Source: Cinnamomum chago
Taxonomy: Eukaryota > Streptophyta > Magnoliopsida > Laurales > Lauraceae
DNA length: 64,000 nucleotides
Direction of reading: 5' to 3'
Assembly: GCA_038049695.1 (NCBI GenBank)
Contig: CP142452.1
Coordinates: 107,083,001-107,147,000 of the forward strand
Shown: positions 1-64,000 of the stretch, in pieces
Layout: each line of letters begins with the position of its first letter
Numbering within the stretch: position 1 is the stretch's first letter
Position numbers and translations under genes: made by a program
The notes under the pieces: generated by a model
Told to the model about the DNA's origin: nothing
Database searches by the model: none
What the model saw: the letters and a program-made list of their open reading frames with translations, nothing else

Positions 1-2
1 AC

Positions 3-3000
3 GGGGTCTCGGATCCTGCCGCGCATCTCAGGCACTTCTCTCAGAGGATGTCTGTTTGGGGGGACGAGGGTCATCTGAACTGTCGAGTCTTTTCCTCCAG
101 CTTGGGTGACCTCCCCCTGAAGTGGTTCTGTACGCTCCCGGAGGGGTCCGTTTCGAGCTGGCAGCAGCTCCAGCAATCTTTCATGAAAAAATTTCAGGCC
201 TACAGAATCCTGCCGAAGACAGATGCGGATATTATAGCCCTGAAGATGAAGCAGGGGGAGAATGTCACCCAGTTCGCAAAGCTATTCTGGACAGTTTATA
301 GCCAGATCGAGAATTCCAAGGACGAGGTGGCTATCTTCGCGTTTCAAAACGCCTTGCTGCCGGACAGCGACCTTCGGAAGGATTTGGCCAGGAATCCGGT
401 GTCCTCCATAGCAGCGCTCATGTCCATTGTCAACCGCTACATTGCCCAAGAGGATGATCAGGTCAGGGCTCGGGAAAACCATGGCACCACGCGGAAGGAC
501 CTAGGTGAAAGGCCCCCCAAGAGAGAGAGGGGACAGTCCCTAAGAGATGAGCCGGCCAGACACTGGGCGCCAGTTAGCTCATCAAGGGCTAAGACGTCCA
601 CCTCTGCGAAAGATAAAAAGTCGAGGTTGTCCGAGGACGCACATCGGACAACTTACACGATCTTCAAGGAACCTATCCACAAAATCATGTACAAGATCAA
701 ATCCAGACCATACTTCAAGTGGCCGGAACCCATGAGAGGCGACCCCTCCTACCGAGATCAGGCCAAGTTCTGCGCGTACCATAAGGATAGCGGCCACAAA
801 ACTGAGGAGTGCAGGACGCTACTGTCGCATCTGGAGAGGCTTGTCGAGGAAGGACACCTGCAGGAGTTCGTCAAGGCGGACACTAGGGCTGACACCCGAG
901 CCCCACGCCGAGACGGGAGAAACCACGACAGCGACGGATCAGAGAAGATTATTGACGTCATCCATTTGGCCCTCCCGCCGAAAGGTAGCAACCGAGCACG
1001 CGCCGAGGCCAGGCGCTCCTCCCATAGTGAGCACGTTATGGTAGCCGAACTCGCCTCGGCTCCAAAGAAGGCTCGGCGGGAGAGGCTCGAGGTCAGGTTC
1101 TCGGATGCGGACATGGAAGGGGTTCAGCTTCCCCATAATGATCCGCTGATCGTTTCCCTGAAATTTGACTGCTCTTCGCAAGGTGTGAAGAACTGCACAG
1201 TACGAAAAGTCCTCGTCGACCCCGGCAGTTCATCCGAGGTACTTTACTTCGACAGTTTTAGGAGAATGGGTCTGTCGGAGAAAGATCTGCAGGAGGCCCG
1301 AATTCCCCTCATCGGTTTTAGTTCTAAGCCGGTGTATCCCAAAGGGAAGCTGACGTTCAGGGTTGAAGTCGGCGGCGCGTCCGTCCTGACAACCTTCTTG
1401 GTGGTTGACGCGCCCTCCCCTTATAATGCTATAGTGGGCAGGTCTTGGCTCCACAGCTTGGAGGCAGTCCCTTCCACCCTCCACCAGAAGCTGAAGTTCC
1501 CTTTGGAAGGAAAGAACGGCAGGGTCGAGATTGTCACGGTCCGAGGAGATCAGCAGACAGCCAAGCAATGTTTGGCGGCCGTGACGTCCGATGAACGTGA
1601 GCCCAAAGAAGTCAACATGGCCGAGATAGAGAAGCTAGGCGAAGTCGGTCAAGATCCAGAAAAGAAGAGCGTGGAAGACTTGACCGAGATCAGGGTCGAC
1701 TTAAAGGATCCGGAGCAGTTCTTCCTGCTCGGTAGCCAGCTCGCGGAACCAGAGAAGTCCGAGCTGGTCCAGTTCTTGGTGCGGAACCAAGATGCCTTCG
1801 CCTGGACACCTCAAAAGATGCCCGGCATTGACGCCGAGGTGATATGCCATAAGCTGAATGTGAACCCCAACCACAAACCTGTGATCCAGAAAGCTCGTAG
1901 GTCTGGGGTGCCACAGGCTGAGGCCGTGGTTGAGGAAGTGGACAGACTGCTCGAAGCCGGTGCCATCAGGGAAGTCCAGTACCCAACCTGGTTGGCTAAT
2001 ACTGTAGTCGTCAAGAAGAAGACAGGCAAATGGAGGGTATGTGTCGACTTTACCGACCTCAACAAAGCCTGTCCCAAGGATAACTTCCCTCTACCAAAGA
2101 TTGATCAGATGATAGACGCTACCGCCGGACACGACAGAATGAGCTTCCTCGATGCATACCGCGACTATCACCAGATACCAATGCATGGGCCGGACGAGGA
2201 GAAAACGGCTTTCATTACACCCAGGGGCACTTACTGCTATAGGGTGATGCCGTTTGGACTGAAGAATGCAGGAGCCACCTACCAAAGACTCGTCACCAAG
2301 ATGTTCCACGACCAGCTCGGCAAAACCGTAGAGGTTTACATTGACGATATGGTGGTCAAGTCCAAGCAGGCGCGGGATCATCTGTCAGACTTGGCCGAGG
2401 TTTTCGCTACTCTGAAGAAGTTCAGGCTTAAACTTAACGCCTTGAAATGCGCCTTCGGTGTCGGCTCCGGCAAATTTTTGGGGAGCTTGGTTACACGTAG
2501 GGGCATCGAGGCGGACCCAGACCAGATCTCGGCTATCCTCAGGGTGCAAAGTCCCACCTCGGCAAAGGAAGTTCAGAAGCTCACTGGAATGGCAGCAGCG
2601 CTGAATCGGTTCATCAGCAGATCCTCAGATAAGTGCCGGCCTTTCTTTCAGCTTCTTATGAAGAATTTTAAATTTCAATGGACCTCAAAATGTGACCAGG
2701 CCTTGCAGGAGCTTAAGGCCTATCTTTCTTCACCCCCTTTGCTGTCAACTCCGGTCTACGGGGAATCTTTGTATTTGTACCTCGTAGTCTCGGCTCATGC
2801 GGTGAGCTCGGTCCTCCTCAGAGAAGAGGGCAAGGTCCAGAAACCAATATATTATACGTGCAAGACCCTAATTGATGCCGAGACCAGGTACTTGCCGTTA
2901 GAAAAGCTCGCACTGGCACTCGTTAGTGCCTCGCGGAAGCTCTCTCATTACTTTCAAACACAGACCATAGTGGTTGTTACGGAACATCCACTTAAGTCTG

Positions 3001-4955
3001 TTTTCAGGAAAGCTGACTTTTCAGGAAGGATTTCGCGGTGGGCTGTCGAGCTGGGGCAGTATGACATTCACTATCGGCCCCGAACAGCGATAAAGGCCCA
3101 GATTCTAGCAGATTTCCTTGCCGAGTTTGACTCGAGTTCGGCGCCAACCCAGCCCGGCCCCGAACTGGGGGGCAGGGAGCATGAGGCATCTACGGGCTCT
3201 GAACAATCACAATGCCGAACCCCCACCCCAGTCTGGAGAGTCTTCGTCGATGGGTCTTCCACCTCGAGAAGAGCCGGAGCAGGAGTTGTTCTCCAATCGC
3301 CAGAAGGACTGGTCATCGAGCAGGCCCTGACCTTGGACTTCAAAGCGTCAAACAATGAAACTGAATATGAAGCCCTTTTAGCCGGACTGAACAGCGCCAA
3401 AATCCTCGGAGCCCAGCAGCTGGTGATCTTCACCGATTCACAGTTGGTGGCGAACCAGCTGACTGGAGACTATCAAGCTCGTGACGACAGGATGGTTGCG
3501 TATTTGGCCCTGGCGATGAAGTTGCTCTCTCAGTTCCATACAGCCGAAGTTGAACAGGTAAGCAGAGAAGCGAATTCCCATGCAGATGCTCTTGCAAATT
3601 TGGCTAGCGCCGTCGAAGCAGGAAGAAAAAGAACCATCGAAGTGGAATCCTTGGCCGCACCCAGCATCGAGCTCCACCCACCTCGGGAGGTGTCGTGTAT
3701 TGACCTTGGCCCGAGTTGGATGGACCCTATTATCGCCTACCTCAAGGACGACAGGCTACCCGAAGACAGCAGTGAGACACATCGAATCAGAGTCAAAGCA
3801 GCCCGGTTCTGGTTGTCTCCCGAAGTGAAGCTCTATAGGAAGTCATATACAGGCCCGTACCTCCAGTGCGTTCACTCGAGCAAAGTGGAGGACCTTCTCT
3901 TTGAAATACATGAAGGGATCTGTGGAAGCCATATTGGAGGAAGGTCACTAGCTTATCGAGCCATCAGCCAAGGCTACTGGTGGCCGTATATGCAGAAGGA
4001 TGCGCAGGTGTATGCGAGGAAATGCGAGAAGTGTCAGAGGTTCTCCCACTCTCTCCATCAGCCAGCACAGGACCTCAGTCCGCTCTCCAGCCCGTGGCCA
4101 TTTGCCCAGTGGGGGCTTGACATAGTGGGACCGCTCCATCGGACTCCCGGAAACAAAAGATGGCTGATTGTGGCTACAGATTACTTCACCAAATGGATCG
4201 AAGCGGAGCCGTTGTCTTCCATCACAGAGCAGGATTCCAAGAACTTCGTGTGGAAAAACATTATCACGAGGTTCGGCATCCCTAGAGCTCTGATCTCGGA
4301 CAACGGGACCCAGTTCGATTCTCGCCTCTTCAGAACCTTCTGCCAAGAGCTCGGCATCCGCAATCATTACTCCACCCCGGCTTACCCACAGAGTAATGGT
4401 CAGGCGGAGATTTCCAATAAAGTAGTGCTCGACGGGTTGAAGAAACGGCTTGACAGAGCCAAAGGAAGATGGGTAGAAGAGCTCCCGAGTGTCTTATGGG
4501 CCTACCGAACGACCCCAAGGCGGTCCACTTCGGCGACACCTTTCTCCCTAGCTTACGGGATGGAGGCCGTCATTCCCTTGGAAATTGGCCTCCCTACTCT
4601 AAGGTCCGAACTCTTCGACCAGGGCCGAAATGAGACTCATCTGGCTGTGGAACTGGACCTGGCCGACGAGCGGAGAGAAGCAGCGGCAATTCGGCTTACA
4701 GCCTATCAGCGGCAACTGGCCAGAGGCTACAACCAGACAGTTCGGGAGAGGAAATTCTCGGTGGGAGAGCTAGTCCTTAAGAAGACGCTCCCGGGGGACA
4801 GGGACCCGAATCAGGGCAAGCTAGCGCAGAACTGGCACGGGCCATTCAAAGTGATTTCCATTGCCGGGCAGTCAGCCTATCGACTTGAAGATATGACGGG
4901 AAAACAGCTACCGAGACCATGGAACGCGTCTCACCTCAAGAAGTTCTATTTTTGA
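3..4955 (+). CDS. gag-pol polyprotein of Tat-lineage Ty3/gypsy element (5' partial)
   Basis: One frame is open from the window edge (codon at base 3) to the stop at 4955; the first ATG is at 48 but gag clearly continues upstream. Numbering from that ATG: gag domain about 1-120; a CxxH..GHxxxxC zinc knuckle starting at C242; protease with D-P-G-S-S at 391 (Pro in the second position); reverse transcriptase about 620-800 with Y-I-D-D at 764-767; classic RNase H about 900-1010, whose first catalytic Asp position reads V-V-S; archaeal-type RNase H about 1065-1190 starting F-V-D-G-S-S with later N-E-T-E-Y-E, T-D-S-Q and H-A-D-A motifs; integrase with an HHCC zinc region near 1287 and the triad D1358, D1418, E1454 (35 residues between the last two), then a GPF-type C-terminal module. 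No chromodomain is seen. The frame has no stop or shift, so this copy is young or recently active. Confidence 0.95.
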   Translation, partial: GVSDPAAHLRHFSQRMSVWGDEGHLNCRVFSSSLGDLPLKWFCTLPEGSVSSWQQLQQSFMKKFQAYRILPKTDADIIALKMKQGENVTQFAKLFWTVYSQIENSKDEVAIFAFQNALLPDSDLRKDLARNPVSSIAALMSIVNRYIAQEDDQVRARENHGTTRKDLGERPPKRERGQSLRDEPARHWAPVSSSRAKTSTSAKDKKSRLSEDAHRTTYTIFKEPIHKIMYKIKSRPYFKWPEPMRGDPSYRDQAKFCAYHKDSGHKTEECRTLLSHLERLVEEGHLQEFVKADTRADTRAPRRDGRNHDSDGSEKIIDVIHLALPPKGSNRARAEARRSSHSEHVMVAELASAPKKARRERLEVRFSDADMEGVQLPHNDPLIVSLKFDCSSQGVKNCTVRKVLVDPGSSSEVLYFDSFRRMGLSEKDLQEARIPLIGFSSKPVYPKGKLTFRVEVGGASVLTTFLVVDAPSPYNAIVGRSWLHSLEAVPSTLHQKLKFPLEGKNGRVEIVTVRGDQQTAKQCLAAVTSDEREPKEVNMAEIEKLGEVGQDPEKKSVEDLTEIRVDLKDPEQFFLLGSQLAEPEKSELVQFLVRNQDAFAWTPQKMPGIDAEVICHKLNVNPNHKPVIQKARRSGVPQAEAVVEEVDRLLEAGAIREVQYPTWLANTVVVKKKTGKWRVCVDFTDLNKACPKDNFPLPKIDQMIDATAGHDRMSFLDAYRDYHQIPMHGPDEEKTAFITPRGTYCYRVMPFGLKNAGATYQRLVTKMFHDQLGKTVEVYIDDMVVKSKQARDHLSDLAEVFATLKKFRLKLNALKCAFGVGSGKFLGSLVTRRGIEADPDQISAILRVQSPTSAKEVQKLTGMAAALNRFISRSSDKCRPFFQLLMKNFKFQWTSKCDQALQELKAYLSSPPLLSTPVYGESLYLYLVVSAHAVSSVLLREEGKVQKPIYYTCKTLIDAETRYLPLEKLALALVSASRKLSHYFQTQTIVVVTEHPLKSVFRKADFSGRISRWAVELGQYDIHYRPRTAIKAQILADFLAEFDSSSAPTQPGPELGGREHEASTGSEQSQCRTPTPVWRVFVDGSSTSRRAGAGVVLQSPEGLVIEQALTLDFKASNNETEYEALLAGLNSAKILGAQQLVIFTDSQLVANQLTGDYQARDDRMVAYLALAMKLLSQFHTAEVEQVSREANSHADALANLASAVEAGRKRTIEVESLAAPSIELHPPREVSCIDLGPSWMDPIIAYLKDDRLPEDSSETHRIRVKAARFWLSPEVKLYRKSYTGPYLQCVHSSKVEDLLFEIHEGICGSHIGGRSLAYRAISQGYWWPYMQKDAQVYARKCEKCQRFSHSLHQPAQDLSPLSSPWPFAQWGLDIVGPLHRTPGNKRWLIVATDYFTKWIEAEPLSSITEQDSKNFVWKNIITRFGIPRALISDNGTQFDSRLFRTFCQELGIRNHYSTPAYPQSNGQAEISNKVVLDGLKKRLDRAKGRWVEELPSVLWAYRTTPRRSTSATPFSLAYGMEAVIPLEIGLPTLRSELFDQGRNETHLAVELDLADERREAAAIRLTAYQRQLARGYNQTVRERKFSVGELVLKKTLPGDRDPNQGKLAQNWHGPFKVISIAGQSAYRLEDMTGKQLPRPWNASHLKKFYF

Positions 4956-5040
4956 AAATGGTGTACATGTACTTGGAAGAATTCAGTAAAAAGATTACAT
5001 TCGAAAGAACGAGTCAATTCTGTGCCAGTACTCGAGCAAT

Positions 5041-5405
5041 GATGAGATCGTCTCGGGTCGGCTACGGGCCGCCCGGACGTGAAGCCTTTATGGCCAAATG
5101 ATGAGATCGTCTCGGGTCGGCTACGGGCCGCCCGAACGTGAAGCCTTCATGGCCAAATGATGAGACCGTCTCGGGTCGGCTACGGGCCGCCTGGACGTGA
5201 AGCCTTTATGGCCAAATGATGAGATCGTTTCGGGTCGGCTACGGGCCGGCCGGACGTGAAGCCTTTATGGCCAAATGATGAGATCGTCTCGGGTCGGCTA
5301 CGGGCCGCCCGGACGTGAAGTCTTCATGGCCAAATTATGAAACCATCTCGGGTCGGCTACGGGCCGCCCGGACGCGAAGCCTCCGCGGCCAAGAAATGAG
5401 ATCAT
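5041..5405 (+). repeat. 59-bp tandem repeat, about six copies
   Basis: Units start near 5041, 5100, 5159, 5218, 5277 and 5336 with an exact 59-bp period, then a degenerate partial copy to about 5405. Each contains the GC-rich core tctcgggtcggctacgggcc followed by gacgtgaagcct and ggccaaatgatgag. Copies differ by only a few substitutions, mostly at CpG. It lies between the pol stop and the 3' end of the antisense gene. Arrays in this untranslated position are known in Tat/Ogre-type elements. It is not a CRISPR array: there are no unique spacers. Confidence 0.95.
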
Positions 5406-5855
5406 CTCGTTCTAGTGTAACCCGCTAGGACAACTACTGTGGTCGTCTCCGAGGCCAAATAAGCGATGTTTAGGGGCGGGTTCGCTTCGGCTAAATCGCC
5501 CCCGTATTGGCCCCAATCGCCGAAATGATTTGCCGACCCTCAGGACTTGCCGCTCTCGGGATCTAAAATAGCCACTCTACCCCCACCGGGCTCACGTTAG
5601 AAGGAAAGCGAGTTCGGAAAAACGGAAAATGCAAGCAGACTTAAGTTCAATAAGAAGAGCCCAATCAAAGGCAAGTTCAAAAATTTCATTCATGAGCACG
5701 AATGGATGCATCCAAAAATTATAGAAGACCATCATAAAGCAAAAAAGTTTACTTCATTGATTAGAATTGTTTGTACATCGGTGAAGAATTAAATTCTCTT
5801 TACAAAAAAAAATAATAATAATAAATAATAAATAAATATATATATATATACATGA
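5406..5855. other. Spacer between repeat array and antisense gene
   Basis: No coding sequence is seen. The first half is GC-rich like the rest of the element. The second half turns AT-rich, with an A/T microsatellite (taa and ta units) at about 5800-5850, immediately beyond the stop of the antisense gene, where its 3' untranslated region and poly(A) signals would lie. Confidence 0.6.
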
Positions 5856-7991
5856 CTACGCTGGAGGATCCGAGGCGGAAGTGGAAGTAGGAATCTCGGC
5901 TTCGGGCTGGACCGAGGGCTCAATGACTATATTTGGCCTTGGAATGGTGGGGCCAGGGAAGGGAGGAGGCTCTATGTAGGACTGGTGGCCTTCATTGATC
6001 TTGGCTCTCTTCAGTGCAGCACGCCACCCCTTCTCCCACGCTTTGTCCCTGACCCGCAGCACTCGAGTCTCGTAGTGTGTGGTGGCCTGCTTCACCGCAT
6101 CGGCGAAGGCGACATCGGCCTCAGCCTGGGCAGCTTGAGCCTTGGCTTCGGCTTCAGCCGCCCTCTTCGATTCAGCTACTAGGTCACCTTTTAGCTTCTC
6201 AATGGTTGCCTCGAGCTCGGGGCATCTGTTCTTCTCGGCCTCGGTCTCCGCCCTGGCGCCCCCCAACTCGGCAACAAGTTCGACCCCCTGGGCTTCGAGC
6301 TGATTAGCCCTCTGGGTGGCCGCGCCTAAAGCTTCCTCCAGCTCCAGCCTTCTCGCCTCCAGCATGGCGACCGCCGGGCTCTGCTTTGTAAATCTGTCAA
6401 TGAGCACCATCGACTTCTGCAAAGCCTGCGGTATAAAAGTAACAAGTCGAGTTAGCCGGGGTGGAATGCGGCTGTAAAATGACATGCGGATAAAAAATGA
6501 CAAAATGAACTCGGGGAAAGGCTCACCTGGATGTTCGTCTGCAGCACAGACGCGAGGAGCATCCGATCGTCGTACCCCTCGTATCGCGCCATGTCCTTCG
6601 GCAGAGCGCATGCTTTGGCTAGCGCCTCCACGACGAGGGAATTTGTCGTGTGGACGCAGTGCTCCACCTTCAACCGCTCGCCCGAGGTTGTGGTGAAGCT
6701 CGGCGCCCAAGGAGCCGGAGGCGGGGCTATTCCCGAGCCCATATCTTCCTCCCTCGGCCTCTTCCCCAGAACGCTCCCTCCTGGAGCATCCTCCGAAGTG
6801 GGGCGATCCTGGTCAAAACCCGAGCTGCCGTCCCCCTCGGCCCGGGCCATGGCGACGAGGGTCACCTCGGGTGTCCCGGCAACACTCGGGGGCGGCGAAG
6901 TAGGAGGCGCTGGGGACACTGGGACGAGCGACTCTGGTACAGGCGACTCGGGGGATTCATCCCCGAAGGCTAGCGCCTCGAGGTCGAGATAGGCGATGTT
7001 GCGAGCCATCTCAGTCCTCGGTGGCGAACGTCGCTGGCGTCTCTGGAGGGGAGTGCCTTCCGATTCGGGCTCGGAAGAGGAAGCTTGGTCCCTGGCAGTG
7101 ATCTCGGCCTCGCCTAATGTTTGCCCGATCTCGACCTCGGTTCGGGAGGGCCCGGCTTCGATCAGTGTATCTCTTCTCTCCGGGCTCCTCCTCGGGGGCT
7201 CAGGCGCGACTTCGGCAGCCAACGGTTCGGCCCCCGACCTTCTGATATAGCCTCTGTACCTGGGCTGGTACTTAAGCAACGCCCACGCTGCCCGGTTGTC
7301 AAAATCGGTGCACTTGGCGACTCGGCTGTGCCAAGATTTGTTCCTCACCCAGCGTGCGAGCCTGGCCTTCCTCTGCCGAGCACCTGCAGGACCAAGAGAA
7401 CATCAGCTCGGGAGTATGAGGGTAAAACAGTTGAATTATTAGGACAGAGTATGGAGAATCCTGTACTTGGAGCTACCCCAGGATTTGGAGGGATGCTGTA
7501 AACTCTCGCTTCCTCTTCGGGGCCGAATTCCCAATTCCCCGAGACGCAAATGATCTCATCCCCAACATATTTGTTGGAATCCTCCAGTGCGTTGACGAAG
7601 GCCCTCCGCTTCGACTTTCCGCGGAGGTAGTGTCCTCCTTTGTCTTGCAGAGGTCATACACATCCTCTATATCGTGGATGTCTAAACCTATGCAGAGGTG
7701 CCGATTCAACGCCACGGTGCCCATAATGACCTTGAAGGTATTCGGCATCAGTTGGCAGGGCGTGAGGTTCCAATGACAGAGGCAGGCCTGAAGCAGTGGG
7801 TGCAACGGAAACCTGACCCCCCCTCCACCACCGCGATGAGAGGGAAGGGCATCCAGCCCTCGACACTACGTCGGCGGGCATGGTCTGCTGGGTCTCCCTT
7901 CCGAACGAGGACATTGCCTGGGATCTCGAAGGCAGTCCTAAAAGCCTCTATGGACGCGGGGGAGTCAACCCAGTGACTGAAAATCCCCATG
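5856..7991 (-). pseudogene. Antisense extra gene of Tat element (putative gypsy-type transposon domain, coiled coil), frameshifted
   Basis: The gene runs opposite to gag-pol. It begins near the ATG at 7991-7989. The first coding exon, to about 7484, resembles the plant 'putative gypsy type transposon' domain (PF04195-like), with an R-F-P-L-H-P-L-L motif. It needs two frame changes, one at a run of seven C (7817-7823) and one near 7641-7660, so this copy is probably dead. The middle exon runs to 6527 and is Ser/Pro/Glu-rich. The intron 6526-6426 has clean sites (cag/gtgagc and accgcag/g) and joins in phase 0 to the last exon 6425-5856, an Ala/Glu/Lys-rich coiled coil. An intron near 7483-7379 is inferred. 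The product's function is unknown. The contrast with the intact gag-pol frame is notable. Confidence 0.75.
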
Positions 7992-8217
7992 GTCACCAAG
8001 AAAGGGAAAGGCAGAGGATGAATGGAAATGAGAGGAGGAAAACACGAAGCTTACTGGTTCAAAGACCTAGGGCCAGAACGGACAAGGACTCCCTGCTGGA
8101 AAACGAGGGCTTCACTCCCAACCCTTGGCTCTGGTTCTTGGATCTCAGTTCTTAGAGAAGCTCGTTCGAAGGCTGGCTGAAGTAAAAGACAGAAGAAGGG
8201 AACGCAATGTATATAAA
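7992..8217 (-). promoter_or_regulatory. Candidate promoter and leader of the antisense gene
   Basis: On the minus strand a TATA box (tttatata, 8217-8209) lies about 220 bases upstream of the antisense ATG. A leader follows, with a plausible splice donor (cca/gtaagc) near 8055, so an intron in the 5' untranslated region is possible. This would give the antisense gene its own transcription start inside the element. Inferred from sequence only. Confidence 0.45.
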
Positions 8218-8529
8218 GGAAACAGGGGTGAGGATGAGCGCCATCCCGGTTTTTGAAAAAGGGGGTGTACGAAACGTCGCCTCGATCACTCCCACACCGC
8301 CTCAGAATGACCCGCCAGCCCGTCCGATGATGACACGTGGCGCGATCGGTTCGTCTCCCAACATCAATCATAACCACTACATATCAGGCTCCCGATCACC
8401 TCGAACAGGCGAAGCAATGGCGGCGAATTGAATGGGTCTGGACGCCAAACAATTAAAGTGCGATGAGGGTCCTACTCAGCTCTCCGACCTCGGAGAGGGG
8501 ATCCCGAGGTCAAAGAGCTAGGGGGCTAT
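8218..8529 (+). other. 3' internal region with polypurine tract
   Basis: No coding sequence. The last bases before the LTR include the purine-rich stretch gaggtcaaagagctaggggg (about 8505-8525), the expected plus-strand priming site directly in front of the LTR start. Confidence 0.6.
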
Positions 8530-9202
8530 TGTGTGGGGGCCAACCTTGGGCATAAACCCTATTTCGGCTTCGGCAAAGCGTGTCACTCTTGATCTCGGCC
8601 TCGGACGTAAATTACTTACCACCCCGACTTCGGCACGACTTGCCGATGTCGGAGAGGGGTAGCCAGTTCGTCCGCGCCCTCCCATGCGGCCTCGGCAGCA
8701 CGAAGCTACGCAAACGTCTCCGTTAGCCATCTCCCCATCAGGACAGGTCCGAGGAAGGGATTCGAGGGGACCCTAGCCGCCAACATATCAGGGCGAGATC
8801 AGGCCCAATGTGACTGGCATTAAATGCAGTATGGGCTGATCGGACCCTCATTAAATGCAATGAGGGCTGTGATGGACCTTCATTAATGACACTATGGGCT
8901 GATGGGACCTTAGTCATGTCATAAGGCCCACTGATACAGGCGCCAAAAGGATTTTCCCATATAAAGGAAGGGACGATCCAAAGAGAGGTATGCATCCTCC
9001 CATGCAACCATACTCACCTTTCTTCTCCGATCAGTCACCTGGACTAACTTAAGCATCGGAGAGCCCTGTGCTGCCCAAGCCAGGGTCCTCTGACCACTCT
9101 TCTCTACCCTTTCAGATTCTGAAGATCGCAGCAGCTCCTCCGGTACCTTGTGTAAGTCCTTGGAGGCATCATAATCTTGTGAGTATATTTTCTGCACTTA
9201 CA
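8530..9202 (+). repeat. 3' LTR of the Tat element
   Basis: 673 bp. It begins TGTGTGGGGGCC just after the polypurine tract and ends CTTACA where RLK-A homology begins, giving the usual TG...CA ends. U3 holds three imperfect copies of a roughly 35-bp motif built around cattaaatgcaatgaggg and atgggctgatgggacc (about 8815-8920). A TATA box (tataaa) is at 8961. The 5' LTR is outside the window, so the pair cannot be compared. Confidence 0.85.
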
Positions 9203-12200
9203 ATGGTCGGCCTCTCTATGGATCTTGGTGAAGTGCACGCTAGTGCAATTTCTGCAACTTTCCAAAAGGAATTGACGTTGCAGTCAGCTTCCAACCTTGA
9301 GTCAATCACTGCTTGTATATCCCCTCTTGCAATTATAGGGCTTGCCCAATCCACTAGGTTTCTCTTCTCATGATCTGCACTACTTCGGATAATTGCAGGC
9401 TGGCCTGTGATTAGCTCTAACAGAACAACTCCAAAGCTATAGACGTCACTTTTCTGAGTCAAATTGTTGGAATAGAAGTACCTAAACAGAAAAAAAAAAT
9501 TCATATAGGCCACTTAGTTGTGAACAAATTATACATTGCAAACAAATCATAATGATGGTGTGGAACGTTTGGGTTCAAAGGACTAACAACGCACTCTGGA
9601 TCCAGGTACCCAGGGGTTCCCTTGACTGCTGTTGAAACGTGAGTTAATTGATCATCCTTAAAGAAAACCTTGGACAACCCAAAGTCCCCTATCTTGGCAT
9701 CTAATTTTTCATTCAATAGGATGTTGGTTGTCTTCACATCTCTATGAATTATGGCGGGTTTGCAACCATTATGCAAATACTCCAATCCTAGATACAAAAC
9801 TCAAACCATACATCAAACACGTTGCTTGGAAAAAAAAAAACCATCAAACACATTAGTTCAAAAGGAAAGTTAAATAAGCAAAAAGGAAAAAAAAAATTAT
9901 ATAACTTAGTGTCATTAACCTTGTGCGACATCCAATGCGATACAGAGTCTCTGGCCCCAGTTTAGAGCTTTTGAATTGTTGTTTGTGCCTGTAATATTCC
10001 ATTATCAATATTAGTACATATATTAACTTCATTAGTAGCAGGAGAGAGGTTGAAGGATGTAGCTACCTAATAGATGGCTTCCTAAGTTTCCTTGAGCCAT
10101 GTACTCGTATATGAGGGCCGTGGCGTCACCTTCTTGACAATAGCCAATAAAAGAAACCAAGTTTCTATGATGAACTCTCATCAAGAGTTGCACCTGCAAT
10201 ACATTTGCCAGCCTTCTATCATGTCATACTCTCAGCTGCCGCGAACACTGATGAATTGTTCTCATGCGTGCATCAAGCTAACATCAAGCACTTCTACCAA
10301 AAAAAAAAAAATTTTTCTAACAACAAAGCAACAGGTTGTTGTTCAAGTTGTGGGTTCCATTATCCATGGACAATTTCATGTTGGGCATCTCTCTTCTCAG
10401 CCTTAGAATTAATTGATGACCAAGGTTGAACATAGGGCCATAGGCCCCCAGTGCGCAATTAATAATAAATAGCTTCATTGCTGATACAGCAATGGTTTAG
10501 TCTAACCTCGTTCTTAAATTCATCATAGCCTTGAAATGTGCGAGAGAGCAGCTTGACCGATTGTATAGAGAGCATCTTCACTGCAACTTGAGTGCCATCA
10601 GCCATCTGGCCATGATAAACAGTCCCAAACCCTCCTTTGCCAATGGCCCTCTCGAAATTGTTGGTCATGGCAACAACTTCAGCGTAAGTGAACCGTCGAT
10701 TCTCAGAACGAAACGAATCTCCCAGTGTTTTGGCATCGATAATAAAATCTGCCCAAAAATGTTCATGAAATATAAGTTGAAGTGCTGAGCTTTCTATTCT
10801 TAATGCACCAACTTGACAATCAAGTTTAACAATTGATTTCTTTAGTCCGTATAACATGTCAAATAGAGTGCTCATTTATTTAACACCTCAAGCACTGATA
10901 TAAAACAAAAGAAAATGATTTGAACCTAGGGTCATTGACATGGTTTCTCCCGGTTCATTTGAACCTGGGGTCGGCCGATTAAGGCAGGTTCTGTCCATGA
11001 TTGTGCTCTGTGACCACATCTGCTTAGTCGCATGAGCGGCCACCTACATTAGGATTTATTGCTACAAAATTTAGAATGTCTTCATGCAATTGAATTTAGA
11101 TTATCAACAAGATCAATAAGATCACTACAGAAACAACGGGTGCCACAACAAGAACTGTATTATTACGTTTGTTAGAATCGCTGCCGCAAGAATCAGACAC
11201 ACAAAGAGCTGGGTTGTTATCGACACTGTCATTAAAAGATTAAACATCTTAGCAATCATATTCAACAAAGAAAACACAAGCTAGCAGGCATGAAAAGTTT
11301 CAATTGGAGTCAGTTTCAACATAGTCTTTGATTTTGTATCCTCTTCTAATGGCAGGGTTTGAAAACACCGAGTGTTCTCACTGCATGAATGGCATATCTT
11401 CTCAGGTCTGCCGCGTCTGACTGAAGGTTTTCCAGACAGTTCTTCTTATTGTCATAGTCACATTAGGAATATTAGAACTTGAAATTAAGCCAATTAAGTC
11501 CATGATTGTTTGTGATGAGGCATACCTCAACTTCAGTGATCCTTTCTTGGATTTCTCTTGCAAATTGGAAGGGACCAATCCACTGAGTTGGTTGCCACTT
11601 AAATTCCTGAAATGATTGCAGAATTCAAACACTAAGATACTACTGAATACAGGTACTTAAAAGTCCCCATCAAATGCTCTTCAACTTACAGCAAACACAG
11701 AGATGGCAAGTCTCCTAGAAAATCAGGGATAGGCCCAGTCAAGTTATTCCATGACAAATCCCTGAAAGAACACAGTTACAAGATTAGCACTATAGAAGTC
11801 TGGATCAACTTCAGCTCTTCCTATAAGATAACACGAGGCCCTTTTTTTGGACCCCTATCAAACTTAAGAGTGTTGGGCCTCTGAAAAGGGTGAACATCTA
11901 ATTGTATTTTCTATTTTAATCTAAATAGAGATTTGGCCTCTGATGAGAAAAACTATGGGACTGTTTATTTAGTTGAGCGTTTTTAGCTAAAGTGGGAGGA
12001 GGTCTACAATGTAATATTTATAATTATTTTAGATAATGACCTTGTAAAATCTTAAAATGACGTAAATGGCCAGTGTGGGTTCTACATTATAATTTTTAAA
12101 AGATGGGTCCCAATTACTACAATATCTAAAGGTGGGTCCCATGTTTACAATCATAAAAGGTAACCACACTTTGTAATTCCTTTAGGTGGGTCCCATGTTC

Positions 12201-15200
12201 ACAATAACAAAAGGAGAGAGCCCACAAATTCCTATAAAGGGTCTTATGTTCTAATTTTCATATGTAGGGAGGTCCCGTAATGTGGTTTCTAAAGGTGCCT
12301 CCCATGTACAACAATTCCTACATGGGTCCCTGTTCCCATTCCTATAGGTGGGCTGGCATTGTAGTTACTACAGTCGAGCCCATGTTCTAATTCCTAAAGT
12401 GATTCCTATGCTATAATTTCTAAAGATAGGCCTCATGTACAACAATTCATAATGGTAGGCCTATATTGTAATTTCTAAAGGTGGATTTCACATTCACAAT
12501 GACAAAAGCTGGCTCACATTTCAATTCGTATACAGGCGGATCTATGTTTTAATCCTTAAAAGTGGGACCTATGTTATATTTCTAAAGGCGAGCTCCGTGA
12601 GTAGAGAGTTTTGTAGAAATGGCTGAGAAATGTCCCTCTAAGTAGCTCTTATTTGTACATTTACCAAACACTCTATTGGGAAATAAGAGCCTTTTTATAC
12701 TATTTTTATCCAATAGACTAATGGTAAATTAGAATTTAAAAATCAGAGCCTTTTATGTTAGATTAGACTAGACTTTGCACATGGATTTATGGTGAAGTAC
12801 TAGTTAGACATCAGCAAGAGAAATGGTTGAAATTATGGCCCAGGTGCAATCTGATCCAATGGCTTCGATCTTGGACTAGGGCCATATATCTATGCAATTA
12901 TTCGTTGCAATGATGTAACTGCAAACTTACAAGGACTGGATGGACTTGAGATTGGCAATAGAAGCAGCTATTTCTCCCTTCAATCCAAAAGAAGAAATGT
13001 TCCTGTGTTGAGAGAATATACAACTTTCATCAAGGCAGATTAACATTAACAAAAATTTTCTATGCATCTGTTATTTTTCATGCAGGGTGGAACTCACAAG
13101 GATACGATTGTAGGGGCATAGGAAAGGGCGTTGTCGCAAGTCAAGCCCACCCATGAGTAAATTTTGGGTTCACATGGATCCCCCATCCAGTTTCTCTCCA
13201 CTTTGTAAGTAGCTTTTAAGTCAAACATGGCTTCAACTGATTTCCACAAATTAAGAAAAGAAACCTTCAACTGATCAGTTTTAGCTAGCCTTTGAATGTG
13301 AGAGACAATGAAATTGATCGTCAAAATAGTAACTCTTTCTTCAGCTAACAACAATCAATAGTTAATCCCCTAGGATCAGTCAAATAGCAAAGACCAATTG
13401 ATTTTATTTATTATAAATGGTTATTTCATAAATCCCATTTATATTTTTTATGAGGTTTCGAAGTTAACTTGTGATTTGTAAATCTTTTAGCATTAGAACT
13501 TATCATACAGCTTGTAGCTTGTAAGTTTTAGATTTTTCATTTGTAAATCTCATTTCAAGTTGAAAATTAAGTATCATACTTACAAGTTTCATTTTTCCAT
13601 TTGTAGATTTTATTTCAAGTTGGAGAAAATATCATACTTATAAATTATCATACTTCAACTTTATTTGAAGTTGGGAATTATCATAATTGTAAGTTTCTTT
13701 GTTTTTTCAGTTGTCAAGTTCGAAAGTATCACGCAAAGTTGCAAACTTTATTTCTTATTGGATATTATAACAATGTCTTGTGCGTTTTTTTTTATTTGAA
13801 ATGCAATGTTAACAATATTTAAAGTTCAAGTGTTTAATATTACTTGCATTTTTTGGTTAAATGTTAACTATTTTAAAATTTTTAATTTTATTTTAATTCT
13901 CTAACAGAATTAATATATACTTCAGGCTGGCCCATGCGGACCCTCATGACCGACCACGGCACGAGCCTAGCCGTGCCTGTGGGCCTTGTCGGGCAGAGGC
14001 CATGCCACGCTAGGCACGACACAACTCGGGCACAGTTGAATCAAGGCCCATTTTACACCCCCTACACACACAAGACATAGGGACATGCATACATACCATC
14101 TTGTTCTCCTGTTGGTGTTGTGGGGAGGGATACAATAGTGAAAGGCTCTATAGCATTAATGATTGGAGGACGGTTGGAATTCGGTGTCTTCTTAAATGTA
14201 CATGAGTAGTTATATTGGCCACTCAATGGTTGGGGGGTTTGGATGGTGGTCGTGACAAGGTACTCTGGGCGCAAAGGCTGGCTACCATCGCATGAGTTGC
14301 TGCCACAGCATACAGTGAATTCTCTCGTCGTGTTAGGGCCAAGTAGCTCAAGTTCGGCAAAGTGCATGTAAACATGAAATTGCGTGGAGGAATCGTCTGC
14401 CGTCCATGAATAGTCCAATGTAGCACTGTCATTGATTGGACGAACTGCAGTCATCATGACCGTCGAGAGTGGTTCAATCACCCCATCCTTATTTGTCACA
14501 TTGTGTGTGGTGTTAAAGGAAATCCAACTAGTGTCCTCTTTTGGCTCCCAAATGAGATCAAAAGGGTCCTCTGGATACCTGCACAAACAATAGTGATTGC
14601 CATGACACTTGAAAATTGATAAATAAATAATAAATGTCGGTCTTTTAGAGACGTGGAAGCCCTTGTGAACAATCTAATCCCTTGGATTGATATCCATTCT
14701 AATGTGAATTACCGTCTGAATTGAATTTTTCTTAGAAAAATAGTATGCATTTTAGAACCATAAAACTTAAGGAGCGTTTGATCAAGAGGTTACAATGATC
14801 GATTGGCAAAAGTCTAGCCATAGTGAAAGGCAGACTAATAAACAAATGTTATTTTAAACTAAATGAAATTTTCTCTTGTAAATGTCTGCACCGGAATGCC
14901 GTGCAATAAAATCAATGTCTCTTGTACTAGATCGAGGAGAAAATCACCCTGTGAGAGATAGAGATGAATTTAGTATGCACCTGATATCGTCAGTGTAACT
15001 GGATCGTCCATAGTCAAATCGGCCCTCAGTCATGAGAGACATGAGAGACTGGCTCTCATTCACAACACCATACATTGAATTGTTCAGTGGCCGTAGCTCA
15101 AGTGCGGATATGAAAGGTGTTCCATATCCCGTATTCACAAGGCAAACAGATATAAAGTTCATCGTTGCTATAGTGAGCATCTCTACATAGAATGCATAAG

Positions 15201-18119
15201 TTGCATCAGATATAGAGATGGTATTCCAAAGGTTCACACCTATGTAGAGGTCAAACTCCGGTGTGCTATTTTTGCCATCATAGTCTCCATACATAAAGTA
15301 GGCTCTGATGAAATACTTGTTGCTCTTGTTTACAGAACCCAACTTGTAACAGTTGCGGTTTCCATTCGGAAAGCTTCTGACGGTTCTGTAGAATCGTCTA
15401 AGATTATCTGCAGGGATTCTAACATTTTCGTTTATACCCGTCTCAATAAATTGAGCATCTGAAATATAGGTAATGCTATCACCGTCTGTATAAATGGAGT
15501 CATTACTAGCCAAGCCACAATCTATGCTGATGAAGCCTGCAGGAAAAGAAATAATGATTAGAAAAAAAGAGCATAAGATTAATTTATTACTGTTCTGGTA
15601 GCTAATGTCGGAAAGAAAAGAATAAAAGATGCAACTAAACCACACATAAGACACATAGATTTACGTAGTTCCCTTTATCTTGAGATACATCCCCGTATCA
15701 CACCGATTCATTATGCTTAAGGGCAGAAGATAAGAATACAAGATACAACTTCTCTGACGGCTATACTAGGGTTACATAATAGCGTTATATGAAGACTACC
15801 AGCGACAGTGGACCTTAATTAACAGTCTGGCACGGATGAGATCGGGCTCCACACATAACAGCTAATGATCCTTAAACTAGGTCATCAGCATTGTCATACC
15901 CTATTGGTCATCAGCATTGTCATACCCTATTGGCTTAAAATTGGTCTACTTTTTCACCTAATCATATTTAAAACATGGCATTGTCATTATAAAAGTTAAC
16001 TCCAAGTGTAAACATTTGTGGATATCGTATAATAAAAATAAATAATAATTTTATATATTGGGCGTAGTATTCATAAATTTTTAAGTTGCTTATATCAAAC
16101 AATCATTATATATTAAGCAAATGAAGAAAATCAATCTTCGCAATAATCATCATTGGATTGATCTCATGCATCCATAATATTTAACTCGCTACATAAAAAA
16201 GTAAAAAAGATTGTACATTGGCTCAAAATTATCACCATTACTATGGCAGAATCCCAACTGTTTGGGTTCTTCTCCTGAGGACCATCGGATAGCCAATTAT
16301 AAAGGCATTCGCTCCTGATGCTAGCATGCACTGAAGTGTCCTTTTAGGATTGCAACTTCCTGAGAGAAATGTTGAAGTCACATTTTTGTCAACCAAATGC
16401 TTGGGATTCCTCACTGGTTTTCACTAAGAAATTGGAAAATTCACATTTGACAATTGACCCCCCTACTCTTTCCTTTATTAATGATATGACCCTTATTTTT
16501 CTTTTACTCTCCCTCTATATGTCTAAAAGGATTTTAAAAAAATAAATAAATGATGAGACATAGTGTTTTACTTCATAATGTTTGGATGGAAAAGGTAAAA
16601 AGAAGAACGAAAAAGTGATGTGGCTGTTTTACTCTTAAAGCTTTGTAGGCCCACTAGAATGAATGTTAGTCTAATTATTCAAATCAATGGCAACGGATGT
16701 AACCAATCAAACAAGATAGAACTAGTAACTAAATCTACCAAGCAATCACCACAAGAAGGCAAATATAAATTTAAAGTGGAAACCATTTTCAAGGAGAAAA
16801 ACCATAATCTTGAAATCAAAAACTCACGAACAGTTACAAGATATACTCACAGCTCCTTTACCTCAGTCATTACCTTGACCTAAGGACTATTGGCATTCAT
16901 GAATTACTTTGATTGCCACCACTCTCACCATGCATCGTTCTTCTTACTTAATCTCCTCGCACCTTGTCAACTAAGATAATCAATCTTCTACAAGAGAGTA
17001 GAAGCAACAAAACCGTCTAGAGCAGCCCTTCAGAACAATCTCTTAATGGCTCTAGAAAATAATTCTCTCTCTAAGATATCTCTTACTCAAATTAATGAGA
17101 GATGCGGTGTATCTCTTTGGATTGAGAGAATCACCCAATTTATAGTCTCTAATCCGTGCATAAGAGTCCTAATCATAATCCACTAAGAATATCAAACATT
17201 TTCCAACTCTATAAAAGAGTTTGGATCGGATCGGACTGGGCTTGTCCGGCGTATCTGGCCTTTGTGGCCTCACATGAACTATCACCAATTAATGACCCTT
17301 ACATACTCCATTGGTGTTTAGATGAAAAGTGGAGAGGGGAGCACAAAACCAGAAAAAATAGCAATTTGGTTTTGGAACTTTTCCGTGAAATTGCCAACAA
17401 ACTCATAGTTGAGTGGTATCAGCATCTGTTTCACACACTTGTTCAAGCATCAATCCCTACACCCTCAAAATATCACTCTTAGACCAATAGTAAAACATAG
17501 AAAAGAATATATCTGCTAACAAATGTGTAGTAAAACATTTCTCTAGGATTTTTTTTTTAAAAGGCCAAGAAAGGAAGGGTGGTGTACAACTAAGCCAAAC
17601 ATAAATCTCTAAATTATTTATGTAGAAGAGAGGTGCATAAGCGCCGAGCTACTGTCTATCCAATTTGCATATATACCACGTGGAACTCAGAATCCTTCCA
17701 TGTATAGAGCCATGAGACCCTAATTAGAAGGGATGGATCCTCTACGTGCCAATGGCCCAATACCAATATATATATATAAAAAAAACTACAGTTGTTTAAA
17801 CCACAAGATAATGAGAGTATCAGCTAATTTTGCATCCAGGGCTCATGCAAAGCTAGCTTTCTTAGCGTTGACTGCAAATACACCGAAAGAAAGCTTGCAA
17901 ATACGAGAAGAAAGTCCACACAAATGGAAAGGGAGACCGCACACTCTGTTAGAAGTGGTGTATTCAGGGTTCCAATCCTGAACATCCAAGTAAAAACTAT
18001 CACTCCTTACTACTCACGTAAGGAGCCGTTATGTTGCTCTAGGTTTGTTTCTTACCTTGTTGGCCATGAACTCGAATCACCAAAGCAAAGATACCCCAAA
18101 CAAGCAGAAGCCGAACCAT
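9203..18119 (-). pseudogene. RLK-A: malectin-like LRR receptor kinase, pseudogene
   Basis: LRR-RLK subfamily I layout, a plasma-membrane receptor kinase. Exons on the minus strand: 18119-18056 (signal peptide), 15536-14981 and 14578-14097 (malectin-like), 13236-13098, three LRR exons 13002-12931, 11761-11690 and 11606-11526, membrane exon from 11225, kinase exons 10748-10507, 10193-10067, 9988-9920, 9787-9595 and 9481-9203. Splice phases match RLK-B throughout. Two lesions are visible. First, a net 31-bp loss removes the juxtamembrane codons and the donor of the membrane exon, leaving a TAA at 11096-11098. Second, the Tat element cuts the last exon after the R-P-T of kinase subdomain XI, so about 45 C-terminal codons should lie beyond the window. 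The kinase exons keep HRD and DFG. A truncated membrane-anchored ectodomain could still be made from the upstream exons. Confidence 0.88.
16640..17480 (-). mobile_element. Copia-like LTR fragment in RLK-A intron 1
   Basis: Part of a repeat family with three copies in the window: here, 18960-20030 in the same orientation, and 30120-30760 reversed. Shared blocks include caccacaagaaggca, aaaatcaaaaactc, gttacaagatatactcac and agagtagaagcaac. Near 17412 the stretch gagtggtatcagcatc resembles the initiator-tRNA primer site that follows copia LTRs. No coding region remains. Element class is inferred from style only. Confidence 0.4.
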
Positions 18120-18345
18120 TCTTATTCACAAGTTGACGAACAACCCTTCAACTCAAATGACTGAAATCTGTTAGGCCCATCTGTTAAAGTAGCCGGCTTG
18201 CTAGGTGATTCCTCCTTTTTATATTTATTGGATTTTGATGTTAAGTGAGCAGTAGTAGCCACCTCACTACCGATTATAGTTGACCTGAGACAAGTACATG
18301 GTTTTAAGTCTTCTACTATAATTTAAATTTAGTCAATACTCATCT
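18120..18345 (-). promoter_or_regulatory. RLK-A promoter with conserved W-box block
   Basis: A TATA-like stretch (tataaaaagg on the minus strand, about 18213-18224) lies about 100 bases upstream of the ATG. A block of about 70 bases (18272-18340) is nearly identical to one upstream of RLK-B (32577-32645). It contains TTGACC at 18280-18285, a W-box core bound by WRKY factors, which drive defence and senescence genes of this family. The regulatory role is inferred. Confidence 0.5.
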
Positions 18346-18959
18346 GAGGCAGACCAGAAGATGACACACAATGGTCCAGATTGCTGCCCAATCATGAGAT
18401 GAATGGTACGGATATTCTTCCTGAATCATATATTCCATTCCCGAATAAAAAAATTACTAGAACAGGTCGTGTGAAGACTTGTCACATCCTAGCAATTTTT
18501 CGCTAGATTATGTACTGAAATGATCCTCCTACGTACCGAACAAACATAATAAATCAAACATGCTTTAGGGGAAATAAATAAATAAAAAACAAAGACATGG
18601 TAGCATGCTAGAATAGTGATTAAGTAATTGCAACTGGTTTATGTAAATATAGACTATAATCAACCAATAGGAGCCCAGTTTCCAGCTCTTTGAGACAAGA
18701 CTAAAGATGTTCTACATTGAAATAATAGAGGGACATCATATGAAAGCGATTTCTAACCTTCTCTTCATAAGAAATGATTTATTACTGAGTTGGAAAAAAA
18801 TAATTTATTTTTTTTCTTCCTTCAGCACCAAAAAAAAAAAAAAAGAAAGTTTTACCAAGCAGCACAAAGATGAAAAGCACAACAACTCAAGCCTTTCCAT
18901 TCCTATGAAGGAATCGTTGGGGTTGCACAAACTTAAAGTTTTGCAGGTTACAATAATGG

Positions 18960-20030
18960 ATACTAGTTCTAATTAACCAATACAGTGGACATAACCAAAT
19001 AAATAAGATAGAACGTACCAGCAATCTACCAATCACGCACCACAAGAAGGCAGACATAATATTTAACGTGGAAACCCTATCCAGGTAAACAAACCACGAA
19101 CTAGAAATCAAAAACTCGTGAATAGTTACAAGATATACTCACGACTTCTTTACCTCAGTCGGTACCTCGACCTAAGAACTGTAGTTGTTCTTGCACAACT
19201 TTTCGCTGCCACGACTTTCACCATGCACCGTTATCCTGACTTGATCTTCTCACATCTTGTCAACCAAGATGACTTTTCGTATCTTGTCAGCCAAGATGAA
19301 CTATCTTGTATAAGAGAGTAGAAGCAACGATAACTTTCTAGAGTAGCCCTTCAGAACAATCTATCAATGGTTCTAAAGAATCAAATAATATATCTTAGGG
19401 TATCCTCACCTCAGGTTAGGGTTGTAAACGGGTCGGTTCCTATCCGGGTCCATGGTGGATCCGGAACCAGAACCGTTGAGGAGAAGGTGGATTCGAATTT
19501 AGACCCAGAACCGGTTTCTTGGCTCTAGAACCAGAACCAGAATCATATATGGGAGGGGCCTGGATCCAAGTTCGGGTTTAGGAAGAGAATGATATTAAAA
19601 AAACATGATTTTTAGGAGAGATTTTCGAAAATTAAGGTAATATATCGGGTCTTGGGTCCATGGGTCCGAACCAAGGTGGAACCGGACCTAAACTCATTTA
19701 CTTATCGGGCCTAAATAAGAATTCAGACCCTGTTTTTAACGGGTCGGAACCCCCCGGTAATCGAAGAATCAAGTACCCATTTACATCCCTACCTCATATC
19801 AATGAGAGAACTAATTGATGTGTCTAATCTTCAATATGCATATCTACCTTTAGGGTTGATAGGAACACCCTATTTATAACCTCAAATTCGTACCTTGTAG
19901 TTAGAACACAAATAGGACTTAAAGTGGGAAACAAAGTTTCAAAAGGAAACTAATTCGCAATAGAACTGGAGACTTTCCCATTGTGCCCGCGCCATCCGAT
20001 CAATCAGATCACCCAAAATAATTAGGGCAC
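18960..20030 (-). mobile_element. Copia-like LTR fragment between RLK-A and RLK-B
   Basis: Same repeat family as 16640-17480 over its first 430 bases and again after 19792, interrupted by the MITE at 19417-19791. No protein domain was found. It is an old fragment lying upstream of RLK-A. Confidence 0.4.
19417..19791 (+). mobile_element. 375-bp hAT-like MITE (family 1, copy 1)
   Basis: Ends are TAGGGTTGTAAACGGG and CCCATTTACATCCCTA, an imperfect terminal inverted repeat of about 16 bp. Flanks cctcaggt and cctcatat suggest a diverged 8-bp target duplication. A second copy lies at 36847-37231 in opposite orientation. The interior is rich in gggtcc/ggaacc motifs and non-coding. Confidence 0.7.
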
Positions 20031-20328
20031 ATCAAACCACCGATTGATCTCACAGAGGGTCCGATCGATCGGTCCTCATGGAATCGCCCGATCTTCACTT
20101 TTCTTTGATTCAGCTCTTTTGATGACACAACTACGGTCCATTCTAAAATATATTAGAAAATACAACTTAATGGACCCAAATTTTTATCCAACTCATGAAT
20201 TAGCCAATATAAAAATACTTACACAAACATATCCTTAATTTGTTGTCATCTAAGAACGAATCTTGTATATTGAGCAAATTGAGCTTTACCAGGCCTTTTG
20301 GTAATTAAAACCTTAGTTCTAAAACTCG

Positions 20329-20848
20329 ACCAAGCTACTCAAACTGCACTCTCTTAGAAACTCGGTCTTCATTGAGCTTCTGACAGACTTAAATTAGCAC
20401 AATTAAGAGAGGGTTGACCCAATATTTGATAGAGACTCAATTGACTTGGCTAAGGCCTGACTTAATTCAGAGAAAAATATTTAGAACGCCAAAGCAAGAG
20501 GGATTAAGATAACAGAGAACTCACTTAAGAATGCCGAAGTAAACGAACTCCATTGCTTGTCTTGGTGCCCAACCTCTCTGTCCCTAGATAATATATGTTT
20601 CCAATCAGGTAGAAACTTAATATATAGACTTTAATTTCCTGCTTTAGACCACACACTCTTCCAAACATCTTCAATGTATTTAGATCACCATCGACTGATA
20701 ATCAAATTACATAAAAAAAACACCCTAGCAAGGTATTTTTACGTAAAGGGCATGAGAGGTTTTCCACTAATGAAGAAATGAAGCATGGTGATAAAATTTC
20801 TAAAAAATTGTTAATCGGCTTTACGTACAGACATTCTTAATGACTCTA
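20329..20848. repeat. 520-bp dispersed repeat, copy 1
   Basis: Matches 37526-38191 in the same orientation over its full length, sharing for example gagcttct, ttagcacaattaagagag, gccaaagcaagag and atgtttccaatcaggtagaa, and ending at cagacattcttaatgact. The other copy carries a primer-site-like sequence, so this may be a retrotransposon LTR. No coding sequence. Confidence 0.6.
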
Positions 20849-22388
20849 GAAGTATCCCTAGCCCTGATGTTCTTCATCGTCTCATTTCTTCTGTTGAGAT
20901 GTATTAATTAATTTAGACTAAAAATTGGCTTTAAGCATCACTAAAACTAATTAGGGAAACACTTTAAACTTAAAGGATCTAGGACCTTGATCAATTCGGA
21001 CTTAAATTAATCTAAAAATCACTGAACCAACAAAAAACTTAAGACAGCCATCCTGGGCGCCACCCCTTAGGAGCCCAGCTTGTCAAATTCACCTGGGCGC
21101 TTATGCATGCTCATTCCATAAAATCCTTCAATTAAAAACTAAATCCAATTGATTAAGACCATAATCCAATCCCAATAAATACAGTAAAACACTTTTAACT
21201 TTAAAAAAACTCAGAATCTTAATTAATTTAGAGTAAAAGTAACCAAAAAAGAACCCAAAAAAAACCTCAAAGCCCCAAAGCAGATAGCCTGGGCGCCACC
21301 CCCTGGGCGCCCTACCTGCTCACTCCCTACAAAACTTCAAAAACGAAAAAACCCGAGTTAGAACCATATCCTAGGTTGGGAGAGAAGAAGAAGAAAGGGC
21401 CCCAAATGTTAGTTTGAAGAAAATGAAGAAAAAATCCATAAAAAAAAAAACTCATTCCAGCTTGATGTCTTGATTTGAAATGTTATTGAAAAACTGAAGC
21501 CCTATTATGATATGATCATTTGAAATATGGGTAAAAGTCTAGCACTATTTTGAAATATTACCTTCAGTCTAAGCAGTTTCAAAGAACCATATCCTAGGTT
21601 GGGAGAGAAGAAGAAGAAAGGGCCCCAAATGGTAGTTTGAAGAAAATGAATAAAAAATCCATCAAAAAACTCATTCTAGCTGGATGTCTTGATTTGAAAT
21701 GTTAATGAAAATCTTAAGCCCTATTATGATATGATCATTTGAAATATGGGTAAAAGTCGAGCACTATTTTGAAATATTACCTTCAGTTTAAGCAGTTTCA
21801 AATCATAATAAGTGCATAATCTGCTTAAGCAATATATCACGAATTTCTCTAGAGCGTATAACAATGTTATAGTGACTTTACTAAGCCACTGTGAGCCATG
21901 CAAATTGCAACTGTATCTTCCATTTTTTAATAGAGAGGTCATAAGGGCATGTTTATGTATGCTAAGAAAACCCCCACCCACCCACCCGAACCCCTCCCCA
22001 AAAATCCCAAATCAGAACCACTTTTCCACGGAATTGCATAAAAATTTGTTTCTTTTTCTTTACTTTTCTTTTTTTTCCTGGAAAAGCATTGAATTTTCTG
22101 CACAGCAAAAACCTGGAATTTTCTGCACCATGAAAAATCATTTTCACTTACCTGCTTTTCCCACAAAAAAGCAATTGCACAAACGTACGTATTCGAATGA
22201 ACAAAAATCATCATGTTTCAGATACCACTTTAATATTTACAAACAATCAATTCACCACACAGTATCACAATATATCATCATCATGGGATATAAGTTATCA
22301 AGTTAACTATCAAAATGTATCATTATCATGGCATTTGAAAATCAATTCGTCACCAGGAACTGGAACTTCGTGTGATGCTAAAGTCCCG
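20849..22388. other. Intergenic AT-rich region and RLK-B 3' flank
   Basis: No gene seen. Two segments contain cctgggcgcc motifs (near 21050 and 21290). From 21361 there is a 222-bp tandem duplication (listed separately). From about 21960 to the RLK-B stop the sequence resembles the 3' flank of RLK-C (36300-36700), including runs of accc and a ttctgca motif, showing that the duplication unit extended beyond the coding region. Confidence 0.6.
21361..21803. repeat. 222-bp tandem duplication
   Basis: Two adjacent copies, 21361-21582 and 21583-21803, each starting gaaccatatcctaggttggg and ending with aagcagtttcaaa. They differ by a few substitutions and small indels, so the duplication is fairly recent. 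Non-coding. Confidence 0.93.
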
Positions 22389-23892
22389 CTACCTTGGTAA
22401 AGGTTGGGTTGAAATGCTAGATTTCAAATCCACTTGTTCGATCTCCAGCCCGCTGCTTCTTTCGGCGGACATCTCTATTCCTAGATAATCTTTCAATTGG
22501 GCTACAATGTCGGTCATGGTCGGCCTCTCTATAGATCTTGGTGAAGTGCAGGCCAGAGCAATTTCTGCAACTTTCCAAAAGGAATTGACGTCGTAGTCAC
22601 CTTCCAACCTTTGGTCAACCACAGCTTGTATGTCCCCTCTGGCAATTATAGGGCTTGCCCAATCCACTAGGTTTCTATTCTCATAATCTGTACTACTTCG
22701 AATAATTGCAGGCTGGCCTGTGATTAGCTCTAACAGAACAACTCCAAAACTATAGACGTCGCTTTTCTGAGTCAAATTGTCGAAATAGAAGTACCTAAAC
22801 AGAAAAAATAATCACATAGGCCACGTAGTTGTGAACAAATTATATATACATTCACAACACCAAAAACGGGAAATTGGAACGGAAAAGCGTTCCTAATCCT
22901 TCCGTTCCTAATCCGTTAAACCGTTCCTAAAGCGTTCCAATTTCCGTTCCAATTTGGTACCAACCGTTCCTAATCCGTTAAAGCGTTCCAATTTCCTGTT
23001 TTTGGAACGGTTTAACGGATTAGGAACGGAAGGATTGGGAACGCTTTTCCGTTCCAATTTCCTGTTTTTGGTGTTGTGATTGCAAACAAATTATAATGAT
23101 GGAGAAGATGGAAATGAGTATGGAACAAGAATACTCCATATCAAAAATCAAACATGTGGAACGTTTGGCTTCAAAGGACTGAGAACGTACTCTGGATCGA
23201 GGTACCCAGGGGTCCCTTTGACTGCTGTTGAAACGTGAGTGAATTGATCATCCTTAAAGAAAACCTTGGCCAACCCAAAGTCCCCTATCTTGGCCTCTAA
23301 TTTTTCATTCAATAGGATGTTGGTTGTCTTCACATCTCTATGAATTATGGCCGGTTTGCAACCATTATGCAAATACTCCAATCCTAGATACAAAACTCAA
23401 ACCATACATCAAACACGTTGCTTGGAAAAAAAAAAACCATCAAACACATTAGTACAAAAGGAAAGTTAAATGAGCAAAAAGGGTAAAAAAAAAATTATAT
23501 AACTTAGTGTCGTTAACCTTGTGCGACATCCAATGCGATACAGAGTCTCTGGCCCCAGTTTAGAGCTTTTGAATTGTTGTCTGTGCCTGTAATATTCCAT
23601 TATCAATATTAGCACATATATCAACTTCATTAGTAGCAGGAGAGAGGTTGAAGGATGTAGCTACCTAATAGATGGCTTCCTAAGTTTCCTTGAGCCATGT
23701 ACTCGTATATGAGGGCCGTGGCATCACCTTCTTGACAATAGCCAATAAAAGAAACCAAGTTTCTATGATGAACTCTCATCAAGAGTTGCACCTGCAATAC
23801 ATTTGCCAGCCTTACAGTAAGTGAAACTCTCGTAGCCACAAATACCTACGAATTGTTCTCATGCATGCATCAATCTAACATCAAGCATATTT

Positions 23893-23946
<54 letters not shown>

Positions 23947-26900
23947 AACATCAAACACAACAGATTGTTGTTCAAGTTGTGGGTTTCATTATCCATGGAC
24001 AATTTCATGTTGGCCATTTCTCTTCTCAGCCTTATAATTAATTGATGTCGAAGGTGCGCAATAATAAATCACTTTGTTGTTGATACAGCAATGATTTAGT
24101 CTAACCTCATTCTGGAATTCATCATAGCCTTGACATGTGTGAGAGAGCAGCTTGACCGATTGTATAGAGAGCATCTTCACTGCAACTTGAGTGCCATCAG
24201 ACATCTGGCCGTGGTGAACGGTCCCAAACCCTCCTTTGCCAATGGCCCTCTCGAAATTGTTGGTCATAGTAACGACTTCAGCGTATCTGAACCGTCGATT
24301 CTCAGAGTGAAACGATCCTCCCACTCTTTTGGCTTTGAGGATAAGAGCTGCACAAAATTTTTCATGGAATATAAGATGAAATGGTGAACTTAAGATGAAA
24401 TGGTGAACTTAATGTACGAACTCGACAATTAAGTTTAACAATCAATTTCTTTAGTCCATATAACATATGTCAAATAGAGTGCTCATTTATTTAACATCTG
24501 ATCAAGGACTGATATAAAATAAAAGAAAATAATCTGGTAGGAGTCTCAATTGCAACAAGGAAGGTTATGGGCCATGAACAGCTCATATTAAAAAGCTATA
24601 GCAGTTGTCTTCTAAATGTGGGTCATTGACATGGTTTCTCCCAGTTCATTTGCAACTAGCTGGGCTATTTAAAGCAGGTTCTATCCATGATTGTGCTCCG
24701 TGATTGAGGATCTTGATTCACCAACAAAACAACCATATATGCTTAGTCACATGAGTGGCTGCTTGCATTAGGATTTATCTCTAGAAAAGTTAGAATGTAT
24801 TCATACAATTGAATGCTTACCTTGCTTTCTCCATTTGAATCTCCATAAGACTATCAACAAGATCAATAAGATCACTAAAGAAGCAACCGGCGCCACAACG
24901 AGAACAGTAATATTTCCTTTGTTAGAATGTCCATCGCATGATTCAGACATACAAAGATCTGGGTTGTTATCGACACTGTGATTAAAAGATTAAACATCTT
25001 AGCAATCATATTCAACAAAATCAGAAAAACAGGTAGCAGGCATGAAAGGTTTCAATTTGGAGTCAGTTCTTAATTATATGATATAATCTCTGATTTTATG
25101 TCCTCGTTCTATAAGGAGAGTTTGTAAGCATTCAATGTTCTCACTGCATGAATAGCTTATCTTCTCAGGTCTCCCTGAAGATTTTCCTGACAGTGCTTCT
25201 CACTATCATAGTCACATTTGGAATATTATAACTTTAAATTAAGTCCATGGTTGTTTGTGGAGAGGCATACGTACCTCAACTTAAGTGATCCTTTCTTAGA
25301 TTTCTCTAGCAAATTGGAAGGGACCGATCCACTGAGTTGGTTGCCACTTAAATTCCTGAAATGATTGCAGGCTTCAAACTAAAGGTACTGCTGAATATAG
25401 GTACTTACAACTATCCATCAAAAGCTCTTCAACTTACAGCAATGACAGGGATGGCAAGTCTCCTAGAAAATCAGGAATAGGCCCAGTCAAGTTATTCCAT
25501 GACAAATCCCTGAAAGAAAAGAGTTACAAGATAAGCACTATAGGAGTCTGGATCAACTCTGAAAAGAGTGAACGTCTAATTTTAGTTTCTATTTTATTCA
25601 AAATAGAGCTTAAAGCATCTGAAAAAATAAGTTATGGGACTGCTTATTTCGTATATTAGCTAAAATGGGAGCAGGTCGACAGTGCAATATTTATAATTAC
25701 TTTGAACAAAAATGACCTCATAAATTTTTTAAAATGATGCAAACTGTGGGTTTGACATTATAATTTGTAAAAGGTGGTTCTCATGTTCACAACCGCAAAA
25801 GTGCACGTACATTATAATTTGTATAAAGGTGGGGCCCATTGCAATTCATATAAAGGTCAGCCTCATGTTCTAATTCCCATAGGTGGATCCCATAATGTAA
25901 TTTCTAATGGTGGGTCTCATGTACAATAATTCCTATGTGGCTCATTGTTGTGATTCTTCAAGGTGGGCCTGCATTATAATTACTATAACGAGGATGCATG
26001 TTCTAAGTTCTAAAAAAGTGGGCCCCATGTTCTAATTTCTAAGGTGAGTTACATGTTGTGATTTTAAAAGATAGGTCTCATCTACAATAATTCATTAAGT
26101 TAGGCCCATGTTGTAATTCATAAAGGTGGCTTTCATGTTCGCAATGACGTAATCTTACTTTACCAGTGAAGTGAAAAGAATGGTCAATTAAAAAGAGAAC
26201 AAAAGAAGAGAGGTCAAATCAAAATAAGAAAATCTCAATTTATCTTTTTGTCATTTAGTGTTATAAGAGGGGAATTTTTTTTTACTTTTTTTTATAAATA
26301 GAAGAGGACTTTCTATCAGTTTTAGTGGCTTGAGAGTGACTTTTTTACTTTTTTTTCGGTAAAATGAATATGTGATTTTTAAAATTTAGTATTTTATTAT
26401 TTGACCCCCTCTTTGTTTATTCGATTTTACCAAACAGCTTGAGGCCCATATTGGATTTCTAAATGTGGCCCCCGTGTGTTGAAAGTTTTGAGAAAATGAC
26501 TGAATATGTCTCTCAAATAAGCTCTTCTTTTTGTGTTTACCAAACACTCTACTATGTCGAGATAAGAGCTTTTTTTATACTTTTTTTTTTATCAAATTGA
26601 CTAATGGTAAATTAGCATTTAAAAAACAGAGCATTTTATTTTAAATTAGACTAGAGTTTCAAGATGGCCTCTGAGACTCTAGATTTATGGTGAACTAGTT
26701 CGACATCAAACAAGAGAAATGGTTGATGGCAGAATTAGAAAATGACCGGTGCCATCTGATCCAATGGCTTTGATCTTGGACTAGTACCATCTATGCAATT
26801 ATTTGTTGCAATGATGTAACTGCAAACTTACAAGGTATGGATGGACTTGAGATTTGCAATAAAAGCAGCTATTTCTCCCTTCAATCCAAAAGAAGAAAGG

Positions 26901-29115
26901 TTCCTGTAAGAGAATAGGTAACTTTCATTGATGCAAATTAATATTAACAAGCATTTTCTTTGCATCAGTTATTTTCGTGCAGGGGGTACTCACAAGGATA
27001 TGATTGTAGGGGCATCAGAAAGGGTGTTACTGCTGTCACAAGTCAAGCCCACCCACGAGTAAATCTTCGGTTCACATGGATCACCCATCCAGTTTCTCTC
27101 CACTTTGTAAGTCGCTTTGATATTAACCATCACTTCAACTGCTTTCCACAAAATAAAGAAGAAACCTTCAGCACTTAATTTGGCATGTGTAACTGATAAG
27201 TTAAATTTCTTGATCGCACAGTTGAAAGGTATTCATGGCTATGACTCCCGAGTTGATTTGATTTATTGTACATTTCTATTCGATGGATTCCATTTCTATT
27301 GATGAGGTACTTGTATTTTTCTACTGTCAGAGAGAGCTCCCATTGCTGACTCGGGGTCCTTTTTTTTTTTTTTTTTTTAATGTATAGGCTTCAATCTATT
27401 TAATTTCTTTTTATCAAACTTTAAAGAAGGGACAATTACCATACGGAATGTCTTAAAGCTGACAATAGCCTCAGAATAGCCGAAAATTGTATATCTACTA
27501 CAGAGTTGTTCTATCCGTAGGATATCGCAAGCTAGGGGTGTAGGATATCTCATAATCAGAAGTAGAAAGACTTAAACAGTCTATTTTTTTTCCTTAACTG
27601 TGGGACCACCAAACCACCATCCAAACTGTTGGATAACTGTATGAGTGTAAGAACTAACATCCCACCAAATTTGAACCGTTGATCTATCACGGTTATTGAG
27701 AAATTTTCAAAAAAGTCACATTGTTTTGTATATTATAAAAACAAATTATAAGCCGCGTTTTTTTTTTTTTTTTTTTTTGCAAATTTCTTGATAACCGTGA
27801 TAGATCAACGGTACAAATTTGGTACAATATTAGTTCTTACATTCGTACAACTATCCAACGATTTGGACGGTGGTTCGATGGTCCCACAGTCAAGGAAATT
27901 TTTTTTAAAAATTAGACTGTTTAAGTCTTTCCGCTTCTGATTATGAGATATCCTACACCCAGCTTGCGATGTCATACGGATCAAACAGTTCTGCGGAAAA
28001 TATAGATTTTCTGACCGTTGTGGGGCTATTGTCATCTTTAAGACGAACCATACGGTAACTGTCCCTTTAAAGAAAGCATTTACATGCCATAAAATAGAGT
28101 TATGACTTGTGATGAGTGCCCATGATGCCTGTCCCTTTAAAGAAAGCATTTACATGCCATAAAATGGAGTTCTGACTTGTGATGAGTGCCCATGATGCCC
28201 AAAAAACATGCACACACAGTAGACATGGGAGCATGCATACATACCATCTTGTTCTCTTGTTGGTACTGTGGGGTGAGGCACGATAGTGAAAGGCTCTATA
28301 GCATTAAGGATTGGAGGACGGTTAGAATTCGGCGTCGACTTAAATGAACATGAGTACTGATCTTGGCCACTCAATGGTTGGGAGGTTTCGATGGTGGTTG
28401 TGACAAGGTACTCTGGGCGCAAAGGCTCGCTACCATTGCATGATTTGTTGCCGCAACATACTGTGAATTCTCTCGTCATGTTAGGACCAAGCTGCTCAAG
28501 TTCGGCAAAGTGCATGTAAATATGAAATTGCTGGGAGGAATAATCTGCCGTCCAAGGATAGTACAATGCGCTACTGTCATTGATTGGACGAACCGCAGTC
28601 ATCATGACCATCGAGAGTGGTTCGATGGCCCCATCCTTATTTGTCACATTTTGCGAGGTGCCGAAGGAAATCCAACGATAGTTCTCTTGTGGCCTCCAAA
28701 TTAGATCAAAAGGGTCGTATGGATATCTGCATAGACAACATTGATTGCCACAATACTTACTCGTAGATAAAAGAAACTAATAGATACCTGTCTTTTAGGG
28801 ACGTGGAATCCCCTAAGATCAATCTAATCTCCTTAAACTCACTATTCCCTTAGAACCTCACATGCCATTTATTTGACGCCCATCCCAAAGTGACTTAGCA
28901 TTTGAATTGAAATTTTAAAAAATGATGCATATTAAGACCATAACCTTGGACAAGAGGTACAATGCTCTATTGGGCAAAAAGCCCCGTCTTGGTGAAATAC
29001 AATTTAAAATATGAATTTTATTTCATACGTATTTAAATTTTCCTGTGAGAACGTCCACAAAAGGGATGTCGTGCGAGAATAACAACGCCGCCTACTGCCA
29101 AAGGAGAAAATCACC

Positions 29116-29159
<44 letters not shown>

Positions 29160-32100
29160 GCACCTGATATCATAACTGTTAATGGATCGTCCAACATCAA
29201 ATCGGCCCCAATGGAGCCGGAGAGATTGGCTCTCATTCACAACACCATACATGGAATTGTTCAGTGGACGTAACTCAAGTGCAGATATGAAAGGAGTTCC
29301 ATAGCCCGTATTCACAAGACAAACAGATATAAAGTTCATTGACGCTATAGTGATGATCTCTGTATAGATTTCATCAGTTGCAACGTAGGGAGACATGGTG
29401 TCCCAGAAATTCACACCTATGTAGAGGTCGAACTCTGGTGTGTTGTTTCTGCCGTCATAGTCTCCGTATAGGAAGTAGGCTCTGATTAAATACTTATTGC
29501 CCTTATTGACGACAGAACCCAAGTTGTAACAGTTGCGGTTTCCATTCGGGAAGCTTCTGAGGGTTCTGTAGAATGGTCGAGAGCCATCTGGAAAGATTCT
29601 AACAACTTCATTTACACCTGTATCAATAAATTGAACATCTGAAACATAGGTAATGTCATCGTAGGAGTCTTCATAGATGGAGTCATTAGTTCTGCCACAA
29701 TCTATGCTGATAAAGCCTGCAGGCAAATAAGTAAGGATTACAAAATAGAGCATAAAGATAAGGATTACAAAATAGAGCATAAAGATTTATTTGTTTGAAA
29801 CTGGTCACTTTTTCACGTAATACTAATAATTCATAAATTTAAGCTTCTCATATCATTTGTTATATCATAAGAAAAAGAAACATCAATCTTTGCGATAATT
29901 ATTGTTGGATTGGTCTCATCTACAATAATTTTACTCCAGTACAATAAAGTATATTTCAACAATAAAAAAAAAGTATTAAACTATTTGGGTCCTTCTACAG
30001 GGGACCATCGGATGGCCAATTAAAAAGGCCGCATTCGCTCCCTATGCTAACCTATGAAGTATCAATTTAGCATTACAATTGCTTTTGAAAAACGTTGAGG
30101 TCACATTTGTCAACCAAGTCTTTGTAATTCTGCTAGAGCCAAATTCCAGAGAGCACCCTCGCTATAGCGAGTGGGGTGGGGTTTGCCCAGTTTCATCCGG
30201 ACTCTTAGTAAGAGTTTGAGACAATTTAATATTCTTAATGTATTATCATTAGAAGTCTCTTGTACAAATTTGGGGTATATATTGGGTGATTCTCTCAATC
30301 CAAACACACACAAGAAGCTCCTCTCTCTTATTCTAAGGTGAGAATCCTAAAAGAGATTTCTTGTTCTCTAGAGCCATTGATAGATGTTTTGAACGGTTAC
30401 ACTTAAAAGTTTAAAGTATCTACTTCTTTGTAAAAGATCTGTTCATCTTAGTTCTCAAGGTGATTGAAGGAGGATCAAGTATAGGGAGCGGTGTGCGGCG
30501 GGAAAGTCATGGCAACAGGAGATCGAAGTTGTGCAAGAATAACTACAATCCTTAAGTCAACGTATTGACTAAGATAAAAGAATTGTAAATATATCTTGTA
30601 ACCGTTCAATAGTGTTTGGTTTTTCTTATCGTAGTTTTTCTCCCAATAAGGGTTTTCACGTTAAATTTGTGTCTACCTTCTTATGGTGATTGCTTGGTAG
30701 ATAGTTTTGCTAGTTTTATCTTGTTTGGTTGATTATTTCCATTATGCATTAGTTATTAGACTAGCACTCATTCTGATAAGTTGGCACTTTCAGATCCTCA
30801 CCGGTTTCCTCTAAGGATTCGAAAAGGATTGAGGCTAGTGAAACTTTGCCCCAACTATGTTAAAGTCGGGTACATGAATTCTTGTTCTCCATTTTGATCT
30901 ATCATGCGCCAAATCCTTCAATATTTATATGTTGTAATTCTTCATATCTAACCTTGCTACTTTCATTCATGTCCTTTCAACATATTCATTTTCCTTGGTG
31001 GACTATCAACTTACATAAAAAAGACTTCTCCTTACCGATGTCATTGTTGGCCTACGTTGGATATGTTATGTAATATTATATAGTATTAATGAAGTAAAAT
31101 CTATATTAATATAAATTAATTATTAGTTAGATGTCATTTAATATTAATAAAATAGCTTAAGTTCACTAGAGAAAGAGTGATTAATCTACTCCTTAAAAGG
31201 AGCAAACTTTTTGTTCTACTTTTTGAAAATGTTAAGAGGAGATCATGAGTTTCAATTCTCCTCCTTCCTTTTCCTCACTTCCAAACTGCTATTGAGAGTG
31301 AAAAGGGACCTAATGTGATATAAAGTTTTACTTCTTGTGGTTTGGATGAAAGAAGTAAAATTTTGTCTTTAGTGATGTCACTATTTTACTTCATGAGTGT
31401 TTCAATAGAAAATGGAGAGGGGAGGGCAAATTTCAATGTGACATAAAGCAACCCTTTTACCCCCATTGTTCCGCATTGTATACTATTGTGGAGAAGTATA
31501 ATTTTGTCTTCTAATGCTTTTTTGTGTAACCCCCTACTCTTTTTTTTATTTATGATTTAACTCCTACTTTCATTTTATTCTTTGCTTAGAAGGATAGTAA
31601 AAAAGTAAAGTTCTACTCGATGATATTTGGATATAAGAAGTAAAAGGAGAATAAAAAGTTAATGTGACTGTTGTACTTAATTAGTGTTTAGATGAACAAA
31701 GGAGAGGGGATGCACCAAATTGAGAAAGAAATAGCATTTTTTTTATAATAATTACTTTTAATTATTTCTTTTTTTATAGAAACGGTGCAGCACCGAACGA
31801 AAAATATCAATATCTTTTTGAAACTTCTAGTTTAAAAAAGGTCAGGGATGGTGGTGAACAAGGACTGCCCTCCTTATATATGTGAGATCTAGATTCCCCC
31901 TCCCTCGTCCCTCCCCAGAAAAATGATAAGAAGAAGCATAAGAACAAAAAAAAAAAAAAATTTAAAATGCAACACCCCCAAAATTAGCACCATGACCATG
32001 GATCAATCCATGATTGATTATGTGGAAGGGAGGTGCCTTGCCAGCTGACCTATCATAGATTGGCTATTATCCAATTTGTGTGCCACTTGAACTCAGAATC

Positions 32101-32416
32101 CATATTCCACGTGAGGAGCTATTCTTTTCTACTCCACACATGAACACGTACGTGTGAGATCAATACCAATTTTTAGTGATCCATCCTCTACGTGCCCATA
32201 TCACTACATACGAAAAAAATGGACAGTTAAATCAAAACACAAGATTATTAGAGGATCAGCTGATTCTGTATCCAGAGCTCATGCACCATGGGATCTTCTG
32301 CACAGTATCCTCTGCATTTTATGTTTTTTTCTACGTTTGTTGTTACCTTGTTGGCCATGAACTCGAATCGCCAGAGAAAAGATAGCCCAAACAAACAGAA
32401 GCCGAACCATTCTCAT
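22389..32416 (-). CDS. RLK-B: malectin-like LRR receptor-like kinase, apparently intact
   Basis: Thirteen exons join in phase: 32416-32347, 29716-29164, 28726-28245, 27138-26994, 26903-26832, 25509-25438, 25355-25275, 24975-24821, 24347-24106, 23791-23665, 23586-23518, 23383-23191, 22794-22389. They total 2667 nt, or 888 residues plus stop, a normal length for LRR-RLK subfamily I. The start is the first in-frame ATG after an upstream TGA. Layout: signal peptide 1-23, malectin-like region about 27-350, W-M-G-D-P-C motif before about three LRRs (390-490), membrane segment about 510-533, kinase about 575-840 with glycine loop 580-585, K601, HRD 704-706 and DFG 724-726, so an RD kinase likely to be active. 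Relatives FRK1/SIRK and IOS1 act at the plasma membrane in immunity and senescence; the ligand is unknown. Introns hold a CACTA MITE, a Mutator MITE and a copia-like LTR. Confidence 0.93.
22853..23078. mobile_element. 226-bp CACTA-type foldback MITE in RLK-B intron
   Basis: Starts CACAACACCAAAAACGGG and ends as its inverse, TTTTTGGTGTTGTG. Nearly the whole element is an inverted repeat made of ggaacgg/ccgttcc motifs. It is flanked by a 3-bp duplication (att). RLK-A has the empty site in the same intron (ttatacattgcaaac near 9527), which proves the insertion. A second family member is at 39486-39690. Confidence 0.93.
23897..23944. repeat. (AT)n microsatellite
   Basis: Uninterrupted ta repeat of about 24 units in the RLK-B intron between the first two kinase exons; RLK-A has a poly-A run instead at the matching place. 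Confidence 0.95.
27429..28065. mobile_element. 637-bp Mutator-type foldback MITE in RLK-B intron
   Basis: Two arms of about 285 bp form an inverted repeat around a poly-T centre near 27760-27778. Left end GGGACAATTACCATACGG, right end CCATACGGTAACTGTCCC. A perfect 9-bp target duplication, tttaaagaa (27420-27428 and 28066-28074), fits Mutator-like elements. No transposase is present. It sits in the intron between the second malectin-like exon and the next exon. Confidence 0.9.
28061..28200. repeat. 70-bp tandem duplication at the MITE edge
   Basis: Two copies, 28061-28130 and 28131-28200, each starting gtccctttaaagaaagc. Each copy includes the last five bases of the Mutator-type MITE plus its target duplication, so the duplication happened after the MITE inserted. 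Confidence 0.92.
29117..29157. repeat. (GA)n microsatellite next to a splice donor
   Basis: About 20 ga units lie just inside the intron after RLK-B exon 2. Exon 2 ends at 29164, so on the coding strand a ct repeat starts at intron position +7. Length variation could affect donor use. Confidence 0.95.
30120..30760 (+). mobile_element. Copia-like LTR fragment in RLK-B intron 1
   Basis: Reverse-oriented copy of the family at 16640-17480 and 18960-20030. On this strand it contains agggttttcacgttaaatttg and tggtgattgcttggtag, a style common at the 3' end of plant copia LTRs. RLK-A also has a family member in intron 1, but in the other orientation, so the insertions are probably independent. Confidence 0.45.
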
Positions 32417-32650
32417 TCTCCTCTTGAGCAACAGCCTTCAACTCAAGTGACCGAAATATGTAACCTCGATCTGTTTAAGTAGCCGACTTGCCAGGTGATC
32501 CCCCCTTCTTATCTTTATTGGCGCCTCTGGATTTGATGTATGAGGTCAGCAGTAGGAGCCATCTCACCTCACCTCCGATTATAGTTGACCTGAGACAAGT
32601 ACATGGTTTTAAGTCTTCTACTATAATTTAAATTAAGTCAACATTCATCT
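32417..32650 (-). promoter_or_regulatory. RLK-B proximal promoter with conserved W-box block
   Basis: The block 32577-32645 matches 18272-18340 upstream of RLK-A almost base for base and carries the W-box core TTGACC at 32585-32590. The TATA-like position seen in RLK-A reads aataaagataagaagg here, a weaker TATA. Conservation of the block between otherwise diverged flanks suggests a functional element. Confidence 0.5.
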
Positions 32651-32771
32651 GCAGTCAGATAGTGGGACACACTATTGTTTAAGTGAAAAACGAGGATATA
32701 CTACTGGTCTATCTAACTGCAATCTGCACCATTACGTGTCATATTCTGGTTGGCCTCAAATGAGCGTTGAC

Positions 32772-33256
32772 TTAGTTTAAATTATAGGAGACCAGGCCTA
32801 GACTTAGCCAGGAGAATCCTCGTATTGCCGAACAAAGGTGGTGGGCCCCGGTGATGCACAGGGAAACGCAGTACTCACGATTGGTGGATCCGTGGTGACT
32901 AGTAAGGCTCTTGAGTTGGCTCTCCTCGATGGAGCGGACGGATGAGTGATCGTTTGAGGGGAGGATTGTTGGGGATGTACAACCAAAGTCCCACATCGGG
33001 TAGAAATGGGAAAGATCATGGGCATATAAGTAGGACTAAGTACTCCATTGGTATGAGGCCTTTTGGGTAGAGTCTATTGTGATTTAGAAGTAATGTTTTA
33101 GTGTAATAGGGTTTGGGGCTAATATTATAAATAGAGACTAAGAGTCTCTAGGATGTACACCTCTCTTCTGATTGTATACTGAATTCTCCCATCTTCCCCG
33201 TGGACATGTTGTCTTGTGTGTGCTCGATCTTTTCTTATAGGCCCTAGATCACAACA
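32772..33256 (+). mobile_element. LTR-retrotransposon remnant in RLK-B promoter: 3' LTR with polypurine tract
   Basis: The LTR 32967-33256 (290 bp) begins TGTTGGGGATG, ends CACAACA and contains tataaatagagac at about 33128. It is preceded directly by the purine tract gaggggagga and about 190 bases of internal sequence. No matching 5' LTR or coding region was found, so it is a truncated or miniature (TRIM-like) element. RLK-A lacks it at the equivalent promoter position (18345-18600), so it arrived after the gene duplication. Confidence 0.7.
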
Positions 33257-35130
33257 AATGTCACATCAACACCCAATCACATTTTCAATCATGTGTTCTG
33301 CCATATGGTGGGATGCACTTACATTAAAGTGAAATATGAGGATATGCAACTAGCTAGAGGGGATAGGATTCATCTTAAACAGTCCAGATCATCTCGAGCT
33401 GGATCCTACCAAGGAGTTCCTATCAAGTGTTACACGGTTTCATGTAATAGTTGCAAAATGTATCTGCACTCTATAATGATATATCCTCATACCAAAAAAA
33501 TAAAATAAATCAAACATGTAGACATAAAAAAAAAAAAAAACAGTGATTAAGTAATTGCAACTGGATTATGTAACCATCAACCATCGTTCAGTTAGATGAT
33601 AGTTATATACTATAATACACAGGAGCCCGTTTCCAGCTCTTTGAGACATGACTAAAGATGTTCTACATTGGAATAATTAAGGGATATAATATATCTTTCA
33701 ACTCGAATTTTGCAGCACCAAAAGTAATTCATATCATCTTTTCATAGGAAATGATTTGTTGCAAAGTGGAGGAACACTATTTTTTTTTTTTGCTTCCGCC
33801 CTTACAGAAAAAATGATGTGCCAAAATAGCACAACAAGCTTGAGTCTTTCCCTTACCACAAAGGAATCTTTGGCATTGCACAAGAAAACCTGTGTTGCCA
33901 TATAAGAAAGAATGTATTTTGAGCGAACTGAGCTTCACCCAGCTTTCCGGTGTCTAAAATCAAACGGTTTTGCTTTTGCTTGCTATCATGGTCAGGCACA
34001 TATCATGTGGGTTGTGAATTCAAACGGTTCCGTTTGGGTGGATGTATATTATTAATTATTTTTCTTAAAAAGTATTTTTAAAAAATAGCGGGGGATTGTT
34101 GGATATTTTCCAAAATCCAATGATTAATAAAAAAAAAATTCAAGAGACATTTGAATGTGTCTTTTCGAATTGAGTGTGTCATTTCAAAATTATGTGTTTT
34201 ATGCCTTTTCAATGGGACGTGTCTCTTTGACCCATTTGAATGGATGTGACTCAAGTCAAAGGTATACCTTCCAACATTAGGAATTAAGTTGATTTTTAAG
34301 TTTTTCATTGAGTATTCAAAATGAGTGGATGCAGTATTTTCAGAACATTATTTAAAGAATACTTTCTTCTATTTTATTTTTATTTTGATTTTAAGGGCAA
34401 TTCCATATTTTTGATTTTAGTGTGCAGACTACGAATTAAAGTTTAGCATTGTATCCAAGGGACAAAATTTCATCAAAGCAAGTGGCATGTGAGAAATTAT
34501 CGTCTTTAAGAAAGCATCTTAATTGGTGCGCCTTGCCCATTTGCTTTCTTATTCAATCTCTCATGTTCACAATCGTTCACTAATTGTTTATTTTAACTAT
34601 TTATTTAATTTTCTGATTGCACATTCTTCGTAAGTAATTTTGGCAACAGGATAAGTATCAAGTAGATTTGCCTTTCCCTTGATATTATGGTCAAGTAAAG
34701 GGTGGAAGAAACATACACAAGATCTAGCCACATGCCATCACTGGTACTAAAGCAACGTCGTGCTAAGAACTTTAGCATAGGGGTGGTGTTCGCCTTTGGT
34801 TGTTTACCCTGATTTGGTCTGTTCTGTAAAACACTTCTGAGTTCATCGACTGGTCTATTTCTGGCTTTCTGCTTTGGTCTGTGAACAGTTTGGTCCAGCA
34901 CTTAGCTTATAGCTTGAGTCCTTTTCATTCATTGACTTGACTCACCGGTGTCATATTTCAGTTTTGTCCCATTTCAGTTGGTACCCTGGCGAACTAGAAA
35001 CCTTTTGAATAAGCCTCGAAAAAAATTTCGAGGATGCATTTACAGGGCCTTTTTATTAGATTTTCATCCTTATATTTCTTACAATTCAATCAATTATAAT
35101 GGTTTAATGGTTATTATGTTTGAAAATAGG
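33257..35130. other. RLK-B distal upstream and AT-rich intergenic region
   Basis: 33540-33790 resembles 18600-18800 upstream of RLK-A (shared gtgattaagtaattgcaact and ccagctctttgagaca), so the tandem duplication reached at least this far. From about 33900 to 35130 nothing is recognised: no domain, RNA gene or terminal repeats. Confidence 0.6.
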
Positions 35131-35132
35131 CA

Positions 35133-36300
35133 CACAAAATAAAAGGGAGAAGTATGATCTATCAATTATCCATAATATAATATATAGGTCATTAAGTATT
35201 ATTAGTGCCTATTTTTATTCTAATTTACATTATGTCCATGAAATATGGTCGATCCCCATAAAAAGCAGAAGTAGGCTTCTGGCAGACTTAACACCATACA
35301 TATTGGCGGTAGATTTGATATTATAAGATTTCCTCTACTTTAAAGGGAGGAAAAGTTGTCCGTCATATAATTCTGTTTGATTTTAAAAGATTTTCTCCGC
35401 TCTAAAACGAGGAAAAGTTATCTACCATATAACTCTACATTATGGTTGATTTTGCAACATTTCTTCTACTGTAAAGTGAGGAAAAGTTGTCCGCCATATT
35501 ACTCTACATACACTATATTTAATCTTACAAGATTTTCTCCATTCTAGAGAGAGGAAAAGTGCATAAACTAATAGTGCCACAAATCTAACAGCACATTTGT
35601 GTGCATAAACCTTTTCCACATTCCACATAAAACCAAGTCCATAATATAAAAGGGAAATAGGCACACAAATCAAAAAGGAGAAGTATGATCTATTAATTAT
35701 CCATAATATCATATATGGGTCATTAAGTATTATTTAGTGCCTATTTTTATAATAATTTACATATGTCCATGAAATATAGTCGGTGCCCATGAAAAGCAGA
35801 AGTAGGCTTCTAGTATGCTTATCACCATATATATTGACAGTAGACTTGATATTGCAAGATTTCATCTGCTCTAAAAGGAGGCAAAGTTGTCTGCCATATA
35901 ACTCGAAATTATACTTGATGTTGCAAGATTTCATCCGCTCTAAAGGGAGGAAAAGTTGTTCTCCGTATAACTCTATATTATGCTTGATTTTGAAAGACTT
36001 TCTCCACTCTAAAGCAAGGAAAGTTGTCCGCCATATAATTCTTTATTATGCTTGATTTTGCAAGATTTCCTCCGCTCTAAAGGGAGGAAAAGGTGTCTGC
36101 CATATTGAAAGATTTTTCCGCTCTAAAGCGAGGAAAAGTTGTCCGTCATATAACTTTACATTATGTTTGATTTTGCAAGATTTCCTTCGCTCTAAAGTGA
36201 AAAAAAGTTGTCTGTCATATAACTTTATATTATGCTTGATCTTACAAGACTTCCTCAGTTTTAAAAGGAGGAAAAGCACATTTTCCACGTTCCACATAAA
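35133..36300. repeat. Higher-order tandem repeat with 68-bp hairpin units
   Basis: Two large copies (35133-35660 and 35665-36300). Each begins with about 190 bases of similar sequence (gagaagtatgatctat, tgtccatgaaatat, aagcagaagtaggcttct), then runs of a roughly 68-bp unit: about four units in the first and seven in the second. Each small unit contains tttcctccgctctaaaggga plus ggaaa, a short hairpin, followed by a gttgtccgccatata motif. Both large copies end near ccacataaaaccaagtcc. No coding content. Confidence 0.85.
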
Positions 36301-36702
36301 ACCAAGTCCCCACCCACCCCCCCCCCCCCCCCCCTACACAGACACTGTGACACACCGTGGAATACAAAAAAGTTGTCGTATTTTTCCTCGTAGAAAAGCA
36401 TGGAATTTCTGCACTATGGAAACGTGAAATTTCTTACAATATAAAAAATTGTCTTCACTTGCCACACTTTTTTTCATGAAAAAGCAGTTGCACGAACCTA
36501 TCCAAAGAAGAAATAATCGTAGTTCAAAAATACTTTAATATTCATGGACAACCAAATGTGACAATTCGCCACACAGTATGACAATGTATCATTAATTCAT
36601 TATCATGGGATATGAAATCACTATCAAAATAAATCATTATCAAGGCATTTGAAAATCATTTCGTCACCTGGAACTGGAACTTCATGTGATCCAAAACTAC
36701 CA

Positions 36703-37498
36703 CTACCATGGTAAAGGTTGGGTAGAAATGCTAGATGTCGAATCCACTTGTTCGATCTCCAAGCTGCTGTTTGTTTCAGCGGCTATCTCTGTTCCTAGAC
36801 AATGTTTCAATTGGGCTACAACGTCTGTCATGATCAGTCTCTCTATTAGGAATGTAAATGGTTTCTGATTTTCCGATTACCCGAAGGTTTCGACCCATTA
36901 AAAACCGGGTCTGGGTCTTTATTTAGGCCCCGATAAGTAAATGGGTCCAAGTCTAGTTCCGCCTTGGTTCGGACCCATGGACCCGAAACCTGACATATCA
37001 CATCAATTTTTGAAAATCTCTCCTAAAAACTATGTTTTTTCAATATCATTATCTACCTAAATCCAGACTCTGATCCAGACATGTCCAATATATGGTTTTG
37101 GTTTCAGTTCCGAAGCCAAAAAACTGATTCTGAAACGGTTCCAGGTCCGGATCCGATTCCACCTCTCCTTAACGGTTTTGGTTCCGGGTCCGCCACAGGC
37201 CCGGATCAAAACCGACTCGTTTACAACCCTACTCCCTCCGGATCCTGGGGAAGTACATGCTAGCATAATTTCTGCAACTTTCCAACCTTTGACATTGTAG
37301 CCACCTTCCAACCTTCGGTCAACCACAGCTTGCATGTGGCCTTGTGCAATTATAGGGCTTGCCCAATCCACTAGGTTTCTCTTCTCATAATCTGTACTAC
37401 TTCGGATAATTGCAGGATGGCCTGTGATTAGTTCTAACATGACAACTCCAAAGCTATAGATGTCGCTTTTCTGAGTCAAATTGTTGGAATGGCAATAC
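36703..37498 (-). pseudogene. RLK-C: isolated last kinase exon of an LRR-RLK, split by a MITE
   Basis: Only the final exon of the RLK-A/B type remains: acceptor at 37499, then the S-D-I-Y-S-F-G region, L-V-D-W-A and the C-terminal tail to the stop at 36703-36705, with a tail close to that of RLK-B. A 385-bp MITE (36847-37231) interrupts it at the same place in subdomain XI where the Tat element hit RLK-A. The conserved E-R-P-T reads E-R-L-I. The upstream side is replaced by a dispersed repeat from 37526, so no other exon is linked. It is a dead fragment of a third tandem copy. Confidence 0.88.
36847..37231 (-). mobile_element. 385-bp hAT-like MITE (family 1, copy 2) inside an RLK-C exon
   Basis: Ends TAGGAATGTAAATGG and TTTACAACCCTA are the inverse of the copy at 19417-19791. 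The flanks ctctctat and ctccctcc look like a diverged 8-bp target duplication. Removing the element restores alignment with the RLK-B exon (cctctctatagatcttgg). Confidence 0.78.
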
Positions 37499-37525
37499 CT
37501 AAACAGAGGAAATAAAAACCACATA

Positions 37526-38191
37526 AGCTACTCAGACTGCACTCCGATAAAAACTCAAGTATTTATTGAGCTTCTCAGACTTGAATTAGCACAATTAAGA
37601 GAGTGTTGACTTAGCCAATACGGCACAACAATAGTTTTATGGACCTACCAGGCTCTGATACCACTTGTAGGATCTTACATCCTATTGAGCTACCACTTAT
37701 CCCAAAACCAATTGGTGATAAGAAACGGCACAACAATAGTTTTATGGTGAGGGCGAGGGCTAGGGCTCAACCACAATTATGACCGCTCAGGAGCGAGGGT
37801 GGACGTTGACCTCAATAAGGAAAAAATATTAGAACGCCAAAGCAAGAGGATTAAGAAAACAGTGAACTCACTTGAGAATGCCGGAGTAAACGATCTCTAT
37901 TGCTTGTATTGGTGCCCAACCTCTCTGTTCCTAAATAATATATGTTTCCAATCAGGTAGAAACTTCACAGACTTTCTTCTTTAGACCATACACTTTTCCA
38001 AACATCTTCAATGTATTTAGATCACCTTCGACTGATAACCAAATTACATATAAAAAAGAAAACCTAGCAAGGTATTATTACGTAAAGGGCACGAGAGGTT
38101 TTCCACTGATGAAGGAAAGAAGCATGGTGAGAAAAATTCTAAAAAAATTGTTAACCGGATTTACGTGCAGACATTCTTAATGACTCCAATG
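37526..38191 (-). mobile_element. Probable LTR fragment with initiator-Met primer site; copy 2 of the 520-bp repeat
   Basis: On the minus strand TGGTATCAGAGCC (37663-37651) matches the standard primer binding site for initiator tRNA-Met and follows an LTR-like end (gtaagatcctaca). The flanking sequence matches 20329-20848. A 22-bp direct repeat, starting cggcacaacaatagtttt, occurs at 37621 and 37725 around the primer site, pointing to a local duplication. No coding region. Confidence 0.5.
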
Positions 38192-39485
38192 GTAACTATA
38201 ATTGATGTTTTTATGTGCTTTTTAAGCCATAGGAACCAAGCTCTCTCTCTTCCATTGTTTACTTGAGTCCAGGGGTTTACTTGAGTCCAAGGGTCCGCCC
38301 CAGGTACAACCATGTGGAGGCGGTCACACCCCTTAGACCTCGGTCTGCTTATAAAACCATAATGAAAATTTTGGCCATGCTTTGAAAATTCACATAAAAA
38401 TCCTGCATCGTTTCACATGGAAATTTTAGGTTCGTTCCCAAAATGCAACTAACTGTTTGGATATACACCCCTCAAATGAAAATCTTAGGTCAACCACTGC
38501 TTGAGTCCATGTCCATTTTGGAAAACTCTTTCCGAAGGAGAAAGAGGAGAGAAGAAGAAAGATGGGGAAAGTGACATTCATTGATTTTCTCTTCTATTGA
38601 AGCTACCCATTAGTTCCATCTTTCCATGTCCATTCCTAATTCTATCATTTATTATGACTCCCGAATGTCAATAATAACAAGATGTATTTCGATTCCTTGC
38701 TCTGGCATGTAACACAATTTTGAAGTCTGAATTGCCGTGGGTGGATATCATGTGATAACAACTGATAGGTAGCTTGTTGGATTCCACCTTTGCATTTAGA
38801 ATTGTGTATCTTAATTTAATATAAAATAAGTCAAAATTGAAAGGAACCAAATCAAAATTGACTCCAAAGGAATCTAGTCAAAATTAAATCCAAAAACCTC
38901 AAAATTAATACATTATAATGGAAAATCTGTGACAGCATAAAAGTCAATGTTGGATAGGAACATTTTGCTACAATCCGACCAATCCTTGAGTTGTGAGCCC
39001 CCCTCGATTCATCCAAGCAATAGGGTAGTGTGGGATTCGGAGGTATCATTTGAAATTACTATTGAGTGGGACCCACATGAGCAGGCTCTGATGAATTTAA
39101 CAGCCCCAGAGTTTTAATGTTTTTCTTTTTAGTGCACGTGTGTAACTGCAACTCTTGGGCTCCTTGACATGGAGAATGTTCTCCTCCTAATCCAGCTTTA
39201 TGGGGCCTACCTGGGTCCACCTTTGATCACCCCTTGATACTTTTGTCATCCAATGAGTTGTGAGCCCATATTTCTTTCATCATTCTCCACATTTTACATA
39301 TATAAATTTGTATGTGTAAAATATATTACTATATTTGTTTGAAAGCACTAATTTCATATGAATAAATGTCGACTCAGTTGAAAAAATCTTCATATATCTC
39401 TATAACTTTGAAAATTTAAGTGGGCAGGGCACTTTTCATATATCTTATTAGCTTTGAAATTCTTTTTTTTTTCTTTTTAACCTGA
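38192..39485. other. Intergenic region, nothing recognised
   Basis: AT-rich, no convincing coding region, RNA gene or terminal repeats. Short open frames here lack codon-like composition. Confidence 0.5.
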
Positions 39486-39690
39486 CACTACACCAAAAAT
39501 CGGAAATTGGAACGGAAAAGCGTTCCTAATCCTTCCGTTCCTAATCCGTTAAAGTGTTCCAATTTCCGTTCCAATTTGGATTAGGAACGGTTCGTACCAA
39601 ATTGGAACGGAAATTGGAACACTTTAGCGGATTAGGAACGGAAGGATTAGGAACGCTTTTCCGTTCCAATTTCCGATTTTTGGTGTAGTG
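39486..39690. mobile_element. 205-bp CACTA-type foldback MITE, copy 2
   Basis: Starts CACTACACCAAAAATCGG, ends TTTTTGGTGTAGTG, with a perfect 3-bp target duplication tga on both sides. The interior is a near-complete inverted repeat of ggaacgg/ccgttcc motifs, as in the copy inside RLK-B. The CACTA ends are canonical here and diverged (CACAA) in the other copy. Confidence 0.93.
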
Positions 39691-39954
39691 TGACAGGTAA
39701 CTCAATTGGTTTAGAACCACGATTTGCACCAAAATGTTGAGGCCACAAGGAATTTACCTGGCTCCTCTACGCCCATAGGGATATTTTAGCCAAAAGAACT
39801 TAAACACTCTTCATTATAATAATAAATAAATAAAAATTAACACTTACAACATATAAAAATAACCTCATTTTCACACCTTCATGGACCCTTGATGCAAATA
39901 AATACACACCAAAGTAAAAAGTTACATATGTAAATTGATGCAAACAAAAGAATG

Positions 39955-41012
39955 AGGGCTTGTTTGGCAAATCTTATCTTTACGAAATAGATCTGTATGA
40001 TATAGATCTATTTCAAATGGAGCGGTTTGAAATTGATATTTTACAAATAGACTGTTTGGTAAGACATAAATATTTTAAAAATAGACCGTTTGGTAAGACA
40101 CATGTAAAAATAGATCTAATGGTCTGGGCATTTTGCAAATATATCAAGATCTGTGATCATCCAACGGTTGAAATTTTATCTCAAACGCGTGTTCCACATT
40201 TTAATTACTATAGGCGGTTTGGATCTTCATTGTGGTTGGGATCTTGCATTTAGGGGCCATGATTTAAAAAAAAGTATATATAAATGTCTGTCGTTTTTTG
40301 TAAATATCTCAAAATCTATGATGATCCAATGGCTAAAATTTGGATCCTTAGTCGTGAATGATCTTTTGAATATATCCAATGGTTTGGATCATGATTTATG
40401 GTGCCTGAATTTAAAAAAAAAAAAAAAAAACCACACTGCTGTGTACAACTTCAAGACTCAATCACTAAGGCATGGAACATCAATGGTCAAAAACATTTTT
40501 GTAAATATCTCAAGATCCACTTTGAATTAGAGGCTCAATTTTTGGCCCATAGCCGTTTTTGGCCCTCCAAAGAGAACCAATGGATCGGATCGTGATTATG
40601 GGGCCCACAATGTCTAGAATATTAGATCGAATGGCTCACGATCTTTTGCAAATATCTCGAGATCCGAGATAGATCAACGGTCCAAATTTTGACACGTGGC
40701 CGTGTTTGACCTTCTTCATATATCTAGCGGTCCGGATCATGACTTTGGGTCTCATAAATTAAAAAAAAAATCAAAAAACGGACTGCCCCATGAGACCATC
40801 CAACTCACTGTAGCCATTACAGTCTATCCGCTTCAGACCAAAAACACTGATTCAATTCTGCTGCTTTTGCTGGCTTCTTGAAATGGGGCCAAATCATCTA
40901 AAGTCCATTTCAAATGGGCTTTGCAACTTCACTTACCAAACAAACTTAAAACTGTTACACACAGTTTTAAGACAAGTAGAGGCAATAATAAGAGTTGCCA
41001 AACACCACCTGA
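39955..41012. mobile_element. Candidate non-autonomous DNA element with tgtttggca ends
   Basis: The left end gggcttgtttggcaaatctt and the right end aagagttgccaaacaccacc form an imperfect inverted repeat of about 20 bases. The interior has several imperfect repeats of catgatccaa/tccaatgg and aaatatctcaagatc motifs and no protein domain. A target duplication could not be identified. It lies just upstream of the epsin promoter. Confidence 0.45.
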
Positions 41013-41106
41013 ATCCATGCAGGGAGAAGAAAAAGAGATAGACGGATAGGATTTCTCGAACGGTGGGACCCACACCGCTGATGGATTTTACAGGTAAAGG
41101 CTGCAC

Positions 41107-41367
41107 CTATATAAACACGTACCTCCAATTACGCTCAGTAGGAACCAAAGGGATCTGAGCTGTTCTTCATCACCTGTTATAACAACTCTTTTCAGGCTCT
41201 TTGATTTTGATAAAATTCTCTCGTCTTTTCTCCCAAATCTCCTTCTTCTCTCTGCAAAACCCTAGCATTCTCGGGGTCGCCAGCATTTCCGTCCTTGAAC
41301 GAATCTAACTACATCTTCACCTGCAGATCCAAAGACTGTTTTTTTCGATCTTCTGATTGATTCTGCC
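41107..41367 (+). promoter_or_regulatory. Promoter and 5' leader of the epsin gene
   Basis: A TATA box (ctatataaac, 41107-41116) is followed by a CT-rich leader of about 230 bases leading to the ATG at 41368 in a good plant context (ctgccATGG). Confidence 0.7.
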
Positions 41368-44300
41368 ATGGATTTCATGAAGGTTTTCGATCAAGCAGTC
41401 CGAGAAATGTGAGTTCTTAAAGCCTTTGGATCACGATTTTCTTTTATCGTTATTATTCTCATTCTTCATCTAATGCTCGATCGAATCTGTTTCTATGATT
41501 TTGTATGAACTTTCTTTGCAGTAAGAGGGAGGTGAACATTAAAGTCCTTAAGGTTCCTGAGATCGAGCAGAAGGTAAGTGATTTGTTTCCGGAATTTAGG
41601 TTGATTGCATTGGTTGATTTAGATCTGGTACTGTTCTTTTGAATTTTGAAGTTAGGACTTAAGATCTAGAGGTATAAGGAACAAAATAGAAGCGTTTCTC
41701 CAGCGCTTGATTGATCAGATCCCTAAATACTAATGCCTGCTTTGGCCATCAAAATTGATCTTGAGAATTGAAATAGGAGGAGATGGTCGAATTCAAACAG
41801 GAACAGCAGAATCAGAAACAGAACAACAGAATGGACCCTACTGTAAAAATCTGAAAGCATTGTACCAATAAATTCTTTTCCCATTACAGTCTAAGAATAA
41901 ACTTTATATCTGGCCTTAAATGGAACAACCTTGTTTGAACTAGAACTTTTTTCCCCTGAATAATTTATTTGTGTCATAAAGATCACAACATTGTCACCAA
42001 AATGGAAGATCCAAGAATATTACCACAGTGAGAGTGGGTAGAAACCAAAGGTCATGAATTACCTTCTATACCTCCAAAACTGATTAGCCATATGAAAACT
42101 TGTTCAAGCTCGGGCAATTCAATTTAGCAAAAGAAGTAATCCATAAAATGAAAAAAAAAATAGAAAAAACCTAGTACTTTTAATGAATTTTGGCTGGACC
42201 ACTTGGCCTTGATTTAGTTATATTCAGTCCTTTTTCAGTCAACTTAGGAAATATATATTACAAAGTATTGTTATGTTTCTTATCTGTGAACATAGTAATG
42301 CTGACTTTTGACCTTTTGAATTGGTCAAAAGTCAGCTAAGTCCCTGTCACGACCCCGACCCGAGATCAGAGTCATTAGGGTTAACCTCCGGGTCGCGATG
42401 TTAATCATACTTACTCCCGTAGATCCGAAATAACCGAAGTTACAACGACTCTACAAGGGATCTTGCATACGTACCTGTCAATGTACAGTTTTGCGGAAAT
42501 AGATAACAATATACATTGACACCTATTTAACAAAATGAATCAGATACTTTACTTTGAACTGCACAGTTCACTTTACATCGTTTTGTTCTCCTACTATCAA
42601 CCACTGCATATTTAAAATACAATGCAGGGGACATCATTTACAATACCTACAATACCAAAAGGAATATCTAAAACAGTTTATAAAAAGTTCCCAAAAGATT
42701 TCAATGTGAACGCTCTCCAATCACGTCCATTCGGCTAGACCTCCTGGAGGTATCGAATGGGCCTCCTTCGCTGGCGGGACAGTCTCGGAGGGACCGGCAA
42801 GGGCAACTGAGCCTGTAATATCATCAGTAATACCGTGAACACGACGGTTCAACAAGGTATACATATATTTATGGCATGTTCATAATTCCTAGCAATTCAT
42901 TGTTTAACAGTGCTAAACAATTCATAATAAACACAAGTAATAATGACAATAATATGGCAACTACACTAGCATTGATTTCAACTTCATTTAGTCCTTCCCA
43001 AAAGGAAGTATTTCATATTCATTCATTCATTCATTATGTTCCATATTTATTAATGGCTTTTCCATGTATGACTTTTCAGTCAATGACCTTTCGGTCCAAT
43101 AAGGTGGGATCTCCCAGTGTCTTGATCAGAGATCACTGGTGTCACCACGGGCTCCGGAACACCCCAATCTCATCTACTGCAGTAGAAATAGTCATTTCAT
43201 TCATTTCTTATTTCATTCAGTTCAGTGCAAGAATGAGTTCGGAAACCACTAGGTAGTGCCAGACCTGTTAACAACTCTTATTAATCTCAGTCTAATTCTA
43301 AACCAATCCTCTAACCCACCCTTACGTGAACGGGGATTATTAATGCATGTATTACTGTCGATGACATTACTTTTAGTGAAATTGATGCATTAGAATAACC
43401 CTCGTAGCACTTAGGAAGACTTAAATACGATTAATATTAAGCTCTACGTGTAAACTTTTAATCCCGGAAATTCGAACTTAAAATACACTTTCCGGACATT
43501 TTTCAGTGGGCCAAGTCGACCTGGGCCATGTCCGGGTCGACCTGCAGTTGTAAGTAAAAATTCGGAACAGAATTTTGATCAGGCGCTAGAGGCACCTGAT
43601 CCAGTGTGCCCGGTCGACCAGGCCCTGCTGGCCGGTCGACCGGCCACACTGCAATAACAAAACATAGGTTTTGTTACATGCAGTGCAGTGAAGGGTTTTT
43701 CAACCCTTTTTCTTCCTGATGCCTCCTGAACTTAATTAACAATTAAAACATGCATTTAACAAAGAAATTCAAGATCAATAACTCCAACTAAACTACACTT
43801 ATCTTAATCTATTACACAACCTAATTAAGGTTCTAAAATCCATCAATTGTCCCATAAATCATTCTTAATAGCTAATTTAACATTTCTTTCCATTAAAACC
43901 CATACAAACTCCTTCACAAGCATAAACATATGTAAGTACTTGCCTTGATGAAGCTTAAACTCCTTGTTTAGCTTGGTTTTGAGATGAATTTCCTCCCTTG
44001 AAGCTTGAATTTCAATAATAATAAAAGAAGATGATGAAGAAGATGATGTAGACAACTCCTCTTCACTTCAAAGCACTTCAATTCACTCTTAAATGAAGAA
44101 GAAATGGAAAAAGAAGAAGAAACGGATGAAAGAAAGAAAAAGAAGATGAAAGTTGCCTAGGGTTTGAGATGAATGAAGGTCATTAGCTTATATAAGCTTC
44201 ATTTTTGCATTTAACTCCCATTAATTCTCTTTAATTCCAACTCAAGTCAAATGACGGTCCATTTGATCCGATAGTCATCGAATGAATTCAAGTCTTTTAT

Positions 44301-45089
44301 GAAATTTGTCGTCCTCGTAAAGATACACATGCGAGTATCAATACTTTCCGAATCCGATCAAATACGTACAATTCCGTATTTCCGGAAAAGTCCTTGGTTT
44401 GAATTCCATTTCTACTCAATTCACTTCATAAACTTAGTTACTATTTCATTAAGCCTAAATTCCTCATTTTAGACTAATTCCAATTCATTTGACGATAAAT
44501 CACCATTAGTTCATTTAAACCGGCTTAATTAATTTTAAGCTCAATTAATTAGAGTTAATCTGGATTAACTCGGGACGGAGCCTAATAGTCCCCCAGTTGA
44601 TTTAGTCCTGCAGCTTTTCGAGCTGAGTCTAGTTTTTGAATGCTCGACCATGGACTCTTTGAAGTGAGTCTTCATCGTGTGGTTGTGAATGTTTTATGTA
44701 TATATCTTATTTGTTTGTATGCCAAATAGATACTTGAACTCCTCGTTGGTGTTTCACTTGTTGTGTGTGTGACTTCAGCTTCGATTATTTATGTATTCAT
44801 TTGCATTTCATAGGTTCTTGATGCAACAAGTGACGAACCTTGGGGCCCTCATGGATCTGCTTTGGCAGAGATTGCGCAGGGCACGAAAAAATTGTAAGGT
44901 CTAGCATATAGTGTCCTTTTTGAGTTCTATCCTATATATAATCTGGTTTCCCTATTCTGTGACTAGGAATTCGTGATGTGTTTCTTGCTGTATTAATATT
45001 GTGGCCACAGCACTGAATGCCAAATGATTATGAACGTACTCTGGACAAGATTGACTGATACTGGGCGATACTGGCGTCATGTCTATAAG
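41368..45089 (+). CDS. Epsin / ENTH-domain clathrin interactor (EPSIN1-like), first four exons only
   Basis: Exons 41368-41408, 41522-41573, 44814-44893 and 45011-45089 join in phase to 84 codons with clean GT-AG sites. They encode the N-terminal half of an ENTH domain: M-D-F-M-K-V-F-D start, then the D-E-P-W-G-P-H-G motif, A-L-A-E-I-A and the V-L-W-T-R-L...W-R-H-V-Y-K helix. Epsins bind phosphoinositides and clathrin in vesicle traffic at the Golgi and vacuolar route. The second half of ENTH and the Ser/Gly-rich tail were not found downstream to the window end; the next plus-strand gene is an unrelated kinase. The exons themselves are undamaged and the promoter looks normal, so it is either a 5' gene fragment or a gene broken by rearrangement within 45090-47900. 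A product ending in the intron would not be a functional ENTH domain. Confidence 0.85.
42345..44587 (+). mobile_element. Probable 2.2-kb solo LTR in epsin intron 3
   Basis: Starts TGTCACGACCCCGACCCGAG and ends CGGAGCCTAATA, flanked by a 5-bp duplication gtccc (42340-42344 and 44588-44592). TG...TA ends are non-canonical but known. Size and opening sequence suit long Ty3/gypsy LTRs. No coding domain lies inside. It takes up most of intron 3. Confidence 0.6.
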
Positions 45090-45454
45090 GTGATACTTTC
45101 TTTTTCTTTTTTATTTAGACACGTGTGCACACTCATGATTCAATGAGCACATCTTGCCACAAGTACCTCCTATCTAGATCCCACCTATAATCAATCAACA
45201 CCATCATACTAAATAATTATCTAGACTGGAGTAGTTTGAAGCAATATGCTAGATTGTGGAATTACAGAGAACGTGTCTTTTAGGGCATGTTTAAGCGATG
45301 ACATTTCCACAGAAAGTTCAAAGTTTTTCGTAGATATAGGCTAATCCAATGTTTTGCACATAAATTATCTGTGAAATAAAATTGAAACAAAACTGCAGTT
45401 TTCAAGATTTTGAAATCCAAGAAGGATCAAACTTGTGAAACCACAAAAGCAAAG

Positions 45455-45765
45455 AAGAGTTCACATTAACTCTTACATCCCCCTTCCAAACAATGCTTCA
45501 GTAGACTGTACACTGTCCAGAGCGGTTGTATCTTCTTTCACATTAACACTAAATATTAACACTAATAAAAAAGGAGTTCACATTGACTCTTGCATCCCCT
45601 TTCCAAAAAATGCTTCGGTAGACTGTACACTGTCCAAAACGGTTGTATCTTCTATCACATTAACGCCAAATATTAGCACCAACAAAAAAGGAATTCACTT
45701 TGACTTTTGCATCACCCTTCCAAAAAATGTTTTCACCGATTCAACCAATACCAATTTCATTATTT
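45455..45765. repeat. 118-bp tandem repeat, about 2.6 copies
   Basis: Copies start near 45455, 45573 and 45691 with gagttcacattgactcttgc or close variants, and include agactgtacactgtcca and ggttgtatcttct. The third copy is partial. Spurious open frames across it reflect the repeat, not a gene. Confidence 0.88.
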
Positions 45766-47924
45766 GACGTCATAGTAGAGAGTTTTGGTGGGGAAGGTTT
45801 CGGCCCTTCACTCAGACATTTCAAAAGTTCAAGAGTTCGGACATTTCAAACACCTCAAACATATTTCAAACATCTCAGATAAATGGAAACTATTCACAAC
45901 ATTACAAGTTCATTGTGTCTTGACCTTACATTTCAAAAAATATATGCATAAATCAGTTTGAAAATTACAAAAATCAACTCCACTCATGTTCTCTAATTCC
46001 TCTCCTTCAATATCTCTTAGTGAACAAAATCAAGGAAAGACAAACCCCATAACAGTAGCAGAGTTCTTTCGCATGAGAAAAATAAGATAAATGAGCGTGA
46101 AATCTCATTCTCCTTTCTCTTCGTCATTTCATCGAACACATTCATGGAAACTACCCAAATATCGACTATCCAAAAACACAGGTCTTATGATACAACCTCC
46201 ATCCATCCCTGCACCGCGCCTGCATCTCACCCTCTCCTTAGCACCTCTCCCACCCATCATCCTCAGGCGATCTTCTTCGCTTTTACGCAGGCGTCATTAT
46301 AACCCCAGTCATCATTCTGCTCGAACTCCGGAACAAGAGACCTCACCCCATCTTCATCACCTCAAATTAAAACTCATTCATTAGAACCCCAAACCATAAA
46401 AATCGAATTAAAAGTACGGACTCAAAAATTGTCGTTGAGGAAAAAGTTGTTCTTCTGCCGGTTTGAACAGAGAGAGAAGGAGTCAAAGATTTTATGGAAA
46501 AGGAGGGTCTGATAGAAGCTTTGAAGGAAAGTGAGGGTTTTCAGAAGGAGAGGGAGCCATGGAAATGAGGTGCGGGAGGAGTTTCGAAAGTTGTGCAGCC
46601 GCTGGAGCATGGGAAGATGGCGCCTATCTCGCAGCCATCTATCAGATCGCCAACGCAGGACCAGCGACGCCGCCCCTCCATTCCATCTTGCCACGCAGAA
46701 CCTGCAAGCGCCTCCCTTCCATCGTCACCCTTGCTGCCTGCACGCGTCCCGGATCGTTGTCTCACCTCTCTCGCCTTCTCTGTCTCCCATTCGCGGCACC
46801 CTGAAGGAGGCGTTCGTTCGCACGTCCACCATGACCAGCACCGGCATGCCCTCTCCATTTCTCTCTCGCAGCCGGACCCTCGTTCACCGAATACCTCTCC
46901 GAACCATCTCACACCCATCTACTATCTATCGCACCTGTTGGATGCCCCTCAATCATCATCCCCATCGCGGTGTCTCCTCCACTCTCGGCAGGGCCTCCTT
47001 GCTTCTTTCTCGACTTCCACAAATATCTCTCTTTCTCACCAAATCAAAAAATAACCCGTCTTTCTCTTTCATTCTTCCTCCTTTGTTCTGAGATTGATTT
47101 GAGATCGGCTGTAGAAAAAAACAGAGAACAAGAGAGATAAGAAGAGATGAATGAAGTTTCGGGTGGCGTTTTGTATGAGGGTCGATATCGACTATAGCGC
47201 TAAAAGAAAAAAAAAAAAAAAAAAAGAAACGTCAATTGAGGGCTCATTCTGTCTACCCTTTTTTATTAGGGCCAAATTAATTAATATGCTGTCTACCAGG
47301 GTTTTTTCCGTTAAATCCCCTATTTTTAAAGGCCTAGGGGTAAGTTTAGGGAGTTAAAGTGTGATTAGAAAAGGAGTTTTAAAATTAGGGCATGGCAAGA
47401 AAAAATAGGCACTTTACTGCCCATGCCCAAAGTGAGCAGTTAAGTGCCTAATTTTTAAGGTTGGTCAGCATGGGTTGGGCAGTGAAGGCATTTTCTGGCC
47501 CTTTTTTGAGAACGGATCTGTGGTTCAGGTGCACTTACTGGGTCAAACACAGGTTTTTAAGTATCCTACAGATTTAGAGAGTCTAAATCCAATCTAGACT
47601 CAAAACTTATGTAGATTAGGACTTCTGGGTCAAAATACCATTTTACTGCCCTTCACATTTTTTAATTGTGACAAGTGCTTCAGTCAGTTTTGATGGCCGT
47701 TATAGGGTTCTTACACTTTACCACTGATCTCATGGGTGGCAAAGTGGGTCCCTTGGGATTCTCCAATTTGGGCCACTAAATGATGCAAGAATGCAAACAA
47801 AACAATATTACAAACAACGAAATAATTAAGTAAACTCAAGGTACATGAAAATGTGTCCATCAAAGGTTAGGTCCACTCAAGATTAATCGTATGGTCAAAA
47901 TCAATATCATCTGGGATCAAGTCC
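45766..47924. other. Region between epsin fragment and kinase array, with a GC-rich segment
   Basis: No recognised protein. 46540-47060 is clearly more GC-rich than its surroundings and open in several frames on both strands (for example 46531-47091 plus and 46918-46541 minus), with Ser/Pro/Arg/His-rich low-complexity translations. It could be a captured gene fragment inside a DNA element or an old CpG-rich 5' region. A poly-A run is at about 47205-47224. No terminal repeats could be paired around it. Confidence 0.4.
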
Positions 47925-50376
47925 TTACATTATGTCATCCCCTGAAGGTATGTCCTGTAATCAGGAACCTATTCCGGTCCATTTTTAGGTAGTGTTTAGA
48001 TCAATATACGCTATGGGTCTATCCTAAGCCAGGCCCATTTTCATTCCCATTTTTGAGTGGCAGTGTATTAAGAACATGAAGTTCATCTTACATTTTATGA
48101 ACATATTTATGTAGATCCTGTTGTCGAGGTCAGTAACGCAAGCGGTCAATTGCTCTATGTAGATCAACAGATTACATCCCCTGAAGGTATGCGCTGTAAC
48201 AGTCCATTTTCAGATAATGTTGTTATCTGGGTACAATACGGGTCCATCGTAAGCCTAGCCCGTTTTCATCCCCATTAGTTTTTGAGTGTTTTTTTAGGGC
48301 AGTGTATTAAGAACATGAAGTTCTTCTTACATTTTATGAACATCAACAGATTACATCCTCCCAAGGTAAGTCCTGTAACTAGAAACCTAGTCTGGGCCAT
48401 TTTTAATGGTGATAATATATGGGTCCTTCCTTATCCAAATCCATTTTCATCGTCATTTTGAGTGGCACTATATTAAGAATAGGAATTCATCCATCTTACG
48501 TTTTATAAACATTTTTAAGCAAATCATGTTGTCGAGGCCCACAGAACAGGCAGCCCATTGCTCTTTGAGGTTCAACAGATTACATCCCCTGAAGGTATGT
48601 TTAACTGTAACCAAGAACCTATTCCGGTCCATGTTCGTGGAGTGTTTTGGTCTGGGTACTATTTCGGTATGTCCTAAACCAGACCCGTTTTCATCATGGA
48701 CATTTTTATGCAGATCCAGTTGTGGAAACCAATAATACAGGCGATGCATTGCTCTCTGAGGGTCGACAGATTATATCTACTAATGGTATGTCCTGTTGGT
48801 AGGAGCCTATTGCGGTTCAAATTTATACAGTTTTCTATTTGGGTATAACATGGGCCTGTCCTAAATCAAACCCGTTTTCAACGGGGGTTTCATTTATTTA
48901 TGAGGTTCCCTAGAATATATCTGCTGCAGGTTTATCCCATAAGCAAGAACCTATTTCAGTCTAGCTAAGTTGAGGGATGTCAGGAATACAACTTTATTAG
49001 AATTTCTTATAAAAATTTGATTTCGGTTAAATATGTGTCCATCCTGACCCAGACGATCGAGTCTTCATCCCCATCTTTTAGTGGCAACCTGTTACAGGAA
49101 GATGAATTCATCTTACATTTTATGTAACAATTTTTATGCAGATACTGTTGCCGGGGCCAGTAAAATAGGCGGTTCGTTGCCCTCTGAGAGTCGACAAGTT
49201 ACATCCGCTGAAGGTATGTCTCATAATCAGGAGCCCATTTCAGTCCATGTTCAGGTAGTGTTAGATCCAGGTACAGTATGTGTCCGTCTAAAGCCAGACC
49301 CATTTTCATCCCCCTTTCCAAGTGGCAGTGTGTTAAGAACAGGAAACTCATCTTACATTTTATGAACATTTTTTTTTACAGATCCTGTTGTCGATGCCAA
49401 TAATATAATTGGCAGGCAGGCCATTGCTCCTTGACCAGGAACCTATTAACATGTATTATTTTGATCCGGGTAAAATATGGGTCCAATATCCTAAGCCAAG
49501 GGTGGACCCAAGTATGGGCATGTGGGTGCAGTTAAACCCTTCAAATCCCATTGCATTTCCAAAATATATATATAAAGGTTCTAGATCCACTTTAAAAAAT
49601 TCAATATTAACTGTGGGTCCTCCTTCAAAATCTACATGAAAATCCGCAATTTGCCCACAAAACCAAACTATCTAAGAGTTTGCATTCACTGTGCTAACTC
49701 ATACCTGTTTTCATCCCCATTTTCGAGTGGCAGTGTGTTAAGAACAGGAAATTCATCTTACATTATTTTACAGATCCTATTGTCCCGTTGCTCTCTAAGG
49801 ATCAACGAATTACATCCACTGAAGGTGTCTTGTAACTAGGAACCCATTCCAATATCTGGTAGTGCTAGTTGAGGAGTGGGCTCCGCAAGGGGGAGTATTA
49901 AAAGTATTTATGTTGACTCTATTATAAATCGAGGTTTTGGTAGGAGTTCGAGTCTCAAATAAAAAAAGAAGAAGAGGAAAATACGTTAATGGTTAGCTAA
50001 GGAAACTTAATAGTGCTTTTATCTATCTACAATATTGTTCGGCCCTAAGCTAGGCCATTTTTATCTCCATTTTTCTCGGCAGCGTACTAAAAAGAGGAAT
50101 TCATCTTCTATTTTATAATTGCCAAGTATATATTAACAAGGGCAAAAAAGTCCCAGAATGGGACTTTCATCTTACATTTTATGAATATTTTAAGCAGATC
50201 ATGTTGTCAATGAAACTGGCAGTTCGTTGCTTTCTGAGGATCAATGGATTACATGCCCAGAATGTATGTCCTATAACCAGAAACCTACTTCTGTTCAGGT
50301 TCATGTAATGTTCTGATAGGGTAATGTATTAAGAACCTTAGTTAAGCTTTTACACTTCATGAACATTTTTATGCAG
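47925..50376 (+). repeat. Tandem array of 72-nt exon-like units upstream of the RLK-D kinase exon
   Basis: Each unit is an intron of about 110-170 bases plus an exon-like block similar to the first 72 nt of the kinase exon at 50377. Copies: 3' stub ending 47946; A 48115-48186; B 3' stub ending 48365; C 48523-48594; D 48714-48785; E remnant about 48909-48929; F 49142-49213; G from 49382 (broken, no donor); H 49774-49824; I 50198-50263. A, D and F are 72 nt with acceptor (tgtag or tgcag) and donor (gtatg) sites. C is 72 nt but its acceptor reads gcaa. H is 51 nt with a weak donor (gtgtct). I is 66 nt. All six are open in the kinase frame and are phase 1-1. Common residues are D-P-V-V at the start, a central G, L-L and Q-I-T near the end. 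The G-H gap holds an unrelated insertion of about 190 bp. Confidence 0.85.
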
Positions 50377-53300
50377 ATCCTGTTGTCAAGGACAATAGAA
50401 CGGGCAGTTCATTGCTCTCCAAAAATCGACCGTTTACATATGACGAAGTCAGTGTTATAACCAATGGTTTCAAGAGATTCCTTGGCAAAGGAGCGTTTGG
50501 GAAGGTTTACTACGGCAAGATGACTGATGGCACTGAACTGGCCGTGAAGATGCTCTTTCCACAATCGGTCAAGTTGCTCTCTGATCTCTCCAAACAATTT
50601 GAGAACGAGGTTAGGCTAAACCATTGCTTTTTATTACCAATGATGTGATCATTGCATGCTTGGGGCCTACGTTTAATCTTGGCTATCAATTATAAGGATG
50701 ACAAGAATAAATGGCCAACATGAAATGTCCATGGATGATGGGACCCATCACTTGAATGACAAGTCGGGATCCACAGAGGCTTTGACCCACGATGAGCCAT
50801 GATCATCATGGGTCAACAGCCTTAGAGGATCACAATTCCTTGAACGACTCATTATAATTGGTTGTCGCGGCGAGAGTTTGACATACAATAAGGTTGGCAT
50901 GTTCATTGCAGGCCCAGCTCTTGATGAGAGTTCATCATCGAAACTTGGTCCCTTTTATTGGCTATTGTCAAGAAGGTGACAACATGGCTCTCATATACGA
51001 GTACATGGCCGAAGGAGACTTAGGGAGCCATCTGTTAGGTACCCACAACCTTCAGCTTCTTACCCTATTTCCTACTGCTACTGCTAGCTAGTGAAGATAA
51101 TATATAAAATACTAATAATAATGGATAGTAACAGGCAAAAAGGGCAATTCAATAGCTCTGAATTGGGACCAGCGACTACATATAGGATTGGATGTTGCAC
51201 AAGGTTAACAAGACTGAAATTAAAAAAAAATTGGCTTTCTTTTACTTTTGTTTTGTACTAATGGTACAATGGCTGGTTTTGAGTTTGTGTGTGTAGGATT
51301 GGAGTATTTGCATGATGGTTGCAACCCACCCATAATTCATAGAGATATAAAGACGGCCAACATCCTATTGAATGAAAGATTCGAGGCCAAGATAGGGGAC
51401 TTTGGGTTATCCAAGGTCTTTCTGAAGTACGATGAATCCAGCCACATTTCAACAGGAATCAAGGGAACCGAAGGATACATCGATCCAGAGTACGTTCTTA
51501 GTCCCTTGAAAATGAATTTGCTTTCATTTGCCTTGCAACCGAAACTTTGTTGATTTCTTTTTAGGCCATGGTTTTTTGTACATGGTGTTTAAGAGACTTA
51601 CAAACGTTGATGAGAAGGAAACTACCCATTTGAAAGTCAGGCACAGACGGCTCTTCTTGTTTTCATTCACATTAGAGATTGTAAAACCATGAAGAATATT
51701 ACAGACTTAACAACCTACAAATTCTCACCCGTGCAAAATTTTGTCCCGGGCACCAGCAGGACCATCACCATAGGTGAGGCCCCCCTAAATTTTAGGGGGT
51801 CTCGTATGACGAATGGCGCCCATGCACAGTGCACAGTAGAAAATTGTCCAGTAGCAGCACTACTACTTTTCATGTTGAATGTGAACTCCAGTAGCAGTTC
51901 CTAGGGGTGAGAGAAAACCATTAACCAAACCGAAACATCGGTTTTCTATTTTCCCAAACCGAACTGAACCGTCCAGGTGCTCAAATTGATCAGAACCGAA
52001 TTGGTTCGGTTAGGATTTTTTTGTTTTTTATTTTATTTTCACAAAAAAAAAAAAAAAACTGCATTTCAAACTTGGTCCATCAAATGGAATGAAGAGAAAC
52101 TGTAATGAACACTAAAATATATTTCATAATTTGTTTTAACCAAGGAAGCATACATCAAACGATGGACGAACTCTTTCCATCCATCATCCGGTTGCGTGAT
52201 TGAATGAACCAAGGCAGGTTCAGCCAACTTTTTAGGCCAATGAGCTTAAGTAGTTCAAGTCTTTTGGTAAAATACACCAATAAAATGGTCATGTACTTAC
52301 CTATTTCTCTGTATAAGACCTAGACCAGACTATATTGCTTGATCTAGACTAATGAATTTAACACAAAAGGAACTATTTTTTTATTTATTTTTTATTGTTG
52401 CTAGCAAGATGGGTTCGAGTGGAATGTAGCCCTAATTTTGAACTAATTGAGATGAGATTCTTCATAGTTCACTTTCTATTAGGTTAGACCAAACCCTTGG
52501 ACAACGCTACTAAAAACCGAATAATGCACACTTCTTGTAGAACTTTCATCAACCATGTAACATGCAAATAGAACATACAAGCGCTTCATCTAATGCTAAA
52601 ATAGTTAAAACTCAATACTCAAGTTAATATATACGGTCAGTTCGGTTTAGGCGGTTAACCGTGGGTTTGGACACATAAAAGATTAAAGAGAAAGAAAACT
52701 TTAGGTACCTTGGATCAATGGTGCAACAGGATGGAGAGAGTGATACTGATATAAGTCATAGGATTCAGGCCGGGTGGACCAAATGGAGTAGTGCTTCGGG
52801 GGTCTTGTGTGATCGGAAAGTCCCCCTCGAAGTTAAAGGAAAGTATTATAAGGTAGCGGTACGTCTAGCGTTGTTATATGGATCAAAGTGTTGGGCAGTA
52901 AAGCATAATCATGTTAAGAAGATGGAAGTTGCGGAGATGAGAATGCTAAGATGGATTTGTGGGATCACAAGGAGAGATAGGATTAGGAATAAAGAGATTA
53001 GGGGCAAAGTAGGAATAGTACCAATTAAAGATAACATGAGAGAAAATCGACTGAGATGATTCGATCATGTTAGAAGACGCCTAACGGAGGCACCTGTTAA
53101 AAGGTATGAAAGCATAGAGATTGTCCGGAGCAGGAGAGGGAGAGGGAGACCCAAGAGAAGTTAGAAAAAAACCATTAAACATGACCTTGCCTACATGGAT
53201 CTAACGGAGGATATGGCCCTAAACAGATTTGATTGACGTCGTCAAATCCATATAGCCGACTCCACCTAGTGGGAAAATGCTTGGTTTGGTTTGGTTTGGT

Positions 53301-53981
53301 TCAGTTTAGGCCGTTAACCGTGGGTTCAAACCAATAACCGACCGATGTAAGGCGGTTTCTAAGATTTTCAAACCGTTGATCGAACAGATCTATATAAAAC
53401 CGATCTGAACCACCCGGTTCGATCGATTCAATTTTGTTTTGCAGTGATACTAGGTTTTTTGTACAACCCTAGAAGTTTCTACATAACCAGCAAGACCTCC
53501 TTTTGAGGGACTAGAATGGCACCACAGGAACATATTTTTGGTCTCGGTCGTTAGTGTAACTAAATGAGATTTGGATATAAACAATAGAATAGAGTATATG
53601 ATGTCTCCTAACAGAACATACTTACTTCTCTTAATATATATATTTATATATGAAAATATTCATGTGCATCTATCCCTCACCACATTATGGTGAGGGACAA
53701 CATAGTGGGGCCACTTTATGATTCATCCAAATCATCCACACACATGAAACTCGTTAAATTACAATGGATCAATTAAATTTTCATTAATCGGAATGGATTG
53801 GACCGTTGGATTGAGAGTCAAAATTTTTCTTTAATATAAAGTCATTAAATTTGTTGGCCATGGACGAAGGGGCTAGAGACTTGGAATTGATTTCAAAGTT
53901 GATATATGGTCTCATCTCATATGATTCTTTCCATCCCCTAAGTTCCATGGTCGTGGGCCCCATTGAGTGTTGCACGCATGA

Positions 53982-54026
<45 letters not shown>

Positions 54027-55219
54027 CAGACTCTCCTAAGCTTAAGCTTATGATAAGATTCCGTAAACTAATAGTTCTGAGGCTTACCCTTGGTCCATCC
54101 AAATGGACTAAACACACGACCCCCCTAAATTGCACATATCCACCAATTTTTGGTTAGATCGGAATTTACTAGACTATTGGATCGATTCTGTACGGATCCA
54201 AATAGACCGTTGACCACTAAACTTTTGGTGCCCAGATGGAGATGATTAAAATACGATTGAGGCTGATTTTTTTTACAGAGATGATGGTCCAACGGAGTCC
54301 TTGAAATCCCCCATCCCCATACCCATGCGGGTCCCCAGGTGGGCCCCACTACTTAATTGAGCTGGCCCCCCTGTAAATATATATATATATATAACATTTT
54401 TTTTTAATGGTTCTCTTAATATTTTTTTTCTATATGTTAAATTTACACTGTTGACTGAATGCTTTTATAATACATCAGAGATGACTTTGAATCTCCACAG
54501 CTCCAGGCGCTCTTGACAGAACATCCATGAACAATTTTTCATGATATGATTGGCTGCAAGAAGACTCGGTCATTTAGTTGCAGAGTTGGACAGCCCTTTA
54601 CTGTTGTGATACGACTGGTTTGTGGACTAGGATTGATGGGTCAGTGAGCCCAACTGCTCTACGGACCCATGGGATGAGCAGCATGTTTCACTGAACACTG
54701 GGCCTGCTTGTAGATATTACAGGCTGTGCAGTTGAGGATTCTACATTTCCTCCTCTGTTTTTAGAGGACCTTGTTTGTACTTTGTAGCCATAACCATCTT
54801 CTTCATCATCATTAAGGCCTTTGCAATGTGATTTGTTCAGAGCCAAGTAGCTTATATAGTGTTTTTTTCTGTTTAGGTACGACACTTCCAAGCATTTGAC
54901 AAAGAAAAGTGACGTCTATAGCTTTGGAGTTGTTCTGTTTAGGCTAATCACAGCCCTGCCCGCAACTATCCAAAGAAATGGCACTGACAAGATAGATTTA
55001 GTTGATTGGGCAAACCGTACAATCGCACAGTTGGAAGGTGTCCATGACGCTGATTCCCTCAAGAAAGCAGCAGAAATTGCCCGACTATGCACGTCAAAAA
55101 AATCCGAAGAGAGGCCGAACATGTGCGAAGTTGTATCCAAGTTGAAGGATTGTCTGGAAACTGAAGCAGCTGCTGAGAGGATCAGGGTCTTAGTTAATGT
55201 TGAACAACAGGTGGAATGA
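50377..55219 (+). CDS. RLK-D: LRR-RLK-type protein kinase region, ectodomain not found
   Basis: Exons 50377-50609, 50912-51038, 51135-51203, 51297-51489 and 54877-55219 join in phase into 320 codons plus stop, entering in phase 1. The second to fourth exons have exactly the lengths of those in RLK-B (127, 69, 193). Motifs: F-T-Y-D-E-V, glycine loop G-K-G-A-F-G, catalytic Lys in L-A-V-K-M, H-R-D-I-K, D-F-G, and G-Y-I-D-P-E-Y. The C-lobe lacks about ten residues around the usual G-D-I-x-x-V-D segment, and the tail is short. No membrane or malectin/LRR exon was found upstream; instead the 72-nt exon array precedes it. Intron 4 is 3.4 kb and holds a hAT-like element with a nested LINE. The reading frame is clean, so it may be expressed with a different N-terminus, as a cytoplasmic kinase or through exons further upstream. 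Confidence 0.85.
50782..50815. other. Short perfect-arm hairpin in RLK-D intron
   Basis: The segment begins ttgacccacgatga and ends tcatcatgggtcaa, arms of 14 bases with one mismatch around a 6-base loop. A structural curiosity; the ttgaccc arms also contain W-box-like cores. Confidence 0.6.
51902..53471. mobile_element. hAT-like non-autonomous element in RLK-D intron 4
   Basis: Ends TAGGGGTGAGAGAAAACC and GGTTTTTTGTACAACCCTA are a degenerate inverted repeat. Flanks gcagttcc and gaagtttc agree at six of eight positions, as expected for an old 8-bp target duplication. The ends are full of aaccgaac/ggttcggtt motifs. A LINE fragment is nested inside. Confidence 0.6.
52669..53299 (+). mobile_element. 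5'-truncated LINE (non-LTR retrotransposon) 3' end
   Basis: The translation from about 52700 to 53260 matches the C-terminal tail typical of plant LINE reverse transcriptases: the Y-G-S-K-C-W, E-M-R-M-L-R-W, G-R-G-R-P-K and L-T-E-D-M-A motifs. It contains stops (52 codons after R-L-R, and tga/tag elsewhere). It ends with a (tttgg)n simple repeat at about 53280-53299. Target-like sequence ttaggcggttaaccgtgggt at 52647 recurs as ttaggccgttaaccgtgggt at 53306, giving a target duplication of about 27 bp. Confidence 0.85.
53472..54876. other. Rest of RLK-D intron 4
   Basis: Contains an (AT)n run at about 53983-54022, a hairpin ccctcaccacattatggtga plus ggg near 53672, and a possible MITE between tatggccagactc (54020) and gagctggccccc (54359), set in ta-rich flanks. 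The acceptor for the last exon is tctgtttag at 54868-54876. No coding sequence. Confidence 0.5.
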
Positions 55220-58200
55220 CCTCCTGTATTTGTTTCCAGCTTTCAACAAGGCAGTGGGTCTTGGCATCACATGCAGTTCCAGGTCCATGTGACGAAATGG
55301 TTTTCAGATGCCCCTTTAGATGGCTTCAGTGAAGTAGAACATTTTCAGATATCCCATAAACCATGATTTATTGTAACAGTGTGTTGTCTCCACTGTTTAC
55401 CGGTTACTGTAAATTTTGACCGCCACATTTGATTGTTTATGAATATTTAGGTAGTTGGTGAACTGTGATGACCATTTCGTTTAGTTTTTTGCACTACCAT
55501 GTATTTGCTTGATAGTGTGATGCTGGGAACATATTTTTGCATATTCCATACCTAAAATTTTCTATTCTGTATTTGTAGTTATATTATGCTGGCTGTCTTC
55601 TGTCCTTATTAACAATAAGAGAATAAAAAAATGGAAGTTAACAAAAAGAGAAGGAAGAAAAGAAGAGGAAGAAAGAAAGGATACGATTGCATGGCTGAAA
55701 TGTCAATAAATGACCCCACCCCTACTTCTCACATGGGGCCCTCATTATTCCATTGGGAGATAGGCCCATTATCAGATCAATCATGCAATAAACACTTTTT
55801 TTTTTTTCAGTTATAATATTTTTCTCAAGAGTGTTATACTTTGAATGTTTTTCATCATATTCCTCAAGCAAGGCAGAGGCGTTAGTTATGAGCAATTCAG
55901 ATTTTAATTATGTAGGCCTGCTGTGAGTAAAATAAATTATTTTTTTTCAAAATATTTTATTCAGGCACATTATGAATGAAGAAAAATAAAATGGACTCTC
56001 AGCTTGTTTCTTTATTTGGATTTCCAAGAATTAATATCTAGAGAATTTCAAGTTCTCCAAAATTCATCCCTGATGTGGAATTCCAAAATCTGCTTCTTGA
56101 TGGAGTATTTAAAATTCCAACAAAGTGCAAAGAGATTGGAATTTATAGATTTCTAAAAAGTTATTTAAGACCTTATAGGTGGCGGGGATTTAAAATTCTT
56201 AAGAAGAAAAAAGTCATTTCAAATGCCATCACACCATGTCAGTAAAAAAAAAAACCAACATGCAGAATCTTTGTCAGAAATTCTAGTAAAAAAAATGCTC
56301 AAAAGAGCCTGTTTCTTTTTTGGAATTCAAAGAATTCCTATTCGTTCATTTTTAAAATTATTAGATATATGTAATTCTTGAATGCTCGTTTATACTAGAA
56401 CATCCATAAATCCCAACAAAAAGCAAAGGAATTAGAATCCTATTTTTTCACTAGAATTTAGAGAAATCTTGTCTCCAAAATTTACAAATACCCCAGCTTG
56501 GTGGAATTCCTAAATCCCCCTTTTTACTTGAATATCCAAAATTTATACAAAAATGCAAAGAGATTGAAATCTCAAAATTATAATAGAGCATTTAAAACCT
56601 TTTAAATGGCCGAAATTTGAAAATTTTTATAAAAAGATATGGCATTTACAAATAATTGAAAACAAGCCATCACATCATACCCATAAAAAGAAGAAGGAAA
56701 AAAAATCAACACTTCAAACTCTTGTTAAAAAATCTAATTAAGGTAACTGGAATTTTAAAGCTTAGTAGAGAAACATGTCATTTATAAATGCCATGAACAA
56801 ACCATCACATCATACAAAAAATTGATTTCCTTTTACAAATGGTATTTGGTTCATCAAATATTTCAGAACCGGTGGATTGAAACGGCTTATCGTCGTTTCT
56901 AATTAGAGGCGGTATTAAACCGTACAAGGAGGAAAAACGGTCCTCTCAGGCGTCTTTCTCCTTCATCTGGTCTTTCTCTTGCGAACCGGATAGCATCCCT
57001 CGATTCTCTGGTCTTTCTCCTTCATCTTCTTCCTGTGCTTCTTCCACAGCAACAAGCTTCATTTCCAAGGTCTTAGCTCGATCGATTCGTGGATGTATTT
57101 GTCGAGATTGGAAGAAAGATCCATGGATTCTGGGAGAGAATGAAATGAATCCCTAGAAATGTGGAAAATTGCACGCAATGCATCTTCCCCAACGAACCCT
57201 ATGTGTGTAGTCTCTCAAATTTCCTTCTACCAAGCTTTCTCGTTCCTCAAATCCTCCGAATTCTACACTCTCAAATCCTACATGTATATGTATATGTGTG
57301 TCAGTCATTTTCTTTCCAACCCCCATTCCATCTTTCTAAGCCCTAGATTCCACACTAACTGAAACCAATCCTCTCAATCTGCCTCTGCCTCCGTGACTTC
57401 ATCATCTTCGCCATATCCAGGTGATTTTGGTTTTATCATCTTATTCTCTTTCTATTCTCACTTTTGATTATTGAAGTAGACGCTCGGCTTGAATAATGTT
57501 TGTTGAATATCGAATTTGAGTTTGTTGGCGGTGGATTTCTTCTCTCTGTGTGGAATTTCAAATTTTCTTGCAATCTTAACCATGTCATCTGACTTATCTC
57601 TATGTTTTCGCATGTTCTGTTTGCAGAAAGTGAATCCGTTGCTTAAACATATATACGGAATGTAGGTCAATCCAACTCCCTCCAAACCCCAGGTACCTCT
57701 CTCTCTCTATCTCTCTTCTTCTTCTTCTTCTCTCTTCTTTTTTCTATGTATGTACATTATGTGAGGTGATTCTCATATAGTCAAATGGACCATACAGATG
57801 GATGGAAAGATGGAGTCACAATGTATTTGAAAAATTAGGGTTTCGTTGTTTGGTTGAGGAGGAAATCGAGCTTGAGAAAAACATCCCCAGTTACTTCAAT
57901 TGTTTACTGTAGTCAGCTTTCTCATCCAACCCATAAGGGTTAAAGGGCATAAATCTCAATCACATTGTTTGCACCTATGATGCCCAGATACGGCAGGGAC
58001 ACGCGATAGTCATGGCGGGGACACGGATTTTACATGTAAAAAGTGAAGTATCAGATACGATACGTTGTCCATTTTGAAGTATCCGTGCATCATAGGTTTT
58101 CACTCTCTGAGTATATAAAACAGATTGATTTCATTTTCTGCTAGAAATAGAAACTGAAGATTTCATTTTCTGAAAATTTTGTAAATAATTTCACTTTTGG

Positions 58201-58897
58201 AACTTTACCAATTAGGTTTTTTTTTTTTTTTTTTTTATAACTCAAATTTGTAATTAAAAACCAAGGAATTGTTAGCATGGAAAAATGGGAAATCATTCAT
58301 TTTCTGCGCAAAATGCTCAAATTTTCCATTAGAAGTTATAGGTATTTGGAAATAGTTTATGGGAGAGAATGATTTGCCATTGCTTTATGTTAAAGTTTCC
58401 CATGGGAGGTGGAAGAATTTTGAGGCACATGGAATGCAGCTTTGGACCCAAGAGGAAAAGAGCCATTCTGTGCAGATTTGTGATCACAAGCGCGCTTAAA
58501 GGTCGGTAACTTCTTCTTCTGTTGCCCTCCAATTAGTAATTCCTGTTACTTTGGTCATCTTTAATTGGTCATAGCAAGTAACAAAGAAACTGTCACTTAT
58601 GGGAGAATGGGTTATCCAAAACATGAACCTTAAATTGGGTAAGCTGAATTCAGATTATAAATATCAAAAAGGGTCCATAGACCAAAAACCCAATTCCACT
58701 CAATCCAACATGTAGCCCCTTTCAATCCAAACCCATAACCCAATTTGGATTCGAAGAGGGAAAAATGGAGTTGAAAGAGAGAGGGAATGATAGAGAAGTA
58801 GAAATAGGCCAAGGGATTAACTCAACAAATGTTTCTACAGACCAAAGCAGGACAAACGACCAAGGCAAACAAAACCTCTATCCTGAAATTATTAGCA
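55220..58897. other. Convergent intergenic region between RLK-D and RLK-E
   Basis: The RLK-D 3' untranslated region comes first. 55980-56830 is AT-rich with loosely repeated motifs such as tggaattccaaaat, aagagattggaat and gccatcacatcata, probably two or three diverged copies of one repeat. 56930-57440 is CT-rich and resembles a plant 5' leader (many ttcttcttc/tctctc runs; microsatellite at 57698-57745), but no gene could be assigned downstream. The rest shows nothing recognisable apart from the small inverted-repeat element at 57974. Confidence 0.5.
57974..58096. mobile_element. 123-bp inverted-repeat mini element
   Basis: Starts CCTATGATGCCCAGATACGG and ends ATCCGTGCATCATAGG, an imperfect inverted repeat of about 18 bases, with a cgatagtcatgg-type interior. 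Non-coding. Class unknown. Confidence 0.6.
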
Positions 58898-61800
58898 CTA
58901 CCTTGGAAGAGGACCCGTCATTGATGGCATGTGGCCATCTGGTACCATTTCAATCAAATTGTTACATCTGGTGTCTGTTTCTCTCCTCCTTAAGCTCAAA
59001 CTTTGTTCCCGAACTCTCTCTAGTGCCAGACTCTCCTTCAATTCATTAACTACATAACTCATGGTCGGCCTTTCCATAGATGTGTCCCGGGTGCATGCCA
59101 TTGCGATCTCTACAGCTTTCCATGCAGAATTGACATCATATTCCTCCTTCAGCCTTGGATCAACCACCCTAGTTATTTCACCTCGCGCTGTCAAAGGACT
59201 GACCCACTGAGGAATGTGTATCCTTTCTGAGGTCTTGATTATAGCAGGTTGGCCTGTGATTAGCTCTAAGAGAACAATCCCAAAGCTAAACTCGTTGCTC
59301 TTCTCATTCAACTGGTTGGAAATGTTATACCTGTATGGAAATTTAGTCAAATTAGTTTATATATTATTTCCATCATGGTTCTAAGGCATAGGGAAGTGAA
59401 GAAAAGAGTACTCTGGATCAAGATATCCTGGTGTGCCCATGACTGTAGTTGATACATGAGTGAGCCCTTCCACAGGGAAAACCTTAGATAGCCCAAAATC
59501 TGCTATTTTAGCCTCTAATCTTTCATTCAAGGGGATATTTGTTGCCTTCACATCTCTGTGAATTATAGGTGGCTTGCAACCAGTATGCAAAGACTCCAAT
59601 CCTACAACACGCGCTCATCAAATTATTATGCCAACTAAATGTAAATAGATATAAAAGAGTAAGTTCATCTACATATTAACCTTGGGCGGCATCTACTGCT
59701 ATTCAAAGTCGAATCCCCCAACTTAAGGCATTTGCATTACCTACAGCATATTTAGCCATATCAAATTTTTAATTGAGAAAGTTCCACAAATGTGAAATTT
59801 ATGTCTGGTGTCATTTTTGTCCCACGAGGCTCATACCTGTGAGGTACTCATGTAGGTTTCCTTTGGCCATATATTCATAGATAATTGCCTTGTTCCCATC
59901 TTCATCACAATACCCAATGAAAGAGGCCAAGTTCCTGTGATGAGCTCTCATCAAGAGCTCAACCAGCAATCCAAATCCAAACCTTTAATCTAACAATAAA
60001 CTTTTCCCCCTGTTATTAGGTTTAGTCCTCTAATTTTGTTCGAGGAAAGAACTTTAGCTGCACACAGGACACTTGCCTCGGTCCGAAATTCCTTAGACCC
60101 TTGAGATGATGATTGAGAGAGCATCTTAACAGAAACTTGGGTTCCATCTTTCGCGCATCCATGATAAACGACTTCAAATCCTTCTTTGCCGATGATCCTT
60201 TCGAAGTTGTCGGTGATCGAGATGATCTCTACATAGGTGATCCGTCGATTCTCCAATCTAAGGGAACCATCTTTCTTTTTTCTGTTACTGATGGAACCAA
60301 CTTCTTCATTTTCCTTTAGTAGAGAGAATCTATGGCTGATCAAACATAAGAGGTTGGTAACACAGTTCCAAAGGGGCAGTAAGCCCATAACCATCCATTT
60401 ACTGCACCATCTCTTGGGTGAATCAGGGGTCTTATTGGTTGGGAGTTCATTACCACCTGATCAATCACCAATTTGTTGATTCAATCTATAAAATTCTATA
60501 GATTGAATTTTCTAAGTCGACCGGTCATTGTAACCTCCCAACTGTAAAATGGTCTTTTGATTGCTCTGATAATAGATCAACAGGTTCTCACTAATTAGTG
60601 AAAAATCTAATAAAAAAAAGTGAAAATGGAAACTTTACCTCTCTGTCTTCTCCTTTGTGCAAAATTTTGAGGTACAAGAGAACTACAATGATTAGCAGAA
60701 CGAGTGCTGGAATAACTGATGCGAGTACCGGGACAAGAACCTTTCGGTGTTTTTTGCATGTACCAACTTGACATGGTTCTGTGTCATGGATCACATTGAC
60801 ATTAGAAGAGCCAATGAGATTTGGATTGTTACCGACACTGACAACACAAGCCAAGTTGAACATGCCATTATTGCAAGCAGAATCAGAATTCTATGTGGGA
60901 AAGGACATGATAAAGTATGCAGTGAATAATGATATAAAGGGAATTCTAAGATGTGCAACTCTGTTTCTCTCTTCATGTCATGATGTAAACTATGCATCCT
61001 TTCCATTGACATTCTTTTGCTCTCCTCAAAAATCCTCCAGCAGAAAGGTGTTTCCAGAATTTGGGGACTTGAAGCTATATAAGTGGTTGGGACCCTTTAG
61101 GCTATTGGTTCAGATCTGTTGCATGTGTTGCAAGTGTCATTGTATAAAGTCAATGGAAATTTGATAGGAAGCAAAGACATTGGGGAAAAAAAAAAAAAAA
61201 AAAAACTACGGAAGTGGGAGAGGAAAAAAAACACAATGGAAGCCATTGATAATGAGACGTCACTGGCCAAACAAATTACATTTCATAGGGAACCAAGTTT
61301 CATGCTGAAGATAGTCAAACAGAATAGCTTGAGGACATCTTTATTCAAAACATTTTTCTCTTTCTTCTTGTTCTGTTGTCTGAAAATAAGTTTCCTGTTA
61401 AACTGCATTCAATTCATTAAGTAAGCAGCCTAAGAACAATTCTCATCTAGTCCTGCACCTTTGGAAACTTACATGCAATAGTGCTACTGATTTTCTTATA
61501 TGGAATAAGGTGCATTTCATAGATTTGCACTATAAACTAACCTCAATGAAAGCGACCCATTCCTTGATCAGTCTAAAAGAACAGCAGGAATTGTTCCTGT
61601 CAATTTGTTGTTTGACAAATTCCTGCAAGAAGTACAATTATTTTGCTACAAATTCTCTTCTGGAAAAATCCAACTAGTTGAATTAGCAAAGATTACAGCT
61701 TACAAGATCCTTTGGGATGGTAGTTCTGTGAGAAAATCAGGCACATGGCCTGTCAAGCTATTGTTCCATACATCCCTGAAACAGAAAAGCTCATATTATT

Positions 61801-62228
61801 ATTTTCCTTGCGCACTGAATAAAGTACTTCATTCTCATTGATGCATACTGTGATCTTGGCCTTATAGAAATTAAAATTAAAATTTTCCTTTGGAGCAAAA
61901 TTTGTGTAAGCCAAAGGTTGCAGGCCACTTTGTATCGCTTTGGACAACAAAATCCTCTTAATTAGACCACAGATCACATCACAGGCTGACAATAATGTTG
62001 CTGCTACCAAAACTGTGCGCTTCACTTACAAAGACTGGATTGATGCAAGGTAGGCCAGAGAAGGAGCTATTTCACCCGTTAATCCACTAGAAGAAAGACT
62101 CTACAAAATGGAAAATATGGTTCCATTAATGTGTAATCTTAACTAATAGTGGAGGAAAGGATATAAAAGATCATGTCTACACAATAGTCTATGGTGATAC
62201 TCACAGAGAGATGATTGTGGGGGGTTTT
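58898..62228 (-). pseudogene. RLK-E: LRR receptor kinase pseudogene, 5' half missing
   Basis: Minus-strand exons: end of the exon before the LRRs (62228 to about 62203), LRR exons about 62101-62030, 61775-61704 and 61622-61542, membrane exon 60837-60639, kinase exons ending at 60077 and 59837, then 59741-59681, 59601-59412 and 59330-58898. Lesions: TGA in the third LRR exon (61568-61570) where the family has Gln; TGA in the 59741-59681 exon (59703-59705) where Arg is expected, a CpG change; lost acceptor AG before the second kinase exon; glycine loop G-K-E-G-F-E; and N-E-F-S-F-G in place of D-V-Y-S-F-G. The first kinase exon ends with a GC donor (gag/gcaagt), a rare but legal type. It belongs to a different branch from RLK-A/B. 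Homology stops inside the pre-LRR exon, where RLK-F begins on the other strand. Confidence 0.87.
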
Positions 62229-62235
62229 GAGTCAG

Positions 62236-63794
62236 GGTAATTGATTGGGCAATTCCTATTGTTGTGGGAGGGGACATAAGGGATGTGATTGACCCAAATT
62301 TAGAAGATACTTATTACATCAAATCCATTCAAAAAGATGCAGAAATTGCACGTGCATGCACCTCACCAAAATCCATAGATAGACCTCACATGAGAGATGT
62401 TATAGTCGAGTTGAAGGTAGAGATGTCAAATGGGCCGGGCCGGCCCAAACAGGCCACGGCCCGGTCAACGGCACGGCCCACAAGGCACGGCCAGTGACAC
62501 GGGTCGTGCTGGGCCGAGGAGGCTGGGCTCGTTGGCCCGCTAGGCCCGTCTGGCACGTGGGCTGCCCTCTGTGGCCCGCCTGGCCCGCCCAAAAGTGATT
62601 TTTTTTAAAAAAATTATTCATTTTACCCCCCCCCCCCCCCCCCAAACAGCCATAAAACGATCATATAAGGGGTTTTGTGTCCTTTTCAATAGGGGTTTTG
62701 TGTCCTTTTCAATTTGACAAAGTCTATAATACTATAACCCTCATATTCTTTTTCTAAATTTATTAGTGTTATTTATACGGCAAAAAAAAAAAAAAAGACT
62801 CTCTCTCTACTCTAGATTCTTCTCAGCTTTAATTAACTTGTTGAAATCTTGAGTTAAAAAAAAAAAAAAAAAAGTAAACCCACCAAAGGGCCTATAATAT
62901 GATATATCCTTAAAATTTATGTTAATCAGATGGTCTTGAAATATTTATTTGTTTCAAACATAAACATTGCACAGTGATGAACACAACTGTTCACTTTAGT
63001 GCTATCAATAGACTTACTTGGTAGTGGAAAAGATAATCATGAGAATAAACCATCAATGATAGTGAATTTTCAAAATGAAATTTCACAGTCGGAAATCCAT
63101 CATCAACGCTACAATTTATGAGGAAATGGCATCTTATAAGATCAATGTACATTAATCAAGAAATATAAATATTAAACATGTTCAAAGAACTTACTCCAGA
63201 GCAAGTGTCCGGACAAGAATACATGTAAAGAAAATAATTAGGCATTACAGGAAAGGAATATTAATAGAAAAGTATCAAAAAACATGCTGCTTAAGGTAGT
63301 GTTACAGATAAAATAATCAGTAAGGTACTGAGACCGATGTGATCTATGTAAAGACGAGACATATAATCATTATCATGTTGGAGATGGCAAGGATTTTAAA
63401 ATGCCAACACAAAAGATCCAATACATATGTTTTAAAAAAAAGGATCTGATACATATGATTAGATGTCAGTGATCTGAATGAGGTAAGGCCCTAAGGATAG
63501 GAATATTGAAGGAGAAGATCACATGCTTAGCTTTATAAGCAAATATAGGCTTTAGATTTGGGTATTAGTGTTATTTCAAAAAAAAATGAAAAAAAAAAAA
63601 AAAAACAGGCCCGCTGGCCCGCTCCAGGGCGGGCCGTGCCAGGGTATTTCCCTGTTTGACATCTCTAGTTGAAGGAGTATATTGGAAATGAGAAAGCCCT
63701 TGAAAGTAAAAGTGCCCCTGAAAGTGCTGCGTGCATGGATAGTGGACCAGTACAAATAACCTCTGAGATTTTATCGTATCTTTCAGCAAGGTAG
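62236..63794 (+). pseudogene. RLK-F: last kinase exon fragment interrupted by a hAT element
   Basis: The plus strand encodes I-D-W-A, G-G-D-I-R-D-V-I-D-P, A-C-T-S-P and R-P-H-M-R-D-V, the end of an LRR-RLK kinase domain, up to 62417. After the hAT insertion the frame resumes at 63676 and ends in a normal family tail (S-A-R stop at 63792-63794). Apart from the transposon the frame is clean, so this exon was intact until recently. Its other exons are absent: immediately left is RLK-E in opposite orientation, a breakpoint near 62230. Confidence 0.88.
62418..63667. mobile_element. 1250-bp non-autonomous hAT element
   Basis: Ends TAGAGATGTCAAA and TTTGACATCTCTA form the terminal inverted repeat. 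A perfect 8-bp target duplication gttgaagg lies at 62410-62417 and 63668-63675. Both subterminal regions carry gggccg and ggcacggcc motifs, while the centre is AT-rich with no transposase. Excision in silico gives back an uninterrupted kinase reading frame, so host and boundaries are certain. The perfect duplication indicates a young insertion. Confidence 0.95.
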
Positions 63795-64000
63795 ATTCAT
63801 CATCGCATCCAATTACAGATAGTGAAATTAGTTTCAAGGTGTTCGGGTCCATCAACAGATTAATTGTTCATAAGTTTGAATAATGCCAACAGATTTCATA
63901 TGCAGGTAAAATAAGGAAAATCAATTTTACCATTTAACACAATGAGAATGGTAAATTGTGATATTGTGTTGTCTTGTCTGTTTAGTGGATCTTACAGTAC
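63795..64000. other. RLK-F 3' flank
   Basis: AT-rich sequence after the stop; nothing recognised before the window ends. Confidence 0.5.

Follow-up and report, generated by a model that had tools for sequence, protein, structure and literature searches.

A tandem array of frame-neutral 72-nt exons before a receptor kinase exon in Cinnamomum chago: probable optional juxtamembrane exons of an ancestral receptor, now decaying

Is a row of short exons standing before a receptor kinase exon a set of optional modules of the receptor, or a neutral repeat built from exon-intron units? The question is raised by a locus in the window analysed here, a 64-kb stretch of DNA (C2:107083001-107147000) from an assembly of 1.06 Gb in 14 contigs. 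The window carries several copies of malectin-like LRR receptor kinases, presumably LRR-RLK subfamily I. On the minus strand these are gene A (about 9-16 kb of the window), gene B (22-30 kb) and a further copy at 59-62 kb; a 3' receptor kinase fragment lies at 36.8-37.5 kb. The array belongs to another gene, D, on the plus strand.

Gene D contains ten copies of a 72-nt phase 1-1 exon, six open and four partial, each accompanied by its own intron and all preceding the kinase exon at 50377. A sequence-only reading of this locus had counted about nine such copies, and a profile search confirmed that the array is real. Using a unit profile made from five copies, we found matches at eleven places in 47936-50463, corresponding to ten units and the kinase exon itself (E = 9.8e-44 to 6.9e-10). 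Outside the array, the only window matches at E < 1 were the kinase-exon 5' ends of the minus-strand paralogues A and B (10779 and 24378); two more matches had E values of 3 and 8.7. Tandem Repeats Finder, run on the window, did not report the array because its copies are too diverged.

The six open copies have the lengths first proposed for them (72, 72, 72, 72, 51 and 66 nt), are phase 1-1 and frame-neutral, and contain no stop codons. Usable splice sites had been claimed for five copies, and both AG and GT are present at all five: u2 (48115..48186, 72 nt; DPVVEVSNASGQLLYVDQQITSPE), u5 (48714..48785, 72 nt), u7 (49142..49213, 72 nt), u9 (49774..49824, 51 nt) and u10 (50198..50263, 66 nt), all on the plus strand, as are the remaining units. 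The sixth open copy, u4 (48523..48594, 72 nt), has AA where the acceptor AG is expected. Among the truncated copies, u1 (47936..47947) is a 3' remnant of a unit exon with its donor, the acceptor half being gone; u3 (48350..48365) is a 3' remnant with donor; u6 (48885..48929) is a 3' remnant that has lost its acceptor half; and u8 (49382..49434) is decayed in D, with no donor and a 4-nt insertion. Against the donor consensus, unit donors agree at 6-8 of 9 positions, versus 5-6 of 9 for the kinase donors of D. The units also genuinely resemble the 72 nt that open the kinase exon: homology covers these 72 nt plus the acceptor region before them, and stops at the donor. The idea that the unit introns are decayed kinase-exon sequence was rejected after 36 comparisons, in which the array-less gene S against u4 gave z = 3.3 and the rest gave at most 1.75.

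Genome DNA searches with two DNA queries, u7 and a unit from C8a, plus a donor-pattern scan allowing up to 3 mismatches (12 matches versus 0 in the reversed control), placed the array at five loci among the best-scoring candidates; since only the best candidates were scored, more diverged arrays could be missed. Besides D, these loci are C2a (C2:105.944-105.988 Mb), C2b (C2:106.828 Mb), C8a (C8:23.7346-23.7625 Mb) and C8b (C8:23.792-23.879 Mb). In C2a, C8a and C8b, homologues of the malectin, LRR and transmembrane parts stand in the same order ahead of the array. In both C2a and C8a the transmembrane exon has a phase-1 end with a G, which joins the units in frame, and the units lie between this exon and the kinase exon. 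The proposal of a juxtamembrane exon cassette is thereby upheld for the family, as represented by C2a and C8a, in its anatomy, frame neutrality and position. C8a has three successive open units of exactly 72 nt, with AG and GT in 3/3 complete copies, plus one decayed copy. C8b retains in full both u3 (63 nt) and u8 (72 nt), which are broken in D, and its u10 and kinase follow about 58 kb after u9. In C2a, u4-u8 are present twice. C2b, with a single unit, resembles the window at 97% in its left flank; from the unit onward it is 99.9% identical to C2a over 842 bp and then 96-98%, so C2b is a chimera. A genome scan for a unit-unit junction as the sign of a retrocopy, using one 15-base pattern with 1 mismatch, gave no exact match.

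For gene D itself the cassette proposal did not stand. Five plus-strand kinase exons with GT-AG borders (50377..50609, whose first 72 nt are homologous to the units; 50912..51038; 51135..51203; 51297..51489; and 54877..55219, which includes the stop) together form an open 321-residue frame, which matches the kinase family (PF07714, 1.5e-46) and is also homologous to A, S and C8a. Homologues of the malectin, LRR and transmembrane parts were not found on the plus strand of the window; the malectin query that failed there matches C2a at 1.4e-44. Directly before the array lies an intron remnant (47321..47935, plus strand), whose matched stretch, 47321-47873, corresponds to the intron after the C2a transmembrane exon, with the C2a counterpart starting about 640 bp past that exon. 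From this match we infer that D was cut off there, the left end of the remnant (47321) being the presumed 5' truncation point. Further upstream is a truncated epsin-like gene (41368..45090, plus strand; Pfam ENTH) with four coding exons, their borders read by eye, the last ending in phase 0; the remainder of an epsin was not found with the epsin query used. The donor of this fragment is the sole coding donor found upstream of the array, and because it is phase 0, splicing from it would put the units and the kinase out of frame. Homology searches of the window found no phase-1 coding exon upstream of the D array; a new first exon unrelated to the family would escape such searches. As D is cut off after the transmembrane exon position and now lies behind the epsin fragment, it would be unable to make a receptor. 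It is very probably a truncated relic, most likely with no functional product, and a working cassette in gene D is not supported.

Gene D might instead still be active, driven by a new promoter and encoding a protein that consists of the kinase only, with its units spliced as variable N-terminal segments. Its open, GT-AG-bordered kinase exons would suit such a protein, as would the comparison with C2a, in which the kinase exons differ by 1 indel (in frame, and a loss in D) and no frameshift, versus 12.3 indels expected from the surrounding DNA, or 8.5 when low-complexity places are left out. This deficit indicates that the kinase frame was kept through much of the D-C2a history. We nevertheless consider a living kinase-only D very unlikely, given the phase-0 epsin exon, the failure of homology searches to find an upstream phase-1 coding exon, the loss from D exon 5 of 30 nt that encode a 10-residue stretch common to C2a, C2b and C8a, and a D-C2a kinase dN/dS of 1.44 (0.77-3.07). 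The corresponding values were 0.40 for A-S and 0.60 for D-C8a, in a set from which B was dropped and in which the C-terminal part of A is unreliable; automatic exon calls overran the true borders at exon 1 of B and at exon 5 in all three of A, B and S. As a separate observation, the intact kinase frame of D, with one indel relative to C2a, speaks against a long-dead gene.

Each of the five array loci (5/5) carries a lesion. D is missing its ectodomain and transmembrane part; C2a has a nonsense codon in kinase exon 2; C2b has two frameshifting deletions in the kinase; C8a has a nonsense codon in exon 3 and another near the C-terminus; and C8b has frame changes in its malectin exon and in kinase exon 5, with an apparent frame change in the transmembrane exon, where the match is divided over two frames. 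Array-less genes are affected as well: similarity in A is lost after ERPTI, and 2/17 exons (L037 and L038) have frame changes. S is open through the kinase. Some of these lesions may be assembly errors. Read by eye, C2a and C8a are open in the placed malectin and LRR segments, in the transmembrane exon and in several units, and a nonsense codon lies inside the kinase of both, with the second one of C8a near the C-terminus. This pattern would agree with C2a or C8a still expressing a decoy-like receptor whose juxtamembrane segment includes units and whose kinase is cut short by the nonsense codon. As single nonsense codons could equally be a first step of decay, or errors of assembly, we regard such a receptor as a most improbable product of these genes.

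In relatives lacking the array, the segment is encoded a single time. Scanning the C2 and C8 clusters for an acceptor followed by DPVV gave 30 places, of which 8 belong to the array loci described above. We read 18 of the 22 other places over the 0.93-1.07 kb before the kinase exon; 17 had no unit nearby, and the 18th was that of C8b itself. In A, B and S and at these 17 further loci, a single copy of the juxtamembrane segment opens the kinase exon. Within the array lineage, the unit exons differ among themselves by about 27-31%, and dS between the kinases of D and C8a is 0.37. Since the unit introns of the D and C8a lineages are homologous, one or more units, each with an intron, were in place before the two lineages parted, and across that parting the kinase shows purifying selection. 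The unit tree has low support at the nodes that separate one old array from two parallel ones.

Several features of the units suggest past constraint. In a set of 11 distinct units, conservation in the four columns of the splice dinucleotides exceeds that of randomly drawn columns (P = 0.0035; P = 0.0031 for the two dinucleotides), and 11/11 are free of stops (simulated P = 0.033 under a simple substitution model); these tests favour intact units, because better-kept versions were chosen (u2, u3 and u8 from C8b, u10 from C2a) and the set does not include u1, u6 or the decayed copies close to the transmembrane exon. Net length changes in the spliceable units are 9, 21 and 6 nt, all multiples of three; for indels outside the open unit exons the proportion is 12/58 (Fisher, 0.013). 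Two changes depart from frame-keeping: a 7-nt insertion in the second C2a copy of u4, which lacks an acceptor, as does the open u4 of D, and a 2-nt change at the donor edge of u9.

The frequency of indels points in the same direction. Spliceable unit exons have 0 indels versus 4.64 expected between D and C2a (P = 0.0097) and 0 versus 3.87 expected between D and C8b (P = 0.021), two comparisons that have the D branch in common; in the 97% block, live unit exons have 0 versus 0.59 expected. Part of this deficit may be compositional, because dead units other than u8 are also poor in indels, with 1 versus 1.7, 0 versus 2.1 and 0 versus 0.5 expected for D-C2a, D-C8b and the 97% block (1 indel in 264 bp and 0 in 133 bp). 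For u8 the counts in the same comparisons are 3, 4 and 1 versus 0.7, 0.6 and 0.2 expected. An initial contrast between live and dead units (0 indels in 749 bp versus 9 in 535 bp) was discounted, since u8, a unit killed by just this kind of change, accounted for 8 of the 9, and several pairs were mixed.

Substitutions give a different picture. Live unit exons and array introns have changed at equal rates (47/591 versus 277/3537 differences), taking the older blocks of D-C2a (26/324 in exons, 121/1607 in introns) together with D-C8b (21/267 and 156/1930); dead units without u8 have 10/119 and 5/145 differences in these comparisons. Differences in unit exons are spread over the codon positions as 14/16/17, summed over seven blocks with the 97% C2a block and C2b omitted. 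Equal rates and even codon positions argue that unit amino acids are under no purifying selection now. The deletions of 21 and 6 nt, which keep the frame, had been taken as a hint of selection or of recent origin; past selection is indeed hinted at by splice sites, lengths and indels, whereas current substitution rates in the units are no different from those in introns. Between units, dN/dS is 1.0-1.3, with a bootstrap interval of 0.72-2.10 for seven units. We rejected this ratio as decisive on use, since the juxtamembrane segment, at 0.59 in five kinase exons (A, B, S, D and C8a), is at 1.00 in the array-less A, B and S alone; neutral amino acids do not exclude use.

These rates, together with the dN/dS of about 1 between units, are what would be expected of a neutral minisatellite of exon-intron units within an intron, multiplied by unequal exchange and never included in mature messages, the transmembrane exon always being joined directly to the kinase exon. 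The re-duplication of array parts in C2a, their exchange between loci (a 97% patch versus 87-91% in other aligned parts) and the single unit retained by the C2b chimera would also fit. A minisatellite accounts less well for splice dinucleotides, open frames and lengths that are kept beyond chance in the 11 units, even with better-kept versions chosen, or for indels in spliceable units that are unlike those of non-coding DNA, and the array-less A, B and S make neutral amino acids compatible with use. On balance we find a purely neutral origin unlikely.

We favour instead, with a probability of roughly 0.6, the reading that the array consists of real optional juxtamembrane exons of an ancestral receptor and is now decaying. 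One 72-nt phase 1-1 exon, with its downstream intron, would have been duplicated in tandem between the transmembrane exon, which ends in phase 1, and the kinase exon of an ancestral malectin-like LRR receptor kinase. Copies would probably have been spliced in, singly or together, each lengthening the juxtamembrane linker by about 24 residues with the frame unchanged, and selection would have kept frames and splice sites. The array lineage would since have entered decay, the D copy having been severed about 640 bp downstream of the position of the C2a transmembrane exon and now standing behind the epsin fragment. We advance more tentatively, as a possible extension judged from genomic sequence, that this lineage evolved an exon-cassette array in which splicing determined how long the juxtamembrane linker was and what sequence it had, with up to about ten optional 24-residue modules, and that the array was then lost during the decay of its genes.

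Should the units have been spliced, the result would be a plant receptor in which the linker between membrane and kinase is assembled from modules at the level of RNA. Even as a relic, the array is a compact case of exon arrays gaining, exchanging and losing copies, in which dead copies serve as internal controls. The full-length paralogues resemble malectin-like LRR receptor kinases in their domains, kinase sequence and phase-1 end of the transmembrane exon, and differ from the array-less members (A, B, S and the 17 loci), in which the juxtamembrane segment occurs once. Among the open-access papers listed, no title or abstract opening named a receptor kinase with a juxtamembrane exon array. 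In grass Cenpc genes, an exon pair is present in two or three copies, and full-length cDNAs include some of them; positive selection is reported, relatives have gained and lost copies, and a truncated pseudogene still carries the duplicated exons (PMC549713). Both cases involve short exons duplicated in frame within a rapidly evolving region of a plant gene; the present array differs in reaching up to ten copies, in being known from genome sequence and in giving no sign of positive selection (PMC549713). Brown algal ROCO genes offer the other parallel. There, tandem frame-neutral 72-bp exons of phase 2 each encode one LRR, diversifying selection and splice variants are reported, and a sizeable share of the family are putative pseudogenes (PMC11378527). 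The units described here encode a juxtamembrane segment rather than an LRR, are phase 1-1 and are known from genome sequence; what they share with the ROCO exons is the tandem arrangement, the frame-neutral length of 72 bp and a putative receptor gene as host (PMC11378527).

Comparison of the array of 72-nt phase 1-1 exon units preceding the kinase exon of D, the 5'-truncated receptor-kinase gene, with that of C2a, an array-bearing paralogue locus on the same contig, revealed a patch at window positions 48173-49589 that is 97% identical between the two, versus 87-91% in the other aligned parts of both arrays. This difference suggests that the patch arose by gene conversion between the D and C2a arrays. 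Across the kinase exons (50377-55219), nonsynonymous change per site exceeds synonymous change between D and C2a (ratio 1.44, interval 0.77-3.07, which alone is not significant), and the kinase frame of D is intact despite this excess. The last kinase intron of D contains a reading frame (52679-53200) that, by eye, looks like a LINE reverse-transcriptase remnant.

Judged by its sequence, another array-bearing paralogue locus, C2b (C2:106.803-106.843 Mb), is chimeric. Its left flank is 97% like the window and its right part 96-99.9% like C2a, and its array has shrunk to a single unit, which sits at a junction with an overlap of ~5 bp. Upstream of the D array, similar segments in a row with gaggaaaagttgtc-like motifs (35300-36280) have numerous cross-matches to C2b, and a foldback element at 39485-39690, possibly a MITE, matches C2b at two places and in both orientations. 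A repeat at 45451-45732, whose copies are offset by 117 bp and share 87% identity over 165 aligned bp, lies 3' of the truncated epsin-like gene.
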